DNA of 64,000 bases from Sulfuracidifex tepidarius. Its GTDB lineage: Archaea; Thermoproteota; Thermoprotei_A; Sulfolobales; Sulfolobaceae. This document shows, piece by piece, positions 1-64,000 of the stretch (positions are counted from its first letter, which is position 1; every line of letters starts with the position of its first letter). Both the position numbers and the translations under genes were made by a program. The DNA lies in contig NZ_AP018929.1 in NCBI RefSeq assembly GCF_008326425.1, positions 186,001-250,000 on the forward strand, read 5' to 3'. The notes under the pieces are model-generated. The model made no database searches and was not told the origin of the DNA. It saw nothing but the letters and a program-made list of their open reading frames with translations.

Positions 1-585
1 CAGAACGTGGATGTGAAACTATCGCTTCTTCTCGGCATAGGTGCAGTAATTGGAGCTCAAGTGGGGGCAAGGGTAGCCTTGTCAGTACCTCAGGAACCTT
101 TAGAAGCTATATTTGCAGTTTTCGCCATAATTATGGCGCTGAGGTCATTCTCGAAAGCCAGAAACACAACCGAACCGAAGGACGAGGGAGGATATGTAAG
201 GACTAAACCCTCGTTGGTGAGGAGGGTAGTTGGTATACCTTCAATGAGTTTTCTGATCGGGATAGTAACAGGTACTCTGGGAGCCAGCGGAGGGATCATG
301 TTCATAGCAGTCATGATGATATTGGAGCCAGGTTTACCAATAAAGAGGATGATTGGAACTGCTACGCTCGGAATGATGATGTCAGCTATTAGCGGAGCTG
401 CAGCTTATATCTACACAGGAGTAATAGACATTTATGCTTCGATAGTAATAGGACTGATAGCTCTCGTTTCGGGCTATTTCTTCGCCAAGTTAGCAAACAA
501 GGCTAACCCGCGTTACATATATGCTTTCCTTGGCGCCGTATTTGTGGTCACAGCTATATCTGAAGGATTGAAAATAATTCATTGA
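1..585 (+). CDS. TauE/SafE-family membrane permease, C-terminal part (5' end outside window)
   Basis: The frame is already open at base 1 and runs to TGA at 583-585, so the GTG at base 7 is probably internal and the N-terminus lies outside the window. What is visible is about 195 residues with several hydrophobic helices, Gly-rich turns (GTLGASGGIMF, GTATLGMMMSAISGAAAY) and a hydrophilic loop near residues 50-70. This is the layout of the second half of TauE/SafE (sulfite/sulfonate exporter) proteins, which are usually about 250 residues. The family moves small anions across the cytoplasmic membrane. The substrate here is unknown; sulfite or another sulfur anion is only an inference from the sulfur-oxidiser context. 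Confidence 0.7.
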   Translation, partial: QNVDVKLSLLLGIGAVIGAQVGARVALSVPQEPLEAIFAVFAIIMALRSFSKARNTTEPKDEGGYVRTKPSLVRRVVGIPSMSFLIGIVTGTLGASGGIMFIAVMMILEPGLPIKRMIGTATLGMMMSAISGAAAYIYTGVIDIYASIVIGLIALVSGYFFAKLANKANPRYIYAFLGAVFVVTAISEGLKIIH

Positions 586-904
586 TCTTCCATCCTCCAA
601 TTTCTTACCTAGAAAAAATATAATTGATAAGAGATGGGTAAGTTGACCTCAATTCTTGAATTTTATTTTACTAAGGAGGTTATTCTCGCTCAGGCTATAA
701 AGGCAGGATGTAAATTGCCTAATAATTTTCGAGCTCATAATTCATGAACCGACCTTTGTCTATCTTGGCTTTTAAGATCTGACGAAGTATAAAAGACTTA
801 TAATATTTTGTATTCAATTATATTTTGCAAAATAAAAATATCATTATATATAGCAGCAAAATATTACGCTCAAAGTTATAAGCTCGATATTACCTTTTAG
901 TCCA
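586..904. other. Intergenic region with promoter-like A/T-rich stretch
   Basis: About 320 bases between the permease and the surface protein. An A/T-rich stretch at roughly 815-855 contains several TATA-like elements, including one near 842-851, and is the likely promoter area for the gene starting at 905. I see no convincing small gene, repeat or RNA here. Confidence 0.4.
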
Positions 905-2611
905 GTGTCAGCATTGAAGTTCGGAACGGGCATGGGAATTCTCGTCCTAGCTATAGGTTTATCTATAATTGCGTCTCCGTTTGTAGCGAGTTTCTCACAG
1001 AGCGGATTTCACTTCTATTCTCCATCTCAAGACTATCAATCATATAGAGATGGTCAGAGCGTAATTTTGGACTTTACATCTCCGTATCCTAACTCAGAGT
1101 TTACAGTAATAGTTAATCAAGTAATAGTTAATCAAACCACACATAAGGAGACCATTAAACTCTATAATTCATTAGGAGAATTTACTAATTCCACGGGAGG
1201 ATTCTACGGTCCTATAATAAGTGGAGAGTATCCAATCGGACAGTACTTAATACTTATAGAGGATCCGACCTATAACGCATACTCATCCTTTAATATCTCC
1301 ATTACTCCATCTTCATATCCTGCTTACATAGAGGCAAACGTGGAAGCTCAAAATGGCACTCCAATATCAGGAGCTAACGTTCAGGCAAAGGCCCCTAATG
1401 GAACAATTGTTGCAAATAACGTGACCGGAAGTAATGGAGTAGCGTATTTGCAAGTTCAATATCCACTTTCGCCTATAAATTACACCTTGATTGCTTCTGC
1501 TAATGGATATAAAACTGAGTCTGCAGTAGTAGATGTCAATAGTAATACTACTTTTCCAGTCACATTGAAGTTACCTTATATCGGTCTCTATGTAAACTTG
1601 ACTGGAATATTCCAGAACGGTAAGCAAATCACGAATTATAGTCTAATAGAGGGACAACCAGTTACCTTAGAATATCAAGTGATCTATCAAGGTAAATCGG
1701 TCTCGAATGTAGAAGTAGGAGCTTACATTCCTTATGTAAACAAGACTTTAACAGCCCTCACAAACTCTAATGGGTTAGCTAACATAACTTTCACTCCGCC
1801 CCTAGTAGGAAAAGTATCTGTTATGGTTAATGCTTCAGCAGTTTACAATAATACTGCAGGTCACACTGAGGTAAAGTTGAATTTTGAGCCAACCTACTTT
1901 AAGGTTCCCATCAACGTCAAGGTTACAGAGGAGAATGGATCTGCTTTATTCTCCAACATAAGCTTAGTTTACACTAATGGGACTAAGGAGACTGCACAAG
2001 GATCTTCAGTGGTCTTCAACGTCAGTTATGACGGAACGCCTGAGAAGTTCATGATATACGCCTCCTCAATGGGATTCGTAAGTGAGAACAAGACCATACT
2101 GGTTAACGGAACTCAACCCGTAAATGTGACGTTAGCTCTGCCAAGGGAATACATGAACGTGAGCATCTCAGTTGCACAGAACGGAACCACTCTATTTCCA
2201 CCTTACCACTTAGTCGGGGGAGTTCCATTCTTGATTACAGTGAACTCAACCATGAACGGGGAACCAGTACCTGCTACTCTATCAGGTACACTGATCTTCT
2301 ATAACGGAACTACAAAGAGCTTTTCAACTACGTTATCGTCTGGGTCAGGTCAGGTGAAGCTTGTTTTACCCAAGACTAATACAACGGCAGAAGTTGAGTT
2401 AAAACTCTCATATGATGGAGTTCAGTATTCAAAAATGTTCAACTTATCCTCTTTAGTATATCCGACGGTAACAACTTCAAGTATTCCGCCAACCACTACG
2501 ACTACACATCCGTCAACGAACTACCTTCCTTACATAATCATAGGTATCATAATAGTTATAGTAATAGTAGCAGTTCTAGCCTTCACTAGAAGGCCAAAAA
2601 CGACTAAATAA
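905..2611 (+). CDS. Large secreted/surface protein with Ig-like repeats and C-terminal membrane anchor
   Basis: 568 residues starting at GTG. Residues about 10-30 are a hydrophobic signal or anchor segment. The body is beta-rich and full of N-x-S/T sequons, consistent with heavy N-glycosylation outside the cell. Residues about 140-220 resemble a carboxypeptidase-regulatory or Ig-like domain (a Gly/Asn turn, GANVQAKAPNG, then SNGVAYLQV), and similar units recur. The tail has a Thr/Pro/Ser linker (about 525-540), one membrane helix (about 541-562) and a basic end (RRPKTTK), so the protein is probably tethered by its C-terminus with the bulk facing outward. No catalytic motif is recognised. It could be a cell-surface adhesin or S-layer-associated protein. 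A related-looking protein begins at 63370. Confidence 0.65.
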   Translation: MSALKFGTGMGILVLAIGLSIIASPFVASFSQSGFHFYSPSQDYQSYRDGQSVILDFTSPYPNSEFTVIVNQVIVNQTTHKETIKLYNSLGEFTNSTGGFYGPIISGEYPIGQYLILIEDPTYNAYSSFNISITPSSYPAYIEANVEAQNGTPISGANVQAKAPNGTIVANNVTGSNGVAYLQVQYPLSPINYTLIASANGYKTESAVVDVNSNTTFPVTLKLPYIGLYVNLTGIFQNGKQITNYSLIEGQPVTLEYQVIYQGKSVSNVEVGAYIPYVNKTLTALTNSNGLANITFTPPLVGKVSVMVNASAVYNNTAGHTEVKLNFEPTYFKVPINVKVTEENGSALFSNISLVYTNGTKETAQGSSVVFNVSYDGTPEKFMIYASSMGFVSENKTILVNGTQPVNVTLALPREYMNVSISVAQNGTTLFPPYHLVGGVPFLITVNSTMNGEPVPATLSGTLIFYNGTTKSFSTTLSSGSGQVKLVLPKTNTTAEVELKLSYDGVQYSKMFNLSSLVYPTVTTSSIPPTTTTTHPSTNYLPYIIIGIIIVIVIVAVLAFTRRPKTTK

Positions 2612-2772
2612 ATCTTTTCAGAGACTACCTCATGGTCTTTCAAGGCTAAGATAGGATTTTTTTAAAAAAAGGAAGAAAGAATTTTCTTAACTACTTCAAA
2701 CCATAAATAGATAGTTTTCTTCATTCCTCATAGGATAAGATTTAATTCCTCATACTAAGAGCTAGAAATAAA

Positions 2773-3372
2773 TTGAGACCTTGTCCGCGTTGTGGTCATC
2801 CGAACGAAGATGATGCTAACTTCTGTTCTAACTGCGGTTACAGATTGACTTCAGGTAAGGTTTCCAGCTCAAAATTTGCCTTGTCTTACTCTCTCTATGT
2901 AGTTTACCTTATTTTTAGCTTTCTCTCTTTAGATAGCTCAGGTAAAATACCGCACCTGATGAACGCAGAGTCGGTTCTTATCTTCACTCAGAGTAACGTG
3001 TTCATTCCCTTGTATATTTACTCAATTATTTCGTTTATTCTCTTCATTACTTTCTTGATTACCTTCAGAAATCTGTTGGATGGTTTTCAGAATAGAGCTA
3101 TCTCTTTTGCCTCATCTCTCTTGAGCTTCGGCTCGAAGACGCTTTTAATGGTAGTACTATTTGGTTCCCTGTTAATTTTCGTCTTGGATACTGACAACCT
3201 CTTCTCCTTTTTCTTTCCTCTTGTCGTAGGTTTAGGAGTGTTAGGTTTCATATCATCGATTTTAGGCCTCTCTATATCGTCGTTTATGATCGGCAGGATC
3301 TGTAATAAACCTTTGATTTCTCTAACTGTGGTCCTCTACTTGATCCCTTTGATAGGATTTGCTATAACGTGA
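2773..3372 (+). CDS. Zinc-ribbon membrane protein
   Basis: 199 residues with a TTG start. A TATA-like stretch near 2740-2748 lies about 27 bases upstream, which favours a leaderless transcript. Residues 1-25 form a zinc ribbon (CPRCGHPNEDDANFCSNCGY: two CxxC pairs). The rest holds about four hydrophobic helices. The design, a cytoplasmic zinc ribbon followed by a membrane domain, is common in archaeal proteins of unknown role. The next gene has the same architecture and is probably a paralogue in the same transcription direction. Confidence 0.6.
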   Translation: MRPCPRCGHPNEDDANFCSNCGYRLTSGKVSSSKFALSYSLYVVYLIFSFLSLDSSGKIPHLMNAESVLIFTQSNVFIPLYIYSIISFILFITFLITFRNLLDGFQNRAISFASSLLSFGSKTLLMVVLFGSLLIFVLDTDNLFSFFFPLVVGLGVLGFISSILGLSISSFMIGRICNKPLISLTVVLYLIPLIGFAIT

Positions 3373-3431
3373 AGACCTAGCAATGGTACTCTCAAATGAA
3401 TTTAAAAAGCAAGAGGATAAAATTGAAACTA

Positions 3432-4151
3432 ATGGTAAAGATCTGTCCCAGATGTGGCTATCCAAACGATGACAGCTTTTCGTACTGTCAGAGATGTGGA
3501 TACAATCTCAAGAGGAGGAGTCTGAGCGAAAATGAAAAGAACCTTCTAAGGGGATTTAGATCATTTAGTATTATAAATTTGGTATCATTGATCTACCTTT
3601 CCGTGACTTTAGGTCTAGCTTATTTACTGGATAAAGGGGTCTTCTTCAACGACTTCTACTCTTTTCTGGGTTTCCTTGGAGCAGTCGCTGTAGGTACTAT
3701 TTTACTGTTTATTTCAGTGATGAAGTTAAGGAAAGGATATTCCTCTGTGATGAGAGACAACTTAAAGTATAAAATACCTTATCTAGGAACTACCATATTC
3801 ATTATATCTTTCCTGTTCATAATTGTCTTTTCGGTGTTTTTCCTGTCTACCTCTGTCATGGGCCTCTTCATTCCCTCATCCACCATACCTTTCGCAACCT
3901 TGTCTGTAATGGGCTTGTTTGTAATAGGATCTACTCTTTCACTTTTTCTTGGGATTTTTAGGGCATATGAGGAATTTAACGACAAAGTATTTCTATTATC
4001 GTCCTCTGGGTTCATCGTGTCTACTGTCATGTCTTGCGTAGCTCCTTTCTATCCAATCCTTTTGATCCCGTTATGGCTCGTTTATTTGATTTCTGTCACG
4101 TTGCTTTATGCAGCTAGTGATTTCAATCTTTCCTTAAATAGAGAAAACTAA
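3432..4151 (+). CDS. Zinc-ribbon membrane protein, paralogue of the preceding gene
   Basis: An upstream ATG exists at 3396, but the start is placed at ATG 3432. A TATA-like TTTAAAAA lies about 27 bases before it, and the zinc ribbon (ICPRCGYPNDDSFSYCQRCGY) then sits at the N-terminus exactly as in the neighbouring protein. The 239 residues continue with a short basic segment (LKRRSL) and about five or six membrane helices. The function is unknown. The tandem arrangement suggests duplication, and the two may form a membrane complex, but nothing in the sequence shows which process they serve. Confidence 0.55.
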   Translation: MVKICPRCGYPNDDSFSYCQRCGYNLKRRSLSENEKNLLRGFRSFSIINLVSLIYLSVTLGLAYLLDKGVFFNDFYSFLGFLGAVAVGTILLFISVMKLRKGYSSVMRDNLKYKIPYLGTTIFIISFLFIIVFSVFFLSTSVMGLFIPSSTIPFATLSVMGLFVIGSTLSLFLGIFRAYEEFNDKVFLLSSSGFIVSTVMSCVAPFYPILLIPLWLVYLISVTLLYAASDFNLSLNREN

Positions 4152-4438
4152 AAATCTCTCTAGCAAGCACAAAAGAAAGAACCCTCTGTGACAAGCTTTA
4201 AAAAAGATAAGAGGTTCAAGAGATGTATATAAGAATTTTACATTAAATTATGAAATAAATTAAAATAATAAGATATCAAAAGGGGTCTCTATAAATTTAT
4301 CATGTAATTGTAGATCCTAATCTATATATATCGCAATTAACATTTATCAAGTCATTTATAGAGAAATGAACGAACATGAGCTAAAAATTAAACCTTTCTC
4401 TAGATAACGTTTTTTATACCAATGACTTGGACTTGCTT

Positions 4439-4930
4439 ATGGAATTAGAAGATCTTCTAAAGAGGGGAGAGAAAGGAAAGATTCTAAGCATGAACCCTCG
4501 AGAAATAGTGCCTAGACTGATCCAACTTTTATCGTCAAACGACAAAGACGTAAAACACGCCTCTTGGGAGGTAATACAGGAGATGATCGAAAAAGGAAGT
4601 TTTAATGATAAAGAGACATTCCTCTCCTTACTCTGCTATCCAGACGAGGGTAGTAGGTATAGAGTATGGAATCTTGTACCTAAGGTGCTAAACAACATGA
4701 TTAGTGAAGGGGAGCTATTAAGTCGAGCGGATTGCCTTTCCCAACTACTTAAATCAAATAACCTTGAGGTTAGGGCATTAGCTTGGTATCAGACCCTTCC
4801 ACCGTTATTACATGTTTTAAGGAAAATTCCATGTAGTATCATTAACTATTGTGAATCAATAGGGGGAGAATGGAAGGAGCTGGTATCAGAGAGTTGTAAC
4901 GAAGTCAGGAAGGTATGTAGCGAGAATTAG
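4439..4930 (+). CDS. HEAT-repeat-like protein, possibly shortened by an in-frame stop
   Basis: 163 residues if it starts at ATG 4439, which has a TATA-like TTTTTATA centred about 26 bases upstream; the TTG at 4427 would lie too close to that box. The sequence is all-helical, with repeated Leu-rich helix pairs (PRLIQLLSSNDKDVKHASWEVI; DCLSQLLKSNNLEVRALAW), as in HEAT or armadillo-like scaffolds. Such proteins bind other proteins, and the partner is unknown. After the TAG at 4928-4930 the same frame stays open for 46 more codons to TAA at 5069-5071, so the gene may once have encoded about 210 residues. Confidence 0.5.
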   Translation: MELEDLLKRGEKGKILSMNPREIVPRLIQLLSSNDKDVKHASWEVIQEMIEKGSFNDKETFLSLLCYPDEGSRYRVWNLVPKVLNNMISEGELLSRADCLSQLLKSNNLEVRALAWYQTLPPLLHVLRKIPCSIINYCESIGGEWKELVSESCNEVRKVCSEN

Positions 4931-5164
4931 GTCAAAGCAATAGACCAAGTAGTTTCCTCCTCAGAGAGGTTCGTAAATTTCTTCCTTTTTTGGAAAGAGG
5001 AATGGAGAAATCCAGGCAACCTCGTGGTTTCTTTAGACTCTTGCCAGAAAGCTTTCGTTTCCCTTATCTAAAGTAGAGCCTAATTACACCCGTATTGTGC
5101 TTATCACTCTTTTAATCCTTTGCCTTTCTGTAGAATTGCTTTTAACCAGCATGTTTAAACATAT

Positions 5165-6469
5165 ATGATGGAATTTCCTGAAAATTTCAAGTTCGGTTGG
5201 TCTCAATCCGGGTTCCAATTTGAAATGGGCGGAGGTAGTCCTCTGGATCAGAACTCGGATTGGTTCAAGTGGGTCCACGACAAGGAAAACATAATCTCAG
5301 GATTGGTGAGCGGAGACTTACCTGAGAACGGAGTAGGCTACTTGAAAAATTACGCTTTCTTCCATCAGGAAGCTAAAAGGATGGGTCTAAACGCTGTCAG
5401 AGTCGGGGTAGAATGGTCTAGGTTGTTCCCGGAAAAGGGAAGTTTCAATGAAGATGTAATAAACACCTATGGACAGATTCTGAAGGACCTGAAAGACAAG
5501 GGATTCCACGTCATTCTCAACTTATATCATTGGTCTATGCCGTTATGGTTACACGATCCAATAATGGTCAGGAAGGGGAAGTTTGAGAGGTCTGGTTGGC
5601 TCATGGAAAGCACGTTAGACCACTTCCAGGAATTCGTGGAGAGTTCCGTAAAGAGCTTAGACGACCTTGTTGATGAGTACGTGATCGTGAATGAGCCGAA
5701 CGTAATTTGGAAGGCCGGTTTCGTGTTAACGAGAATGGGTTTCCCTCCGTCTTATCTGGACTTCGAGAAGGCTGAGATAGTCAAGGAAAACTTGATGAAG
5801 GCATGCAACTTAGCTTACAAGTCCATTAAGGGGATCACGAAGAAGAAAGTGGGAATCGTGTACGCTATGGCTGACATCCAAGGTGATGAGGAAGTAAAGG
5901 AAAAGGCGAAAATGGAGGAGGAGTTTTCCTTCCTAGACGGAGTTAATTGGGATTGGCTAGGAGTGAACTATTACACCAGAATAGTAGTTGAACCTATTGG
6001 AGAGAATTTCACCGTTAAGAGGGGACTAGGTATGTATGCACAAGGTTATTCAACTAGCCTCGAGGGAAGGGTTGTTTCTGATAATGGATGGGAAGTATAC
6101 CCTGAGGGGATCAGAAACGTCCTTCTTGAGTCGTGGAGGAGGTACGGTAAGGAGATTTACGTTACAGAAAACGGTGTCTCAGATTCTAAGGATATGATAA
6201 GACCATGGTACATAGTGTCCCACCTTTACTATGTAAGGAAGGCGATGGGAGAAGGAGTTCCTGTTAAAGGGTATCTTCACTGGTCTCTAGTGGACAATTA
6301 CGAATGGTCTTCGGGATTTTCCCAACGTTTCGGTCTCATGGGAATGGACTTCAAGAGCAGGAAAGCTTGGTGGAGGCCGTCAGCTTATCTTTATAAAGAG
6401 ATTGCTACATCTAGGGAAATTGACAAGAGAATGCTAAATTATTTAAATCTGTCTGATTCCGTCGAATGA
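5165..6469 (+). CDS. Family 1 glycoside hydrolase (LacS-like beta-glycosidase)
   Basis: 434 residues, closely similar in motif order to Sulfolobus beta-glycosidase LacS: a FGWSQSGFQFEMG start, LVSGDLPENG, ILNLYHW, the acid/base Glu in VNEPNV (about residue 177), the nucleophile Glu in YVTENG (about residue 335) and YLHWSLVDNYEWSSGF. LacS is about 489 residues, so this version has shorter loops, mainly after the WSRLFP motif (near residue 90), where LacS carries a long insertion. It should hydrolyse beta-linked glucosides or galactosides in the cytoplasm. A CTTTTAA box about 25 bases upstream supports a leaderless start at 5165 or at the second ATG, 5168. It appears to be a single-gene unit. 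Confidence 0.9.
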   Translation: MMEFPENFKFGWSQSGFQFEMGGGSPLDQNSDWFKWVHDKENIISGLVSGDLPENGVGYLKNYAFFHQEAKRMGLNAVRVGVEWSRLFPEKGSFNEDVINTYGQILKDLKDKGFHVILNLYHWSMPLWLHDPIMVRKGKFERSGWLMESTLDHFQEFVESSVKSLDDLVDEYVIVNEPNVIWKAGFVLTRMGFPPSYLDFEKAEIVKENLMKACNLAYKSIKGITKKKVGIVYAMADIQGDEEVKEKAKMEEEFSFLDGVNWDWLGVNYYTRIVVEPIGENFTVKRGLGMYAQGYSTSLEGRVVSDNGWEVYPEGIRNVLLESWRRYGKEIYVTENGVSDSKDMIRPWYIVSHLYYVRKAMGEGVPVKGYLHWSLVDNYEWSSGFSQRFGLMGMDFKSRKAWWRPSAYLYKEIATSREIDKRMLNYLNLSDSVE

Positions 6470-6646
6470 TCTATGACCAGAAACAGTAGCCTGCCTTAGA
6501 TTAATGAGAACTAGAATTGGTGGGAAAATGTGAAGTCTAGATAATATAAAATCTAAGAAAATGTTTTTAGCCTGACGAAGGAAAAAATACTCTCTTTATC
6601 TTCTCCAAATAGCGCAAATTCAGATAATTTAGAAAATCTTGAAATT

Positions 6647-7006
6647 TTATTCAGCTTTTATGTTAGCTTTTATCTTGTCCACTAGGTCCTTCGGTGGGTT
6701 GTTGATACCATGACTGAGCTTAGCGTGAAGAGCTATTTGTTGCATTAACTCGTCTTCATTTCCAGCATTCTTTATCTCGAAACCACAGTTCTGCCCTATA
6801 CTTGCACACGAAAACGAATACTTTCCTGATTTCTTTATGTTAGCTTTTATCTTGTCCACTAGGTCCTTCGGTGGGTTGTTGATACCATGACTGCTCTTTG
6901 CATGAACCGTAATTTGTTGCAGGAGCTCGTCCTCAGAAGAGGCATTAACTATCTCGAAACCACAGTTCTGCCCTATACTTGCACACGAAAACGAATACTT
7001 TGCCAT
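6647..7006 (-). CDS. Tandem-duplicated DUF1059 protein
   Basis: 119 residues made of two copies of a DUF1059 small-protein domain, each about 58 residues: (K)YSFSCASIGQNCGFEI, then EDEL, then HAK-SHGIN, then KDLVDKIKANIK. The conserved Cys and His residues (CxxxxxNC, HA, HG) fit the proposed metal binding of the family. The two halves are joined by a short KKSG linker. DNA identity between the halves is concentrated at both ends of the unit, with a diverged middle. A third, single-domain copy starts on the opposite strand at 7083, sharing the intergenic promoter region. The function is unknown. Confidence 0.8.
   Translation of the reverse strand: MAKYSFSCASIGQNCGFEIVNASSEDELLQQITVHAKSSHGINNPPKDLVDKIKANIKKSGKYSFSCASIGQNCGFEIKNAGNEDELMQQIALHAKLSHGINNPPKDLVDKIKANIKAE
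6657..7001. repeat. 177-base direct duplication inside the DUF1059 gene
   Basis: Two blocks recur at a spacing of 176-177 bases. Bases 6657-6716 match 6834-6893 over 60 bases, and 6773-6824 match 6950-7001 over 52 bases; both appear identical by eye. The stretch between them differs at many positions. This is an intragenic duplication of one domain (59 codons). It is either recent with selection on the middle, or kept uniform at its ends by gene conversion. Confidence 0.85.
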
Positions 7007-7082
7007 ATGAATGATTGTTCACTTGATATATTAAGACCTCGTTAGAACTTTTCTGACACTTCCTTATTTGTTTTCGCATTTA

Positions 7083-7292
7083 ATGAAGATCATGCAGTTA
7101 TTTGGTAAGAAAAAGAAACTATATTTCTCGTGTTCAAAGATAGGAATGAACTGTGGGTTTGAAGTGAAAGGAGCATCGAACGAAGATGAGCTAATGGAGA
7201 TATTGAAGATTCACGCCTCGAAAGCTCACGGAATGACATCTATACCACAGAGTACAATAGACGCAATAAAGAGTAACGTGGAAAAGAAATAG
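7083..7292 (+). CDS. Single-domain DUF1059 protein
   Basis: About 69 residues from ATG 7083; ATG 7092 is an alternative. The TTG at 7068 is less likely because it falls at the T-rich promoter stretch. After a basic N-terminus (GKKKK) comes one DUF1059 domain: LYFSCSKIGMNCGFEV, NEDELMEIL, HASKAHGM, IPQSTIDAIKSNV. The Cys/His pattern matches both halves of the divergent gene at 6647-7006. These two genes face away from each other across about 75 bases and are probably duplicates sharing a bidirectional promoter. The role is unknown. Confidence 0.75.
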   Translation: MKIMQLFGKKKKLYFSCSKIGMNCGFEVKGASNEDELMEILKIHASKAHGMTSIPQSTIDAIKSNVEKK

Positions 7293-7407
7293 AATTATCT
7301 TACCTTTTTCTAAAAGGGTCACTTTGAGAAATTAATGGAATAGAAAGGTGTACAAACTCTACGTTTAAATCAATGTTTTTTATTTAAGTTTCCTATTATT
7401 TATTCCG

Positions 7408-7749
7408 ATGGAAGTAAATGATTTTTTAAGACACATTTCATTGATGAGGGACAACGTTTACTCTACCCTCTTTGGATTAGAAATAAATAGAGCAAAACTA
7501 CGTTATATTCAAGAGAATTGGAGTTCCTTGGTTAGGGCTTTAGAGCGGACAGACAGAATTTCACTGGAATTACAGCTAGACTTCCAGACCCCTATAGGGA
7601 GAGTTACCGGGTCTTTCATGTCACACGTTTCTATAAGGGAAGGAATGCCTCCAGAGGAAGGGTTGATGGAGGTCCTAGAAAGGACAAAGAGGATAATAAA
7701 GATGGATGAGGACTTCCTCCGCAGGACCTACATGAAGGATTACATTTAG
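7408..7749 (+). CDS. Hypothetical protein
   Basis: 113 residues from ATG 7408 with a TATA-like TTTTTTATTTAAG about 27 bases upstream. It is predicted mostly helical at both ends (MEVNDFLRHISLMRD; LMEVLERTKRIIKMDEDFLRR), with a beta-like centre (ISLELQLDFQTPIGRVTGSFMSHVSI). No membrane segment, signal peptide or metal motif is visible. I do not recognise the family. It lies alone before the sulerythrin operon and is separated from it by a fresh promoter. Confidence 0.5.
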   Translation: MEVNDFLRHISLMRDNVYSTLFGLEINRAKLRYIQENWSSLVRALERTDRISLELQLDFQTPIGRVTGSFMSHVSIREGMPPEEGLMEVLERTKRIIKMDEDFLRRTYMKDYI

Positions 7750-7830
7750 AAGATTCTAACTATTAACTAATAGTAACTTTATTCTAGAAACGTTTATATA
7801 TTAAGGCGAGATATTCATCTTAAGATAAAA

Positions 7831-8262
7831 ATGAAAAGCATGAAAGGTACACAAACGGAGAAGAACTTCAAAGAAGGTTTTATAGGAGAATCAATGGCTA
7901 ACAGGAGGTATCTTTATTTCGCAAAGAGAGCCGATGAGGAAGGGTATCCTGAAGTAGCCGGGTTGCTGAGAAGTATATCTGAGGGAGAGACCGCTCACGC
8001 TTTCGGACACTTGGACTTCATAAGACAAGGCGACTCAGTAGACCCCGCAACTGGGAAACCGATCAAGACAATAGAGGAGATGCTGGAGTCAGCAGTAGCA
8101 GGAGAGACCTACGAGTTCACACAGATGTACCCTGGCTTCGCTAAGACAGCTAGAGAGGAAGGTTTCGATGAGGCAGCTGAGTGGTTCGAAACCTTAGCAA
8201 GGGCTGAGAAAAGCCACGCAGAGAAGTTCACCAACATCCTTAAGCAAGTAAGGGGAGAGTAA
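7831..8262 (+). CDS. Sulerythrin-type rubrerythrin (no rubredoxin domain)
   Basis: 143 residues, the length of Sulfolobus sulerythrin, without the C-terminal rubredoxin domain of classical rubrerythrin. The four-helix bundle carries the di-metal Glu/His ligands: [34 protein letters not shown] and [12 protein letters not shown]. The family reduces peroxide and protects against oxidative stress in the cytoplasm. The start at 7831 has a GTTTATATA box about 30 bases upstream and matches the N-terminus I recall for the family (KGTxT). The next gene starts 3 bases after its stop, so it heads a three-gene operon with an Fe-S oxidoreductase and a DUF3501 protein. Confidence 0.9.
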
Positions 8263-8265
8263 CAT

Positions 8266-9447
8266 TTGTATTCGTTAAATAAAGACAATCCATCCTTTTT
8301 TGATAAAAATAAACTTCAGTCGGAGTTCATCCGTCAAGCTTCTGTCTGTCATGGTTGCAGAAGGTGCTTCAATTACTGTCCCGCTTTCCCTACACTCTTT
8401 AAGTTCACTGATTCTAAGGGGGTGAAAGCCTTAACTTTGGACGATCTTTACACAATAGCTTCAGAGTGTTTCCATTGTAACATGTGTTACGTCAACTGCC
8501 CTTTTACTCCTCCTAATGATCTAAACATGGACTTTCCCCACCTCTTGGAGTGGGGGTGGCTACTCATGAGGAAAGAGAGAGGGATACCGCTGAAGGAGAG
8601 GCTTTATGAGATGCTCGACTTCGTCGGGATAGCTAGGCCAATTGCGCCTGCTATGGTCAATTTCCTTGAGAGCGAGGACGCTCCCAAACTCAGAGTGTCG
8701 GAGAGAAGCTTCAAGCAGTCCTTCAGTGCTCCTAAGGTACCAAATCCCGTGGCGAAGGTGATCCTGTTTCCAACCTGTTTAGTCGATAATTTCTTCGTCG
8801 AGATAGGAAAGGACTTAGTTGAAGTCTACTCCAAACTGGGAATCCAAGTAGAGGTGGGTGACTTCGTCTGTTGTGGTGCTCCGATGCTAGACGCAGGAGA
8901 CGCCGACGCGCTCAAGAAGAACGCTGAAAGGAACTATTCCAAGATCAAGGATTACCTTGAGAAGGGATACGACGTGGTGTCTCCAGTGCCCACTTGTACC
9001 CTCATGTTGTCCAAGGAATACCAATACGTGTTAGACAAGGAACAGATCAAGGTTTACGATGCCATGGAGTACCTAATGAAGTTGAAGAAGGAAGGCAAAA
9101 TAAAGCTGGACTATAAGCTACCCTTGTCAGCTTTCTATCACGCTCCGTGCCACCTGAAATACTTAGGAGTTGGCTATCCTGGAGTTCAGACTTTAAGGAT
9201 GATCAAAACGAAAGTGGAGCTTGCAGATAAAGGATGTTCTGGAATAGACGGGGGATGGGGTTTAAGGAACTACTCTAAGGCTAAGGTTGTCGGTTCAAAG
9301 ATGATGGAGGCATTCTCGCAGAGCACGGCCGACGTCTTTGTGACTGAGTGCCCCTTGGCGGGAATGCAGATAGAGAAAGCGTCAGGAAAGAAGCCTTTAC
9401 ACCCGATCCAGATGCTCAAGAGGGCGATGGAAAATGATAAGAGTTGA
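8266..9447 (+). CDS. Fe-S oxidoreductase, GlpC/HdrD-like
   Basis: 393 residues with a TTG start 3 bases after the rubrerythrin stop. The N-terminal part has two 4Fe-4S ferredoxin motifs: [12 protein letters not shown] (about 28-39) and [12 protein letters not shown] (about 69-80). Two cysteine-rich (CCG-type) domains follow: FPTCLVDNF with [12 protein letters not shown], then [11 protein letters not shown] with CSGIDGGWG and TECPLAG. This is the architecture of the GlpC or HdrD electron-transfer subunit. The order rubrerythrin / this protein / DUF3501 recurs in bacteria and archaea. It probably feeds electrons to sulerythrin, but that is inferred from gene order only. Confidence 0.85.
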
Positions 9448-9994
9448 AGAAGTACTCCCCTGGAAAGAATACGAACCCAAGAGGAGTGAAAGGATATCTA
9501 AGGCAGTAGAGATCAAGAAGGAGAGGAGGATAGAGCTGGGTGACAGGATGTCGATCCTGTTCGAGAACAAGGATACAGTCCTGCACCAGATTCAGGAGAT
9601 GGTCTATCTGGACAGGTTGAGCAGCAAGGAGGACATCGAAAAGGAAATAGAGGTATACAAGAGTTGGCTACCTTGTGGGGGTAAAGTTAAGGCAACCCTC
9701 TACATTTACGCTAAGGATAATGCAGATCTCTTGAACGTTTTCAAGACCCTACCTAAGATATACGACTCCATTTTCCTGAAGGTAGGAGACAAGGTAATTC
9801 AGGGAGACCCTGAGAACGGCATAGACCAAGGAGAAGCGTTCTCTACATTACAACCCCTGACCTTCGATTTGCAGGGAGAGAGGTCATCCGACATAGAGAT
9901 TCACGTTATACATGAGAACTATAAATTCAAGACCAAGATTCCAGAAACACTGGCTAAGAAGCTAATCGATGAAGCGTACGAGAAGTGCGGCTGA
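9434..9994 (+). CDS. DUF3501 family protein
   Basis: 186 residues. The start ATG lies 14 bases inside the end of the Fe-S oxidoreductase gene, so the two are translationally coupled. The family signature is clear: [17 protein letters not shown], then IKKERRIELGDRMSILFENKDTVLHQIQEMVYLDRL. The rest has beta-rich stretches. The family has no known biochemical function but is constantly found beside rubrerythrin and GlpC-like genes, as here. It is soluble, with no signal or membrane segment. Confidence 0.85.
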   Translation: MIRVEEVLPWKEYEPKRSERISKAVEIKKERRIELGDRMSILFENKDTVLHQIQEMVYLDRLSSKEDIEKEIEVYKSWLPCGGKVKATLYIYAKDNADLLNVFKTLPKIYDSIFLKVGDKVIQGDPENGIDQGEAFSTLQPLTFDLQGERSSDIEIHVIHENYKFKTKIPETLAKKLIDEAYEKCG

Positions 9995-10306
9995 CACTCT
10001 ACAAAGATTTCAAGAGCAGAGAAAGTAAAGTAAATGGTAAAATCTTTTTTAAACCTTTTTATAGAAATTATATTAAAACGACGCTGGGTTCTCTTGGTCA
10101 CATGAAATAATAGGTGAACTATTCTACTCTGTTTTTAAGTTACAGCGCATTATACACGCTTTTTATTAAGAATACATTTAATTTTAGAGAAAGAATCAAA
10201 AAGAACTCTGTTTCTAAATTCCTTTCTTCCTTACCTCTCCTTCATTTCATGAGAAATAAAAAAGATATATCGAAAAGCTTTTTAGGTATACCTTAAATCT
10301 CCTTAT
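9995..10306. other. Intergenic region upstream of MFS gene
   Basis: About 310 bases, A/T-rich. A TATA-like AGCTTTTTAGG near 10275-10285 fits the promoter of the MFS gene at 10307. A 60-codon open frame at 10114-10296 has low-complexity Phe/Lys/Ser composition and no family features, so it is not called. No repeat or RNA is seen. Confidence 0.4.
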
Positions 10307-11749
10307 ATGGATGTGAAAACAAGAACGTTAATTCTACTCTCTGCTATGCTCCTTATAGTGAATTACGTTGAGACCATGGTTGTTCCAGCTTTACCTACAA
10401 TCGAGAGGGACTTCTCAATCTCCGCTACTCTAGCAGGCTGGGTAACTTCTGCTTACATGATTGTAGCAGCTGCAGCTTCTCCTCTGATGGGAAAGTTAGC
10501 TGATACTTACGGTAAAAAGAAAATATATACTATCGCTGTAGGGTTTTACATTCTCGCTGTGGCGATGGCAGGTTTCTCTCCCAACATTTGGTTCCTGCTG
10601 ATAGCTAGAGGGATTCAAGGCATAGGCTTCTCCATGTTCCCTATCTCCATAGCCTTCATCACGGACTTATATCCCAGGGAAAGGGTAGCCTTCGCTCAAT
10701 CTCTGTTGAGTGCAATGATAGGAATAGGACCGGCTCTTGGACTTCTCTTGGGGTCTTACGTTGTTGAGGATCTCGGATGGCCTTATGCTTTCCACACTGC
10801 CGCGATTCTCTCATTGATACTCTTCGCTCTCTCCCTGATGTATTTACCTCACACTGGGAACAGGAAGAAGGAGAAGGTGGACTACGTAGGAGCGTCCCTG
10901 ATAGGAGCAGGAACTGTGATGACGTTAGTATATGTAACTGAAGGACCTACCTTGGGATGGACGTCGATTGAGAACTTCGGCTTCTTGTTCCTAGGCTTGA
11001 TACTTTACGTAGCTTTCGTGTTCTTCGAGAGGAGAGTGAAGGAACCTTTACTGAGACTCGATCTTTTCAAGATAAGGAACTTCTCAGTAGCGAATCTGGT
11101 TGGTTTAGTTTCAGGAATAGGTATGTTCATGGTCTTCATCTTCCTGGTGTACTACGCTCAGATTCCGTCTCCCTATGGGCTAGGACTTACCATAATACAG
11201 TCTGGACTCATAATGTCGCCAGTAGCCTTGGGTATGATAATCTTCGGCCCTATCATGGGTAAGTTAATGCCTAAGATAGGTCCTAAGCCTATAATAGTAG
11301 CTGGAGCCACTCTATCGATCATATCTTACCTGATGCTCTGGAAGTTCAGAAGCACTCCTACTGAATTGCTGGCAGACGGGTTCGTTTCTTCCATTGGTTT
11401 AGTAGCGGTTATCCTCCCATTAGTTAACATAGTGGCATTATCCCTCCCTGACGAGTACAGAACTACTGGACTGGGAATGAACACTCTGCTGAGAACCCTA
11501 GGTGGATCTGTAGGTCCTGTAGTAGCAACAGCAATGATGGAGACCTATCAGGATCCTATAGTGATGCTCATGAATGGACAGCCGATGGTATTAGGCTTCG
11601 TCCCGTCGTCTCTTGCCTTCGATTACATCTCGTTCTTCGGAGTCGGCATCATGGTGATCACCCTGATCATTTCCCTATTCCTCAAGAATTATACCTTCAG
11701 TGCTAGGAAGGTACAGAGGCAGGAGAAAGAAGAAACAGTTACGGCCTAA
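10307..11749 (+). CDS. MFS drug/proton antiporter, DHA2 (EmrB/QacA-like), about 14 helices
   Basis: 480 residues with the features of 14-helix DHA2 exporters: N-terminal [18 protein letters not shown] (motif D1-like), GWVTSAYMI, the loop 2-3 motif [11 protein letters not shown], then [15 protein letters not shown] and [19 protein letters not shown] (motif C). It should export a toxic organic compound or metabolite in exchange for protons. The C-terminus is a charged cytoplasmic tail ([15 protein letters not shown]). It is monocistronic with its own TATA box. The substrate cannot be read from the sequence. Confidence 0.85.
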
Positions 11750-11846
11750 TGGTTTTCCTTTCTCTTTATAAAAGGAAGGAAAGAAAAATAAGCTTAATTT
11801 AGTCTTTTTAAGAAAAGGCTGGAGAATACCATGAAAATTTCCTGAG

Positions 11847-12224
11847 CTATTTTTCAATTCTCTTATAAAATTCCTTTTCGTTCACTATAACTCTTTCGTG
11901 GATCCCCTCAGCGATCTTCTTCCCCTTCCAATATACCTCAGCCTTAAATCTTATCTTTCTTCCGTTTACAGAGTCCACAGTAGATATTACTTCCACCTTT
12001 TCTCCTATGGGGACAGGTGAAAGATGGTAAACGTCGATATGAAAACCTACAGTTGTGCTTCCCTCTTCAAGCGTGTTTTGAACGAGGTGAAAAGACACGT
12101 TCTCTATGAACGATATTACTGATGGTGTTGAAAGAACGTTCACAGCACCACTTGCTACGCTCGATGCAGAATCTGAGCTTTGAACTTGAAATTCCTTCCT
12201 TGCTGAGACCCCTGTATTGATCAT
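11847..12224 (-). CDS. Hotdog-fold thioesterase, fluoroacetyl-CoA thioesterase (FlK)-like
   Basis: 125 residues from the ATG at 12224. A longer frame starts at 12272, but a TTATATAA box lies about 27 bases before 12224, so the shorter leaderless form is preferred. Motifs follow FlK-like hotdog proteins: VNVLSTPSVISFIENVS, EEGSTTVGFHIDVYHLSPVPIGEKVEV, then GRKIRFKAEVYWKGKKIAEGIHERVIV. It probably hydrolyses an acyl-CoA thioester. It lies downstream of accB on the same strand, about 100 bases on and with its own promoter, so a CoA-metabolism link is plausible but unproven. Confidence 0.75.
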   Translation of the reverse strand: MINTGVSARKEFQVQSSDSASSVASGAVNVLSTPSVISFIENVSFHLVQNTLEEGSTTVGFHIDVYHLSPVPIGEKVEVISTVDSVNGRKIRFKAEVYWKGKKIAEGIHERVIVNEKEFYKRIEK

Positions 12225-12375
12225 GGTAGTCAATTCGCGTTTACAAGTTATATAAGGAACTCTTGACTTCATGAAGTTGCTTCAAGGTGATGCTAAGGGA
12301 ATTAAAACCAGGTAATATCACGGTTATTAAACACTAAATTAGTAAAAAGGCATAAAACATGAAAGAAAAAATTCT

Positions 12376-12879
12376 TTACTTAAGTATCAAGAGTAAATCT
12401 CCCTTCTTTACACCCTGACCTGGTTTCACCATTATCTTCTCTATTACGCCGGCAATCGGAGCAGAGATCATTGTTTCTGACTTCATTGCCTCAATCGAGA
12501 GCAGAGGTTGACCTTTTGTTACCGCATCACCTTCCTTCACTCTTATAGCTACTACCCTTCCTTGTAGAGGTGAGAGGACTTCTCCCTCCTTTCCTTTCAT
12601 TAACTCCTCTATTGATTGACCTTCCTTCACAGGTAGCTCATTAACTCTGTCTACTTTGTATTCTTCCTCCTGGTCTAAGATCAGGAAACCCTCGTCCAAG
12701 GTTATGCTGTGTATTTGGTCTCCTACCTTGAACAAGTACTCGTTCTCCCTTGTCCCCTTACCCAGGAACTCAACTACCATCTCTCCCTCTTCGCTCTTCA
12801 CCGTGTCCTTGTTGTCCTTTTGATCGTAGCTTACTACGTAAGTTTCCCCTGTGTCCATGTAGACTCTGAGCAGTTTCAT
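12376..12879 (-). CDS. accB: Biotin carboxyl carrier protein of acetyl-/propionyl-CoA carboxylase
   Basis: 167 residues. The start is the ATG at 12879, whose A is the last base of the accC stop (TAATG overlap); the longer open frame to 12930 would run into accC. The C-terminal 75 residues are a biotinyl domain with the biotin Lys at about residue 133 in IEAMKSETM, where many bacteria have EAMKM, plus the flanking SPLQGRVVAIRV and SAPIAGVIEKIMV halves. The N-terminal half is the archaeal linker domain. It carries biotin between AccC and PccB in the enzyme that fixes bicarbonate in the 3-hydroxypropionate/4-hydroxybutyrate cycle. Confidence 0.93.
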   Translation of the reverse strand: MKLLRVYMDTGETYVVSYDQKDNKDTVKSEEGEMVVEFLGKGTRENEYLFKVGDQIHSITLDEGFLILDQEEEYKVDRVNELPVKEGQSIEELMKGKEGEVLSPLQGRVVAIRVKEGDAVTKGQPLLSIEAMKSETMISAPIAGVIEKIMVKPGQGVKKGDLLLILK

Positions 12880-14405
12880 TACCACATCACCCTCGCGTTT
12901 GCTTGAGCTTGCACTCCGTATGTCTTCCACGCTGACTTAGGCTTCGCATTTCCCTCTTCTTGCGTTCTAGTGTTGCCTCTCATTAGACCTCTGTTGTACA
13001 CTGAAGCTGCTAACGCTGTCTTCAACATTTCCTTCTCCTTCAACTTCTTCACGAATAATTCACTCTTGTCTGCTATGTATGCTGTTGTGAAGTTCCCCGT
13101 CTGGTAGTCCTCATCGTCCATGATGAGTTTGTAGAGTGGTATCGTTGTCTTTATACCTCCTATCTTGAGGTCTCTCAGAGCTCTCCTTCCGGTCTCTATG
13201 GCACGTGCTCTGTTCTCGCCGTACACCATTAACTTAGCTACCAGGGAGTCGTAGAATGGGGGTACCCAGCTCCCTCTCTCGATCCCACTGTCGAGCCTTA
13301 CGTTAGGACCGTTTGGTTCCTTGTAATAAGTTACGTAACCTGAGCTTCCGGTGAAGTTGTTCAACGGGTCCTCAGCGTTTATCCTGTACTCTATGGCGTG
13401 TCCTCTGATCTTCAGTTCCTCTTGGGTAAATGGAAGGTGTTCTCCTGCAACTAGCCTTATCTGAAGTTTAACCAGGTCTATCCCCGTTATCAGCTCCGTA
13501 ATTCCGTGCTCCACCTGAAGCCTCTTGTTGAGTTCCAGGAAATACAAGTCCTTGGTCACGTCTGAGTAAGCGAACTCCATGGTTCCTAAGGCGAAGTACC
13601 CAATTCTCTTGCCGAACCTGACTGAAGCATCGATGAACTCTTGCCTCTTCTCCCATGTTAGAGCAGGTGAAGGAGCTTCCTCAATGAGCTTCTGGTTCCT
13701 CCTCTGTATTGTACATTCCCTCTCGAAAGCTACAACGTAACTCCCGTATTTGTCTCCTATGAGCTGAGTCTCTATGTGCCTCGGCCTCACTGCTGCTTTC
13801 TCTATGTAAAGATCAGGTCTACCGAAGGCCTCCTTTGCTAACCTCTTATTTCTTTCCCATATATCCATGAGCTGGTCTGCGTTATCTGCCCTTGTTATTC
13901 CTATACCTCCACCGCCGTAGGCTGCCTTCACCATGACCGGATATCCTATTTTCTCAGCTAACTTCAGTGCTTCATCTAGCGAACCTACTGGTCCATCCGA
14001 CCCTGGAGCTATAGGCGTTCCTGCTTCCTTTGCTACCCTCTTTCCGTCCAGCTTACTCTTCACTCTGTTGATTACCTCTGACGAGGGCCCAATGAAGGTC
14101 ATTCCGGCTTTCTCCACTGCTTCGGCGAAGTCTGCTCTCTCCGACAGGAACCCGTATCCCGGGTGGACAGCGTCAGCGTGAGCCTTCTCCGCAGCGTCTA
14201 CTATCCTTTGAATGTTCAGATAACTCTCGATAGACGGAGACGGGCCTATGTAATAGGCTTCGTCAGCGTATTTCACGTGAACAGCGTATTTGTCTGCCTC
14301 TGAGTATACTGCTACAACTTTCATTCCCATCTCTTTTATTGCCTTCATTACCCTTACTGCAATCTCTCCTCTATTTGAAACTAGAACTTTTCCAAATGGT
14401 GGCAT
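12879..14405 (-). CDS. accC: Biotin carboxylase subunit of acetyl-/propionyl-CoA carboxylase
   Basis: 508 residues, full length. It starts FGKVLVSNRGEIAVRVMKA. The ATP-grasp Gly-rich loop is AAYGGGGIGI (about 161-170), and the active-site stretch LELNKRLQVEHGITELITGIDLV corresponds to the bacterial EMNTRLQVEHPVTE. Biotin carboxylase C-terminal motifs follow (GHAIEYRINAEDP, PFYDSLVAKL). A TTTAAAAAG box centred about 28 bases before ATG 14405 supports a leaderless transcript running accC-accB. Because archaea of this group lack long-chain fatty acids, the enzyme serves CO2 fixation rather than lipid synthesis. Confidence 0.95.
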   Translation of the reverse strand: MPPFGKVLVSNRGEIAVRVMKAIKEMGMKVVAVYSEADKYAVHVKYADEAYYIGPSPSIESYLNIQRIVDAAEKAHADAVHPGYGFLSERADFAEAVEKAGMTFIGPSSEVINRVKSKLDGKRVAKEAGTPIAPGSDGPVGSLDEALKLAEKIGYPVMVKAAYGGGGIGITRADNADQLMDIWERNKRLAKEAFGRPDLYIEKAAVRPRHIETQLIGDKYGSYVVAFERECTIQRRNQKLIEEAPSPALTWEKRQEFIDASVRFGKRIGYFALGTMEFAYSDVTKDLYFLELNKRLQVEHGITELITGIDLVKLQIRLVAGEHLPFTQEELKIRGHAIEYRINAEDPLNNFTGSSGYVTYYKEPNGPNVRLDSGIERGSWVPPFYDSLVAKLMVYGENRARAIETGRRALRDLKIGGIKTTIPLYKLIMDDEDYQTGNFTTAYIADKSELFVKKLKEKEMLKTALAASVYNRGLMRGNTRTQEEGNAKPKSAWKTYGVQAQANARVMW

Positions 14406-14697
14406 GTCATTTTAGAATGTTTAGTCTAGTTTAAAAAGCTTTTACTTTTCAATATTTGCACTCAGCGTTCGAATTTGTCTTCACAGATCGGTTCCCGGAT
14501 TCGTCATCACACGGGATAGAAGTTATCGGTTTTCTAATGTATTAACTTTAACGCGATTCAGGATACGTCTCTATTAATTATTTTTAAGAAAATTTCATCT
14601 TCAATGAAGAATTAATAAGATATAACGGATATAAAGTTTTTAAGCAACTGTATTCATTCTCTATCGGGGATGTCATATTTCATTTGAAAAACCACCT
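14406..14697. promoter_or_regulatory. Divergent promoter region accC / pccB
   Basis: 292 bases between the divergent carboxylase genes. On the minus strand a CTTTTTAAAC box at about 14429-14438 serves accC. On the plus strand GATATAAAG at about 14625-14633 precedes pccB by about 65-70 bases, giving it a short leader. The two operons can therefore be tuned together or apart. No clear shared palindrome was found. Confidence 0.55.
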
Positions 14698-16245
14698 ATG
14701 GATAAGCTCATCGAGGAAATGAGAAACATAAAAGGTAAAGCGATGGCAGGAGGAGGAGAGGACAAGATAAAGGCACAACATGAGAAGGGGAAGATGACAG
14801 CTAGGGAGAGGATAGCACTTCTCTTCGACGAAGGGACGTTCAGTGAGGTCATGACTCTTGCGAAGACCCAGAGCACTGAGTTCGGCCTCGACAAAACCGA
14901 ATACTACGGTGACGGTGTGGTAACGGGATGGGGAAAGATTGACGGAAGGACTGCTTTCGTTTACTCCCAGGACTTTACCTCTATCGGAGGAACTCTCGGA
15001 GAGATGCATGCGAGCAAGATAGCTAAGGTATACGAGTTAGCGTTGAAGGTAGGCGCACCAGTCATAGGGATAAACGACTCCGGTGGTGCCAGAATTCAGG
15101 AAGGGGCGGCATCACTAGAAGGGTATGGTGTGGTCTTCAAGAATAACGTCATGGCATCTGGAGTGATTCCTCAAATAACGATCATGGCAGGGCCTGCAGC
15201 TGGAGGTGCAGTGTACTCTCCTGCTTTGACTGATTTCCTCATCATGGTCAAAGGAGAAAGCTACTACATGTTCGTCACCGGACCTGAAATAACCAAGGTC
15301 GTCTTGGGAGAAGACGTTAGTATGCAGGACCTGGGAGGTGCAGTAGTCCACGCAAGTAAGTCTGGAGTAGTTCACTTCATGGTAGACAGCGAGCAGGAAG
15401 CTTTGAACACGGCTAAGAGACTCCTCTCTTACTTACCGTCAAATAACATGGAGGAACCTCCCTTCATGGACACGGGTGATACTAATGACAGGGAGGTCAA
15501 GGACGCTGAGAGTATAGTTCCGACAGACCCCGCTAAGACCTTTGACATTAGGGATCTACTTTACGCTGTGGTTGACAACGGAGAGTTCCTTGAGGTCCAC
15601 AAGCATTGGGCACAGAACATGACTGTAGGGTTCGCCAGGGTGGCAGGTAACGTAGTAGGGATCGTTGCAAACAACTCGGCCTACGCTAGCGGAGCAATAG
15701 ATATAGATGCGTCCGATAAGGCAGCTAGATTCATAAGGTTCTGTGATGCCTTCAACATACCACTCGTTAGCATAGTTGATACCCCCGGGTACGTGCCGGG
15801 TACTGACCAGGAATATAGAGGGATCATAAGACATGGAGCGAAAATGCTTTACGCGTTTGCAGAGGCTACCGTGCCTAAGGTAACAGTAGTTGTCAGAAGG
15901 TCTTACGGAGGAGCCCACATAGCCATGAGCATAAAGAGCCTAGGTGCAGACGTCATTTACGCATGGCCTTCAGCAGAGATAGCAGTCACTGGTCCTGAGG
16001 GTGCTGTAAGGATACTTTACAGGAAAGAGCTCCAGTCAGCGTCTAATCCTGACGACGTCCTAAAGCAGAGGATAGCAGAATACAAGAAACTTTTCGCCAA
16101 CCCGTACTGGGCAGCGAAGAAAGGCTTGATAGACGACGTGATAGAGCCTAAGGACACTAGGAAAGTGATAATGAGTGCACTTTCAATGCTAAAGAACAAG
16201 AGAGAATACAGATATCCTAAGAAGCATGGAAATATTCCTCTCTAA
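14698..16245 (+). CDS. pccB: Acetyl-/propionyl-CoA carboxylase carboxyltransferase subunit
   Basis: 515 residues, a fused alpha/beta carboxyltransferase like bacterial PccB. Recognisable stretches are GKMTARERIALLFDEGTFSEV, GINDSGGARIQEG, the oxyanion-hole Gly motif MAGPAAGGAVYSPALTDF, VDTPGYVPG and VVRRSYGGAHIAM. It transfers the carboxyl group from biotin-AccB to acetyl-CoA or propionyl-CoA. The start is fixed by stop codons upstream in frame. It is divergent from accC, an arrangement known from Acidianus and Sulfolobus. A strong T-tract follows the gene. Confidence 0.95.
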   Translation: MDKLIEEMRNIKGKAMAGGGEDKIKAQHEKGKMTARERIALLFDEGTFSEVMTLAKTQSTEFGLDKTEYYGDGVVTGWGKIDGRTAFVYSQDFTSIGGTLGEMHASKIAKVYELALKVGAPVIGINDSGGARIQEGAASLEGYGVVFKNNVMASGVIPQITIMAGPAAGGAVYSPALTDFLIMVKGESYYMFVTGPEITKVVLGEDVSMQDLGGAVVHASKSGVVHFMVDSEQEALNTAKRLLSYLPSNNMEEPPFMDTGDTNDREVKDAESIVPTDPAKTFDIRDLLYAVVDNGEFLEVHKHWAQNMTVGFARVAGNVVGIVANNSAYASGAIDIDASDKAARFIRFCDAFNIPLVSIVDTPGYVPGTDQEYRGIIRHGAKMLYAFAEATVPKVTVVVRRSYGGAHIAMSIKSLGADVIYAWPSAEIAVTGPEGAVRILYRKELQSASNPDDVLKQRIAEYKKLFANPYWAAKKGLIDDVIEPKDTRKVIMSALSMLKNKREYRYPKKHGNIPL

Positions 16246-16249
16246 CTAG

Positions 16250-16269
16250 TGTTTTTTTTAAAAAAAAAC
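16250..16269 (+). terminator. T-rich terminator after pccB
   Basis: A run of eight T residues followed by a run of A residues (G-T8-A9-C, itself self-complementary) lies directly after the pccB stop. Archaeal RNA polymerase terminates on U-rich tracts without needing a hairpin, so this is the probable end of the pccB transcript. Confidence 0.5.
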
Positions 16270-16441
16270 AAATTTTCTTCTCCTCCTCTTTATCTGAGTT
16301 GTAGGAGTTTCTCTCTATTTTTAGTTCAGAGAACTATGTTGTACTTCATTTCCTTTTTAACGGGGGTATTGGGGGAGAAGACCAGAGTGAGCTGGGTAGT
16401 TCACTGTTCTTGCTTGACGTCTACAGATGATCCCCTCAGTG

Positions 16442-16576
16442 TTAATTAGACTTAACTAACGTTAGTGTATTCTTCTCAAGGAGCGGTTTTTCCCCTAACG
16501 ACTCTAGTAATAAAGCTAAAGCTTTAAGTACGTCCTCGTCGTCATGGAATGTAATCGTATCCCCTTTCTTCGCCAT
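16442..16576 (-). CDS. Small acidic protein gene overlapping the end of hel308
   Basis: 44 residues. It starts at ATG 16576 inside the last 35 bases of hel308 in another frame and ends with TAA at 16442-16444. The product begins MAKKGDTITFHDDEDVLKAL and continues as a Leu/Glu-rich amphipathic helix ending LTLVKSN. The overlap with the upstream gene on the same strand, the balanced charge and the plausible fold (a strand then a helix) argue for a real, translationally coupled gene. I do not recognise the family. It could be a Hel308 accessory protein, but that is only inference from position. Confidence 0.55.
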   Translation of the reverse strand: MAKKGDTITFHDDEDVLKALALLLESLGEKPLLEKNTLTLVKSN

Positions 16577-18680
16577 GATTACCTTTTCCAAGTATTCTTG
16601 CAGCCTCATGGACTGTCCTCTCTCCCAATTTTTCGCCTAGGATACGCTTAACTTTTTCTGGTTCCATGACCACGTCAGCTAAACTGCGAATATCTTCATT
16701 CCAAAGCTGTCTTGCCCTTTTTCTTCCTATACCAGGAATCTGGACTAATTCTACCAACTCCTCTTTAACTCCGTCCTTGACTCTCGTGTTCAACCTCCTC
16801 AGAGATTCCTCATGCGTTTCCTCTTTCATCACCTGCGCTATCATGTATCCGCTGTACGTTAGCCAATCCATTGACTCCACCATGTTTCTCAGATCTCCTG
16901 ACCCTATGCCGTATCTGGACAGGATTGTGTCCTCGTCCACTTCCTCTATCCAGTCGTGGATGATGAACGCTATTTTCATTGCAGAGAGGTACAGCGACAT
17001 TTCCAACTCGTCGAAGGGTTCGTCAATAAACATCTTGCAGTCCACATCGTAAAGGAGTGACTCGTCCATGTTTGAGGTCCCAACTATCGGTGCGTCAGGG
17101 GTATAAGCTAACATGTGAAGGTAAGCTAAATCGCATGAAGGAGCCTTCCCTTTTAATGAGTCCTTTACCGTAACAGCGGTGAACGGGTTCACGTATATGT
17201 CCGCGACTTTCTTTCCAAACTGAGTTAGCTTGACAGTGTCTTCCTCGATTATGAACTCGTGGTCCTTCAGCCACTCAACTCCTTTGTCGAAATGGGAATC
17301 TATCATCTCGTCACTCAGGAGTGTCTCCTCCACGTAAGTCCTCAACGCGTTTCTCGTCATCTCTCCGTCAGCTGAAAGTGTGCCTAAGAGGAAGGAGTAA
17401 AATGCGTTCTCAGCACCGAGTTTAGACTCTATCGGCTCCACATCGGACGTCAGATACTTCTCGAAGATTTTTTCGAAGTTCCTCTTATCCCTCAAGACAA
17501 TGATGGATTCACCCTCAGAGTCGAAGCCAGGTCTTCCTGCCCTCCCACTCATCTGCTTATACTCCATGACCGGTATCTCTTCCCTAAACCCGGTCACTTT
17601 CCTGTTATACCTGAACACGTCCCCCACTATTACTGTCCTAGCGGGCAAGTTAACACCGGCTGCCAAAGTAGGTGTTGCCACTATCACCTTTATTTTCCTT
17701 TCCTTGAACCCCCTCTCTATGATCTCTCTCAGTCCCCTCGAGAGACCCGCGTGATGATAAGCTACACCTCTCCTCACCAGAAGGGAGAGGTTTTCCCTCT
17801 CTGTAGCGCCTGCGTCTTCTACTTCCTCTATCTCCTTAGAGAGTTCAAGGAGCTCCTGGGTTTCCTTGAATTTACCTGACAACGACTTCGCAGTCCCCTC
17901 GGCATACCTCCTCGAATTTCTGAACACTAGGACTTGCCCTCCCCTGGAGATGCTGTCCAGAGTGTAAGCCTCTATCGGATCGTCTCCTTTGACCCTCTTA
18001 GTAGTCCCGTCCTTAAAGGTGACCAAGTAACTCTTGCCTGACGGATACATGACTCCCTCTACCAGCTTAACGGGTCTCCACGACGTGCTCACATACTCTG
18101 CGTGGAGCCACCTAGATATCTCTTGGTAGTTTGATATAGTTGCACTGAGAGCTAAGAGCCCTCTCCTCTTTGCTCTAACAGCCACGCTCTCCACCACCGG
18201 GCCCCTTGACGGGTCGTTCAGGTAATGAAGCTCATCGAGGATGAAGTAATTAACCTCTTCAAGCCACCCAGGTCTGTGTCTCCAAAGCGAGTCAAGTTTC
18301 TCATATGTTGTGACTATGATGTCGTAGTTCTTCAGGTAATTGTCTTCACTGTCGTACTCTCCTGAGGTCATCCCTACTCTGAAACCTAAAGGCTCCCACT
18401 CCTTGAAGGTGGAGTACTTCTCTGTGGTCAAAGCCCTGAGCGGAGTAACGTAAATTACCTTTCCTCCTTCCTTCTTGAGGTGGCTTATCGCACCAAGTTC
18501 TGCTATCAATGTTTTCCCGGAGGCAGTAGGTGACGCTATTACGAGTCTCTTCCCGTCCAAGAGACCTTTCCTTATAGCCTCTGTTTGAGGTGGATTAAGC
18601 TTAGTAATCCCCCTCTTCTTGAGTATCGTTTTGGCTTCGGGAAATTGAAGCTGTTCTATATCAAGAAAAGTGTACTCCAT
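16542..18680 (-). CDS. hel308: ATP-dependent DNA helicase Hel308 (Hjm)
   Basis: 712 residues, usual length. It has the Ski2/Hel308 motifs in order: Q motif LNPPQTEAI (about 28-36), Walker A ASPTASGKT (about 49-57), TPLRALTTEK, TSGEYD, DELHYL (about 149-154), LSATISN, YHHAGLSRGLRE, ATPTLAAGVNLPARTV and QMSGRAGRPG. Near the C-terminus a helix-hairpin-helix-like segment VQIPGIGRKRARQLW closes the ratchet and autoinhibitory region. Hel308 unwinds forked DNA at stalled replication forks and works with the Hjc resolvase. A 44-residue gene overlaps its last codons. The gene is divergent from the RHH regulator at 18849. Confidence 0.95.
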   Translation of the reverse strand: MEYTFLDIEQLQFPEAKTILKKRGITKLNPPQTEAIRKGLLDGKRLVIASPTASGKTLIAELGAISHLKKEGGKVIYVTPLRALTTEKYSTFKEWEPLGFRVGMTSGEYDSEDNYLKNYDIIVTTYEKLDSLWRHRPGWLEEVNYFILDELHYLNDPSRGPVVESVAVRAKRRGLLALSATISNYQEISRWLHAEYVSTSWRPVKLVEGVMYPSGKSYLVTFKDGTTKRVKGDDPIEAYTLDSISRGGQVLVFRNSRRYAEGTAKSLSGKFKETQELLELSKEIEEVEDAGATERENLSLLVRRGVAYHHAGLSRGLREIIERGFKERKIKVIVATPTLAAGVNLPARTVIVGDVFRYNRKVTGFREEIPVMEYKQMSGRAGRPGFDSEGESIIVLRDKRNFEKIFEKYLTSDVEPIESKLGAENAFYSFLLGTLSADGEMTRNALRTYVEETLLSDEMIDSHFDKGVEWLKDHEFIIEEDTVKLTQFGKKVADIYVNPFTAVTVKDSLKGKAPSCDLAYLHMLAYTPDAPIVGTSNMDESLLYDVDCKMFIDEPFDELEMSLYLSAMKIAFIIHDWIEEVDEDTILSRYGIGSGDLRNMVESMDWLTYSGYMIAQVMKEETHEESLRRLNTRVKDGVKEELVELVQIPGIGRKRARQLWNEDIRSLADVVMEPEKVKRILGEKLGERTVHEAARILGKGNHGEERGYDYIP

Positions 18681-18848
18681 GAAATCATATATTCTTCTTA
18701 CGGTTCAGCTTAAAAGCACTCCGGCTCATATTAATTCTAGATTTTTAAACGGTAGTTAGGAAAACTTTAAATCTGACGTCTCTTACGCTTCACAAAAATC
18801 CTTATAAGTCTATATAAACTATGATGACGGTTTAGCGTCGGAAGGTTT

Positions 18849-19094
18849 ATGTATGTCAACCCCGTATATCTTAAGATAGCCATGGAAGAGATTCGCAAAT
18901 TGAATGAAACAACCTACCTTATAGACGTCACGGGAACTGTGACTGTGTCTTTCAAGCTTGAAGATTCATTTATAAACGAGATAGATAAGGTCGTGAAGAG
19001 CCTAAACTACACGAATCGAAGCGATCTTATAAGGGACGCGATAGAAGCTTATCTTAGGTATCTGAAGCAGAATGAACGGTCAATCAATACTTGA
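18849..19094 (+). CDS. Ribbon-helix-helix (CopG/NikR-like) transcription regulator
   Basis: 81 residues. After an N-terminal extension of about 30 residues comes a canonical RHH domain: TVSFKLEDSFINEIDKVVKSLNYTNRSDLIRDAIEAYLRYL. The beta strand supplies the DNA contacts and the two helices dimerise. It has no nickel-binding ACT domain. A TATATAAAC box about 30 bases upstream supports the start at 18849. Its last 23 bases overlap the PiT-type permease gene, so it is probably co-expressed with it and may regulate it in response to phosphate or another ion, by inference. Confidence 0.8.
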   Translation: MYVNPVYLKIAMEEIRKLNETTYLIDVTGTVTVSFKLEDSFINEIDKVVKSLNYTNRSDLIRDAIEAYLRYLKQNERSINT

Positions 19095-20040
19095 TTTGCT
19101 CCTGTTCACAATAGGTCTGGTAGCATCCTTCGTAGTAAGTGGAAACAATAACGCGACTTCGTTGGGAGTGTTGTTTGCAACTAATGCTGCTAGGAGAAAG
19201 AGCTCTTACATCATTAATACTGTAGCTATGTTTCTAGGTGCGTCCCTTGGAAGCGTGACGATGTATGGGAGCATTTTCTCCATAGTACAGGGAGAAAAGG
19301 AGTATGTCGAAGCGTCGGTTTTCTCTGTCCTCTTCTCTTCAATTTTCTCGTTCTATTATCTGAATAGAGTAGGAGTGCCTTCCTCTTTGAGCCAGATGAT
19401 TTACCCTTCATTAGCGATACTGGTCTTGGTATCAAAGGGAGAGATTCTGTTCAACTGGTTTAAGTTCTGGTTCACCGTGTCCTCTTGGATCATCTCTCCT
19501 ATCGTTGCCATAGTTACTTCGTTACTCATGTACAGGTTCATGAAGTCCAGGGTGAAAGGAGAGAAGAATTTAAGCAGGCAAATGAAGGTCTATCGTTACA
19601 TGATAATGGTTTCCTCAGCATTCACTTCCTTCGTTGTTGGAGCTAACGCGGTAGGAATAATCATCTCAGCAGGGCTATTGTCAGCACCTCTGGTCATCGT
19701 GGTCTTCTCGTATTCTATAGCTGCTTCCCTTGGGATATTCTTCTCCAAGAAGACAGCAATTACTGTTGGTTTCAGGCTCACTAAGCTGGGTTATGTTGGA
19801 GCGTCTTCCTCGATCATAGGAAGCAACATCGTTAACCAAGTCTTCACTGTCCTAGGCATACCTATTTCGATAACTCAAACTATCCTGGGAGGAATAATAG
19901 GCTTGAGCTTGAGGGCTATGACCAAAGACGTCGTGAAACAGATAAGGCAGGTTGCGAAGGGATGGGTAACTTCCCCGTTCTTATCTATAATAGTTTCGCT
20001 AGCTTCTTATGGTATAGTAAAAAGCGTCCTCGGGATCTAG
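19072..20040 (+). CDS. PiT-family inorganic phosphate permease
   Basis: 322 residues and about ten membrane helices in two related halves, each opening with the PiT signature: VVSGNNNATSLGVLFATNAA near residue 22 and VVGANAVGIIISAGLL near residue 188. Both are variants of the usual GxNDxxN motif. ISITQTILGGIIGLSL near residue 265 matches the conserved STTQ-type helix of PiT proteins. It would import phosphate with a cation. It overlaps the upstream RHH gene by 23 bases. The length is short for PiT proteins (often 400 or more), mainly because the middle hydrophilic loop is small. Confidence 0.75.
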   Translation: MNGQSILDLLLFTIGLVASFVVSGNNNATSLGVLFATNAARRKSSYIINTVAMFLGASLGSVTMYGSIFSIVQGEKEYVEASVFSVLFSSIFSFYYLNRVGVPSSLSQMIYPSLAILVLVSKGEILFNWFKFWFTVSSWIISPIVAIVTSLLMYRFMKSRVKGEKNLSRQMKVYRYMIMVSSAFTSFVVGANAVGIIISAGLLSAPLVIVVFSYSIAASLGIFFSKKTAITVGFRLTKLGYVGASSSIIGSNIVNQVFTVLGIPISITQTILGGIIGLSLRAMTKDVVKQIRQVAKGWVTSPFLSIIVSLASYGIVKSVLGI

Positions 20041-20547
20041 TTTACTTCAACCGTGTTCCGAGACGGAGCCTCTAGATTCCCTCTTTTCGGTCTAAATTTA
20101 GTATAATAGGATATTTTGTTTTTAAAATAAGATACTAAAAACAGAAAAACAAAAAGACAGAAAGTAATGATAGATCTAAAATTACAATTTATAAAGAAAG
20201 CTTCAAATCAACCTATAACGGGATCTGAAATCTAGTAACGGAAGCCAATTTTTGAAACCACGAGACGCTCAGATAGACGAAAAAAAGGATCAGACTGTCC
20301 TCCGAAGTAAACCGTTAAGTACACATCCATGTATTTAGTAGTTTTGTACAACTTTTTCAATTAAATTTGATACGGTTATTTAGATAAATTAAGCCAAGCT
20401 ATGATAATAACCTCTACAGAGTAGAAATACTGCGTCTTAATAGTTGTTGTGTTAGTGTCTCGATTACATGGAAATTTAGCTAGGTAACAAAAAATTTATA
20501 AGAGTTAGAAATTTGAGTCTAGCTCTTAAGTTCACTTAATCAGCAAA
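20041..20547. other. Convergent intergenic region, no gene seen
   Basis: About 500 A/T-rich bases between the converging PiT permease and glycosyltransferase genes. It contains T- and A-rich runs that can end both transcripts, for example near 20115-20160. No open frame with coding character, clear repeat or RNA-like structure was found. Confidence 0.4.
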
Positions 20548-22047
20548 CTAATCTTTAATAATTTTTTCTTTAATGTAATTTTCTGTGCTATCCTCTCCTA
20601 TTTTTAAGGCAAAGAATATAGCGCCTATGACGAAGAATAGTTGATACGAAGCCCAAAATAAGTTAACGTAGATTGAATACTTTAGAATAACATCTCGAGA
20701 CGTCAAGCCCAAGTATATTCCGTGAATAATAGAGATCACGAGGAGTACTGTGACGATGATGTGAGGAATGACCACTCTCAAGGAAAGGGCAGATCTTCCC
20801 TTGGGGGTCACCTTAAACGGGACTTTCCTTCTTGACAGCCACGCTATAAAAGACGATGTTACCCCGAAGAACTCGAGGTATTCAACGAACTGGTGATAGA
20901 GGAACCCCTTGACGCCGTACTCTCTCCCTTTCATAGAGTAGAAGAAGAGAGCCATGGAAACCACGATGTAAGACCCATAAGCTAGAGCATAGAGCACGGG
21001 GTTTATGACAAGAAAAGGTAAGCCTGACAAAAGGAAAATCACTGGAGCTATGAGTTCCGCCGCAGTTAAAGGCCCTTCTTTGAGCCAGTAGAAGAACCCA
21101 GCTATGAAATCGAAGAAGACAGAGAAATTCAACCTGTATTTTAATATCTTTCTCGTCAACTGAAAGTATCCTAGAGCCCACCTAGACTGTTGAGAGACGA
21201 ATGCTGCGGCGTCTCTAGGAGGCTCTCCGTACCAGATAAGAGGCACGTTCACGTAAACCACTTGGTATCCCTTCTCGTAAAGCTTGAGCGATGTCGCAGC
21301 GTCCTCAGTGATGCTCTCTTCATCCATCAATCCTACATCCTTCAGTGCTGATATCCTGAACGTCGACCCAGAGCCTAAGGAGAACGCTGATCTCCTGTTC
21401 CTCCCTTTCATGATGACGTTGAGAAAGGGGACTTGCTGGTAGTAGGACCCCAACGCCACCGGGGATCCTAGTTCGGTGTAGTTTTGGGGGACTTGTACCA
21501 TGGCTACGTTAGGATCTTGGAAATACTGCAATATATCATGAAAGTAGCTTTTCACGGGCCTCTGATCGGCGTCGAAGATCGATACTAAATCGTATCCATG
21601 TATCATTCTCAGTGCGTTGTTTATTGCGCCTGCCTTGAAACCCTTCCTGTCAGTCCTATGGATATATGTGATTCCAACAGACTCGCAATATTTCTTCAGT
21701 TCGTTAGAGACCCTCTCGTTTGTGGAATCGTCTAGCAGGAACACGTCCCCGTAACCTTTTGTAGCTTTCACAACTGAGTCTAGCGTGCCTTTCACTATCT
21801 CTGGGTCCTCATTGAAAGAAGTGACGAAACTCGCCACTCTCAGCCTAGTCGACTCTGAAGTTAAAGTGACCTCTTCTCTTTTATTTGAAAAGGATAAAAT
21901 TATAAAATTAATAAAAATCACTGTTCCGACAGCTGAGGACAACCAAATCAGGTAGTTTAACCACGCTAACCAGGGGATTCCTAAGGTAAGGATGGTCAGG
22001 ATTCCCGCTCCCAAGAATGTAAGGGCGAACACTATTTTGTTGATCAT
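20548..22047 (-). CDS. Processive GT2 glycosyltransferase, cellulose-synthase-like (BcsA-like)
   Basis: 499 residues. Two helices at the N-terminus are followed by a cytoplasmic GT-A domain with all four processive GT2 motifs: DD in FLLDDSTN (about 106-107), DAD in FDADQRP (159-161), TED in SITEDAAT (247-249) and QQSRW (286-290). Four to six C-terminal helices then form the likely glycan channel. No PilZ domain is present. It should polymerise a sugar nucleotide and push the chain through the membrane. The gene starts 4 bases after the ParA/MinD-like ATPase gene in one operon. The sugar is unknown. Confidence 0.85.
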   Translation of the reverse strand: MINKIVFALTFLGAGILTILTLGIPWLAWLNYLIWLSSAVGTVIFINFIILSFSNKREEVTLTSESTRLRVASFVTSFNEDPEIVKGTLDSVVKATKGYGDVFLLDDSTNERVSNELKKYCESVGITYIHRTDRKGFKAGAINNALRMIHGYDLVSIFDADQRPVKSYFHDILQYFQDPNVAMVQVPQNYTELGSPVALGSYYQQVPFLNVIMKGRNRRSAFSLGSGSTFRISALKDVGLMDEESITEDAATSLKLYEKGYQVVYVNVPLIWYGEPPRDAAAFVSQQSRWALGYFQLTRKILKYRLNFSVFFDFIAGFFYWLKEGPLTAAELIAPVIFLLSGLPFLVINPVLYALAYGSYIVVSMALFFYSMKGREYGVKGFLYHQFVEYLEFFGVTSSFIAWLSRRKVPFKVTPKGRSALSLRVVIPHIIVTVLLVISIIHGIYLGLTSRDVILKYSIYVNLFWASYQLFFVIGAIFFALKIGEDSTENYIKEKIIKD

Positions 22048-22051
22048 GGAA

Positions 22052-23359
22052 TCACTCGACTGGATTTATCATGTAACCGTTAGGATCAGTTTTGATTGAC
22101 GTATCAACGAGAGGTTTTAGGGTTTCACACTCACCTTCGTTCGTTTCGTCGCATATGAGGATTACCTTTTGGAAGGAGCCTATCAACGACCCTATAATGG
22201 CGTTCCAGAACTCGTAACGTTGGGACCCAATCTCACAGCAATTCGATGCGGGAGATATGTCATTAACACGGTAGAAAACTGCGGTGGACTCGTCTTTCCT
22301 CACCTTCAATATTTCCTTCGAAAGCGATCTGGCAAGCTTGAGGACGTCCTTGATATCCCTAAGCTCGAACCTCTTCGTCCTATAGTCTTCAGTTATTCCT
22401 ATTTTCCTATACTTTTCGAACTTGTCGAGAATTTTCTCGTTAGTGTACACTATTAGCGGATTTCCTTTTACCAGAGCTTTAACTATATCCGTCTTCTTGG
22501 TATCAGCCTTTCCGTAGACTAGGATAAGCCTTCCTTCAACGTCCTCTAAGGAAGAGTAAGAGGGGAGTATAAGCCCACCAGAGTAATCGTTCTCGACTAT
22601 CTTGTTTGAGAGTTGCTCTATGGGAGGTAAAATAGGCACGTCGATGATCCCTCCTGAGAAGCTCTCAAGCTCGTTTTCATTTTTCTCTATAACCCCGTAA
22701 ATCACACCTAACCTTCTGGTGATGTCTTCTAGTTTGGATCTAACGTAGGAAAGTTCCTCTACGTTTGCCCTAACTTTATTAACTATAAAAAAGGAGTACG
22801 CACTTCTAACTGGTGCCTCTATTTCTATCTTTTTCATGTAATTAACTGTATTTTCTATATCATACCTTGACGGAGTAGAAACGTAAGTCCTATAGACCTT
22901 CGCTGACGGGAATATATCACTGAATATTTCGGCCTCGTGTTTTACAACGTCAGATGAGTAATCGATCGCGGGAGGGTTATCCACTATGAAGTAGTTGTAT
23001 TCGTCACTCCTCAGAATCTTGGAATAGGCTTCCCTAAAGAGTTCCTTGAATTTATCATCCTTGTGGACTCTTTTCAGGAGCTCCTCAGTGTTTTCCTTGC
23101 TGAAAAGTCTTACAACTGTTATTTTACCTATACCGAAATTTATTTCCTTTATGTTCCTCCAATAGTCCTCTCCATTAAATATTGAAGATAGGACACCGTC
23201 CCCAGGGATACCGGCTAAATCTGATGCGTAACCTATAATGTCGCGGTCCACCAAAAGTACCTTATGCTTTCTCGCAAGGGCCTTCCCCAGCGATACGGCT
23301 ATGGTTGACTTTCCTACACCGCCTTTTATCCCCATCATCACTATCTTAGTCTTGTCCAA
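22052..23359 (-). CDS. ParA/MinD-like ATPase (BcsQ-like position) with extra C-terminal domain
   Basis: 435 residues. The first 260 are a SIMIBI-class ATPase with a deviant Walker A KGGVGKST (about 12-19), VLLVDRDIIG for Walker A', and YFIVDNPPAID for Walker B. The C-terminal 170 residues begin with RLILVYGKADTKKTDIVKAL, which looks like a degenerate second P-loop, so the protein may be a fused, two-domain version. MinD/ParA proteins position complexes at the membrane. Here it sits directly upstream of a BcsA-like synthase, the same order as bcsQ-bcsA in bacteria. Confidence 0.75.
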   Translation of the reverse strand: MDKTKIVMMGIKGGVGKSTIAVSLGKALARKHKVLLVDRDIIGYASDLAGIPGDGVLSSIFNGEDYWRNIKEINFGIGKITVVRLFSKENTEELLKRVHKDDKFKELFREAYSKILRSDEYNYFIVDNPPAIDYSSDVVKHEAEIFSDIFPSAKVYRTYVSTPSRYDIENTVNYMKKIEIEAPVRSAYSFFIVNKVRANVEELSYVRSKLEDITRRLGVIYGVIEKNENELESFSGGIIDVPILPPIEQLSNKIVENDYSGGLILPSYSSLEDVEGRLILVYGKADTKKTDIVKALVKGNPLIVYTNEKILDKFEKYRKIGITEDYRTKRFELRDIKDVLKLARSLSKEILKVRKDESTAVFYRVNDISPASNCCEIGSQRYEFWNAIIGSLIGSFQKVILICDETNEGECETLKPLVDTSIKTDPNGYMINPVE

Positions 23360-23576
23360 GACAGTTTGACTTCATCATGGAAGATTTTAAGCCTATTTAA
23401 TGGAAGAGAATTTATATAGACAATCAACGATCAATTTAACTAGCTTTAGTCCTTTTAAAAATCTTGTTTATATATATAATTTAGATATTCAAAGTAATTT
23501 AATTAATAGATTTTATAAAAATCTAACCATAGCTGTTGTAAAGACGACAAGTTAAAACTGTAGCTGAGTTAAGATC

Positions 23577-24000
23577 ACGTGAGCTATTCCCTCACCAACG
23601 GACCCAAAATCTGTCCTCAGAAATAATAACAATAACAAAATATCATAACGCTTTTGTTGTTAAAGTTTGTAACTCTTTGGCAAATAATAAAAATTTAAGG
23701 TGAGACCCTCATCATTTACTCAAATGTATATATTTCTCGTTAAGGAACTACATCGTAATTCTTGAAATCTTTCCTATAATTTCTCTTAGATGTTAGAAAA
23801 TAATAATAAAAAATAATGATAATAAAAAGAAATATAATTATTTCACAAAAATTTAGATAAAATCGTTTCCTTTCGTTGCGTTTTACTGTGTATAACACGT
23901 CAGAATTTTGTTAAATAGTCATTGTTATATTTAGTGAAGTGATTTTGGGTCTACCGTCAGGGAAGGGGAGAGTTCCGGCCCCTTAACTCCCATCAAGTTA
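23577..24000 (-). mobile_element. Degenerate IS605-type miniature element (left-end signature on minus strand)
   Basis: Read on the minus strand from 24000, TTGATGGGAGTTAAGGGG is followed by a short G/C-rich hairpin region and GTAGACCC (ending at 23948). The same order (TTGRT, GAGTTAA, four or five G, hairpin, TAG-CCC) is seen at 51136-51191 and 62241-62286. A right-end-like GTGAG...CTCAC stretch lies at 23579-23596. The boundaries are uncertain. This explains a G/C-rich island in an otherwise very A/T-rich 765-base gap (23360-24124). An unrelated structured RNA is the alternative. Confidence 0.35.
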
Positions 24001-24109
24001 AAACCTTGATGTCATACTTCGTATTTCAGGAGCTGTTGAAAACTATCACGTAGATTTAGACGGCGTTAGTCTGGAGAGATAACTTTAAAAGACAATTGTT
24101 CCTTTTACC

Positions 24110-24126
24110 ATTAGGGTTACCCTAAT
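24110..24126. promoter_or_regulatory. 17-base palindromic operator at start of APC permease
   Basis: Perfect inverted repeat ATTAGGGT-T-ACCCTAAT that overlaps the ATG at 24125. A CTTTAAAAG box at about 24083-24091 puts the predicted transcription start inside it, so a bound regulator would block initiation. The same palindrome with a different central base lies at 34760-34776. Confidence 0.7.
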
Positions 24127-25714
24127 GAGTAAGGCAGAGAGTGTTCCAAGGCTAAAGAGAGGCGTGGTCGGAACTCTGGAAGCTATAGGTCAGGAGATAG
24201 CTGCAATGGCTCCCGCGTGTGACACGGTAGCTTTCATAACTTCAGCTGCCGCGTTCGCTTTCATCCTGACCCCATTAGCTTTCCTGTTGGCAATGCTGAC
24301 GATGTACCTTGAAGTCAACACACTTTACCATCTATCTAAAAGACACGCTAGTGCTGGCGGTTACTACGGATACATAGCTACAGCCTTCAGTCCCATTCCA
24401 GCTGCGGTTTCTGGGTTTCTATACGTCCTGTACCAAGTAGCTAGCACTGCTGCTATTCCAGTGTATGTTGCAGGTGTCGTGCTACCTGGAGTTCTCAGTT
24501 ACTTCTTCGGAATTACGTTGCCTGGGTGGATTTGGATTCCCTTCATACTCACGTTCATTATAGTCCCTATAGGTCTAGCCATGGTGGGAATAAGGCCTCA
24601 GATGAAGTACATAAGGTACGCTGCCCTTGCTGAAGTTGCGTTTCTCGGTATCACAGGACTGATAGTGATCCTGAAGGCTCCTGATAACACACTGCAGGTG
24701 TTCAACCCCTACGCATGGCCCCAGTTTACGGGTAAGTTCGCACCGGAAGGCGGACCAGTAGCAGGGTTAGGACTCGGAATGATATTCGGTATTACGAGTT
24801 TCATCGGATATGGTGGGTCAGCTCCATTAGGAGAGGAAGCTAAGAGCAGCAAGAGCATAACCAAAGCCTTGATATTCGGAGTATTAATAGTAGGAATAGT
24901 ATTAACAGAGGAAGCCTATGCTACCATAGTGGGGTGGCCCGGAGGACTCACACCTAAAGGTATGACTGCATTCGTGAATAACCCTATACCAGGGATCATA
25001 GTTTACTCCACGTATCTGACTGTTGCAGGAGGCTTGTTGTTAGCTCTATTTGCGTTCAACTCGGCGTTCTCAGATTCTGTCGCTATGCAGTCCAACGCTG
25101 GAAGGGTTTACTTTGCCATGGCTAGAGACGGACTACTGCCAAAGTCTTTCGCTGAGGTTCACCCGAAGTTTGTCACTCCTGTGAAGTCATTGGCTTTCAT
25201 AGCTATTGCATCATCTATTCTCTCGATATTGGCAGGATTCGTTATAGGCTACTATTCAGGCGTTAGCCCGATACAGATGTTAACACTTCCCGCAACTTCG
25301 TCCCAGATTTACGGTGCTCTCAGCAACGTGTTCGACTTCTTAACTACCATAGCTCTGGTAGGTCTGGTCACAGTACACCTGATGCTCAACACAGCAGTAA
25401 TTACACTTTACAGGAGACTAAAGGAGAACCATTTCGGGCTGAACAAGATACTTCATCCTATACAGCACTATGTGCTCCCTGGTGTGGCCACGGTAGTATT
25501 CGGGTATGTGCTCTACGCTTCCATATGGCCTCCAGTGTTCCCGGTGACACAAGCAGTCGTAGCTACTTTCCTTTACATCCTTGCAATGAGCTTGTACACA
25601 CTTAAGCTATGGAGAGATAAGCCCGAGGTGCTGAGGAACGCAGCTAGGAGGGTGAACATAGTCGAGGAGGAACTTCGCGAAGCTGCAGGCCAGAAGAACG
25701 ATAACGGAAGTTAG
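24125..25714 (+). CDS. APC-superfamily amino acid permease
   Basis: 529 residues, about 12 membrane helices. The N-terminal segment VGTLEAIGQEIAAMAPACDTVAF holds the helix 1 substrate-binding region, and GITSFIGYGGSAPLGEEAKSS is the helix 6/loop motif of APC transporters. A charged C-terminal tail follows. It is likely a cation-coupled importer of an amino acid or amine. Expression is probably controlled by the palindrome at its start codon. The transcript is leaderless or nearly so. The substrate is unknown. Confidence 0.85.
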   Translation: MSKAESVPRLKRGVVGTLEAIGQEIAAMAPACDTVAFITSAAAFAFILTPLAFLLAMLTMYLEVNTLYHLSKRHASAGGYYGYIATAFSPIPAAVSGFLYVLYQVASTAAIPVYVAGVVLPGVLSYFFGITLPGWIWIPFILTFIIVPIGLAMVGIRPQMKYIRYAALAEVAFLGITGLIVILKAPDNTLQVFNPYAWPQFTGKFAPEGGPVAGLGLGMIFGITSFIGYGGSAPLGEEAKSSKSITKALIFGVLIVGIVLTEEAYATIVGWPGGLTPKGMTAFVNNPIPGIIVYSTYLTVAGGLLLALFAFNSAFSDSVAMQSNAGRVYFAMARDGLLPKSFAEVHPKFVTPVKSLAFIAIASSILSILAGFVIGYYSGVSPIQMLTLPATSSQIYGALSNVFDFLTTIALVGLVTVHLMLNTAVITLYRRLKENHFGLNKILHPIQHYVLPGVATVVFGYVLYASIWPPVFPVTQAVVATFLYILAMSLYTLKLWRDKPEVLRNAARRVNIVEEELREAAGQKNDNGS

Positions 25715-25817
25715 AGTGTGATTTTCCCCATCTTTTTATCTAGAAGTAAATATTTTTAGCCTCCCAGTTCCGACCACGTAAACACCTATTTTTAATTTTT
25801 CACTCTTTTTATTACAC

Positions 25818-26186
25818 ATGATATGTACCACAGTAGACAAGGATATGAGAATTCAAGTTTTCAGCAAGGGAGAGTTGATGATACTCTACGACCCTGAAAA
25901 GAAGGAGGTCGTCTACAAGGAAGATAACGTGGCTTTGAAGTCCAAAGCTAGGAGACCGGAAGCTACGAAGGAATGCATAAAGTTGAAGGCTGATACCATA
26001 TTGGGAGCACATGGGTCGTTCTGTTTCCCGTCTTTCATGATGGGTAGGAAAGCAGGGAAGAAGTTGATTTACGCCGATCCAGGGACTCCCGTGTTTGAGG
26101 TAAAGGGTAAAGAAGTCACGATATCGGAGGTCTTATACTCGTCTTTCACCGCCATGAAGGAGAGATTGACAGAACATCACACCTGA
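25818..26186 (+). CDS. Small conserved protein, possible NifX/dinitrogenase-cofactor-like fold
   Basis: 122 residues from ATG 25818, with a CTATTTTTAA box about 27 bases upstream. The order of segments resembles the RNase H-like NifX/NafY fold: an early strand (MRIQVFSKGELMILYDPEKKEVVYKEDN), a helix (RPEATKECIKLKAD), then TILGAHGSFCFPSFMMGRKAGKKLIYADPGTPV. Cys residues occur at residue 3, in ATKEC and in GSFCFPS. This comparison is by eye and weak. If correct, it could bind a metal cluster or cofactor. It is otherwise a hypothetical protein, converging on the CARF-PIN candidate. Confidence 0.45.
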   Translation: MICTTVDKDMRIQVFSKGELMILYDPEKKEVVYKEDNVALKSKARRPEATKECIKLKADTILGAHGSFCFPSFMMGRKAGKKLIYADPGTPVFEVKGKEVTISEVLYSSFTAMKERLTEHHT

Positions 26187-26231
26187 CACGACAAGGAGTT
26201 ATTCCATTTCACGGCGACTTTCCCCAATATC

Positions 26232-27587
26232 CTAGGAGTAACTCACTTCAATGGGTTTACCTCCTTTCCAGCAAAGACTTACTTTTATGTTACTAATATC
26301 CCTAATCCTGCTCAAGAGGAGGGCAATTGTTATAATAGACATATATCTTCGACCTACGTCCTGAACGACGTGCTTATCGATGTCATGTGAATATCTCTTA
26401 ACACCCTCCTGGTACGTCAAAGTCGGCACCTTAATCAACAGAGGTTCGGTGTACTTGCCTATGGTAGACTTCCTCCACCTTTCATAGGCCTTTTTATCGC
26501 CGGTCAATAAATACGCACCTTCAATCAGGTCTGGGTCAATCTTAGGTATGGCAATGTCGCACCATAAGTCCTCGCTAGGTATTAACCTGGCATGGGACAG
26601 GACCGAGTTTAGAACGTCCTCCACTATCTCGCTTAGTGCTGATTTTAGGGGGCTACCTCTAGATTTAGTCTGTACGGAGTTAATCGTCACTTCGTTCCTG
26701 ACACATTTCGGAACGATCAGGTCCCTGAGCTCATAGTTATGTATTCCGTAAAAAAGCAGGTTAGTGTCGATTAGTACCTTTTCTCTAGTCAAGCTAGATA
26801 TTGTGTCTTCTTTGTTCCCTTTAGTGATCTTCAATTCAAAAGCTCCAGAAAGCAGAAGAGCTTCGTTGATAGTCTCCTCGCATCCCCACCTATTGTGGAT
26901 CTTGTTCAAGAAGTCGTTCAAATTAAACGTATCTGAGCTGAGGAGCAGTTTGTCTTGAGAGTTTCTATCCTTCTCCTTGACGTGTAGTTCCAGGACGTCG
27001 CTAGAAGTTTTCTTGTTCAGCTCCACTACTATTTTCTCTACGTTCATATTGAAAGTCTTATCAGATAGATAACCCGGGAAACCATCAAGTTTAGACGGGT
27101 TCAAGTTAGTTTTAATTTCCCCGTTGATTACTCTCATCGTCTCCAGCGGTCTAGGTACGTATGGGTAGAAATAGTTGGTCCACGGTCCAAATGTGAAGAC
27201 GTAACTCACAGTAGCTAGCTTTTCACTTTCTACCCTTCCGAGGAGGTAAGCAGTCAGAGAAGCTGAGGTAGTAGGCACGACGATCACCTTTCCGCACTCC
27301 ATTGTCTTCTCATCTATCCATTTCCTGAAGGCATCTACATCCACTGGAGCTGATGCCTCCTCCAATACTACCTCCGTTCCTTTTTCTTGAATCCATCCGA
27401 ATAGCTCTTTGAGTCCCCTAGGGCTCTGTGCGTTAAAGAGATTTCTCGTGAATCCGGCGTAAAACACTAGTAGCAGGTCTATATCGAAGGTCTCGAAAGT
27501 CCTCACTATAGACGACATGGTACTTTCGAATATGTAGTCAGACCTATTGACTATGAACAGTGCACAAGTCTTTGTTGACCTTTCCAT
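26232..27587 (-). CDS. Candidate CARF-PIN protein (cyclic-oligonucleotide sensor with PIN nuclease)
   Basis: 451 residues. The N-terminal 150 look like a Rossmann-type CARF domain: CALFIVNRSDYIFESTMSS, IDLLLVFYAG, then an Asp-rich helix followed by KVIVVPTTSASLTAYLLGR and TVSYVFTFG, the place where CARF proteins carry their ligand-binding TxG-type loop. From about residue 270 there is a PIN-like nuclease: VLIDTNLLFYG (Asp), CVRNEV (Glu) and YLLTGDKKAY (Asp). CARF domains sense cyclic oligoadenylate made by type III CRISPR systems and PIN domains cut RNA. No cas gene or CRISPR array lies in this window. The PIN part is more certain than the CARF part. Confidence 0.5.
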   Translation of the reverse strand: MERSTKTCALFIVNRSDYIFESTMSSIVRTFETFDIDLLLVFYAGFTRNLFNAQSPRGLKELFGWIQEKGTEVVLEEASAPVDVDAFRKWIDEKTMECGKVIVVPTTSASLTAYLLGRVESEKLATVSYVFTFGPWTNYFYPYVPRPLETMRVINGEIKTNLNPSKLDGFPGYLSDKTFNMNVEKIVVELNKKTSSDVLELHVKEKDRNSQDKLLLSSDTFNLNDFLNKIHNRWGCEETINEALLLSGAFELKITKGNKEDTISSLTREKVLIDTNLLFYGIHNYELRDLIVPKCVRNEVTINSVQTKSRGSPLKSALSEIVEDVLNSVLSHARLIPSEDLWCDIAIPKIDPDLIEGAYLLTGDKKAYERWRKSTIGKYTEPLLIKVPTLTYQEGVKRYSHDIDKHVVQDVGRRYMSIITIALLLSRIRDISNIKVSLCWKGGKPIEVSYS

Positions 27588-27684
27588 ACTCTAATTTGAC
27601 GCTGTATCCTTTAGGCTTATTCCTCGGTCGTAGCGCTTTTTGACAGAATAAGCCTTATTTCCTCCCCTACATTTCCATGTAGAG

Positions 27685-29004
27685 ATGAAGTACACAGAAC
27701 ATGCACCAAAACTCTTCATGAACACCGGAACAAGGTTTCCAAGGAAGATAATCTGGGGCATAGGCGCAGTCAAGTGGGCATGTGCTAAGGCTAACGTATC
27801 GCTGGGCCTTCTCGACAGAGAGAGGGGAGACTCGATCATGAAAGCTTCAATGGAACTCATGGAAGGTAAGCATGACGACAAGATAGTTTTGGACGTATTT
27901 CAGACCGGCTCAGGGACAGGGCTGAACATGAACGTGAACGAGGTAATCGCGGAGGTAGCCTCTTTCTATAGCGGGTTGAAGGTCCACCCGAACGATCACG
28001 TTAACTTGGGCCAGTCGTCGAATGACGTGGTTCCCACGAGTATCAGGGTGGCATCTGTCAGTCTAGCGGAGGAATCCCTGATACCCTCTCTAGAACACGC
28101 AGTCTCTGTGATATCCTCAAAGTCCAAGGAGTACGCAGACTACGTAAAGGCTGGAAGGACGCACCTGAGGGACGCTCTCCCCGTGACTTTCGGTCAGGAG
28201 TTAGGAGCTTACGCCGACGCTTTAACTCACGATGAGTACCTAGTTAAGTCCGCTCTTGATTACGTAAAGGAGCTTCCCATAGGCGGGACAGCTACTGGGA
28301 CGGGGCTGAACACTCACCCTGATTTTCAATCCAAGGTGATTTCAGAGTTAAATTCACTAACAGGATTGGGTTTCAAACCAGCCAACACTTTCAGAGGACT
28401 GAGGTTGCTCACTGACATGCTCTCCATGAGCTCGTCCATGAGGACTATAGCAATCGATCTGTACAGGATGGCACAGGACTTCAGGCTCATGTTCTCCGGT
28501 CCTTTCACCTCGATAGGCGAGATAGACATACCTTCGCAGGAAGAGATAGCAGGATCCTCAATAATGCCCGGAAAGACGAACCCCGTGACCGCAGAGGCTA
28601 TGATGCTGATCTCAGCTCAGGTGGTGGGTCTAGACCACGCAGTACAGTTCGCTTCAATGTTAGGAGAGTTCGAGCTAGCTATGGGCGTACCCCTTGTTGG
28701 ATATGATGTAGTCACGGAGATCTCCCTCCTGTCGGAAGCTTTGGGGAAGTTCTCCGACCTGGTAGTGAATGGATCTGTCCCTAACAAGGAGAAAATGTTA
28801 CGCTACGCCGAGTCTTCGCCCTCTCTCATCACAGTACTGTCCCCTATCATAGGTTACGATAAGGCTGCAGAGATAGGCAAGAAGCTCAATAAGGGTATGT
28901 CGATCAGGGAAGCGTTGAGGGGTCTAGGTTATAAGGACGAGGAAATAGACAAGATCCTCGATCTCAAGAAGCTGGTGAAACCTGGGACTAATCCTTTGTC
29001 ATGA
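27685..29004 (+). CDS. fumC: Class II fumarate hydratase
   Basis: 439 residues, slightly shorter than bacterial FumC (about 465). Motifs are [55 protein letters not shown] and the fumarase/aspartase signature [12 protein letters not shown] (about 290-301). It interconverts fumarate and malate in the citric acid cycle and in the carbon-fixation cycle of this group. The genuine substrate is fumarate rather than aspartate, judging by the overall motif set. It is divergent from the CARF-PIN candidate with a 97-base shared promoter region. Confidence 0.93.
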
Positions 29005-29168
29005 GCAGCTCAAGCAGACGGCAATTTTTATTCTGTTCTTTTTTAATTAATTTAGTTTCTTGGATATAGTATTATTTCTTCAGATCTAGAGCAGACATAT
29101 AAATTTATTCTTGATGTAGGTAAGTCTAATCTTCAACCTATATAAGAGATTACACAAATTCCATATTG

Positions 29169-29987
29169 ATGGAGAAAAAGAAATCTTTGAAAGTAGGCAA
29201 AACAACAGTTTTCGCCGGGAGTCCTAACACCTTGGCCTATGAAGGCATTGTTATAGATCTAGGCGGAAGAAACTCCGACCTTGAAATTGAGGCAGAATCA
29301 CAAATAGCTACCCATGGGCACTCAGACCACATAGCGGGGCTCTTCCTCGACGCCAAGAAGAAATACCTTCCTCCAGAGGACATGTGGGGAGTATCCCTCA
29401 TGGGAAGGAGGATGGCGGTCTACGGCTTTTCCTGTGCTGATTCTCCGCTGTTCACTTACGATCTGATCAAGGAGGATTTACAAGCTACTTTCAGTAATCC
29501 CGACGTGCAGATACTGAAAACTCCTGGTCACACACCGGGACATACAGCTTACCTTGTAGGCGATGTTCTGTACGCTGGGGACGCGTTCTTCGGTCAAAGG
29601 GTTCTCGAAAGTTTCGTATTTCCCTTTTATGTAGACTTCTGGAGAGCTATGGAGTCTCTCAAGTTAATAAAGGAGGAATCTAGATCCGTTGAAGGCATAG
29701 TCATCTCTCACGGTCCAGTTTACGAGAAAAGGAAGATGGTAGAACTGATAGACTTCAACCTGAAATACGGTGAGAAGCTAGTTTCTTACGTCAAGGAATC
29801 CCTTTCGGATTGGGTAACTTCACAGCAAGTCGTGGTCAGAGTCATGGAGAGTTTAGGAAAGAGAAAGGAGGAGATAACCCCCACGTCAGTGATAATGAAC
29901 GAAAAAACTGCGCTCTCTATAATATCAGGACTAAGGGTAGAATATCAAACCACAGAAGAGGGAGTGAAATACAAGATATCAGGGTGA
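29169..29987 (+). CDS. MBL-fold metallohydrolase
   Basis: 272 residues from ATG 29169; the preceding TTG at 29166 is also possible. The Zn-binding motif THGHSDHIAGL (HxHxDH) near residue 45 is followed by TPGHTPGHTAYLVGDVLYAGDAFF, which supplies the third His and bridging Asp, and a later VISHGPV His. About 65 C-terminal residues (from SDWVTSQQVV) look like a small winged-helix tail, as in LACTB2-like hydrolases. It is soluble. The substrate is unknown; thioester, lactone or RNA hydrolysis are all possible. Confidence 0.75.
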   Translation: MEKKKSLKVGKTTVFAGSPNTLAYEGIVIDLGGRNSDLEIEAESQIATHGHSDHIAGLFLDAKKKYLPPEDMWGVSLMGRRMAVYGFSCADSPLFTYDLIKEDLQATFSNPDVQILKTPGHTPGHTAYLVGDVLYAGDAFFGQRVLESFVFPFYVDFWRAMESLKLIKEESRSVEGIVISHGPVYEKRKMVELIDFNLKYGEKLVSYVKESLSDWVTSQQVVVRVMESLGKRKEEITPTSVIMNEKTALSIISGLRVEYQTTEEGVKYKISG

Positions 29988-30095
29988 GTAGTGAAAAGAT
30001 CTAGACTCTTTCATCAGGAGATTGTAACGGTTGGGATTAGAGAAGTTTTTTAGAGTGAAAAAGAAAAAAACGCTAAAACTACATATATGCACGTG

Positions 30096-30869
30096 TTATT
30101 CTCCCTTTAGCCCTTTCATGTTTATCCTGAAGTGCTTCTTTAACATCTCTCCTTTCTCTCCTCCTATGTCTAGATCTTCTTCAGTGACGTTGAACTCTCC
30201 TTTGTTGACCAAGTTAAGATATTCCTCCAGGAATTTCCCGTCCACTATACCCCCGTGGGATAACCCCACTGAGAAAGGGGAAAGGGATATCTGCTTCTTT
30301 ATGCTTTCCTTGTAACCTTCTAGGTCTATAGGTGGGGGAGTAGTTGGCATCATGACCCCGTTGAGGACTGCTCCAGCTGAGTCGCCGGCGAAAAGCATCC
30401 CTTCGTAGAACAGGGAGATGTGGTGCTTAGCATGACCTGGAGTGTAGATTACACTGATCTTTTTTCCGCCTAAATCAACCGTGTCCCCATCTTCAACCTC
30501 TATTACGTCATCTCTGGTCTTCTCCACCTCTCCGTAGACATCTACCAAGTCTCCCAGGACTTCCCTGGCGCTCTCGTTGAGCCTCCTTACCCCTTCGTCT
30601 GTGGTGAGGTACTTCCTGTAACCCGACTTCATCACAATCTTAGCTTCCTTATATCTTTCCATAGTTTCCTTCACAAGCCCCACGTGGTCTATATGAAGGT
30701 GAGTCAGGATCACGTAGCTCGCTGTGTCCACGAACCCTAGGTCTACCACAGAATTAGAGGGGCCAGGGTCTATTATAGCAGTCTTCTCCCCGCATATTAC
30801 GTATGTCGTCATTATCTCGGGATACTCGGGTGGACCCGAAGGTATGGCGTGCATTCCTTTACATGGCAT
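30096..30869 (-). CDS. MBL-fold metallohydrolase (glyoxalase II-like)
   Basis: 257 residues. HxHxDH motif in ILTHLHIDHVGLV (about 55-65), then YTPGHAKHHISLFYEGMLFAGDSAGAV with the third His and Asp ligands, and GLSHGGIVDG near the C-terminus. Unlike the neighbour at 29169 it opens with a short beta segment around TTYVICGEKTAIIDPGPS, typical of glyoxalase II-type members. The two genes converge and are not close paralogues. It is probably a cytoplasmic hydrolase of unknown substrate. Confidence 0.75.
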   Translation of the reverse strand: MPCKGMHAIPSGPPEYPEIMTTYVICGEKTAIIDPGPSNSVVDLGFVDTASYVILTHLHIDHVGLVKETMERYKEAKIVMKSGYRKYLTTDEGVRRLNESAREVLGDLVDVYGEVEKTRDDVIEVEDGDTVDLGGKKISVIYTPGHAKHHISLFYEGMLFAGDSAGAVLNGVMMPTTPPPIDLEGYKESIKKQISLSPFSVGLSHGGIVDGKFLEEYLNLVNKGEFNVTEEDLDIGGEKGEMLKKHFRINMKGLKGE

Positions 30870-31003
30870 TTTGACCTTGTTAATCTCTTTCTAAAGTTTT
30901 TAACTTCTCTGCTCTATACTTTTTAACATATAATCGCAATTCAATAAATTCTATATACCCTGTACCGTAAAAGTTATAATAAACTTCCTTTCTACTTATA
31001 CCG

Positions 31004-32869
31004 ATGACGACTGAAACTGAGGTAAAAAATCCGGATAAATTGCTCAGGAAAAACCTGAATCTGTTGGACCTCACCTTTTTGTCCATGGGTGGAATAATAG
31101 GTTCCGGGTGGCTCTTTGCTGCCCTGGACGCTGCGAGCACAGCTGGTCCTTCTGCGATTCTCTCCTGGTTGATAGCTGGAGTCTTAGTGATGTTCGTGGG
31201 TCTGTCTTACGCTGAGATAGCCAGTGCAATACCTAGGACAGGAGGTATCGTAAGATATCCGCATTACACCCATGGAAGCTACACGGGATATATCCTGGGC
31301 TTCCTGTATCTACTTTCCGCCATAACCGTTCCAGCAATTGAGGCTGAGGGAGCAATAGAGTACATATCCAGCGTGAATCCAAAGTTCGTCCTCTCCTACA
31401 CTACTACGGTGGACGGCTCCAGCGTTACCGTGCTCAACTATGAGGGAATAGGATTAGCCTTCCTCCTCATGTTGTTCTTCTTCTTCCTGAACTACGCCGG
31501 TATAAGAGTTCTTGGAAAGTCTAATACAGGAATCACTGTCTGGAAGATCATAATACCTACAGCTACGTTCCTCCTTCTGTTCTTGGCATATCATTCAGCC
31601 AACTTCACAAGTTATGGAGGATTGTTCCCCAGCAATGTAGCAGACGCATCAACTGGGATAGTTGGCCCTGCAGCAATGCTCTATGCTATACCAAGCTCTG
31701 GTATAATATTCTCTTACCTAGGCTTCAGGCAGGCCGTGGAATACTCTGGAGAGGCAAAGAACCCCCAAAAGGACGTTGGGAGGGCAGTTATACTGTCACT
31801 CATATTGGGTATAGTCATTTACACCATGCTTCAGGTCTCCTTCATTGGAGGACTTGACTGGGAAAAAGCTGGCATTACTCCAGGAGACTGGGGTGCACTA
31901 CTGAGCAGCAACTTTGCATCTTCTCCGTTCTATTCAGAGTTCACGTCTTCAGGGATAGCTCTTCTGGGAGCATGGGGTACACTGCTCTTGATTGACGCAA
32001 TAGTATCTCCTAGTGGGACAGGTTTAGTTTACACCGGAACATCTACGAGGACGATCTATGGTCTAAGTATGGACTCGTATTTCCCTAACATATTTAGCAA
32101 GGTAGGTAAGACGGGAATCCCATTCTTCGCGTTATTAGCCTCCTTAGTGGTAGGAAGTATATTCCTCTTACCGTTCCCAAGCTGGTACCTTCTAGTGGGA
32201 TTCATCTCTTCTGCTACAGTATTTACCTATATAATGGGAGGGATAGGTCTGGAATCGTTAAGGAACCATGCTCCGGATCTGAAGAGACCTTACAAGGCAA
32301 ATCCAGCTAAGGTGATAGCGCCTATAGCCACAACAGCTGCAATCCTAATAGTTTACTGGTCCGGTTTCACCACACTGTTCTACATACTTAGCGGTCTTTC
32401 CATAGGTGTCCCAATATTCTGGCTTTATTACGCTGTAAATCACATAAAGATGAACAAAGCTCTAGCTTATACAATGGGAATAGTCCAGCTTTTGACATCC
32501 CTCGGCTTGATATTCTTTGGTTACTTCAACGTAGTGACGAACTCATCACCTTCCTTAGAACCTTCATTCATTCTATATTACCTTGCTTTCATAGGAATGC
32601 TGGTAATTCCTACAATTATAGGGTATTCTTTCACTAGCGATGAAGGTAAAAAGGAGATAAGGAGCGGGTTCTGGCTTATAGGGCTAATCATAGTCATGTA
32701 TGGGATAAGCTTCTTCGGTGGGTTCGGTCCACTCAGTACTCCTCTTATACCGTTCCCTGAGGACACCATTGTAGCCGCGATAGTAGGATTAATATTCCAC
32801 TATGGTGGAGTGAAGAGCGCGTTTAGAACTGAGGAAATAGAACGTATAATTGAAGAACAGAGAGGGTAA
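31004..32869 (+). CDS. APC-superfamily amino acid/polyamine permease, long form
   Basis: 621 residues, about 14 helices. The helix 1 motif is LTFLSMGGIIGSGWLFA (GxIIGSGxF type, residues about 28-45), and FSYLGFRQAVEYSGEAKNPQKDVGRA is the helix 6/loop motif of the basic amino acid/polyamine branch. The length exceeds the usual 450-550 because of an extracytoplasmic insertion after helix 3 (IEYISSVNPKF to VTVLNYEG) and extra C-terminal helices. A TTATAATAA box about 28 bases before ATG 31004 supports a leaderless mRNA. It lacks the operator palindrome found at the first APC gene. Confidence 0.85.
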   Translation: MTTETEVKNPDKLLRKNLNLLDLTFLSMGGIIGSGWLFAALDAASTAGPSAILSWLIAGVLVMFVGLSYAEIASAIPRTGGIVRYPHYTHGSYTGYILGFLYLLSAITVPAIEAEGAIEYISSVNPKFVLSYTTTVDGSSVTVLNYEGIGLAFLLMLFFFFLNYAGIRVLGKSNTGITVWKIIIPTATFLLLFLAYHSANFTSYGGLFPSNVADASTGIVGPAAMLYAIPSSGIIFSYLGFRQAVEYSGEAKNPQKDVGRAVILSLILGIVIYTMLQVSFIGGLDWEKAGITPGDWGALLSSNFASSPFYSEFTSSGIALLGAWGTLLLIDAIVSPSGTGLVYTGTSTRTIYGLSMDSYFPNIFSKVGKTGIPFFALLASLVVGSIFLLPFPSWYLLVGFISSATVFTYIMGGIGLESLRNHAPDLKRPYKANPAKVIAPIATTAAILIVYWSGFTTLFYILSGLSIGVPIFWLYYAVNHIKMNKALAYTMGIVQLLTSLGLIFFGYFNVVTNSSPSLEPSFILYYLAFIGMLVIPTIIGYSFTSDEGKKEIRSGFWLIGLIIVMYGISFFGGFGPLSTPLIPFPEDTIVAAIVGLIFHYGGVKSAFRTEEIERIIEEQRG

Positions 32870-33074
32870 GCCACACTTTTTCTCTTCTTTTTTAAATGCA
32901 AATGCATCATAATCTCTTTCTTAAACTCTCTTCTTTAAAAATAATAAAGAAGAAAATATTTAGATCGAAGGAATTCACGTAAACTGCTACCTAGATCTAC
33001 GAGTCCTGACGTAAAACACGGTCTATCTGAGAACGGCAAAAAGAGATAAAAACGATACATGAAGATTCATAATC

Positions 33075-33605
33075 ATGTTCCAGATAGCAATAGCTGCACA
33101 TAGTTCTAACCCTTCCGAAGAGATGGCGAGGAAAGCCGAGAAGTTCGTCTCAGCAATAAAGAGAAACGACGTGATTATATTGCTAGGAGGTTACTGGGGC
33201 CTTATGAAAGTTGTCGCTGACAGAGCGTTAAGTGAGGGAATCCCAGTTGTCATGGTTCTCCCTATGGAGAGAGACGTTCCAGTACCTGAGAAAGTAGTCA
33301 GGATAGACAGCGGAAGCGAGTATAGGTCGAGATCGATCCCCCTTATAAGGTCTTCTGACGTGGTAGTTGCACTTGGAGGAGGGGCTGGTACCATCATAGA
33401 GATCCTTTTGGGTTACGCTATGGGAAAACATACTTTCGTTTTGAAAGGGAATGGGATGAGCTCTGACAACCTAGAAAAGGCATTCCCAGACTTCATTGAC
33501 GAGAGAAAAGTGACCAAGGTAATGTATTTCGATAACGTAGAGGAGATGGCTAAGGAAGTTCTCTCTTCAATGGATCACAGAAAGGTTGAGGAGAGATTCG
33601 GGTGA
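33075..33605 (+). CDS. SLOG-type Rossmann protein (TIGR00725/LOG-like)
   Basis: 176 residues with a nucleotide-binding Rossmann fold of the SLOG/LOG group: IAIAAHSSNPSEEMARKAEKF, IILLGGYWGLMKVVADRAL, and the signature VVALGGGAGTIIEILLGYAMGK (the GGxGTxxE element of LOG-like phosphoribohydrolases). Family members cleave nucleoside monophosphates or bind nucleotides. The Arg/Glu catalytic layout is only partly evident here, so the exact reaction is not assigned. It is monocistronic with a GATAAAAAC box. Confidence 0.7.
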   Translation: MFQIAIAAHSSNPSEEMARKAEKFVSAIKRNDVIILLGGYWGLMKVVADRALSEGIPVVMVLPMERDVPVPEKVVRIDSGSEYRSRSIPLIRSSDVVVALGGGAGTIIEILLGYAMGKHTFVLKGNGMSSDNLEKAFPDFIDERKVTKVMYFDNVEEMAKEVLSSMDHRKVEERFG

Positions 33606-33687
33606 AATTTATCCATTCTCACAGTGTCATAAAATAAATTTTATCAATTTTATAGTAAGAAAATTTTAGAACTTATAGCCAATTATT

Positions 33688-33957
33688 TATAGCAGTTGTT
33701 CTATTTTAATGTAATTTAAAGGTTTCATCAGACTTGGTGTACCCATAAACGTATTTTTAACGAACCTGAGGAGCTCCTCCATGTTCCTCAGGTTAAGGTA
33801 GCTGACCAGCTCCCTGACTACATTGACCAACGTCACGAAGGGGAGGAAGTGAGCTTGTGGTCTCCTTACGCTAGTGAGCGAGATGAAAAACTCTTAGATG
33901 ACGTGGTATATATCATAAGGTAACTTCTGAAAGTCATTTTTTAAAAACTTCTATCAA
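33688..33957 (-). pseudogene. Transposase C-terminal relic with in-frame stop
   Basis: On the minus strand a frame without a start codon reads NDFQKLPYDIYHVI, then TAA, then EFFISLTSVRRPQAHFLP, continuing through RELVSYLNLRNMEELLRFVK to a TAA at 33688. The sequence is coherent and protein-like across the internal stop, so it is a decayed gene fragment. The basic/aromatic style is that of a Sulfolobales transposase C-terminus, but I cannot name the IS family. It fills most of the 450-base gap between the SLOG gene and the DsrE-like gene. Confidence 0.4.
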
Positions 33958-34055
33958 AGGGAATTATAATTTATATATATAAATAAAAAAAGGCTTAAAA
34001 TAACAGAGTACAAAAAATATATGTGTATGCTACTTATTTTTTACTTTTAAATCTC

Positions 34056-34400
34056 CTAGATCGTGATGAGTTGCTCTACGTCTTTCATGGCTTCGTAAAA
34101 GTTCGGGAAACAACCTACCACAGCTTCCTCTATTAATGAATCTCCTAGGTTCCTCATGAACGTGCACTGGTCACATGCCTGAATGTACACTCCCTTCTTG
34201 TAAAGAGACCTAATCCTTTCAGCGGTATCGGTTCCTTTCACCAGCATATACACGTTGTCGTGAACGAAGAATATTCCCTTCACGTCAGCGACGTGTTTTC
34301 CCTCCTCTAGCTGTGGTATCACCATGTTGACCAGGATGTATTGTGCCAGGTTAGTCAACGCTATGTAAGCTACTTTCATATGTGCTTCACTCTCTTTCAT
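34056..34400 (-). CDS. DsrE/DsrF-like family protein
   Basis: 114 residues. The ATG at 34400 overlaps the upstream stop (ATGA), so it is translationally coupled to the gene at 34397. The fold is DsrE-like: MKVAYIALTNLAQYILVNMVIPQL, GIFFVHDNVYMLVKGT, then IQACDQCTFMRNLGDSLIEEAVVGCFPNFYEAM. The Cys pair (ACDQC) and the later VGCFP Cys occupy positions where sulfur-carrying DsrE-family proteins hold persulfides. The role is probably sulfur relay or a redox function in the cytoplasm; this is an inference. Confidence 0.7.
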   Translation of the reverse strand: MKESEAHMKVAYIALTNLAQYILVNMVIPQLEEGKHVADVKGIFFVHDNVYMLVKGTDTAERIRSLYKKGVYIQACDQCTFMRNLGDSLIEEAVVGCFPNFYEAMKDVEQLITI

Positions 34401-34759
34401 TCCGTGATCGTGTTCATGACCTCTCTTGTGAGATCCTCTACGTCTTTTGTGACCTTGAATCCCCTGATTTTAGATAGTTTTTCTATAGCATCTCCCACTC
34501 CTTTAACTTGGCCGTTGTTTACCCATTCACATAACGCTTCTAACACTATCTTGCTCGTCAGACACGGGTTCCCTGAGTACATGACGTTTACTTTCTGGTT
34601 CTCCCTTAGCCACAACAACTGAATTACACCCTTGGGCGTCACCAGCGTTTTCATTTTGTAACCTTCTTTCATCTTGTTAGTCCTGTACATCGGTCTCATC
34701 AGGAAGTCAGACGCTGAGTTCCTGTTTACCTTACAGCAATCATGTTCAAATTCTTTCAT
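34397..34759 (-). CDS. Unknown protein with Cys-Cys N-terminus, first gene of DsrE-like operon
   Basis: 120 residues from ATG 34759, which directly follows the palindromic operator at 34760-34776. Residues 8-9 are adjacent cysteines (EHDCCKVN) and another Cys lies in SGNPCLTSK. The middle is beta-like (MKTLVTPKGVIQLLWLRENQKVNVMY) and the last 50 residues are helical. There is no membrane segment or known signature. Overlap with the DsrE-like gene (ATGA) implies a joint function, perhaps a sulfur or redox partner. I do not recognise the family. Confidence 0.6.
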   Translation of the reverse strand: MKEFEHDCCKVNRNSASDFLMRPMYRTNKMKEGYKMKTLVTPKGVIQLLWLRENQKVNVMYSGNPCLTSKIVLEALCEWVNNGQVKGVGDAIEKLSKIRGFKVTKDVEDLTREVMNTITE

Positions 34760-34776
34760 ATTAGGGTCACCCTAAT
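34760..34776. promoter_or_regulatory. 17-base palindromic operator upstream of DsrE-like operon
   Basis: Perfect inverted repeat ATTAGGGT-C-ACCCTAAT, ending one base before the ATG (34759) on the minus strand. It matches the palindrome at 24110-24126 except for the central base. A TTTATTAAG-type TATA stretch lies about 20-25 bases upstream on the minus strand. This is a likely binding site of a dimeric repressor that controls both transcription units. Confidence 0.7.
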
Positions 34777-34919
34777 ACATCGTATCTTAATAAATAAAGT
34801 TATTGTACATGCGTAAGGAAGGATAAGGCTTTTCATGAGCTATTTAACGGGAATCACTAAATTTTGGAGAAGAGGGAGAAAAACTAACTGTTTTAAATCC
34901 TCGTCTCACTCTATCCATT

Positions 34920-35960
34920 ATGTTGGGTAAAATAGGGAAGAAGATATTTGATGAGGTTATCTACCCTAACTTGGGCGAGGTCAGGAAAGAGGTTATAGTG
35001 CCACCGAGGAACGGAGTTGATGTTGGAGTTGTGGATTTAGGAGACGGGAGGGTACTCGTCACGAAAACTGACCCTGTTTTCGTGGTAAAAGAATATGGGC
35101 TCAGGAAAGCCGCATGGTTCGCAGTTCACATATTAGCGAGCGACTTAATGACTTCTGGAATCCCTCCACAGTACGCCCTGATTGACCTTAACTTGCCCCC
35201 TTCAATGGAAGATGAAGAGTTGAAGGAGATGTGGGAAGGGATCAGCGACTCACTCAAAGAGATAAACGTCATGGTGATCGGAGGACACACAGGGAGATAT
35301 GAGGGAGTGAACTACCCAATGTTGGGAGGTTTCACGATGTTGGGAATAGGCGAGAAGGAGAGGCTCGCAAATCCTTCCAAGGTGAAGGTCGGAGACGAGG
35401 TTGTCGTAACGAAGGGGCCTGCGATAGAGGCCACAGCGCTCCTAGTCAACACGTTCCCCGACGTTTTCAAGGAGGAGATGTCAGAAGACTCCTTCAGGGA
35501 GGCAATGGACATGTACTGGAAGATGTCGTGTTGGAAGGACGGACTAGTAGCTTCCAAGGTAGGAGTGAACGCGATGCATGACGCCACAGAGGGAGGGTTG
35601 TGGAACGCTCTGGTTGAAATGAGCGAGTCCTCTGGTAGAGGAATGGCGATTGAGAAGGAGAAGGTACCGATACCACGTTCGGTGAGAGAAGTGACCGACC
35701 TAGTAGATATAGACCCCTTTACCTCAATAAGTGAGGGGACCATGGTGATAATTACGTCTAACGGTGAAGAGGTAGTCAAGTTGTTAAAGAGAGAGGGGAT
35801 AGGGGCTGAGGTAATAGGGAAGGTGACGGAAGACAAGGCTGTTAGGGTAGATGGGAATGTGATAGGGAGACCCGATTACGATCCCTTTTGGGTCGCTTTC
35901 TCTGAGGTAGGTAAGAAGGGAAAAGAAGCACTCAAGAAAAGAGGCAAAAACAAGACATAG
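34920..35960 (+). CDS. AIR synthase-related protein (HypE/SelD/PurM superfamily)
   Basis: 346 residues with the two-domain PurM/HypE layout: an N-terminal ATP-binding half ([51 protein letters not shown]) and a C-terminal half ([42 protein letters not shown]). It lacks the C-terminal Cys tail of HypE and the SelD Cys/Sec loop, so it is neither a bona fide HypE nor SelD. It probably phosphorylates or activates an amide or acid with ATP. It is leaderless (TTTTAAATCC box). It faces away from the DsrE-like operon across 160 bases. Confidence 0.75.
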
Positions 35961-36095
35961 GTGACCTCATGTATCTTGAGCCTATAGCGAGATCATGGAG
36001 GGAATAGGGAAAAAGACACAATAATAATTTGTAGATATTCATTAACAATGTTAACATTATGGTCGTTTATTAATTCCAGTTGCTGAATTTCATTC

Positions 36096-38450
36096 ATGGA
36101 ATTAGAGAAAGCTACTGTGGACGACGTCCTTTCATACCTTTCAACTTCAAGGTCAGGTCTGACTTCTGATGAAGTTAAGAGGAGGTTAGAGAAGTACGGA
36201 TATAACGAAGTCAAAGAGAAGAAGGTAAGTCCGATCAGGAAGTTCTTGGAGAAGTTCAACGCTCCAGTCCCTTGGATGCTGGAGGTTACTTCTCTAGTGA
36301 CGTTCATCCTCAAGAAATACGACGATATGGCTATCATTCTCTTCCTTCTTGTCTTCAACGCTATAGTCAGCTTCGTCCAGGAATCCAGAGCTGAGAACGC
36401 GGTAGAGCTCCTTAGGAAGAAGCTCTCCGTCCAGACCTCCGTGCTAAGGGACGGGAAATGGGTCAGCGTTCAAGCGAGGGAATTAGTACCTGGCGACGTG
36501 GTACATGTGAGGTTGGGAGACATAGTCCCTGCTGACGTTAAGGTAATTGAAGGCGAAGTGGAGGTAGACCAGTCCGCCTTGACAGGGGAGTCCTTGGCTG
36601 TGGAAAAGAGGAAAGGCTCTATCCTTTACTCAGGCTCAATAGTAAAGAGAGGAGAGGCCGAAGGCGTAGTAGTCACGACTGGAGCTAAAACGTACTTTGG
36701 AAAGACAACCGAACTGGTTCAGAACGCCAAGGTAAAGTCTCACATAGAAGCCTTGATACTCGGAATAGTGAAGTACTTGATTACCATAGACGTCACTTTA
36801 GTACTACTAATTGTGATATACTCTTTCTTCACCAAGGTTCCTTTATCTAACGTGATACCTTTCGCTTTAGTAGTCCTCATCGCTTCGATACCAGTTGCCC
36901 TCCCCGCAACTTTCACCATTGCAATGGCTATAGGGGCTCTGGAGATGTCCAAAAGGGGAGTCTTGGTCACTAGGCTAAACGCTATAGAGGACGCTTCCTC
37001 TATGGACGTTCTATGCATGGATAAGACAGGTACAATAACTGAGAACAAGCTTTACGTAGTAGACCCCATAGTCATGCAGGGAAGTGAAGAGGAACTCATT
37101 AGATGTGCGGTGTTAGCATCTGAGGAGGCAGGAGAGGACCCGATAGACAAGGCAGTAATAAACTACGCTAGAGAGAAGGGAGTAAATGTAGATTTCTCGA
37201 TTAGGAAAAGCTTCACGCCTTTCGACCCTTCCACTAAGAGAAGCGAGGGAATCGTAGCGGAGAACGGAAGCGAGGTTAGAGTCGTGAAGGGAGCACCTCA
37301 GGTAGTAGGATCCTTGTGCGGAATGAGTGATGAAATAAAAGACACTATAGATAAACTTGCAATGAGGGGCTTCAGGGTAATCGCTGTAGGTAAAGGTAAG
37401 GGAGGGAATAACCTCACTCTACTTGGACTGCTCCCGCTTTACGACAGGCCCAGAAAGGACTCTGCAACCTTGATAAGTGAGCTTAAGGACTTAGGAGTCT
37501 CAGTGAAGATGATCACCGGAGACAACAAAGCGATAGCGGGAGAGATAGCGAAAGAGGTGAAAATAGACGGTCCTCCTTGTTCGATATCGGACGTGAAAGA
37601 AGGGAAAGAGAAAGTAGATGAATGTGGAGTACTAGCTGAGGTTTTCCCGGAGGACAAGTTCTTCGTTGTAAAATCCCTTCAGAAAGAAGGACACGTGACA
37701 GGGATGACGGGAGACGGAGTGAACGACGCTCCGGCGTTGAAACAAGCTGAGGTCGGGATCGCCGTGAGCAACGCTACAGACGTGGCCAAAGCGGCTGCGA
37801 GTATTGTCCTCACACATGAGGGTATAGTAGACATAGTCGATGCGGTGAAAAGCGGAAGAAGGATATACCAGAGGATGCTTACCTACACTCTCAATAAAAT
37901 TATGAAGACTATACAAGTAGTCTTCTTCCTTACTACCTCGTTCTTTGTGTTCAGGTTCTTCGTTACCACACCCTTTGATATAATCTTGCTTCTCTTCGCT
38001 AACGATTTCGTGACCATGTCGATAGCTACAGACAACGTAAGGTACTCCAAGTCCCCTGAAAAGTGGAAAGTGAAACCCTTAGTCATGAGCTCCGCGGTCC
38101 TCTCTACCATGTTAGTCCTAGAAGGCTTCGCTGGCGTCTTCCTTTCCATGAGGCTGGGCTTCTCTCAGGGGGAGATACAGACTTTTGTCTTCGACCTGCT
38201 GGTCTTCTCAGGGCTATTCACAGTCCTCATGGTGAGGGAAAGAAAGAGGTTCTGGCACTCAGCTCCCAGCAGATGGCTCCTTCTCTCAATCTTGGGTGAT
38301 ATAGTGGTGATAAGTGTAATTTCAATCCTGGGAGTTCTCGTGAGCCCTATCCCTCCCCTGAGCGTCGTGTACGTTATACTTCTGACGTTTGGTTGGATGG
38401 TATTGATGGACTTCGTGAAGAATCTTGTTTTCAGGAGATACGGTCTGTAA
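36096..38450 (+). CDS. P-type plasma-membrane H+-ATPase (P3A)
   Basis: 784 residues. Cation-ATPase N-terminus, then [23 protein letters not shown] (163-166), the transmembrane PVALP (266-270) and the phosphorylated Asp in [11 protein letters not shown] (Asp about 309), followed by the hinge [20 protein letters not shown]. The [11 protein letters not shown] and [10 protein letters not shown]-like stretches place it in the P3A proton pump group. There is no metal-binding N-terminal domain. It would export protons to hold the near-neutral cytoplasm of an acidophile. A GTTTATTAA box about 27 bases upstream gives a leaderless start at 36096. Confidence 0.9.
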
Positions 38451-38619
38451 CCAATAGTCGGACTCTTGATAGCTTATACTTTAATTTCTAGTTTCTTTTT
38501 AGTGTTTTCACATTCCGCGTCAAAGAAGTATGTAACTTACATGAAGAGTTTCATGAACTTCATGACTCTCATAAGGGCTATTGAGCTACTTTTTATTTGT
38601 CCTACTTCTAGTTTTAGCC

Positions 38620-39618
38620 GTGAGAGTAAACCTGCCTATCGCGTCGTCGTGGTTCCTCTGGGGTTCGTCTTACTACCTTTACTACCCCTATCTTTCAATT
38701 TACCTGCAAAAAGTCCTGGGAGACAACTTCTCCTTCTCTTTTGTAATATTTACCTTGGCTGCTATTCCATTTTCCTTGTTAGGAGGTATCTCCCATAGGC
38801 TGATAGGAGTTAAGGCATCAGCCTTTTTAGGGATGTTCCTCAGCGGAATAGGCCTATTTCTAATTCGATCTTCGTCAGCTCCAATTCCATTGCTTTTGTC
38901 TGGGATTCTGACCTATTCTTTCTTCGTCTCTCTGCCGAACTTTTACTCCATGATGTCTTCCCTTGATAGTAAATGTATAGCTAGAGTCTGGTCCATCTCG
39001 ATCATTCCTTCCCTCTTCATGCCTTTAGTGGGAGGCATGATATCGCAGTATTTAGGTATCTCTGCGGTTTTCTTGATAGCCTCCATCATCTCATTTGCGT
39101 CCGGTATCCCCGTTCTCTTGTTGAGAGTAACCCTGAGGGGTGGGAGGGGAGAATCAATGAAGCTTCTTCCCTTCCTTTCAATGATACCGATAGCCATGGT
39201 ATTCCCTTACGTTTACGTTTACCTGAGGTTGAATTTCGGATTCTCATTAGAGGAAATAGGATTGATCTCTACCGTAGCTGAAGCGATAGGCATGATCTCG
39301 TCTTTCCTGTCTACAAAGAATACAAGTAGGACGGCAATGATAGCTCTCCTAATTCTCTTCTCTTTTTTAGGCTTAGAAAGCGAGATACCTTATTTCTCCA
39401 TAACCTTCGGCTTATGGGAAGCAATAATACCTGTTTCCCTAGAGGGTAGCAATTCAGTTACCCCTCAGGACTTCGGTAAAGTGAACGCTGCCCAGCAAAG
39501 TGGTTGGCTGATTGGATTCGTTCTGTCCTATCTGTTGGGGGAGAAGTCGCTTGTCTTCTCCCCAATTATTTCCATTATACTCGCACTACTCGTAGTCAAG
39601 TCCAGAAGGCTGATTTAG
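38620..39618 (+). CDS. MFS-like membrane transporter
   Basis: 332 residues from GTG 38620, with a CTTTTTATTTG box about 27 bases upstream. The TTG at 38581 would lie in front of that box. There are about 10-11 helices. The first half has MFS character (TLAAIPFSLLGGISHRLIGVKASAFLGMFLSGIG). The second half is shorter, with SLEEIGLISTVAEAIGMISSF as the loop 8-9 region. At roughly 330 residues it is short for MFS (usually 380 or more), so a helix pair may be missing. The substrate is unknown. Confidence 0.6.
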   Translation: MRVNLPIASSWFLWGSSYYLYYPYLSIYLQKVLGDNFSFSFVIFTLAAIPFSLLGGISHRLIGVKASAFLGMFLSGIGLFLIRSSSAPIPLLLSGILTYSFFVSLPNFYSMMSSLDSKCIARVWSISIIPSLFMPLVGGMISQYLGISAVFLIASIISFASGIPVLLLRVTLRGGRGESMKLLPFLSMIPIAMVFPYVYVYLRLNFGFSLEEIGLISTVAEAIGMISSFLSTKNTSRTAMIALLILFSFLGLESEIPYFSITFGLWEAIIPVSLEGSNSVTPQDFGKVNAAQQSGWLIGFVLSYLLGEKSLVFSPIISIILALLVVKSRRLI

Positions 39619-39931
39619 AGGAAGATTTTTTATAAAAATTAAAAAGAATAGAATAAAAAAGAATGAGATTTTCCCTTTCTCCTGAAACGATAAGCTTTGT
39701 CTCATTCGTGATGACCATATATTGGAATTTCTCATTGATTTGGAGTTTAATGAAGATATCTAATTGTACTCCTAAGCTGTCTAGATGTATATAAATAGAT
39801 AATATCAAACAGAAGAAAAATAAAATAAAACAGGTTTATGAGGACCTATGCCTTTATCTTGAGTTCTATGCTAAAACGTATCTTGCCTTTACTATTATTT
39901 ACTATAAGGCTGGTCAAGTATGGCGATTAGT
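39619..39931. other. Convergent intergenic region with T/A-rich terminator tracts
   Basis: About 310 bases of very A/T-rich sequence between the MFS gene and the converging small gene at 39932. Runs of T and A at 39626-39660 can terminate both transcripts. A minus-strand open frame of 70 codons overlaps the MFS 3' end; its composition (Phe/Tyr/Ser-rich, reading through the T tracts) looks non-coding. No repeat or RNA was recognised. Confidence 0.4.
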
Positions 39932-40189
39932 TCACCATCTGCTTAGAGGCTTTATGTTCTTAGCTTCAGACAAGTCTACTATAGAGTACCCGCTCATTTG
40001 CTTTAGGTATTTGATTACTCCCTCCTTGTCCGTTAGTATGTAGTCAGTTCTTACTGCATCTTTCTCTGGGGACGTTATTTCTATTCTGTAACCACTAACT
40101 GATTTTCTTATAACCACGGAACTGTATTTCCCTTTCAAGCATAGTAGTCCCTTATCTAGAAGTTCCTGCATTGTACTGTCTATTTCCAT
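39932..40189 (-). CDS. Small hypothetical protein
   Basis: 85 residues from ATG 40189. A helix (IDSTMQELLDKGLLCL) precedes a beta-rich centre (GKYSSVVIRKSVSGYRIEITS, DYILTDKEGVIKYLKQM) and a short tail. One Cys, no membrane segment. The codon use and alternation of charged and hydrophobic residues look genuine. I do not recognise the family. It stands alone between convergent and divergent neighbours. Confidence 0.5.
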   Translation of the reverse strand: MEIDSTMQELLDKGLLCLKGKYSSVVIRKSVSGYRIEITSPEKDAVRTDYILTDKEGVIKYLKQMSGYSIVDLSEAKNIKPLSRW

Positions 40190-40402
40190 GCTATAGCTAT
40201 TTGCAGTGGAGTTTTATGCAGGTTTTCCTAAATGAAAATGGTACTACTGAATGCCAAACCTCTTTTAAAAAAATGTCTGATACAAATTGCCGAAGCCTAA
40301 TATGTTTTAAAACAACGTATTTAAAGAGGTACCTGAAACCAGTAGTTATAATAACCTTGGTTGCCTTGTGAATTTTGCACCTTGGTTAAACTGAAGGAGG
40401 TT

Positions 40403-40484
40403 TTAGTTTCTCTAAAACTGAACTTTTACGAATAACTTTCCTGAAATCCTTAATGTCCTGAAATCCCTAATGATTAGTTTCTCT
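40403..40484. repeat. Direct repeats upstream of treX
   Basis: Two adjacent 17-base units, CCTGAAATCCTTAATGT (40440-40456) and CCTGAAATCCCTAATGA (40457-40473), match at 15 of 17 positions. They are bracketed by two copies of TTAGTTTCTCT at 40403-40413 and 40474-40484. The cluster ends about 45 bases before the treX TATA-like box (AAATTTTAAG, about 40528), the usual place for an activator or repressor site. It lies in the 369-base gap 40190-40558, which otherwise holds no gene I can support. Confidence 0.6.
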
Positions 40485-40558
40485 CATTTTTCTATCGTCT
40501 CAATACTAATCAAGTTAAGTAAGTCAAATTTTAAGAACTTGAACCATTATGATAAGGT

Positions 40559-42697
40559 ATGACAGACTGGAGGGATATCCCCCTAAGACCCGGAAACCCT
40601 TACCCTCTCGGCGCAACTTGGATCGAGAATGAGGACGGAGTAAACTTCTCAATATTCTCGGAGAACGCTACGAAGGTAGAGCTCCTACTTTTCTCACACA
40701 ACAAGAACTATCCTAAAGAGGTAATTGAGGTCAGGAACAAGACAGCTGATCTGTGGCATACTTTCGTCCCTGGGACGAGGCCGGGACAGTTCTACGCTTA
40801 CAGAATCCACGGTCCCTACAAACCGGAGGAAGGGCTCAGGTTTAACCCAAATAAGGCTGTAATAGACCCTTACGCTAAGGCAATTTCAGGGCAGGTAGAA
40901 TGGGATGATTCCCTTTTCAGCTACAAGATAGGAGATCCAAACGGTGACTTGTCATTTGACGAAAGGGATTCTTCCTCTTTCATCCCGAAGAGCGTCGTCA
41001 TAGATCCCCACTTTGACTGGGACGACCATCACTTCAGACGTACGTCATGGAACAGGACTGTAATTTACGAGATGCACGTCAAGGGGTTCACCAAATTAAG
41101 GGAAGACCTCGACGAGAAGGTTAGGGGGACTTACAAAGCATTGGCTTCGGACAAGGTCACAGGTTACCTGAAAGACCTCGGTATAACTAGTGTGGAGCTA
41201 ATGCCCGTGCATCACTTCGTTGACGACCGTTTCCTGGCAGAGAAAGGGCTCAGGAACTACTGGGGATACAACACAATAGGGTTCTTTGCCCCGGAATGCA
41301 GGTATTCCAGCTCAGGATGCGACGGAAACCAGGTGAGGGAATTCAAGGAGATGGTCAACGCCCTTCATAACGCAGGTCTTGAGGTAATCCTAGACGTGGT
41401 CTTCAACCACACTGCAGAAGGAAACCACATGGGACCAACTCTTTCCTTCAAGGGGATAGACAACTTGTCTTACTATATGCTTGACCCAAAGAATAAGAGG
41501 TATTACCTAGACTTCACCGGAGTCGGAAACACTCTGAACATGAGTCACCCAAGGGTCCTTCAAATGGTCCTCGATAGCCTGAGGTATTGGGTTACGGAAA
41601 TGCACGTGGACGGTTTCAGGTTCGACCTAGCTGCTGCGATGGCCAGGGAGTTGTACAGCGTGAATATGTTGTCCACTTTCTTCATAGCGATACAACAAGA
41701 CCCAATTCTTTCAGTAGTTAAGTTGATTGCAGAACCTTGGGATGTAGGACCAGGGGGATATCAAGTAGGAAACTTTCCGTCATTCTGGGCTGAGTGGAAC
41801 GGGAAGTACAGGGACACTGTAAGGAGGTTCTGGAGAGGGGACCAAGTGACTTACCAGGAAATGGCTAACAGACTTATGGGATCCCCCGATATCTACTTGG
41901 GGACAGGGAAGACACCTTACGCCTCCATAAACTACGTCACGTCGCATGACGGTTTCACTCTTCAGGACCTTGTAAGCTACGAGACTAAACACAACGAAAA
42001 CAACGGTCTCAATAATCAGGACGGGACTAACGACAACTACAGCTTCAACTGCGGTCACGAGGGAGAGACCGACGATCCTAACGTTATTGCTTGTAGAGAA
42101 AGAATGAAGAGGAACTTCATTATAACTCTCTTCGTAAGTCAAGGGATACCGATGCTTCTAGGTGGAGACGAGCTTAGCAGGACCCAAAGGGGGAACAATA
42201 ACGCGTTCTGTCAAGACAACGAGATATCTTGGGTGAACTGGAAGATAAGTGATGGACAATATGACTTCCTTAATTTCGTGAGGACAGCGGTGAAATTCTA
42301 CGACGCCCACCCTCTCTTCAGGCGGGCTAAGTTCTTCCAAGGTAAGAAGCTCCTCGGGATGCCGTTCAAGGACGTGAGCTGGTATAAGGTCAGCGGTGAA
42401 GAGGTCGACGAGCATATGTGGAATTCACCCACCAAGGTCGTCATTTCCATTTTGGAGGGCGGAGTAATGGACGAGCACGACGAGTTAGGCAATAGGATAG
42501 CAGACGACACTTTCATGATAGTGTTAAACGCTGACGTTAACAAGGTCAGGGTAAAGGTCCCCGGTCACGGTAAGTGGTCAATAGTGGTCCACTCTTACCA
42601 AAGGCAGCTATCCGACAATGAAAGGGAGGTATCTAGCGGTGACTACTTGGAGGTAGAAGGCAGGGCAGCTCTAGTTTATAGGAGGACTTCATCGTGA
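40559..42697 (+). CDS. treX: Glycogen debranching enzyme TreX
   Basis: 712 residues, isoamylase-type GH13. An N-terminal CBM48-like domain (PLGATWIENEDGVNFSIFSENA) is followed by the catalytic barrel: ILDVVFNHTAEGN, the nucleophile Asp in VDGFRFDLAAAM (about 355), the acid/base Glu in LIAEPWDVG and the stabiliser in VTSHDGFTL. The C-terminal beta domain is present. It hydrolyses alpha-1,6 branches of glycogen and supplies linear maltodextrins to TreY. It is leaderless. treY starts at its last codon (GTGA overlap), so the two are one operon. Confidence 0.95.
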   Translation: MTDWRDIPLRPGNPYPLGATWIENEDGVNFSIFSENATKVELLLFSHNKNYPKEVIEVRNKTADLWHTFVPGTRPGQFYAYRIHGPYKPEEGLRFNPNKAVIDPYAKAISGQVEWDDSLFSYKIGDPNGDLSFDERDSSSFIPKSVVIDPHFDWDDHHFRRTSWNRTVIYEMHVKGFTKLREDLDEKVRGTYKALASDKVTGYLKDLGITSVELMPVHHFVDDRFLAEKGLRNYWGYNTIGFFAPECRYSSSGCDGNQVREFKEMVNALHNAGLEVILDVVFNHTAEGNHMGPTLSFKGIDNLSYYMLDPKNKRYYLDFTGVGNTLNMSHPRVLQMVLDSLRYWVTEMHVDGFRFDLAAAMARELYSVNMLSTFFIAIQQDPILSVVKLIAEPWDVGPGGYQVGNFPSFWAEWNGKYRDTVRRFWRGDQVTYQEMANRLMGSPDIYLGTGKTPYASINYVTSHDGFTLQDLVSYETKHNENNGLNNQDGTNDNYSFNCGHEGETDDPNVIACRERMKRNFIITLFVSQGIPMLLGGDELSRTQRGNNNAFCQDNEISWVNWKISDGQYDFLNFVRTAVKFYDAHPLFRRAKFFQGKKLLGMPFKDVSWYKVSGEEVDEHMWNSPTKVVISILEGGVMDEHDELGNRIADDTFMIVLNADVNKVRVKVPGHGKWSIVVHSYQRQLSDNEREVSSGDYLEVEGRAALVYRRTSS

Positions 42698-44808
42698 TCG
42701 TAATGTTCACCAGTACATACAGAATTCAAATGAGGGAAGATGGACCCGGCTTTCTAGACGTAGCAGACTTGGGGGACTACCTTTCGTGGTTAGGGATCTC
42801 CCATGTCTACCTATCTCCTTCTTTCAGAGCAAGGAAGGGAAGCACACACGGGTATGACGTTGTGGACTACGTGATCAGTGAAGCTCTAGGAGGTATGGAA
42901 GGTTATCAGAAGATGACCAAATCTCTTCAAGAGAGGGGAATAGGGGTAATACAGGACGTAGTCCCTAACCACATGGCTGTGAGCACTGAGAACTGGAGGC
43001 TCATGGACGTGTTGAAGAACGGAAGGGGAAGTCAGTGGAGCTCTACATTCGACTGGTGGGGAGACAAGATGACCTTACCTATACTCGAGGATGAACTAGA
43101 CAAGGTTAAACACCTCATCAGTATAGATCAGGAAAGGAGGGAGCTAGTGTACAGAGACTGGAGGCTCCCACTGTGTGATGACGTGAACACCGTGGACGAA
43201 ACCCTTGAGAAGTGTTATTCTCTGACTTGGTGGATCAAAGGCCCTTCCTATAGACGCTTCTTCTACGTCAACTGTCTGATAGGGGTGAACGTAGAGAAGG
43301 ACGAGGTGTTTCAAGACCAGGTGAGGAACCTACCCAGAGTTGAAGGAGTCAGGATAGACCACATAGATGGGCTCTTAGATCCTTTTAATTACGTGGAGAA
43401 AATGAAGCGAATCTTTCCGCTAGTTCTTGTGGAGAAAATCCTTACCTTCGGGGAGGAACTTAAAATCCCCGCCCACGGCACGACCGGATATGACTTCCTG
43501 AATTACGTGAATCACCTCCTCATAGACGAGGAAAATGAGGGAGAGGTCGAAAAGGTCTATGAAGAGTTCACGGGGAGGCATGACGATCTGGAGACCATGA
43601 TAAGGGAGAGCAAGAGGAAAGTGATAAGGGAGTACATGAGGAACGAGTTCTCCCACGTCGCAGGACTCGCTTCAAGGTCGTTGGGAAGGGATGTGAGCGA
43701 GGAGATATACTCCTTTACTGAGTGCCTTCCCGTTTACAGGGTTTACGGAGAGATCCCGTGCGACCCCACAGGGGTGATTCATGAATTGAAGGAAAGGGAC
43801 CCATGGGTCTACGGCAAACTCCAACAGATACTCCCCGGAGCCTTCGCAAAGGGAATAGAAGACACGGTGTTTTACCGCTTCATGAGGCTCATGTCAGTTA
43901 ACGAGGTGGGAGGCTTCCTCTCAAAGTTCGGTATCTCACAGGAGGAGTTCCACTCCTTCATGAAGTCCCGTCCCGAGACCACTATGAACGCTACGTCAAC
44001 TCACGATACTAAGATGAGCGAGGACGTGAGAGCTAGGATAGACTACTTGTCGGAGATACCTAATGAGTGGGGGTCCAGGATCAAGTATTGGAGAGACCTA
44101 CTCAGACCCAACGTTGACCCCGTGGACGAGTATAGATTTTACCAAGCCTTGGTGGGTTCCCTTGAGGACTTCACTCCGGAGTACGAGGAGAGGATTACCT
44201 CTTACATGATCAAGGCAATGAGGGAGAGCAAGGAAAGGACTACGTGGGAGAAGCCTAACGTGGGGTATGAGGAAAAGGTAATCTCTATGGTTAAGGACGC
44301 TTTCCATAACCGCTCTTTCAGGTCCGATGTCACCTCCTTTCTGACGGATGTGGACTTGAAAGGGAAGGAGAAGTCCCTCACCATGGTTTCCTTAAAGGTC
44401 ATGTCCCCAGGGATAGCGGACTTCTATCAGGGGACTGAGGTATGGAACTACTCCTTGGTCGACCCTGACAATAGAAGGAAGGTAGACTTCTCCAAGATGA
44501 AGCAGATGATGGGGAAGGAGTCACTGGACGTTACAGACCCGTTGACTAAGGTGACATTGATCAGGAAGCTGTTGAAGATCAAGAGGGAAGTGATGGGCAA
44601 ACCTTACGAGCCCATGAAAGTGGAAAGGGGGTACATAGCGTTCAAGAGAGGAAACTATGTGCTGATAGCCAGGACCCTTTCCAAAGCTAGAGGCCTTTCA
44701 TTGAAGGTTTCTGGCACTGACGTGATCAAGGGCCAAGAGGTTCAAGGAGTTACCGACGACGACTTAAGCTTCCCCGTGTTAGTCCTTAAGAGTTTAGCCT
44801 CATCGTGA
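42694..44808 (+). CDS. treY: Maltooligosyl trehalose synthase TreY
   Basis: 704 residues. It starts at GTG 42694 overlapping the treX stop; ATG 42703 (MFTSTYRIQM) is the other option and matches known N-termini. GH13 family features: STYRIQMREDGPGFLDVADLGDYLSWLGISHVYLSPSF, VIQDVVPNHMA, GVRIDHIDGLLDP and TSTHDTKMSEDVRAR. It turns the reducing end of maltodextrin into a trehalosyl unit. The hydrolase TreZ, which finishes the pathway and usually lies beside treX/treY in Sulfolobus, is not in this window. A broken IS605-type element follows 86 bases downstream. Confidence 0.95.
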   Translation: MIVMFTSTYRIQMREDGPGFLDVADLGDYLSWLGISHVYLSPSFRARKGSTHGYDVVDYVISEALGGMEGYQKMTKSLQERGIGVIQDVVPNHMAVSTENWRLMDVLKNGRGSQWSSTFDWWGDKMTLPILEDELDKVKHLISIDQERRELVYRDWRLPLCDDVNTVDETLEKCYSLTWWIKGPSYRRFFYVNCLIGVNVEKDEVFQDQVRNLPRVEGVRIDHIDGLLDPFNYVEKMKRIFPLVLVEKILTFGEELKIPAHGTTGYDFLNYVNHLLIDEENEGEVEKVYEEFTGRHDDLETMIRESKRKVIREYMRNEFSHVAGLASRSLGRDVSEEIYSFTECLPVYRVYGEIPCDPTGVIHELKERDPWVYGKLQQILPGAFAKGIEDTVFYRFMRLMSVNEVGGFLSKFGISQEEFHSFMKSRPETTMNATSTHDTKMSEDVRARIDYLSEIPNEWGSRIKYWRDLLRPNVDPVDEYRFYQALVGSLEDFTPEYEERITSYMIKAMRESKERTTWEKPNVGYEEKVISMVKDAFHNRSFRSDVTSFLTDVDLKGKEKSLTMVSLKVMSPGIADFYQGTEVWNYSLVDPDNRRKVDFSKMKQMMGKESLDVTDPLTKVTLIRKLLKIKREVMGKPYEPMKVERGYIAFKRGNYVLIARTLSKARGLSLKVSGTDVIKGQEVQGVTDDDLSFPVLVLKSLASS

Positions 44809-44824
44809 CTAATAGCCACTTTTC

Positions 44825-44839
44825 GTGACTACTAGTCAC
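44825..44839. repeat. 15-base palindrome after treY
   Basis: GTGACTA-C-TAGTCAC is a perfect inverted repeat 17 bases past the treY stop. A further GTGACTA copy sits at the stop codon itself (44805-44811). It may be a transcript-end hairpin or a protein-binding site. It has no T-tract, so a classical terminator is unlikely. Confidence 0.5.
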
Positions 44840-44994
44840 CCGGCTTCATCACTCCTCTTATCTCCCCGTGCCTAGGTGATGCTGTGAAGATACTTTACAG
44901 AAAAAGGGGTTAAGGGGGCGGAAAGCCTCGCCTCTCTGAGGCGGGGATGGATAGTCCCCTTTGTTTAAATACTTCTTTTTTCGAAATTCTATTG

Positions 44995-46168
<1,174 letters not shown>

Positions 46169-46410
46169 GACAGATGACTAATTTTTATAAAAAACTCTTT
46201 TAGAAAACCTCAGAAATCACATCCACATCCTTTTGCAACAGAATAGACGTTCAGTAAGGACGTGAAGTCCTTTTCGGCATGTGAGATATCTAATTGCTTG
46301 TCAATTGATTATTTATTATATATTAGATTTATCTATTTTTCTTTTTTTAAATAAGTAAAATTCTCGTTTTTTTAAACAACTTTTAAAAAGGAACTGGCAG
46401 AATTATTTCT

Positions 46411-46965
46411 GTGAAGATAGGTCTGCTAAAGGACGTTAACGGAAATCTAAGCAACCTGGCTAATAGCGTGAGCTTCGTTACAATAAACGGGAGAGAAGAG
46501 GATGTCCATCTGACTTACGAGAAGCTTGAGAGAATTAGGAGAACCGACGTGTTGATAGGGCGAAGCTTTCTGGGAGGAGAGAGGGAACTACTTAGCCAAT
46601 GCACGGATCTCTTGGTAGACTTGGATCCTTTGAAGGACATTGAGATAAAAGCCGGGAAGGTACAAGTGGGGAAGTTCGGGCTCTGCGTTGAGGGATCATG
46701 CGTGAAAGTGTCACACATCATCCCCATCAGGGATGGAGTATTCAGCGAAGTTAGTGTCGTTGATCTTCTTGACCTCGGGATAATGAAGGAGGTACATAGA
46801 GTTATCAAGAAGAGAGGGGTAATGAGGCTTTTTATCAGGGACAAATCCTGGGGTGGACCGGAGCCCAAGAGGGTAGTTGGCTACATAGAGGCGGCTAAGT
46901 TCGTTGTCATGAACGTTAAGGCTCACGGGATAGTCTGGGAATACGTCTGCAAGTCTTTATCTTGA
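46411..46965 (+). CDS. Hypothetical protein
   Basis: 184 residues from GTG 46411, with a TTTTAAAAAG box about 27 bases upstream (leaderless). An alternating alpha/beta pattern suggests a Rossmann-like or other nucleotide-binding domain: TDVLIGRSFLGGERELLSQCTDLLVDLD, VQVGKFGLCVEGSCVKVSHIIPIRDG, then a helix (LGIMKEVHRVIKKRGVMRLFIRD). Three Cys residues occur in the middle. I do not recognise the family and its neighbours (IS element and convergent peptidase) give no functional hint. Confidence 0.5.
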   Translation: MKIGLLKDVNGNLSNLANSVSFVTINGREEDVHLTYEKLERIRRTDVLIGRSFLGGERELLSQCTDLLVDLDPLKDIEIKAGKVQVGKFGLCVEGSCVKVSHIIPIRDGVFSEVSVVDLLDLGIMKEVHRVIKKRGVMRLFIRDKSWGGPEPKRVVGYIEAAKFVVMNVKAHGIVWEYVCKSLS

Positions 46966-47240
46966 TGTTGGATTAGAATAAAACACGTCACTTTTCTAAT
47001 TCTAGATATTCTCTATAATATGCACAGATATATTCTTGTGTTCAATTGAGCTCGCTTTATTTCCAAGAAAGAACCGCTTACGTAAACGCACTTTCTTATT
47101 AAAGCAGGATAATTTTTTTTAAAAGAAAGACAGACACTAATATTGAAGAGACCCACGGTACACCTACTGATATCATTTCTCAATTGTCACTGTACTTGAT
47201 ACGGCGAGAGTTTAGAATTTCCTTCTCGTCCTTATCTCTT

Positions 47241-48272
47241 CTATCCGAGCTGAGAGGTCAGATTCACGTAGTCTGGTAGGAAACGACTTTCCACCTTCAC
47301 GTCCTTTTGTACTAGGATAGAGATGATTCTATTCAATTCTTTGCTTACCATAGAGAAATACATATCGTCTTCGGGTAACGGTAAATCAGCGTCGCTGTGA
47401 TACACTGGGATCATGTCGTCGTTATACAGAGTGACAGATGGGACTCCCTTCGACAGGAAGGTCCATCCATCGGAGAAAGGGGTGGGCATCTCTATTCTCT
47501 TGACCTTGATGGACGAGCTCATGGCTAAATCCCACATCTCAGGAGGGGATGAGAATACTACTCTCATTGGATACAGCGAGTCCAGGACTACAGCAGAGCT
47601 CACTTTCCTAACGTCATATTGAAACGACCCAGTACAGCACCTCGGTCCCTCCTCGGACGGGAAGAAAACCAGTTTGACACCTCTTTTACCAGCTTTCGGT
47701 TGAATGGAAAGTAACGTGGACACTGAGAAAATGTTATCGTGAAAACCTGATAGCCAATGGTCATAGTGTGCCGAGACCACCACGTATTCGTCCTCTTCCC
47801 CTTCGAAACTAACCTCATATATGAAAGACGTAATATCGGTCAAACTCGACTTAACGTCAATTTCAATATCACCCTGAGGCTTGAAAGGTAAAGAGATCAC
47901 AGGGATGTCGCCAGGGACTCCGATCCTCCTAGTTCTTCCCTCCTCGTAAAATATGACAGCCTCTGCTCCGTTCTCTTTCGCTACGTTGTAGAGGTCCTTT
48001 ACCTTGAATGGGTGGTCTGGAAACCTAAAGGAAGCTATCTCCCTTCCAATCCTTCCCTTCGCGCTTCCCTTGGAGTAAGGCATGACAGTAGCTTTAACCT
48101 CTTTACCTCCTATGACCACGTTGGAGGAGAACTCCCACTTCTTAGTGGATATGGGCAGTCTCTTCCCTGAAGGGATAACGGACTCTATGAACTCTAGGAC
48201 TTTCCTTTCCTGCTCTGATCCGTGGATCGCTTCTCCTATGCCGTAGATAGATGAGGCATACTTAGAGAACAT
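47241..48272 (-). CDS. M28-type zinc aminopeptidase
   Basis: 343 residues from the ATG at 48272. The longer frame to 48395 reads through an A/T-rich promoter (TTTATTAA near 48330) and is rejected. All M28 metal and catalytic residues are present: HYD in VVSAHYDHW (His169, Asp171), Asp179 in FHDN, the EE pair in FFPSEEGP (207-208), Asp231 in VVLDSLY and His292 in PVYHSDAD. About 140 residues precede the catalytic core and may be a PA-like insert. No signal peptide, so it is likely cytoplasmic and trims peptides. Confidence 0.8.
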   Translation of the reverse strand: MFSKYASSIYGIGEAIHGSEQERKVLEFIESVIPSGKRLPISTKKWEFSSNVVIGGKEVKATVMPYSKGSAKGRIGREIASFRFPDHPFKVKDLYNVAKENGAEAVIFYEEGRTRRIGVPGDIPVISLPFKPQGDIEIDVKSSLTDITSFIYEVSFEGEEDEYVVVSAHYDHWLSGFHDNIFSVSTLLSIQPKAGKRGVKLVFFPSEEGPRCCTGSFQYDVRKVSSAVVLDSLYPMRVVFSSPPEMWDLAMSSSIKVKRIEMPTPFSDGWTFLSKGVPSVTLYNDDMIPVYHSDADLPLPEDDMYFSMVSKELNRIISILVQKDVKVESRFLPDYVNLTSQLG

Positions 48273-48391
48273 AAGTCTTAGAACAGGAGAAAAAGGAAAA
48301 AAGTATTGATGAGATGAAGGTTCCGACTTAATAAATAAGTTTGCCTGATTCCTGGTATCTGACCTTTTACGTCTCCCCCCGACCCGTTGGA

Positions 48392-48766
48392 TCAAAGGGA
48401 AGGAAGTACTTTAGCTATGTCAGTTATTGCGAACATTCCTATTATTTCTCCTTCCCTGTTCTTCACTGGGAGATGTCTTATTTTGTTTTTACTCATCATC
48501 GCGACAGCTTCGAAAACTTCCATGTCTTCATTTGCGGTAAGTAGATTCCCTAAAGATGAGGCTAACCTTACTTCGTCGTTGGGGCTTAGACCTAGCGACA
48601 TTGCCCTGGTTGCGTCCCTGTCGGTGAATATCCCCTTAGGTACTCCGTCTTCCGTCACTATGATAGAGCCAACTCCTCTCTCCATCATTAGCTTGCATGC
48701 CTCTTTTAGTGACGTGTTAGCCTCTACTTGAAAGACGGGGGTAGTCATGACTTCTTTTACTTTCAT
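48392..48766 (-). CDS. CBS-domain pair protein
   Basis: 124 residues consisting of two CBS domains: MTTPVFQVEANTSLKEACKLMMERGVGSIIVTEDGVPKGIFTDRD and LLTANEDMEVFEAVAMMSKNKIRHLPVKNREGEIIGMFAITD. Such pairs (Bateman modules) bind adenosine nucleotides such as AMP, ATP or SAM and act as energy sensors. There is no fused effector domain, so it would act on another protein. An AATTTAAGTA box about 27 bases upstream gives a leaderless start. A four-CBS relative lies at 53033. Confidence 0.85.
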   Translation of the reverse strand: MKVKEVMTTPVFQVEANTSLKEACKLMMERGVGSIIVTEDGVPKGIFTDRDATRAMSLGLSPNDEVRLASSLGNLLTANEDMEVFEAVAMMSKNKIRHLPVKNREGEIIGMFAITDIAKVLPSL

Positions 48767-48910
48767 GAATTAACGTTCTCTTCGTTGTACTTAAATTTGT
48801 CTATATCTCAAAATTGCATGTTAAAATACTCCGTAATAGCTCATCAGAAGTTCTGTAACGGCAAAAAAGGATCAAGTCGCTTCCTGTAAGTTTTGGATTC
48901 AGACAAAAGA

Positions 48911-49582
48911 TCACTTTTCCCAATAAGCCTTGAGCTCTGTCTCTCTCGGCTCTCCGTTCTTCAAAACGTCATTTATCACGCTTCTTATCTTTTCTTCCTC
49001 AGGAACTCCCCTGATTAACCACTTGTCGTTCACCAAAATCGCCGGAACTCCTCTTAGCCCCATCGCATGAGCTTCCTCTTCATCTTCTAAAACTTCGAGT
49101 TTAGCCTTCTTAGACTTGTACTCTTCCTTGAATTTGTTCATGTCGAGTCCAAGGCTCATGGCCGTTGACAGAAGCACGTCGTCTTGGGTGACGTCCTCAC
49201 CTTCAAGGAAGAATTTGTCCTGTAGAGCATCAAAGTACTTCCAGTGCATGTCCTCTCCTCCCTGGTGTTCAGCTGCCTTACATGCCATCAGGGGAGGGAG
49301 AGACCAGACCCACTTTATCTTACCCTTAGACAACACCTTATCAGGGTCGTAATCCTTAAGGTAGTTCTTCAGGATGGAGAACTCGCCTCTGAACAAATTC
49401 ACAGCGCTCTCCTCATCAGGCGCAGCTGCTTTCAAGTCCTCCAGTGAGGAAATGATCATGAAGGCCTTGTGGACTACTCTAACCTCCCCTTGGTATTCCT
49501 TTACAATCTTCATGAGCCTTTTCGAAGTTATATAACAAAAAGGACAGAGAACGTCATGAAAGAACGTGAATTTCACTGTCAT
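48911..49582 (-). CDS. DsbA/FrnE-family thioredoxin-fold oxidoreductase
   Basis: 223 residues from ATG 49582. An AGGTGG Shine-Dalgarno-like stretch lies just upstream, so the GTG at 49591 is not used. A CPFC redox pair sits at about Cys13-Cys16 in FFHDVLCPFCYITSKR, then an all-helical insertion and the cis-Pro region GLRGVPAILVNDKWLIRGVP. No signal peptide, so it is cytoplasmic, like FrnE or 2-hydroxychromene-2-carboxylate isomerase relatives. It is likely a disulfide oxidoreductase or isomerase. Confidence 0.8.
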   Translation of the reverse strand: MTVKFTFFHDVLCPFCYITSKRLMKIVKEYQGEVRVVHKAFMIISSLEDLKAAAPDEESAVNLFRGEFSILKNYLKDYDPDKVLSKGKIKWVWSLPPLMACKAAEHQGGEDMHWKYFDALQDKFFLEGEDVTQDDVLLSTAMSLGLDMNKFKEEYKSKKAKLEVLEDEEEAHAMGLRGVPAILVNDKWLIRGVPEEEKIRSVINDVLKNGEPRETELKAYWEK

Positions 49583-49661
49583 TGATACCACCTTTCATAT
49601 AGATCACCTCCTCAGGTTTAAGGTTTGCTTCAGATTTCAGGTTCTGATACTGATATCCGAG

Positions 49662-50000
49662 TTACAGAAAAAGGGGTTAAGGGGGCGGAAAGCCTCGCCT
49701 CTCTGAGGCGGGGATGGATAGCCCCCTTTGTTTAAATACTTCTTTGTGAAATATCTTTCAGTGATGCTAATGACGCTCCTCCCCAGCTTGACCGAGGGCT
49801 TAGGACTGTGGGAGGAGCAATTAATATCTCTCCTTTCCTTTAAGGGACTAGAGCTCGGCAATGAAAGTCCCCTCTTTTCAAGTGGGGGGCTCTCTGGCTA
49901 CCCCGACTGCCCACCAAATGAGAGATGTAATCCCGAATAGATGGTGGGAACGATGAGCCACTCTGGAAGGGAACCCTCGCCGTGGCGGGGAGGAAGTCGG
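49662..50000 (+). mobile_element. Miniature (MITE-like) derivative of the tnpB element
   Basis: 339 bases. The left end (49662-49745) matches 44895-44978 at 83 of 84 positions, including TTAC and the CGCCTC-TCT-GAGGCG hairpin. The right end (49900-50000) keeps the pattern GACTGCCC, AAATGAG, GATGTAA, CCCGAA, GATG and the final GGAAGTC. The middle has no tnpB but a separate 9-base-pair hairpin (GCTCCTCCC at 49775 with GGGAGGAGC at 49810). It could be moved by a TnpA supplied elsewhere. Confidence 0.75.
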
Positions 50001-50211
50001 ATCAAACCTATTAGTGCTCTCTCATGCAGGATTCTTAGGATTAATGAAATATTCTTATCGCAGTAAGCTGTACTCCCCTATCACTGATTCCTTGGAGTAA
50101 ACTGTTAGAACTAAGGTGAGGCTTTTAGGTGAGTTCATCATCTGTGCATCAAGATTTCTCTTGGTATTTATCTTAACAGGCAATTCAAATGGGGCGGAAA
50201 TTCCTTCCCTC

Positions 50212-50688
50212 TTAGGTTGAGAGTTTACTCTTTATGAACTCTACTATGAGGAGTATATCCTTCTTCACTAACTCTTCCCCAGTATACCTAGAGATCTCTG
50301 CATCCCTATCATACCCGTTATATTGAAAGTCGTGAAGATCTAACGCTATCTCGGTTACTAGCCTAAGTTCATCATCACCCATAATTGACACTATCTCCCT
50401 CAACTTACTGCTCGGCATTATTGCAATTATCCAGTCCACTCTATCTACGACCTTATTTGGAGAAATTCTTCTTTTCCCAGGGTAATATTTTGAAAGTGAA
50501 TCTCTATGATTTACGGAAATTCCTGCAATGTAAGCTTTTACTGCCTGATAGACCTTACCTGCTGAATTCCTAATGAGACCATCATTTAGAAATCTCTCAG
50601 CTAAGTCTGCCTCATATAGTGCCTCTTTGAATCTATCCATCTGATATCTTTTAGTGTCGGTCCAAGGTTTTGTAATCGATTCCGTCAT
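50212..50688 (-). CDS. PaREP1-family protein
   Basis: 158 residues, all-helical. The signature is ALYEADLAERFLNDGLIRNSAGKVYQAVKAYIAG, the G-x-x-RN-(S/A)-A-GK-x-(F/Y)-QA-x-K pattern of PaREP1 proteins, which are distant HEPN-like helical proteins amplified in Sulfolobales and Pyrobaculum. The rest (RVDWIIAIMPSS, TEIALDLHDFQYNGYD) also fits. The biochemical role is unknown; a toxin-antitoxin or RNA-related function is sometimes suspected. A GTTTATTTG box lies about 27 bases before the start. No paired nucleotidyltransferase gene is adjacent. Confidence 0.75.
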   Translation of the reverse strand: MTESITKPWTDTKRYQMDRFKEALYEADLAERFLNDGLIRNSAGKVYQAVKAYIAGISVNHRDSLSKYYPGKRRISPNKVVDRVDWIIAIMPSSKLREIVSIMGDDELRLVTEIALDLHDFQYNGYDRDAEISRYTGEELVKKDILLIVEFIKSKLST

Positions 50689-51135
50689 AGTAGAATATAT
50701 ACGTTAATCAAATAAACGCTTTCTTGGTGGAAAACGGAGCCGAACCACTTTACTATATAAGTGGGAATAAGGCCTTATGTCTACCATGATTTATCACTAT
50801 GCAGAAAATTTAGAACAAGATGATTACATGAGTAACGAATATCATGTGCTTTGTGGGTAGATTCATCTTTTAAAGGATCAACTATATGCTTACTTTTTAA
50901 ATTAAGGTCTTGATCTTGAAATTAGGAGTATATAATAAGCTCAACGCTTAGAAGAGTTGAAATAAATCATAGACCAGATCCACGAGGGTTATCATTCGAG
51001 AAGTTATTATTCTGTCTGACTAAAACTTGCTCTATAATAGATCCTCACAGAAGCCTTCTAGAAAAGCTAGTTACGACCTTGTTAGAAGCTCTAGTCATGG
51101 ACTAGACTCTATGGTGGTTATTGATATTCTTTAAC

Positions 51136-51450
51136 TTGGTAGGAGTTAATGGGGCGAGAGTCTCCTTCCTTGAGGGAGTATATAGCTCCCCACTACAAAA
51201 TAAATATTTTTATAGTTATATTATATATCGTGCATTTCTTAGACCTTGGCTGTAAGAGCTGGGTAGGACCCCAGGACTGCGGAACCTTAGGCTTGTGGAG
51301 AAACCTCTGTAACCTCTCTACACGGTGCAATAAGGCGGTTCTGTTCGATGGAACCTCTGCTGTTAGTGAGGACGGATCTATGTTCCTCCGAGAAGCAGGA
51401 AATTTTCACCATGAGGTGGATTCAAGCCAGGAGACGGGGTAGTTCACTGA
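51136..51450 (+). mobile_element. Miniature IS605-type element relic (second left-end type)
   Basis: The left end TTGGTAGGAGTTAATGGGG is followed by a G/C-rich hairpin segment (TCTCCTTCCTTGAGGGAG) and TATAGCTCCCC at 51191. The right end GGGGTAGTTCACTG lies at 51437-51450, after a GAAGCAGGAA block. Left and right ends resemble those at 62241-62520. An open frame of 97 codons inside (51149-51442) is an artefact of the element. It fills part of the 830-base gap between PaREP1 and the MFS gene; the rest of the gap shows nothing I can call. Confidence 0.5.
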
Positions 51451-51520
51451 TCATAATTCTCTACATCTTTAATCGTTTCAATTAAAAAGATTTTTAACTA
51501 AATATTAGACGTAATTGTCT

Positions 51521-52744
51521 ATGAAAGAAAAACCTCTAGTTTCGAGCCTCCTCATAACTTTCTTCTTAGGAGGTATGGAACTAACGGTAAGTGGATCTTT
51601 TAATTTGTTGATTGCAACCTCACTGGGATATCCTGCAGGAGAGGAGTTAATACTCTCCTCTTATCTGGCGGGGACGGTAATTGGATCTTTCGTCTTCGGG
51701 CTGTTAGTCGACAGACTTGGTAGGAAGAGGGTTCTGGAAGCGGGACTTCTCATCTTTGCACTGGCATCTCTTCTCATCTCACTTTCAAACAACATAATGA
51801 TATTTCTCCTCATACTTCTCTTCCAAGGAATGTCAATAGGAGGCGACTCAGTTGCAGGATCTGTTATGATAGTAGAGATGATATCTCAGAAACTTAGGGG
51901 AAAGATGTTCGTGATTCTCTCGACAATATGGTTCGCGGGAGATCTGGCAGCTTCAATCCTCGGACTGGTCCTCCTTTCTCACTTCCCTTCATACTTAGCT
52001 TGGAGAGTGGCATACGCCATAGCGGGCGTGATCGTGATTCCATTTGCGCTAATTAGGTTCTTCCTTAGGGAGAGTGAGGTCTGGGCAGAGAGGGGGAAGG
52101 AAAGAGTGAGTTTAACGGAAACCAAAGGGTTGATATTATCTTTGACTATCATCTCCTCCCTCGATTCAATTATCACTTATGTCTTTCCATTCATAGTGAT
52201 TCCAGATTTCGTTGGGCCTTATTTAGGTCTGAACCAAGTGGAGGCAGCATCGTTCACTGACGAAGCATTCATTTGGGGTACCCTAGCTTCAATAATAGGA
52301 GGATTCACGGTAGTTCCTCTCTTGATAGACAAGCTGTCTAGGAAGAGATCCGTAATACTTGGTCATGGGTACATGGCGCTTGCTTTCCTTTTCCTCGTTT
52401 TCTCGATAGCAGCGAAGAACCAGATGGCGATTTTCATAAGCTTCGGAGCCCTCTCCCTCCTGTCACCTTTAGGTCTGTTCGCCGTGTCACTCTTGGCAGT
52501 TGAAGTTTTTCCCGCATCTGCTAGAGGGAAAGTGAACGGGTTGATATCCGGAGTCTCCAGCATAGTTTCTGCAGTTATCCCGCCGGGCCTCTTCGCTTTA
52601 GGTTTTCTCCTTGGGGCCATTCCGGAGACCGCTTTAATGGGAGGTTTAGCTATGGTTAATGTGTTGACAATTTCGCTGAATAAGATTACCGATACAAGGA
52701 AATTAAGAATGGATGAAATTGAAAGGATGTATCACGAGGTTTAA
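51521..52744 (+). CDS. MFS transporter, 12 helices
   Basis: 407 residues from ATG 51521, with a TTTTTAAC box about 27 bases upstream; the TTG at 51515 is rejected. MFS signatures are clear: the loop 2-3 motif [16 protein letters not shown], the [22 protein letters not shown] helix 4 segment typical of sugar/organic-acid porters, [15 protein letters not shown] after helix 6, and [13 protein letters not shown] in loop 8-9. It should be a proton-coupled importer or exporter of a small organic molecule or phosphate. The substrate is unknown. Confidence 0.82.
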
Positions 52745-52774
52745 CTGAAAAATCAAGATTAAGGCGGTTTTTGA

Positions 52775-52975
52775 GTTTTTCCGTATTATTCCCGTGTTTC
52801 AGATGACATTAGTAAGAAGCTTACTGCATCAATCGAGAAAAAACATGTGATAAAGATCGTGAGGCATTTCACGTATATCCTCTACCTAAGGGAATTTAAT
52901 CCTGAATTGAAAGTCTTCATCATATTACCTAAAACTAGACTTAGTGCATTTATCTCTATTTTTATCCAAACTTGA
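52775..52975 (+). pseudogene. Start-less open frame, possible gene remnant
   Basis: A frame of 66 codons between an in-frame TGA (52772-52774) and TGA (52973-52975). It has no ATG and no early start codon. The translation looks protein-like: DDISKKLTASIEKKHVIKIV, then RHFTYILYLREFNPELKVFII. It may be the tail of a decayed gene such as a transposase. No family is recognised and it could be chance. Confidence 0.25.
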
Positions 52976-53032
52976 AAAAATGTAAATATTTTAGAAAATA
53001 TACAAAACATTTCCTTCATTAAGGAATCTTCT

Positions 53033-53752
53033 TTACAAAGACATGGCAGCTATCATTTCTCTCTCGCTCAAGCTACCCAATAACGTTCTCGGATCAACCA
53101 CGGGCAGGAAACCTATGTTGTGTTCCACCATGATCCTGCGGGCTGTCTCCAGTGTTGAATCTGGGGTTACTTTAAAAGGGGAGACAGTCATGAACCCTTC
53201 AACCTTCACCTCAAGTGATCCCTTGCTTAACATAGCTCTGGAAATGTCTCTCACTGAGATTATACCTACGGGGAGGCTGTCCTCAACTATTACGGCATGT
53301 CTTACCCACTTCTTCTTCATGAAATCGACTATTTCCTTTATTGTTGCGTCCTTGCCCGCTATAATAGGATCTATGTTCATTACGTCGCCTACATTGCTGG
53401 AAGGGGGTTTACAATACCTTATCAGGTCTCTCTCAGTCACTATCCCTTCAACTTCAACTCCGTCACCTACTAGGAGGGAGCCCAAAGCTTGTGATGTCAT
53501 GATCCTACATGCCTCTTTCAATGTTGCCGTAGGCATGACGAACTGAACGTCCTTGGATGCCACATCACCGACCTTCTTATTCAGGTCTCCGTTGTAGACT
53601 ATGTCCCTGATTGTGAGTATACCAGTTAACTTTCCGTTCCTCACCAGCAGCCTTCTCATGTTCATTCTTAACATTATATCTAGGGCTACTTTCAGAGTAG
53701 TCTCCTCTGAAACGCTTGCTACCTCCTTGGTCATTACCTCTGAAACTTTCAT
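53033..53752 (-). CDS. Four-CBS-domain protein
   Basis: 239 residues made of four CBS domains in a row (about 1-55, 60-115, 120-175, 178-238), each with the MT-x-x(V/P)-x-x-V beta start and the G(I/S)-(L/V)-(T/S)-x-RD end (GILTIRDIV, GIVTERDLI, GIISVRDIS, GSLSEREMI). Two Bateman modules would form a disc that binds adenosine nucleotides. There is no enzyme domain, so it is a sensor or regulator. Its ATG overlaps the stop of a 45-residue cysteine protein gene, implying joint translation. Confidence 0.85.
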   Translation of the reverse strand: MKVSEVMTKEVASVSEETTLKVALDIMLRMNMRRLLVRNGKLTGILTIRDIVYNGDLNKKVGDVASKDVQFVMPTATLKEACRIMTSQALGSLLVGDGVEVEGIVTERDLIRYCKPPSSNVGDVMNIDPIIAGKDATIKEIVDFMKKKWVRHAVIVEDSLPVGIISVRDISRAMLSKGSLEVKVEGFMTVSPFKVTPDSTLETARRIMVEHNIGFLPVVDPRTLLGSLSEREMIAAMSL

Positions 53753-53886
53753 GGTTTCACTATCTGGAAACCCTTACACCTTTGAAGACATTCGGTCAGG
53801 GTTACGGTTGATCCCCACTTGCCGTCTTTATTTACCAGACACTCCTGTATGCATGGGTCCTCTATTTTTGCTTCTACCACTTTCAA
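53749..53886 (-). CDS. Small four-cysteine protein gene upstream of the four-CBS gene
   Basis: 45 residues starting at TTG 53886 (GTG 53880 is an alternative) and ending in TGA that overlaps the CBS gene's ATG (ATGA). The Cys pattern is CIQEC...CLQRC (two Cx3C pairs about 20 residues apart), a likely metal site or disulfide hairpin. The sequence begins MKVVEAKIEDPCIQECLVNK and ends CKGFQIVKP. The overlap, the cysteine symmetry and the absence of a competing gene support it. The family is not recognised. It may act with the CBS sensor, by inference from position. Confidence 0.6.
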   Translation of the reverse strand: MKVVEAKIEDPCIQECLVNKDGKWGSTVTLTECLQRCKGFQIVKP

Positions 53887-53950
53887 TCACCAATTCATTA
53901 TGAGGTTTACAAAGGAAAAAATTTTTCTCATTCATTTTATATAGATAAAC

Positions 53951-54403
53951 ATGGATAGTGTTAAAGTGAAAGTAGGTAATTTAGAGTTAGACGTGGCAGG
54001 AAAAGTCACGCTTGACAAAGAATACACGGTAGTGAACGTTCCTGACGCGGACGAATACAAGGGATTTCCTCCATCATGGGAGTTCGTCAAGTCACATATG
54101 CTTACGTGGAGACCTTACTTTAAGGGCAAAATAATGGAAGTTGGAGAGGACAGGATACCTATCCTTGGGGACTTCATACTGAACCTAACAGAGGAGATGC
54201 ACGACTTCCTCCTGGCAATTTACGATACCTTCAAAGCAGGCAGGCCTAGCATAGAGACAAACATAAGCACTGTAATAACCGAGCAGTTGAACGAAGTAGA
54301 GCGAAAGCTAGGAAGGTCATTAACGTCAGACGAAAGGACCGAGATGTATGTAAGGTATGGCGTGGAGGCAGCTATCCTTCGGGACATAGGTGTTATAAAT
54401 TGA
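53951..54403 (+). CDS. Hypothetical protein, first gene of OsmC cluster
   Basis: 150 residues from ATG 53951. The N-terminal half is beta-rich (VKVKVGNLELDVAGKVTLDKEYTVV), the second half helical (NLTEEMHDFLLAIYDTFKAG, EVERKLGRSLTSDERTEMYVRYGVEAAI). No membrane helix or Cys motif is visible. Its TGA overlaps the OsmC start by one base (TGATG), so the two are translated together. I do not recognise the family. A link to peroxide or thiol metabolism is inferred from the OsmC neighbour only. Confidence 0.55.
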   Translation: MDSVKVKVGNLELDVAGKVTLDKEYTVVNVPDADEYKGFPPSWEFVKSHMLTWRPYFKGKIMEVGEDRIPILGDFILNLTEEMHDFLLAIYDTFKAGRPSIETNISTVITEQLNEVERKLGRSLTSDERTEMYVRYGVEAAILRDIGVIN

Positions 54404-54810
54404 TGACATTCACGGCTGAAGGGAAGGTTGAGGGAGACCATGTAAGTGTATGTGCAGGCGGAAGCGAGATAAAGATAGGTCTAATGGGATCTGATTACCC
54501 AACTCCGGAGGAGGTGTTACTTGCCTCTTCCCTTTCATGTCTGATGCTCACAGTGGTTTACGTCGCAAGGGAGAAGGGAGTTAAGTTGGACGAAGTGAGC
54601 GGATGCATACAAGGCGACATGGACCCGCGAGGTTTTCAGGGAGAGCCCGGGATACCTCCAGGAGTGCTGGAGGTGAGGTATAACGTGAGAGTAAAGGGTA
54701 ATGACGCTAGAATTAAGGAAATAATTGAAGAGTCTGAGAGGAGGTGCCCCATGAAGGACACATTAGTGAGGAGTGTTAAGGTGAAGGTCAACTGGGATAT
54801 TGAAAGTTGA
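54403..54810 (+). CDS. OsmC/Ohr-family protein
   Basis: 135 residues from ATG 54403. OsmC fold: beta-rich N-terminus (FTAEGKVEGDHVSVCAGG), then PTPEEVLLASSLSCLMLTVVYVAREKG with the first catalytic Cys, and IIEESERRCPMKDTL with the second Cys. The family reduces organic hydroperoxides through the two cysteines. It is shorter than Ohr and sits in an operon after the hypothetical gene at 53951. Confidence 0.85.
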   Translation: MTFTAEGKVEGDHVSVCAGGSEIKIGLMGSDYPTPEEVLLASSLSCLMLTVVYVAREKGVKLDEVSGCIQGDMDPRGFQGEPGIPPGVLEVRYNVRVKGNDARIKEIIEESERRCPMKDTLVRSVKVKVNWDIES

Positions 54811-54850
54811 TTTTTTAAATTTAGTCAAGAAAATATAATCAGGTGAAATT

Positions 54851-55177
54851 ATGAGTGAAGAACTTGTAAAACCAGGAGAGAGGGCAGTAGAGGAAATGGA
54901 GGGATACATTAGAGATTTGCTAGACGTCATGAATGATATTTTAGCTAAGAACAAGAGAGCGTTAAGCGACGCGGGGATATCTTCCAGGCTAGGAGTTCTC
55001 TTAGGTGTGATGACTATGCATCGTTACAATCCCGATCTTTTCATGCAGTACTGGAACGAGTTCAAGTCCCTCGTGGAGAAATGCAAGGCAGTACCCACAG
55101 TGAAGGACAGGGTAAGTAACGAGGTAGATCCGCTCATAGCTCAAATAGAAGCACTTAAGAGCGGTGCTGGATTATAA
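54851..55177 (+). CDS. Small helical hypothetical protein
   Basis: 108 residues. AGGTGA is found 5-10 bases before ATG 54851, a good Shine-Dalgarno match, and a TTTTTTAAA stretch is found about 35 bases upstream. It is all-helical and acidic (ERAVEEMEGYIRDLLDVMNDILAKNKRAL; LFMQYWNEFKSLVEKC), with one Cys. No known domain is recognised. Its last 23 bases overlap the end of the convergent gene on the minus strand. Confidence 0.5.
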   Translation: MSEELVKPGERAVEEMEGYIRDLLDVMNDILAKNKRALSDAGISSRLGVLLGVMTMHRYNPDLFMQYWNEFKSLVEKCKAVPTVKDRVSNEVDPLIAQIEALKSGAGL

Positions 55178-55793
55178 GTGACGGTAACTGGTTTTCTGCA
55201 TTCGCTAGATGTTTTTCAATCTCTCCTTTGGCTAGTGAGGAGAAAGGTCCAGAATACCATTCCTTTATCTTGATATCGCATTTTTCCTTGGATATGCCGA
55301 AAATCAGGAAATCGAATCCAAACGACACCTTGGCTATTGCGATCTTCTGAGAGGCGTTGTACTTGACGGTGAAGGAGGTCTCCTTCAAGGATACGGTGTT
55401 CACGGTGAGAGGTGTATCCCAACTTAAAACCCATTTTATTCTGAGTGTGTACGTGTTCTCTCCCATCCTGGTCACCGACTTTATTTGAGGGATGATTGCA
55501 ATTAGGATAGTAGGATCCTTTATTACGTTGTACGCTAACTTGGGATCTGTGTCAACCTCTATCAGGGTTGCCTTTGAAACTGCGTCTTTCATCTTAGGGT
55601 AAACTGTTATCTTTAAGACGTCCCCTTCTTTTACCTCGTTCTTCTCCATTTCCAACTCCTCAGCGATCTCCTCAACTATTCCCTTCAGTTTATCATCAAC
55701 TAAGAATGTAGCGGATTCGCTTTCATTCAGAACCTTCATTATGGTTATCTTCGCCATTACTTCGTTAAAGTTAAGTAGATTATACTCAGTCAT
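55155..55793 (-). CDS. SRPBCC/CoxG-like hypothetical protein
   Basis: 212 residues. The start at 55793 has a TTTAATATT stretch about 30 bases upstream; a start at 55757 is the alternative. The middle (IEVDTDPKLAYNVIKDPTILIAIIPQIKSVTRMGENTYTLRIKWVLSWDTPL, FGFDFLIFGISKEKCDIKI) resembles the SRPBCC/CoxG-like ligand-binding fold, with a helix-grip end (SSLAKGEIEKHLANAENQL). About 60 N-terminal residues are a separate helical/beta segment. The function is unknown. It converges on and overlaps the gene at 54851 by 23 bases. Confidence 0.5.
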   Translation of the reverse strand: MTEYNLLNFNEVMAKITIMKVLNESESATFLVDDKLKGIVEEIAEELEMEKNEVKEGDVLKITVYPKMKDAVSKATLIEVDTDPKLAYNVIKDPTILIAIIPQIKSVTRMGENTYTLRIKWVLSWDTPLTVNTVSLKETSFTVKYNASQKIAIAKVSFGFDFLIFGISKEKCDIKIKEWYSGPFSSLAKGEIEKHLANAENQLPSLIIQHRS

Positions 55794-56410
55794 TGTGATT
55801 AGTGTTTTCTCAGTAAATATTAAAACTAATGATCATGACTTGATTTAGAATTATTTTTATATTTTCTTTATTTTAGCTTAATAATATTACTAATTTCCTA
55901 TTCTATTTAGGCAGCTACGCGTTAACTAACAATGAAATTTGACGAAGTCGCTATGCGTTGAAGTGGAGGTAAAGACGAGAGCTCTTCAGGTGGAGTATCG
56001 ATATCTAGTAGACATATATTCTCATAGGCGTAGTTTGTCCGTCAGCCAAAACATGACTAGGATAGCTCCAAGAAGTTCCTCAAACAATCCCTTCAGGTTT
56101 GAATGGACATCTAGCCTGAATTCTCTTAGATTCCCCTACTTTTCCCTCGGATTCATCACTCCTTTAGTCGTCTATACGAGCTATTTTCTAGGTGGGTTAA
56201 GCTAGTTGGTTTTCATCTCACATGCATCAGTTAGCGTGAGCATGAATAACCGTAGAAAATACTAAGAAAAATCTACATAAAGAAAGAGAGAGAAGAAAAG
56301 ATTAAATTATTTCAAATATAAATAAGATAACATAAAGAAAGAGAAAGCAATCTCTTATCACTATCTTCATCACCTCCAATTAAAAAAGAAGGGTCATGAA
56401 ATTCTTACAA
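55794..56410. other. Long A/T- and A/G-rich intergenic region with a 15-base direct repeat
   Basis: About 617 bases. An 88-codon TTG frame at 55939-56205 has no recognisable features and is not called. The stretch 56270-56350 is purine-rich and contains ACATAAAGAAAGAGA twice (56275-56289 and 56330-56344), 55 bases apart. It lies downstream of the minus-strand ligase gene (56411-57505), so it may be a transcript-end region. No RNA gene is seen. Confidence 0.4.
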
Positions 56411-57505
56411 CTAAATTATTTCCTGTATTTCTGGTTTGTTCATCAATTCGTTGAAGACCTTCACTAAGTCCTCTTGAGTAAACCCGAATATTACGGGCTT
56501 CTCCTTTTCAAAGAACTCCTTTATCTTCGTTTCGACCATGGAAGGAACAGTCCCCTTCAGGAAGTCCTCTAACCTCTCGAGGAAACCTGGGGGTGACATG
56601 ACGAAGAAATCTCCGGAGATAGATACTTCATCGATCACCTTGTTGAAGACCCTTACGGTAACCCTCAGGAGTTTCCTAGCCTTGTAATCTATGTGACATA
56701 AAGCCAGGGAAGAGTTTATCTTAACACATCTCTCAGTCCTCAAATCTGGATGTCTGTTGTCCTTGAAGTATACCCAGCTCTCGTTCACCTTCTCTATAGC
56801 AAGCTTTTCCCACTCCTCTATCTCCTCAGGGGTAAGGTTTGAGTCCTCAAACTTCACGTTCAGCTCTCTCTCAAATTCTTCCTTGATCTTTCTGGAGATC
56901 TCTTCCTTCGGCGGAACGTATCCTATTTCGTCCTTGATAGACGTTAACCACTCCCTCATGTCTTTCGCCATTTTATCCCTGAATTTCTCTGACGGTACTC
57001 TTATGCACTTGCTCATGAGTTCCACGTCCAAGTTCAGGAGTATGTTTCCAGTCACGACCACTGCCTTTCCTCTCGACATTGCACCATTTCCACTTATCTT
57101 CTTTCCTTTCACTACTATGTCCTGGTCTTTTAACGTAGCCTCTATGCCGTAGCTTCTTATTACGTTTACTATGGGAGTGAGGAACTTCTGATATAGTGCA
57201 GAGGGGGTTGAGGGAGCGTCTTCCTGCCTGACTACAAGGAAGAAGTCCTGCTCCCCTGGAGTTATGACTACAGTTCCTCCTCCTAAATCCCTCCTGACAA
57301 CCGGTATTCCCATTTTCTTAGTGTACTCAAGGTCAACCTCAAGCCAAACCTCTTGATGAACTCCTACGTTAACGAAAGGTTCCTTAACGCCAAAAAGAAG
57401 TAGGGTGTTCTTGCCTCCACCAGAAACGTAATCAGCTACGGAAACGAAGGAAGTGACCATGTGGTAGCCGTCTTGTGGAGGCAGGTTAACATACCTCCAG
57501 CTCAT
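56411..57505 (-). CDS. Lipoate-protein ligase, fused LplA-LplB type
   Basis: 364 residues. The LplA catalytic core has the lipoyl-AMP site RRDLGGGTVVITPGEQDFFLVV (about 71-92), VGVHQEVW and DIVVKGKKISGNGAMSRGKAVVVTGNIL. About 130 C-terminal residues (from about 230) form an accessory domain (SSLALCHIDYKARKLLRVTVRVF), so this is a single-chain LplA(B), like the sLpl(AB) ligases linked to sulfur oxidation, rather than the two-gene LplA/LplB of Thermoplasma. The gene starts one base after the lipoyl carrier stop. It attaches lipoate to that carrier. Confidence 0.85.
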   Translation of the reverse strand: MSWRYVNLPPQDGYHMVTSFVSVADYVSGGGKNTLLLFGVKEPFVNVGVHQEVWLEVDLEYTKKMGIPVVRRDLGGGTVVITPGEQDFFLVVRQEDAPSTPSALYQKFLTPIVNVIRSYGIEATLKDQDIVVKGKKISGNGAMSRGKAVVVTGNILLNLDVELMSKCIRVPSEKFRDKMAKDMREWLTSIKDEIGYVPPKEEISRKIKEEFERELNVKFEDSNLTPEEIEEWEKLAIEKVNESWVYFKDNRHPDLRTERCVKINSSLALCHIDYKARKLLRVTVRVFNKVIDEVSISGDFFVMSPPGFLERLEDFLKGTVPSMVETKIKEFFEKEKPVIFGFTQEDLVKVFNELMNKPEIQEII

Positions 57506-57506
57506 C

Positions 57507-57953
57507 TTAGAGCCTCTTGCACTGGAGCTTCTCTCCGTTTATGATCTCACTCATTTTAGCTACTGCGTCTGATCCAGTCAGCAGCTGCTTTATTTCCTCT
57601 GGATTGCTCACCTTCATCTTGACTAACCATCCTTTTCCGTAAGGGTCTTGGTTAACTAGCACTGGACTCTTCTCGACTTCAGTGTTTGTTTCTATCACTT
57701 CCCCAGTGACAGGTGAAGGTACTGGTCCAGCCCACTTTCCACTTTCCATTGTAGAGACTGGTTTCCCTTTCTCTATCTTCATTCCCTTTTTCTTTATTCT
57801 GACCTTAACTACTTTACCTGCCATGGTCTGAGCCACGTCAGTTATTCCAACCAATATTGTATCTGAACCTTCTACCTTTGCCCACACCGTGTTCTTTCCC
57901 TCTATAAAATAATAGAGGTCCTCCGGGATCTCACAGTTTGAAACGTTTGCCAA
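57507..57953 (-). CDS. GcvH-like lipoyl carrier (candidate LbpA of sHdr sulfur oxidation)
   Basis: 148 residues with a TTG start and a TTTTATTAGA box about 27 bases upstream. It has the lipoyl domain: ITDVAQTMAGKVVKVRIKKKG, then the lipoyl Lys73 in TMESGKWAGPVPSPVTGEVIETN, as in glycine cleavage protein H. Two Cys near the ends (Cys7 and Cys145) are unusual for a plain GcvH and fit LbpA-type carriers of the heterodisulfide reductase-like sulfur oxidation system. No gcvT or gcvP gene is nearby; the only partner is the ligase one base downstream. Housekeeping GcvH is the alternative. Confidence 0.75.
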   Translation of the reverse strand: MANVSNCEIPEDLYYFIEGKNTVWAKVEGSDTILVGITDVAQTMAGKVVKVRIKKKGMKIEKGKPVSTMESGKWAGPVPSPVTGEVIETNTEVEKSPVLVNQDPYGKGWLVKMKVSNPEEIKQLLTGSDAVAKMSEIINGEKLQCKRL

Positions 57954-58280
57954 ATATATCCCCTGTTTCTCTATATCTAATAAAAAACTAAAAAACTTTC
58001 CTATGAAGATGTACTTTATTAATAAATTTTAGAGTATGCGGTGTGTTGAAGTCTTAAGCGAAATTATAAGGCAGTGAAGTCAGGACTCGAGGAGGACATG
58101 ATTCAAGAAACTTAAAACACGCAGCGACTAGGTTATTGTATAATCTCCTTTGAAAGTCCAGACCTTAAGATTTAAACACTCTTTTCCCTTATCATAACTT
58201 TGATGCAACTGAGTTCCTGTCCAGACTCGAGTGTAAAAATTATTACCTCGCCATGATGACTCTTCGCTCCTTCTCTCATG
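57954..58280. other. Intergenic region, nothing called
   Basis: About 327 bases between the lipoyl carrier promoter and the end of the wHTH gene. It contains the carrier promoter (57975-57990). Elsewhere only scattered short frames appear, for example one starting near 58075. An ATGATGA sequence at 58254 is a possible C box, but no D box follows at proper spacing, so no sRNA is called. Confidence 0.4.
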
Positions 58281-58565
58281 TTAACAGTTAAATTTCAAAC
58301 ATACGGTTTGTTCCATATTATTTACCAGATCTCTAAGATATAAATAATATTTGTATAACTCTTCCATACCTAGGTCCGTTATCTCCAGAATTACGTCCCC
58401 TTCGATCAGGACTTTCTTCTCGACTAATCCTTTATTCTCCAATGACCTCACTGCCCTGATTAACGCTCCTTTGTTCATCCCTGAATAATGTCTGATCTCC
58501 TTTACACTCAACTCTCCCTCTGATAGTAACGTAAGCACTGTGAGTTCAGTTACATCCATCACCAT
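58281..58565 (-). CDS. Winged-helix transcription regulator (MarR-like)
   Basis: 94 residues (ATG 58565, or 58559). It forms a compact winged helix: ELTVLTLLSEGELSVKEIRHYSGMNKGALIRAVRSLENKGLVEKKVLIEGDVILEITDLGMEEL, with the recognition helix in NKGALIRAVRSLENKG and the wing in EKKVLIEGDVILEIT. A short dimerisation helix follows. It is divergent from purE across 99 bases and could regulate it or itself. A TTTATTATT box lies about 25 bases upstream. Confidence 0.7.
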   Translation of the reverse strand: MVMDVTELTVLTLLSEGELSVKEIRHYSGMNKGALIRAVRSLENKGLVEKKVLIEGDVILEITDLGMEELYKYYLYLRDLVNNMEQTVCLKFNC

Positions 58566-58664
58566 ATTATAGCAAGAGGAAATAATAAACGCCTTTCACC
58601 AGCTAGAAGGGTGGAAGATTTTTAGTTTCATGTTTCCTTAAATTCCATCACATAATTTACACTC

Positions 58665-59141
58665 ATGCCTCTCGTCGGAATAATCATGGGTAGCAAGTCT
58701 GATTGGGAAACCATGAAGGGAGCTTCTGATGTCCTGAAGGAGTTCCAGGTGGACCATGAAGTCAAGGTAGTCTCAGCCCACAGGACCCCAGACCTCATGT
58801 TTCAATACGCGAAGGAGGCCTCCTCTAGGGGGATAGAGGTTATCATAGCCGGAGCAGGAGGAGCAGCCCACCTCCCTGGAATGGTAGCCTCCTTGACTAC
58901 GTTGCCCGTGATAGGAGTCCCCGTTCAGTCCAGAACTCTTAACGGTATTGACTCGCTCCTCTCTATAGTTCAGATGCCATACGGGGTTCCAGTTGCTACT
59001 GTGGCAATAGGGAATGCGAGGAATGCAGGGCTGCTTGCCGTGAGGATACTCTCTATAAAACATGAGGAGTTTAGGATTAAGTTGGAGAAGTTCTCAGAGG
59101 AAATGAGGAGAGACGTCCTGAACTCGGTGTTAGAGGGATGA
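58665..59141 (+). CDS. purE: 5-(carboxyamino)imidazole ribonucleotide mutase
   Basis: 158 residues, usual length. Motifs are [13 protein letters not shown] (substrate loop), [18 protein letters not shown] (catalytic His), [29 protein letters not shown] and [16 protein letters not shown]. It is the class I mutase that converts N5-CAIR to CAIR in purine synthesis, consistent with purK next door. The purK start overlaps its stop (ATGA). Confidence 0.95.
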
Positions 59142-60202
59142 ATATAGGTATACTTGGAGGAGGACAGTTAGGTCTGATGATGATAAACGAAGGGAGGAGA
59201 CTTCCTTTCAAGTTTTACGTTATGGACGAGCGTGAAGCCCCAGGGTGCGGGATAGCTGACAAGTGCTTCGCCCCGTCAGACTACAAAGAAATTGTGGACT
59301 CCTCTGATGTGGTTACGTTCGAGTTCGAACATGTAAGCGAGGAAGCCCTTCAGTACGCTCAGGACGAAGGCAAACTTTTACCTTCAATTAACTCTGTAGA
59401 GCTGAAAAGGGAGAGGTATAAGGAGAAAGAGTACTATCGTGATCACGGTCTTCCAACGCCTAGGTTCGTCGTTGTCAGGGGAGGAGAGGACGCCCTCAGG
59501 ACTCTGAAGGACGAGTTCAACAACTATGGAGTGATAAAACAGTCAAGAGGGGGATATGACGGAAAGGGACAGTACTTCGTGAAGGGAGATCCCTCAGTTG
59601 CATCTCAAGTCAAGGACATGAACTGCACGTTCGTGGTAGAGGAGTTCGTGGACTTTGACTTCGAGGCCTCAGTCATAGGAGTGAGGTCGAGGAGAGGAGA
59701 GTTCTCAGCTTATCCTCCGACCTTCAACCTTAACTTGAAGGGAATCCTGGTTTACAACTACGGGCCCTATGGAGACCCTAGGATGCAGGAAATCGTGAGG
59801 AAGTTAGCAGATTCCCTAAACTATGTGGGGACGATAGGGGTTGAGTTCTTCGTGAAGGGATCATCAATCCTAATAAACGAGTTCGCGCCGAGGGTCCACA
59901 ACACGGGCCACTATACTCTGGACGGTGCTATGTTCTCTCAGTTCGACCAGCACGTTAACGCTATAACAGGAGGGGATCTACTACCCACTGAATTAACCTC
60001 GCCTTCAGGTATGTTGAACTTGTTGGGAATAGAGAAAGTGCCCATCACTAGGACTGGAAAAGTCTATTGGTACAACAAGAAGGAAGCTAAGAAGAGGAGG
60101 AAGATGGGCCACGTGAACGTGGTAGGCAAGGACTTAGAGGACGTGAAAGGAAAGATTGATATTTTAATGAAACAAATTTATGATAAAGGATTGGACTTAT
60201 GA
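59138..60202 (+). CDS. purK: 5-(carboxyamino)imidazole ribonucleotide synthase
   Basis: 354 residues, ATP-grasp enzyme. The start [20 protein letters not shown] (Gly-rich loop) is followed by [27 protein letters not shown] (ATP-binding) and [19 protein letters not shown] (Mg/ATP site). It carboxylates AIR with bicarbonate and ATP. It overlaps purE by 4 bases and the following wHTH gene by 4 bases, so the three genes form one operon. Confidence 0.95.
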
Positions 60203-60549
60203 GGTTTAACTTTAAGCTATGGGTCGAGACAGACGAAGGTAAGCCAATACTGGGGAAGGGAGGAATAGAAATACTGAGAGCCATAAAGAAGACTGGGTCG
60301 CTCACAAACGCGTGCAAGGAAACGGGAATGTCGTACAAGTTCGCGTGGGAATATGTGAAAAGAATAGACACTGCAATGGAAGGGGTTAGCATGAGGAAGG
60401 GAGGAAGAAATGCGGGCGGTTCTTCTCTTACACCGGAAATGGAGGAACTGATGAAAATTTACGAAGAGGCTCGGCAGGAAGTGGAAGAGGTTTTAAAGAA
60501 ATACGAAAATAAGCTGAAAACAATTAGAAAAGATCCCCAATCAATTTAA
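60199..60549 (+). CDS. ModE/LysR-type N-terminal winged-helix regulator
   Basis: 116 residues with an ATGA overlap on the purK stop. The sequence [56 protein letters not shown] is the ModE N-terminal DNA-binding domain, including the [19 protein letters not shown] helix-turn-helix. The Gly-rich turn ([13 protein letters not shown]) and a coiled-coil C-terminus ([20 protein letters not shown]) follow. There is no molybdate-binding domain. Its placement in a purine operon is unusual. Confidence 0.85.
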
Positions 60550-60669
60550 AAAGCGAGGAAAATAACACGTTCCTTATCTAAAACAATATAAATTTTTTCA
60601 TTAATCAGAGAGTTCGTAGCATGAAAAGATATAAAAGTAACTTAAGGGATTATAAACTTAAGGATCGAG

Positions 60670-61128
60670 GTGACGTATTTGCAGAGGCTAGATGACGTGT
60701 TTGCTGATATCTTTATGATTGTAGCTGTCCTTTTTGGTGTAACCTTGATAACAGCTGGTGTAGAACTTTTAATGAAATCTCCTGTGCTCTCTTATTTGAT
60801 TACTGCTTTAGAGATAGAAGGAGTAGCTCTTCTAGTTTCTTTCTTAGCTAATGCATTCATTCCACTTAGTGAAGATAACCAGTTTGAAGAGCCAGAGAGT
60901 AAGCCTGAAATTAAGCAGAGCGTGAGCACGAAGAGAGTTTCGCCTGATGAAAGAGGGTATCCAATGGATTCAGACTTAATACCAATAGATAGGTGGTACG
61001 ACGATGAGAAAGGTATGTGTGTAAAAGCTATGTCAAAGGATGGAGGAGATAATTTCACACTTTGTTATAAACAGATTCCAAACGAAATAGATAAACAAGG
61101 CGGAAAGAGTAATGATAAAAGGAACTGA
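60670..61128 (+). CDS. Small membrane protein with cytoplasmic tail
   Basis: 152 residues from GTG 60670; a GAGGTGA sequence overlaps the start region. Two membrane helices (about 12-34 and 42-66) are followed by a hydrophilic tail with a charged, Pro-rich stretch (SEDNQFEEPESKPEIKQSV) and a small C-terminal domain with two Cys (EKGMCVKAMSK, FTLCYKQ). The function is unknown. It is not clearly part of the purE operon, from which it is separated by about 120 A/T-rich bases. Confidence 0.5.
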   Translation: MTYLQRLDDVFADIFMIVAVLFGVTLITAGVELLMKSPVLSYLITALEIEGVALLVSFLANAFIPLSEDNQFEEPESKPEIKQSVSTKRVSPDERGYPMDSDLIPIDRWYDDEKGMCVKAMSKDGGDNFTLCYKQIPNEIDKQGGKSNDKRN

Positions 61129-61300
61129 ATGTAAAAAATGCACTTTTTGAAGTAAAAAATCAAAAGTTAATAAACTAAGTGCCTTTTAAAGTTATAAATA
61201 GAACCCGAAAGATCCCATTATTCATACATTAATTTCTAACTAGATACTACCTCTCTTCTAGCCTCTTGTTTTAAAAGTTTTTCTCAAGAAGTATGATATC

Positions 61301-62194
61301 ATGTTAATGAAGCCTAAAGATGAAATTGAGGTCATGCAGATTCTTGGAGAATATTCAAAGACAGGGAAGAAGATAAGGATAGTAGGTACTGGAACCCACG
61401 ACGCAAGGTCTATATCTAAAGCCGAAGACGTCATGTCTACTACAGAGATGAGCGACTTTTCAATTCATGAAGGTGTAGTTGAATCTTATGCGGGAGCTCT
61501 AGTTCCTAAAATAAGGGAAGAGGCTGCGGAAGAAGGAATGCTCTTCCCTGTAATATATGACGGAACTGTAGGAGGAGCGCTAGCTCAGAACACTGTTAGC
61601 TCCCTTTCCACCGGGTTCGGTACACCCTACGACCTGACTGAGATGGTGAGGTTTGTCACCCCAAGGAGAACGTTTGCGTGGAAAGGTGTAATAGGATCCA
61701 AGGGGATGCTGGGAGCTATAACTTATTCAAGGATGAAGACCTATGCAAGGCCTAACCACGTTTATATCTATGAGAGGACTACTCCTGACCCGGGTTACTT
61801 CATGTTATACTCCTTCATTCTCTCTAAGTTCAAACCTATCGCCTTTGTCATGGAGTATGAGGGAGGGAAATACAACGTCCATGCATCTTTCATGAAGTCA
61901 GACCTTCCGATTGAGGGCTTCTCCGTGGATGAAGGGATACCTGCAGTAGAAGAGAGCGGGGGACCAAGTGCTGTAGTACAAGTCGATTCTCTCATTAGTG
62001 ACTTCAGGAGAATCACGGAAGAGACGAACCCTGCTTATGCCTATGCGGTCTACGGATACAACTACGTTTTCGTGTACAGTAGCGAGCTAGAGCAGATATC
62101 TGAGATGGGGTACAGGGTGTTTCATAGAGGATCTGTACACCCAGCACAGCTTAAAGTGAAGAAGTTTCTTGACTTCACTAATACAATTCTATAA
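61301..62194 (+). CDS. FAD-binding (PCMH-type) oxidoreductase subunit, GlcE-like
   Basis: 297 residues. The PCMH/FAD_binding_4 fold is evident: EVMQILGEYSKTGKKIRIVGTGTHDARS, VVESYAGALVPKIREEAAEEGMLFPVIYDGTVGGALAQNTVSSLSTGFGTPYDLTEMVRFVTP, then GVIGSKGMLGAITYSRMK. The length and the lack of a long substrate domain match GlcE, the short FAD subunit of glycolate oxidase, rather than GlcD. GlcD and GlcF partners are not in the window. It is likely an FAD-dependent hydroxy-acid or similar dehydrogenase subunit. A GTTTTAAAAG box about 27 bases upstream gives a leaderless start. Confidence 0.7.
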   Translation: MLMKPKDEIEVMQILGEYSKTGKKIRIVGTGTHDARSISKAEDVMSTTEMSDFSIHEGVVESYAGALVPKIREEAAEEGMLFPVIYDGTVGGALAQNTVSSLSTGFGTPYDLTEMVRFVTPRRTFAWKGVIGSKGMLGAITYSRMKTYARPNHVYIYERTTPDPGYFMLYSFILSKFKPIAFVMEYEGGKYNVHASFMKSDLPIEGFSVDEGIPAVEESGGPSAVVQVDSLISDFRRITEETNPAYAYAVYGYNYVFVYSSELEQISEMGYRVFHRGSVHPAQLKVKKFLDFTNTIL

Positions 62195-62240
62195 TGACCC
62201 CCAAAGCCAAACTAAGACTCATCTATGGAAAGAATTTATC

Positions 62241-62520
62241 TTGATAGAGTTAAGGGGGAAAGACCCTGATTAGGGATGGTAGTCCTTACAGTGAAAGTGG
62301 ATGGAAAAAGCCTTGTATTTCAATGGCAGTTGCAGGTAAGGCAGGAGTCACCGAGACACCTCCAAGCGAGGGTCTTGTATACGCTCCTGTTCATTAGTAG
62401 TCTTCAGGACACGTGGAATATTCACTCAAGGTCAGGTAGGAACGACCCTGCTCTGCCTCTACCAGTCCTAGGCAAGGTAGAGCCATGAAGCAGGAAGCCC
62501 CTCTTAAGGGCGGTGCAGTT
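62241..62520 (+). mobile_element. Miniature IS605-type element relic (second left-end type)
   Basis: The left end TTGATAGAGTTAAGGGGG is followed by the ACCCTGATTAGGGAT hairpin and GGTAGTCC (62286). The right end has CATGAAGCAGGAAGCCCCTC, then TTAAGGGCGGTGCAGTT by about 62520. The middle lacks tnpB. Open frames at 62276-62488 and 62485-62706 fall on the element and its flank and look non-coding. It lies in a 658-base gap (62195-62852); the rest is A/T-rich with the promoter of the next gene. Confidence 0.5.
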
Positions 62521-62852
62521 AACAAAGAACATATTCCATTCTGGTATTTTACACAATTAACAGTCTTCGCAGAATCAAATTCATTATTACTTTCTAATGA
62601 AAGAGTTACCTCCTCACTTCATAATCTGAGAAGTACTTATCAGCTACATGAAACTTTCTCATCAACTTTAGATCTCCAGTTTATGGAATTTACTATTTTA
62701 TCTTAAATATGATATCTTTAAAAAGAATAAATTTCTAGATTAGAGAATTTTAATTTAAATTAGCAGGAATTTTCCTTTTAAAATCCTTATCTACGAGAAT
62801 TTTTCTATAAAAAACGAAATAGTTTTAATCCTCTTTTTATATAGATCTTTTG

Positions 62853-63278
62853 ATGGGATTATTCAGTCGAAGAAGATATGATAAGTACCAAATTGCGATC
62901 TACTTATTACTTTGTTCCTCCATTGGGCTGTCCCCTACTGCGCTTCTTTACCTCTTTTACATTTTAGACAAGGAATACAAAATAAAGACCGGAGTCAAAT
63001 TCAGGAAGTGGTTCCACGGGTTCTACTCTAAGGACGTCAATGAAGTCCTATTTGATTTAGAAGAGAGAGGCTTGGTTATCCAAAGTATGAGGAAGAACGA
63101 ATACCATGAATGGCTGTATAAGATCAATCCCGATTCAATTGATGAAGCTAGAGAACAAGTGAAGGACTTAGAGCAGTTTGAGGAGCTTTTCCAGACTATT
63201 TCAAACATGCCGTTGATAGTAATGATGGATAGAGTAGACAGGATAAATCAGCGCAGATTAGGCTGGTTACATCTCTAA
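62853..63278 (+). CDS. Winged-helix-like regulatory protein
   Basis: 141 residues from ATG 62853 (a TTG precedes it at 62850), with a GTTTTAATCC box about 28 bases upstream. A basic N-terminus (FSRRRYDKYQIAIYLLLCSS) is followed by helices and a beta hairpin suited to a winged helix: SPTALLYLFYILDKEYKIKTGVKFRKWFHGFYSKDVNEVLFDLEERGLVIQSMRKNEYHEWLYKINPD, as in PadR-type or archaeal phage-like regulators. The C-terminus is helical and may dimerise. The target is unknown. Confidence 0.5.
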   Translation: MGLFSRRRYDKYQIAIYLLLCSSIGLSPTALLYLFYILDKEYKIKTGVKFRKWFHGFYSKDVNEVLFDLEERGLVIQSMRKNEYHEWLYKINPDSIDEAREQVKDLEQFEELFQTISNMPLIVMMDRVDRINQRRLGWLHL

Positions 63279-63369
63279 TTTTAAACAGGATTTAGTTAAA
63301 TTATATATCTATATTGATAAATTCTAGGTGGGTAACTTTATTATTTAAAGCATGAGAACTAAGGATTAA

Positions 63370-64000
63370 ATGAATTTCAAGAGGTTAGCCTCAATCGTTT
63401 TAAGCTTCCTCGTGTTGTTGTCTTTCGTGTTTTTCGTCCCAACCGTGGGCTCACAAGGGATGAATGGAGCCCAAGCACATGTCTATTACTCTAGTTATAC
63501 AGTTGAGCTCCATTCTTCTTCCAGCCCGATCGGGGGCTTTGAAACACTGAGAATTACCAACTCTACCTTTAATGGTACGGTTAAAGGAGAGTTCACAGTT
63601 CAGGAGCAATCAACCACTTACATCCTTCATACTGGAAGCCTCAAGGAATACAAGGGTGTCTTGAACGTGACGTTAGGTACGAACGGAACTGTGTATGTGT
63701 CCTCTCCCGCCCCTATCATGGAGGTTAAGGTGACGTCTGGATCGCAACAGGAAATAGCTTGGGCTGGAACTCCTTCTACTAAAATAGAAGGTTACGCTTA
63801 CATTAACGGGTCAGGAGAGGTAGAGCTAATATTCCTCAACGGAACTGAGACTACCTCTGAGTCATTCAATGTCTCAGTGGGAGGGAAAGAAACATACAAT
63901 ATTGACGTTTACCTTAACGTCCCATCATTCCAGGTGAAGGAAACGAACACAAGGGAGGTTGGAGTTAACATACAGGGATTTGAGAGATATCATGAAGGAG
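63370..64000 (+). CDS. Secreted/surface protein, N-terminal part (3' end outside window)
   Basis: ATG 63370 opens a frame that runs off the window, at least 210 codons. Residues 1-29 are a signal peptide (MNFKRLASIVLSFLVLLSFV, then FFVPTVGSQG). The rest is beta-rich and Asn/Thr/Ser-rich, with several N-x-S/T sequons (NSTFNGT, NVTLGTNGT, INGSG, LNGT), like the surface protein at 905-2611. It is likely extracellular and glycosylated. The function and the presence of an anchor cannot be judged because the end is missing. Confidence 0.7.
   Translation, partial: MNFKRLASIVLSFLVLLSFVFFVPTVGSQGMNGAQAHVYYSSYTVELHSSSSPIGGFETLRITNSTFNGTVKGEFTVQEQSTTYILHTGSLKEYKGVLNVTLGTNGTVYVSSPAPIMEVKVTSGSQQEIAWAGTPSTKIEGYAYINGSGEVELIFLNGTETTSESFNVSVGGKETYNIDVYLNVPSFQVKETNTREVGVNIQGFERYHEG

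What the first reader, a model, noticed from the sequence alone, without database searches (positions are those of the whole stretch)
53749..53886. Overlooked 45-residue four-cysteine protein overlapping the four-CBS gene
The frame ends in TGA that overlaps the CBS protein's ATG and holds two Cx3C pairs about 20 residues apart. It is too short for usual length cut-offs. Coupled translation with an adenosine-nucleotide sensor suggests a metal or redox co-sensor.
Basis: partly seen in the sequence, partly recalled or inferred. Interest (0 to 1): 0.6.

Follow-up and report, generated by a model that had tools for sequence, protein, structure and literature searches.

The report
Conserved tiny cysteine protein near sulfur-oxidation genes
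A 43-residue protein with four cysteines, easy to miss by length, is a real and strongly conserved gene of acid-loving hot-spring archaea; it sits beside genes of their lipoate-dependent sulfur-oxidation machinery and is probably a cysteine-stapled helical hairpin serving that system, not a metal sensor paired with the CBS protein.

Summary
The frame is a real gene; its likely start is GTG at 53880 (43 aa), behind a GGTGA motif shared by many relatives. It occurs in 30 of 31 Sulfolobaceae genomes (10 of 11 genera), with dN/dS mostly 0.05-0.14.

Of 17 four-CBS orthologues, 16 lie directly downstream of it, but 14 of 30 genomes keep the small gene without that neighbour. The constant neighbours are D150-OsmC-H108 (divergent) and lbpA-slpl, the lipoate module of sHdr sulfur oxidation; in the deepest lineage these are contiguous with hdrC1B1A-hyp-hdrC2B2.

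Seven genomes lack C1 and C4 together, while C2, C3 and a Trp are invariant. That fits a helical hairpin with C1-C4 and C2-C3 disulfides, as in small Tims, and disfavours a four-Cys metal site.

Best reading: an accessory disulfide-stapled hairpin of the Sulfolobaceae sHdr-LbpA locus, with the CBS protein as a lineage-specific add-on. Molecular activity is inferred; expression, disulfides and partners are untested.

The parts
53749..53880 (-).
   Evidence: 30/31 Sulfolobaceae; start position conserved; dN/dS mostly 0.05-0.14
53887..53891 (-). GGTGA ribosome-binding-like motif in front of SMALL
   Evidence: GGTG motif at the same place in g1, g3, g6, g7; not seen in g2, g5, g8, g9, g10, g11
53033..53752 (-). 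Four-CBS protein, 239 aa, overlapping SMALL by ATGA
   Evidence: PF00571, four stretches; 16 of 17 orthologues directly downstream of SMALL
53915..53927 (.). Palindrome-like GAAAAATTTTTTC (read on the minus strand) in the divergent SMALL/D150 spacer
   Evidence: Same element in spacers of g1, g7, g10; variant GTAAAGGTTTTTTCC in g6
53951..54403 (+). D150: Sulfolobaceae-specific protein of unknown family, divergent from SMALL
   Evidence: 31/31 Sulfolobaceae, none in 101 other genomes of the order; confident model, no PDB match
54400..54810 (+). OsmC/Ohr-family protein with two cysteines at the usual catalytic places
   Evidence: PF02566 E 6.7e-20; in 29 of 31 loci
54851..55177 (+). H108: small protein of unknown family
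   Evidence: In 28 of 31 loci
56411..57505 (-). sLpl-like lipoate-protein ligase
   Evidence: PF21948 and TIGR00545 matches; in 30 of 31 loci
57507..57953 (-). LbpA-like lipoate-binding (GcvH-like) protein with a Cys near each end and an ESGKW lysine
   Evidence: PF01597 E 8.2e-42; the two-Cys feature is described for LbpA in PMC6067878

Best explanation
SMALL is a conserved accessory protein of the Sulfolobaceae sHdr-LbpA (lipoate-dependent) sulfur-oxidation locus. It most likely folds as a short cytosolic helix-turn-helix hairpin, one CX3C per helix, stapled by C1-C4 and C2-C3 disulfides, the inner pair being the essential one. It most likely works as a small adaptor or stabilising subunit for a protein of the D150-OsmC-H108 / LbpA module. 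In a subset of genera it shares an operon with a four-CBS protein, which may add adenine-nucleotide control. Shown: gene, conservation, synteny, cysteine pattern. Inferred: disulfides, adaptor role, nucleotide control.
For: Homologues in 30/31 Sulfolobaceae, dN/dS mostly 0.05-0.14. Constant neighbours D150, OsmC, H108, LbpA, sLpl. In G021/G022 hdrC1-B1-A-hyp-hdrC2-B2-lbpA-slpl is followed by SMALL and D150-OsmC (domains). SMALL lies about 6 kb from sHdrB1 in g9 and g2, 16-18 kb in g8, g10, g11, and 43-75 kb in g6, g7, in line with the reported scattering of these genes in Sulfolobaceae (PMC6067878). C1 and C4 are both present in 23 and both absent in 7; C2, C3 and the Trp between them are invariant. 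AF2 puts one CX3C in each of two helices, residues 9-15 and 28-34. Cytosolic disulfides are common in thermophilic archaea (PMC3177088).
Against: Model confidence is low (pLDDT 60) and Foldseek finds nothing. The C1/C4 loss may be only one event, and the C-terminal tail was remodelled with it. G004 (HS-7) keeps the sHdr-lbpA-slpl operon with no detectable SMALL, so SMALL is not strictly required. In the window's own genome sHdr lies about 509 kb away. Every family genome searched has sHdr, so co-occurrence cannot be separated from ancestry. No expression data.
Confidence: 0.5

Rival explanations
1. The CBS co-sensor reading: SMALL and the four-CBS protein form one adenine-nucleotide plus redox/metal sensing unit, made by coupled translation.
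For: 16 of 17 CBS orthologues lie directly downstream, overlapping or 4 nt away, in five genera.
Against: 14 of 30 SMALL genomes have no linked CBS gene, including the basal g9 lineage; in G001 CBS is unlinked.
Confidence: 0.15
2. A four-Cys zinc (or other metal) site: SMALL is a metal-binding or metal-sensing mini-protein.
For: Reduced small Tims with the same twin CX3C bind zinc through all four Cys (PMC3759932). In g8 and g11 a His stands at the C4 position.
Against: Seven orthologues lack C1 and C4; G001 has neither Cys nor His at the C4 position, leaving two Cys.
Confidence: 0.12
3. A thiol relay: the invariant C2/C3 pair carries electrons or sulfane sulfur between LbpA dihydrolipoamide and OsmC or another partner.
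For: C2 and C3 are invariant; OsmC and LbpA are constant neighbours; Ohr of the same superfamily is reduced by lipoylated proteins (PMC5962072).
Against: No test of reactivity; a purely structural disulfide would give the same conservation. No known carrier family matches.
Confidence: 0.15
4. A leader peptide whose translation only controls the downstream gene.
For: It is short and overlaps the CBS start in the window.
Against: Amino acids are conserved while synonymous sites are highly diverged, and the gene persists with quite different genes, or none, directly downstream.
Confidence: 0.03

Closest known systems
sHdr-LbpA-sLpl sulfur-oxidation locus (Sulfolobaceae 'Group II' arrangement, PMC6067878)
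   Same: SMALL sits beside lbpA and slpl, and in the basal lineage beside the whole hdrC1B1A-hyp-hdrC2B2 operon.
   Different: I found no mention of a small four-Cys gene in the papers read; D150, OsmC and SMALL are outside the described core.
Mitochondrial small Tim proteins (twin CX3C; Tim9, Tim10, Tim13)
   Same: CX3C-spacer-CX3C layout; the C1-C4 and C2-C3 pairing known there fits the co-loss pattern; weak profile hit to Tim13 (E 0.041).
   Different: Much shorter helices, archaeal cytosol, no significant homology, and some orthologues lack C1/C4.
Plant alpha-hairpinins
   Same: Short four-Cys helix-loop-helix peptides with a fixed Cys motif (PMC11591084); that the motif is CX3C...CX3C is from memory.
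   Different: Plant defence peptides; homology neither tested nor expected.
Ohr/OsmC lipoyl-dependent peroxidases
   Same: A constant neighbour (OsmC) belongs to this superfamily, members of which can be reduced by lipoylated proteins.
   Different: SMALL itself is not a member.

Membership tests
sHdr-LbpA gene neighbourhood | Linkage to lbpA and slpl | tested here: met
   LbpA and sLpl within about 11 kb of SMALL in the loci examined
sHdr-LbpA gene neighbourhood | Linkage to hdrC1B1A-hyp-hdrC2B2 | tested here: met
   About 6 kb in g9 and g2; 16-75 kb in g6, g7, g8, g10, g11; but 292 and 509 kb in g1
sHdr-LbpA gene neighbourhood | Present in every genome that has sHdr | tested here: not met
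   G004 has sHdr-lbpA-slpl but no detectable SMALL; 30 of 31 have it
sHdr-LbpA gene neighbourhood | Functional need in sulfur oxidation | not testable with these tools
   Needs a deletion strain
Small Tim (zf-Tim10_DDP) | Significant match to the family profile | tested here: not met
   One of 27 members, at E 0.098 only
Small Tim (zf-Tim10_DDP) | Strictly conserved twin CX3C | tested here: not met
   23 of 30 keep all four Cys; 7 keep C2 and C3 only
Small Tim (zf-Tim10_DDP) | C1-C4 and C2-C3 disulfides in a helical hairpin | tested here: inconclusive
   Co-loss of C1 and C4 fits; model confidence low
Four-Cys metal site | All four ligands conserved | tested here: not met
   C1 and C4 absent in g2, g8, g11
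CBS co-sensor pair | SMALL always with a four-CBS gene | tested here: not met
   16 of 30 SMALL genomes have it linked
CBS co-sensor pair | Four-CBS gene always in a genome with SMALL | tested here: met
   16 of 17 orthologues directly downstream of SMALL; the 17th genome has both, unlinked

The most novel reading that the evidence does not exclude
SMALL is a new dedicated sulfur or disulfide relay of the sHdr pathway: its invariant C2/C3 pair passes sulfane sulfur or electrons between lipoyl-LbpA and an OsmC/D150 complex, and in some genera a four-CBS protein gates this by adenine-nucleotide level.
Probability: 0.1. Interest if true: 0.75.

Novelty: new variant of a known kind. Interest (0 to 1): 0.45.

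Why it matters
How the sHdr-LbpA system handles sulfur on lipoate is still being worked out, and in S. acidocaldarius the known cytoplasmic components alone did not give prolific sulfur oxidation (PMC11323534). A tiny conserved gene plus D150 and an OsmC protein, all held beside the lipoate module across the family, are concrete candidate parts that can be deleted and tagged. It also offers a cytosolic archaeal twin-CX3C-like hairpin in which natural orthologues have already dropped the outer cysteine pair.

Tried and rejected
Pfam and NCBIfam on SMALL: nothing significant. PDB profile search: only weak hits to mitochondrial twin-Cys hairpins, Tim13 and NDUS5 (E 0.02-0.1), taken as analogy, not homology. 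Foldseek with the SMALL and D150 models: nothing. The genome-contig scan with D150 returned only seven loci, useful for names only. A search for a separate two-Cys paralogue in four-Cys genomes gave essentially the known SMALL genes again. Chance ORF and leader peptide rejected by dN/dS and conservation.

Full report
Observation. Relatives' starts line up with the GTG at 53880, which follows GGTGATTGAAA; G025 has TTG and most other genera ATG at that place, in g1, g3, g6 and g7 just behind a GGTG motif. The probable product is 43 aa: MVEAKIEDPCIQECLVNKDGKWGSTVTLTECLQRCKGFQIVKP.

It is a gene. A plain protein search found it in 21 of 31 Sulfolobaceae genomes. A profile added divergent copies in g8, g11, g2 and g9, giving 30 of 31; only G004 (Sulfolobales archaeon HS-7, name) has none. 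Profile hits outside the family are weak and short. Between close pairs most changes are synonymous: window versus L025, 17.0 of 26.0 synonymous sites against 8.0 of 100.0 nonsynonymous, w 0.05; the other pairs with measurable dS lie at 0.06-0.14, one at 0.30.

Neighbours. Across loci from all 31 genomes, SMALL is divergent from D150 in every genome that has it except G001, with OsmC, H108, LbpA and sLpl close by in nearly all. D150 was found in 31 of 31 family genomes and in none of 101 other genomes of the order. Domain searches support OsmC, lipoate-protein ligase and GcvH-like LbpA. The window's LbpA has a Cys near each end, as described for sHdr LbpA proteins (PMC6067878). In G021 and G022, the deepest lineage on the tree, the order is HdrC1, HdrB1, HdrA, hyp, HdrC2, HdrB2, LbpA, sLpl, then SMALL on the other strand and D150-OsmC (Fer4, CCG and FAD domains). 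G001 also has SMALL about 6 kb from the sHdr operon. Elsewhere the distance from SMALL to sHdrB1 is 16-18 kb (g8, g10, g11), 43-75 kb (g6, g7) and 292-509 kb (g1). This agrees with the published statement that in Sulfolobaceae these genes are scattered over a wider region in several operons (PMC6067878). G004 keeps hdr-lbpA-slpl together but has D150 and OsmC elsewhere and no SMALL or H108 detected.

CBS. The four-CBS protein is a lineage-specific partner. Seventeen genomes hold a full-length orthologue at 45% identity or more; in 16 it lies directly downstream of SMALL, overlapping by 1-4 nt or 4 nt away. It is not next to SMALL in g7, g10, g5, g9, G011 and G001. So CBS nearly always accompanies SMALL, but SMALL often does without CBS.

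Cysteines. Among 30 sequences, 23 have all four; seven (g2, g8, g11) lack C1 and C4 together, and none lacks only one of them. C2, C3 and the Trp between them are invariant. On a five-protein tree rooted with g9, the two-Cys form appears in the well-supported g8+g11 clade and in G001, and g9 has four cysteines, so four is probably ancestral. Deep nodes of that tree are weakly supported, and the G001 tail resembles that of g8/g11, so this may be one or two events. Pairwise loss of the outer cysteines is what a C1-C4, C2-C3 stapled hairpin predicts, the topology of small Tims (PMC3759932). AlphaFold gives two short helices holding one CX3C each, at low confidence. A four-ligand metal site is hard to square with the two-Cys orthologues. 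Cytosolic disulfides are frequent in such archaea (PMC3177088).

Mechanism. The neighbourhood suggests work on thiol or lipoyl chemistry. OsmC relatives of the Ohr type are reduced by lipoylated proteins (PMC5962072), so OsmC beside LbpA is chemically sensible; that this OsmC does so is inference. The simplest role for SMALL is a rigid mini-adaptor for one of these proteins; a thiol relay is the more novel option. Neither was tested. D150 has a confident model (pLDDT 94) with no solved relative.

Organism labels. One search names G026, G003, G008, G005, G001, G011 and G004.

Noticed in passing
window 53951-54403: D150 is a Sulfolobaceae-only protein family next to the sulfur-oxidation lipoate module; confident predicted fold without any PDB match.
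   Followed up: partly
window 53915-53927: Palindrome-like GAAAAATTTTTTC in the divergent SMALL/D150 spacer, repeated in g7 and g10, with a distinct conserved GTAAAGGTTTTTTCC in g6; possible shared promoter or operator.
   Followed up: partly
L094 (G004), 3990-11192: HS-7 has a compact hdrC1B1A-hyp-hdrC2B2-lbpA-slpl operon but no SMALL or H108 detected, with D150 and OsmC dispersed.
   Followed up: yes
window 55155-55793: A 212-aa protein (weak CoxG-like match) convergent with H108 and overlapping its 3' end by 23 bp; kept in 10 loci.
   Followed up: no
window 7831-9447: By eye from the translations, a rubrerythrin-like protein followed by a CCG/HdrD-like iron-sulfur protein, separate from the sHdr operon of this genome.
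   Followed up: no
L081 (G021), 7954-8412: The deep-branching genome keeps an LbpA (73% identical to the window's). If it is Sulfodiicoccus acidophilus, as its size suggests from memory, this sits awkwardly with a published statement that two lipoate-binding proteins were lost there (PMC11323534).
   Followed up: no
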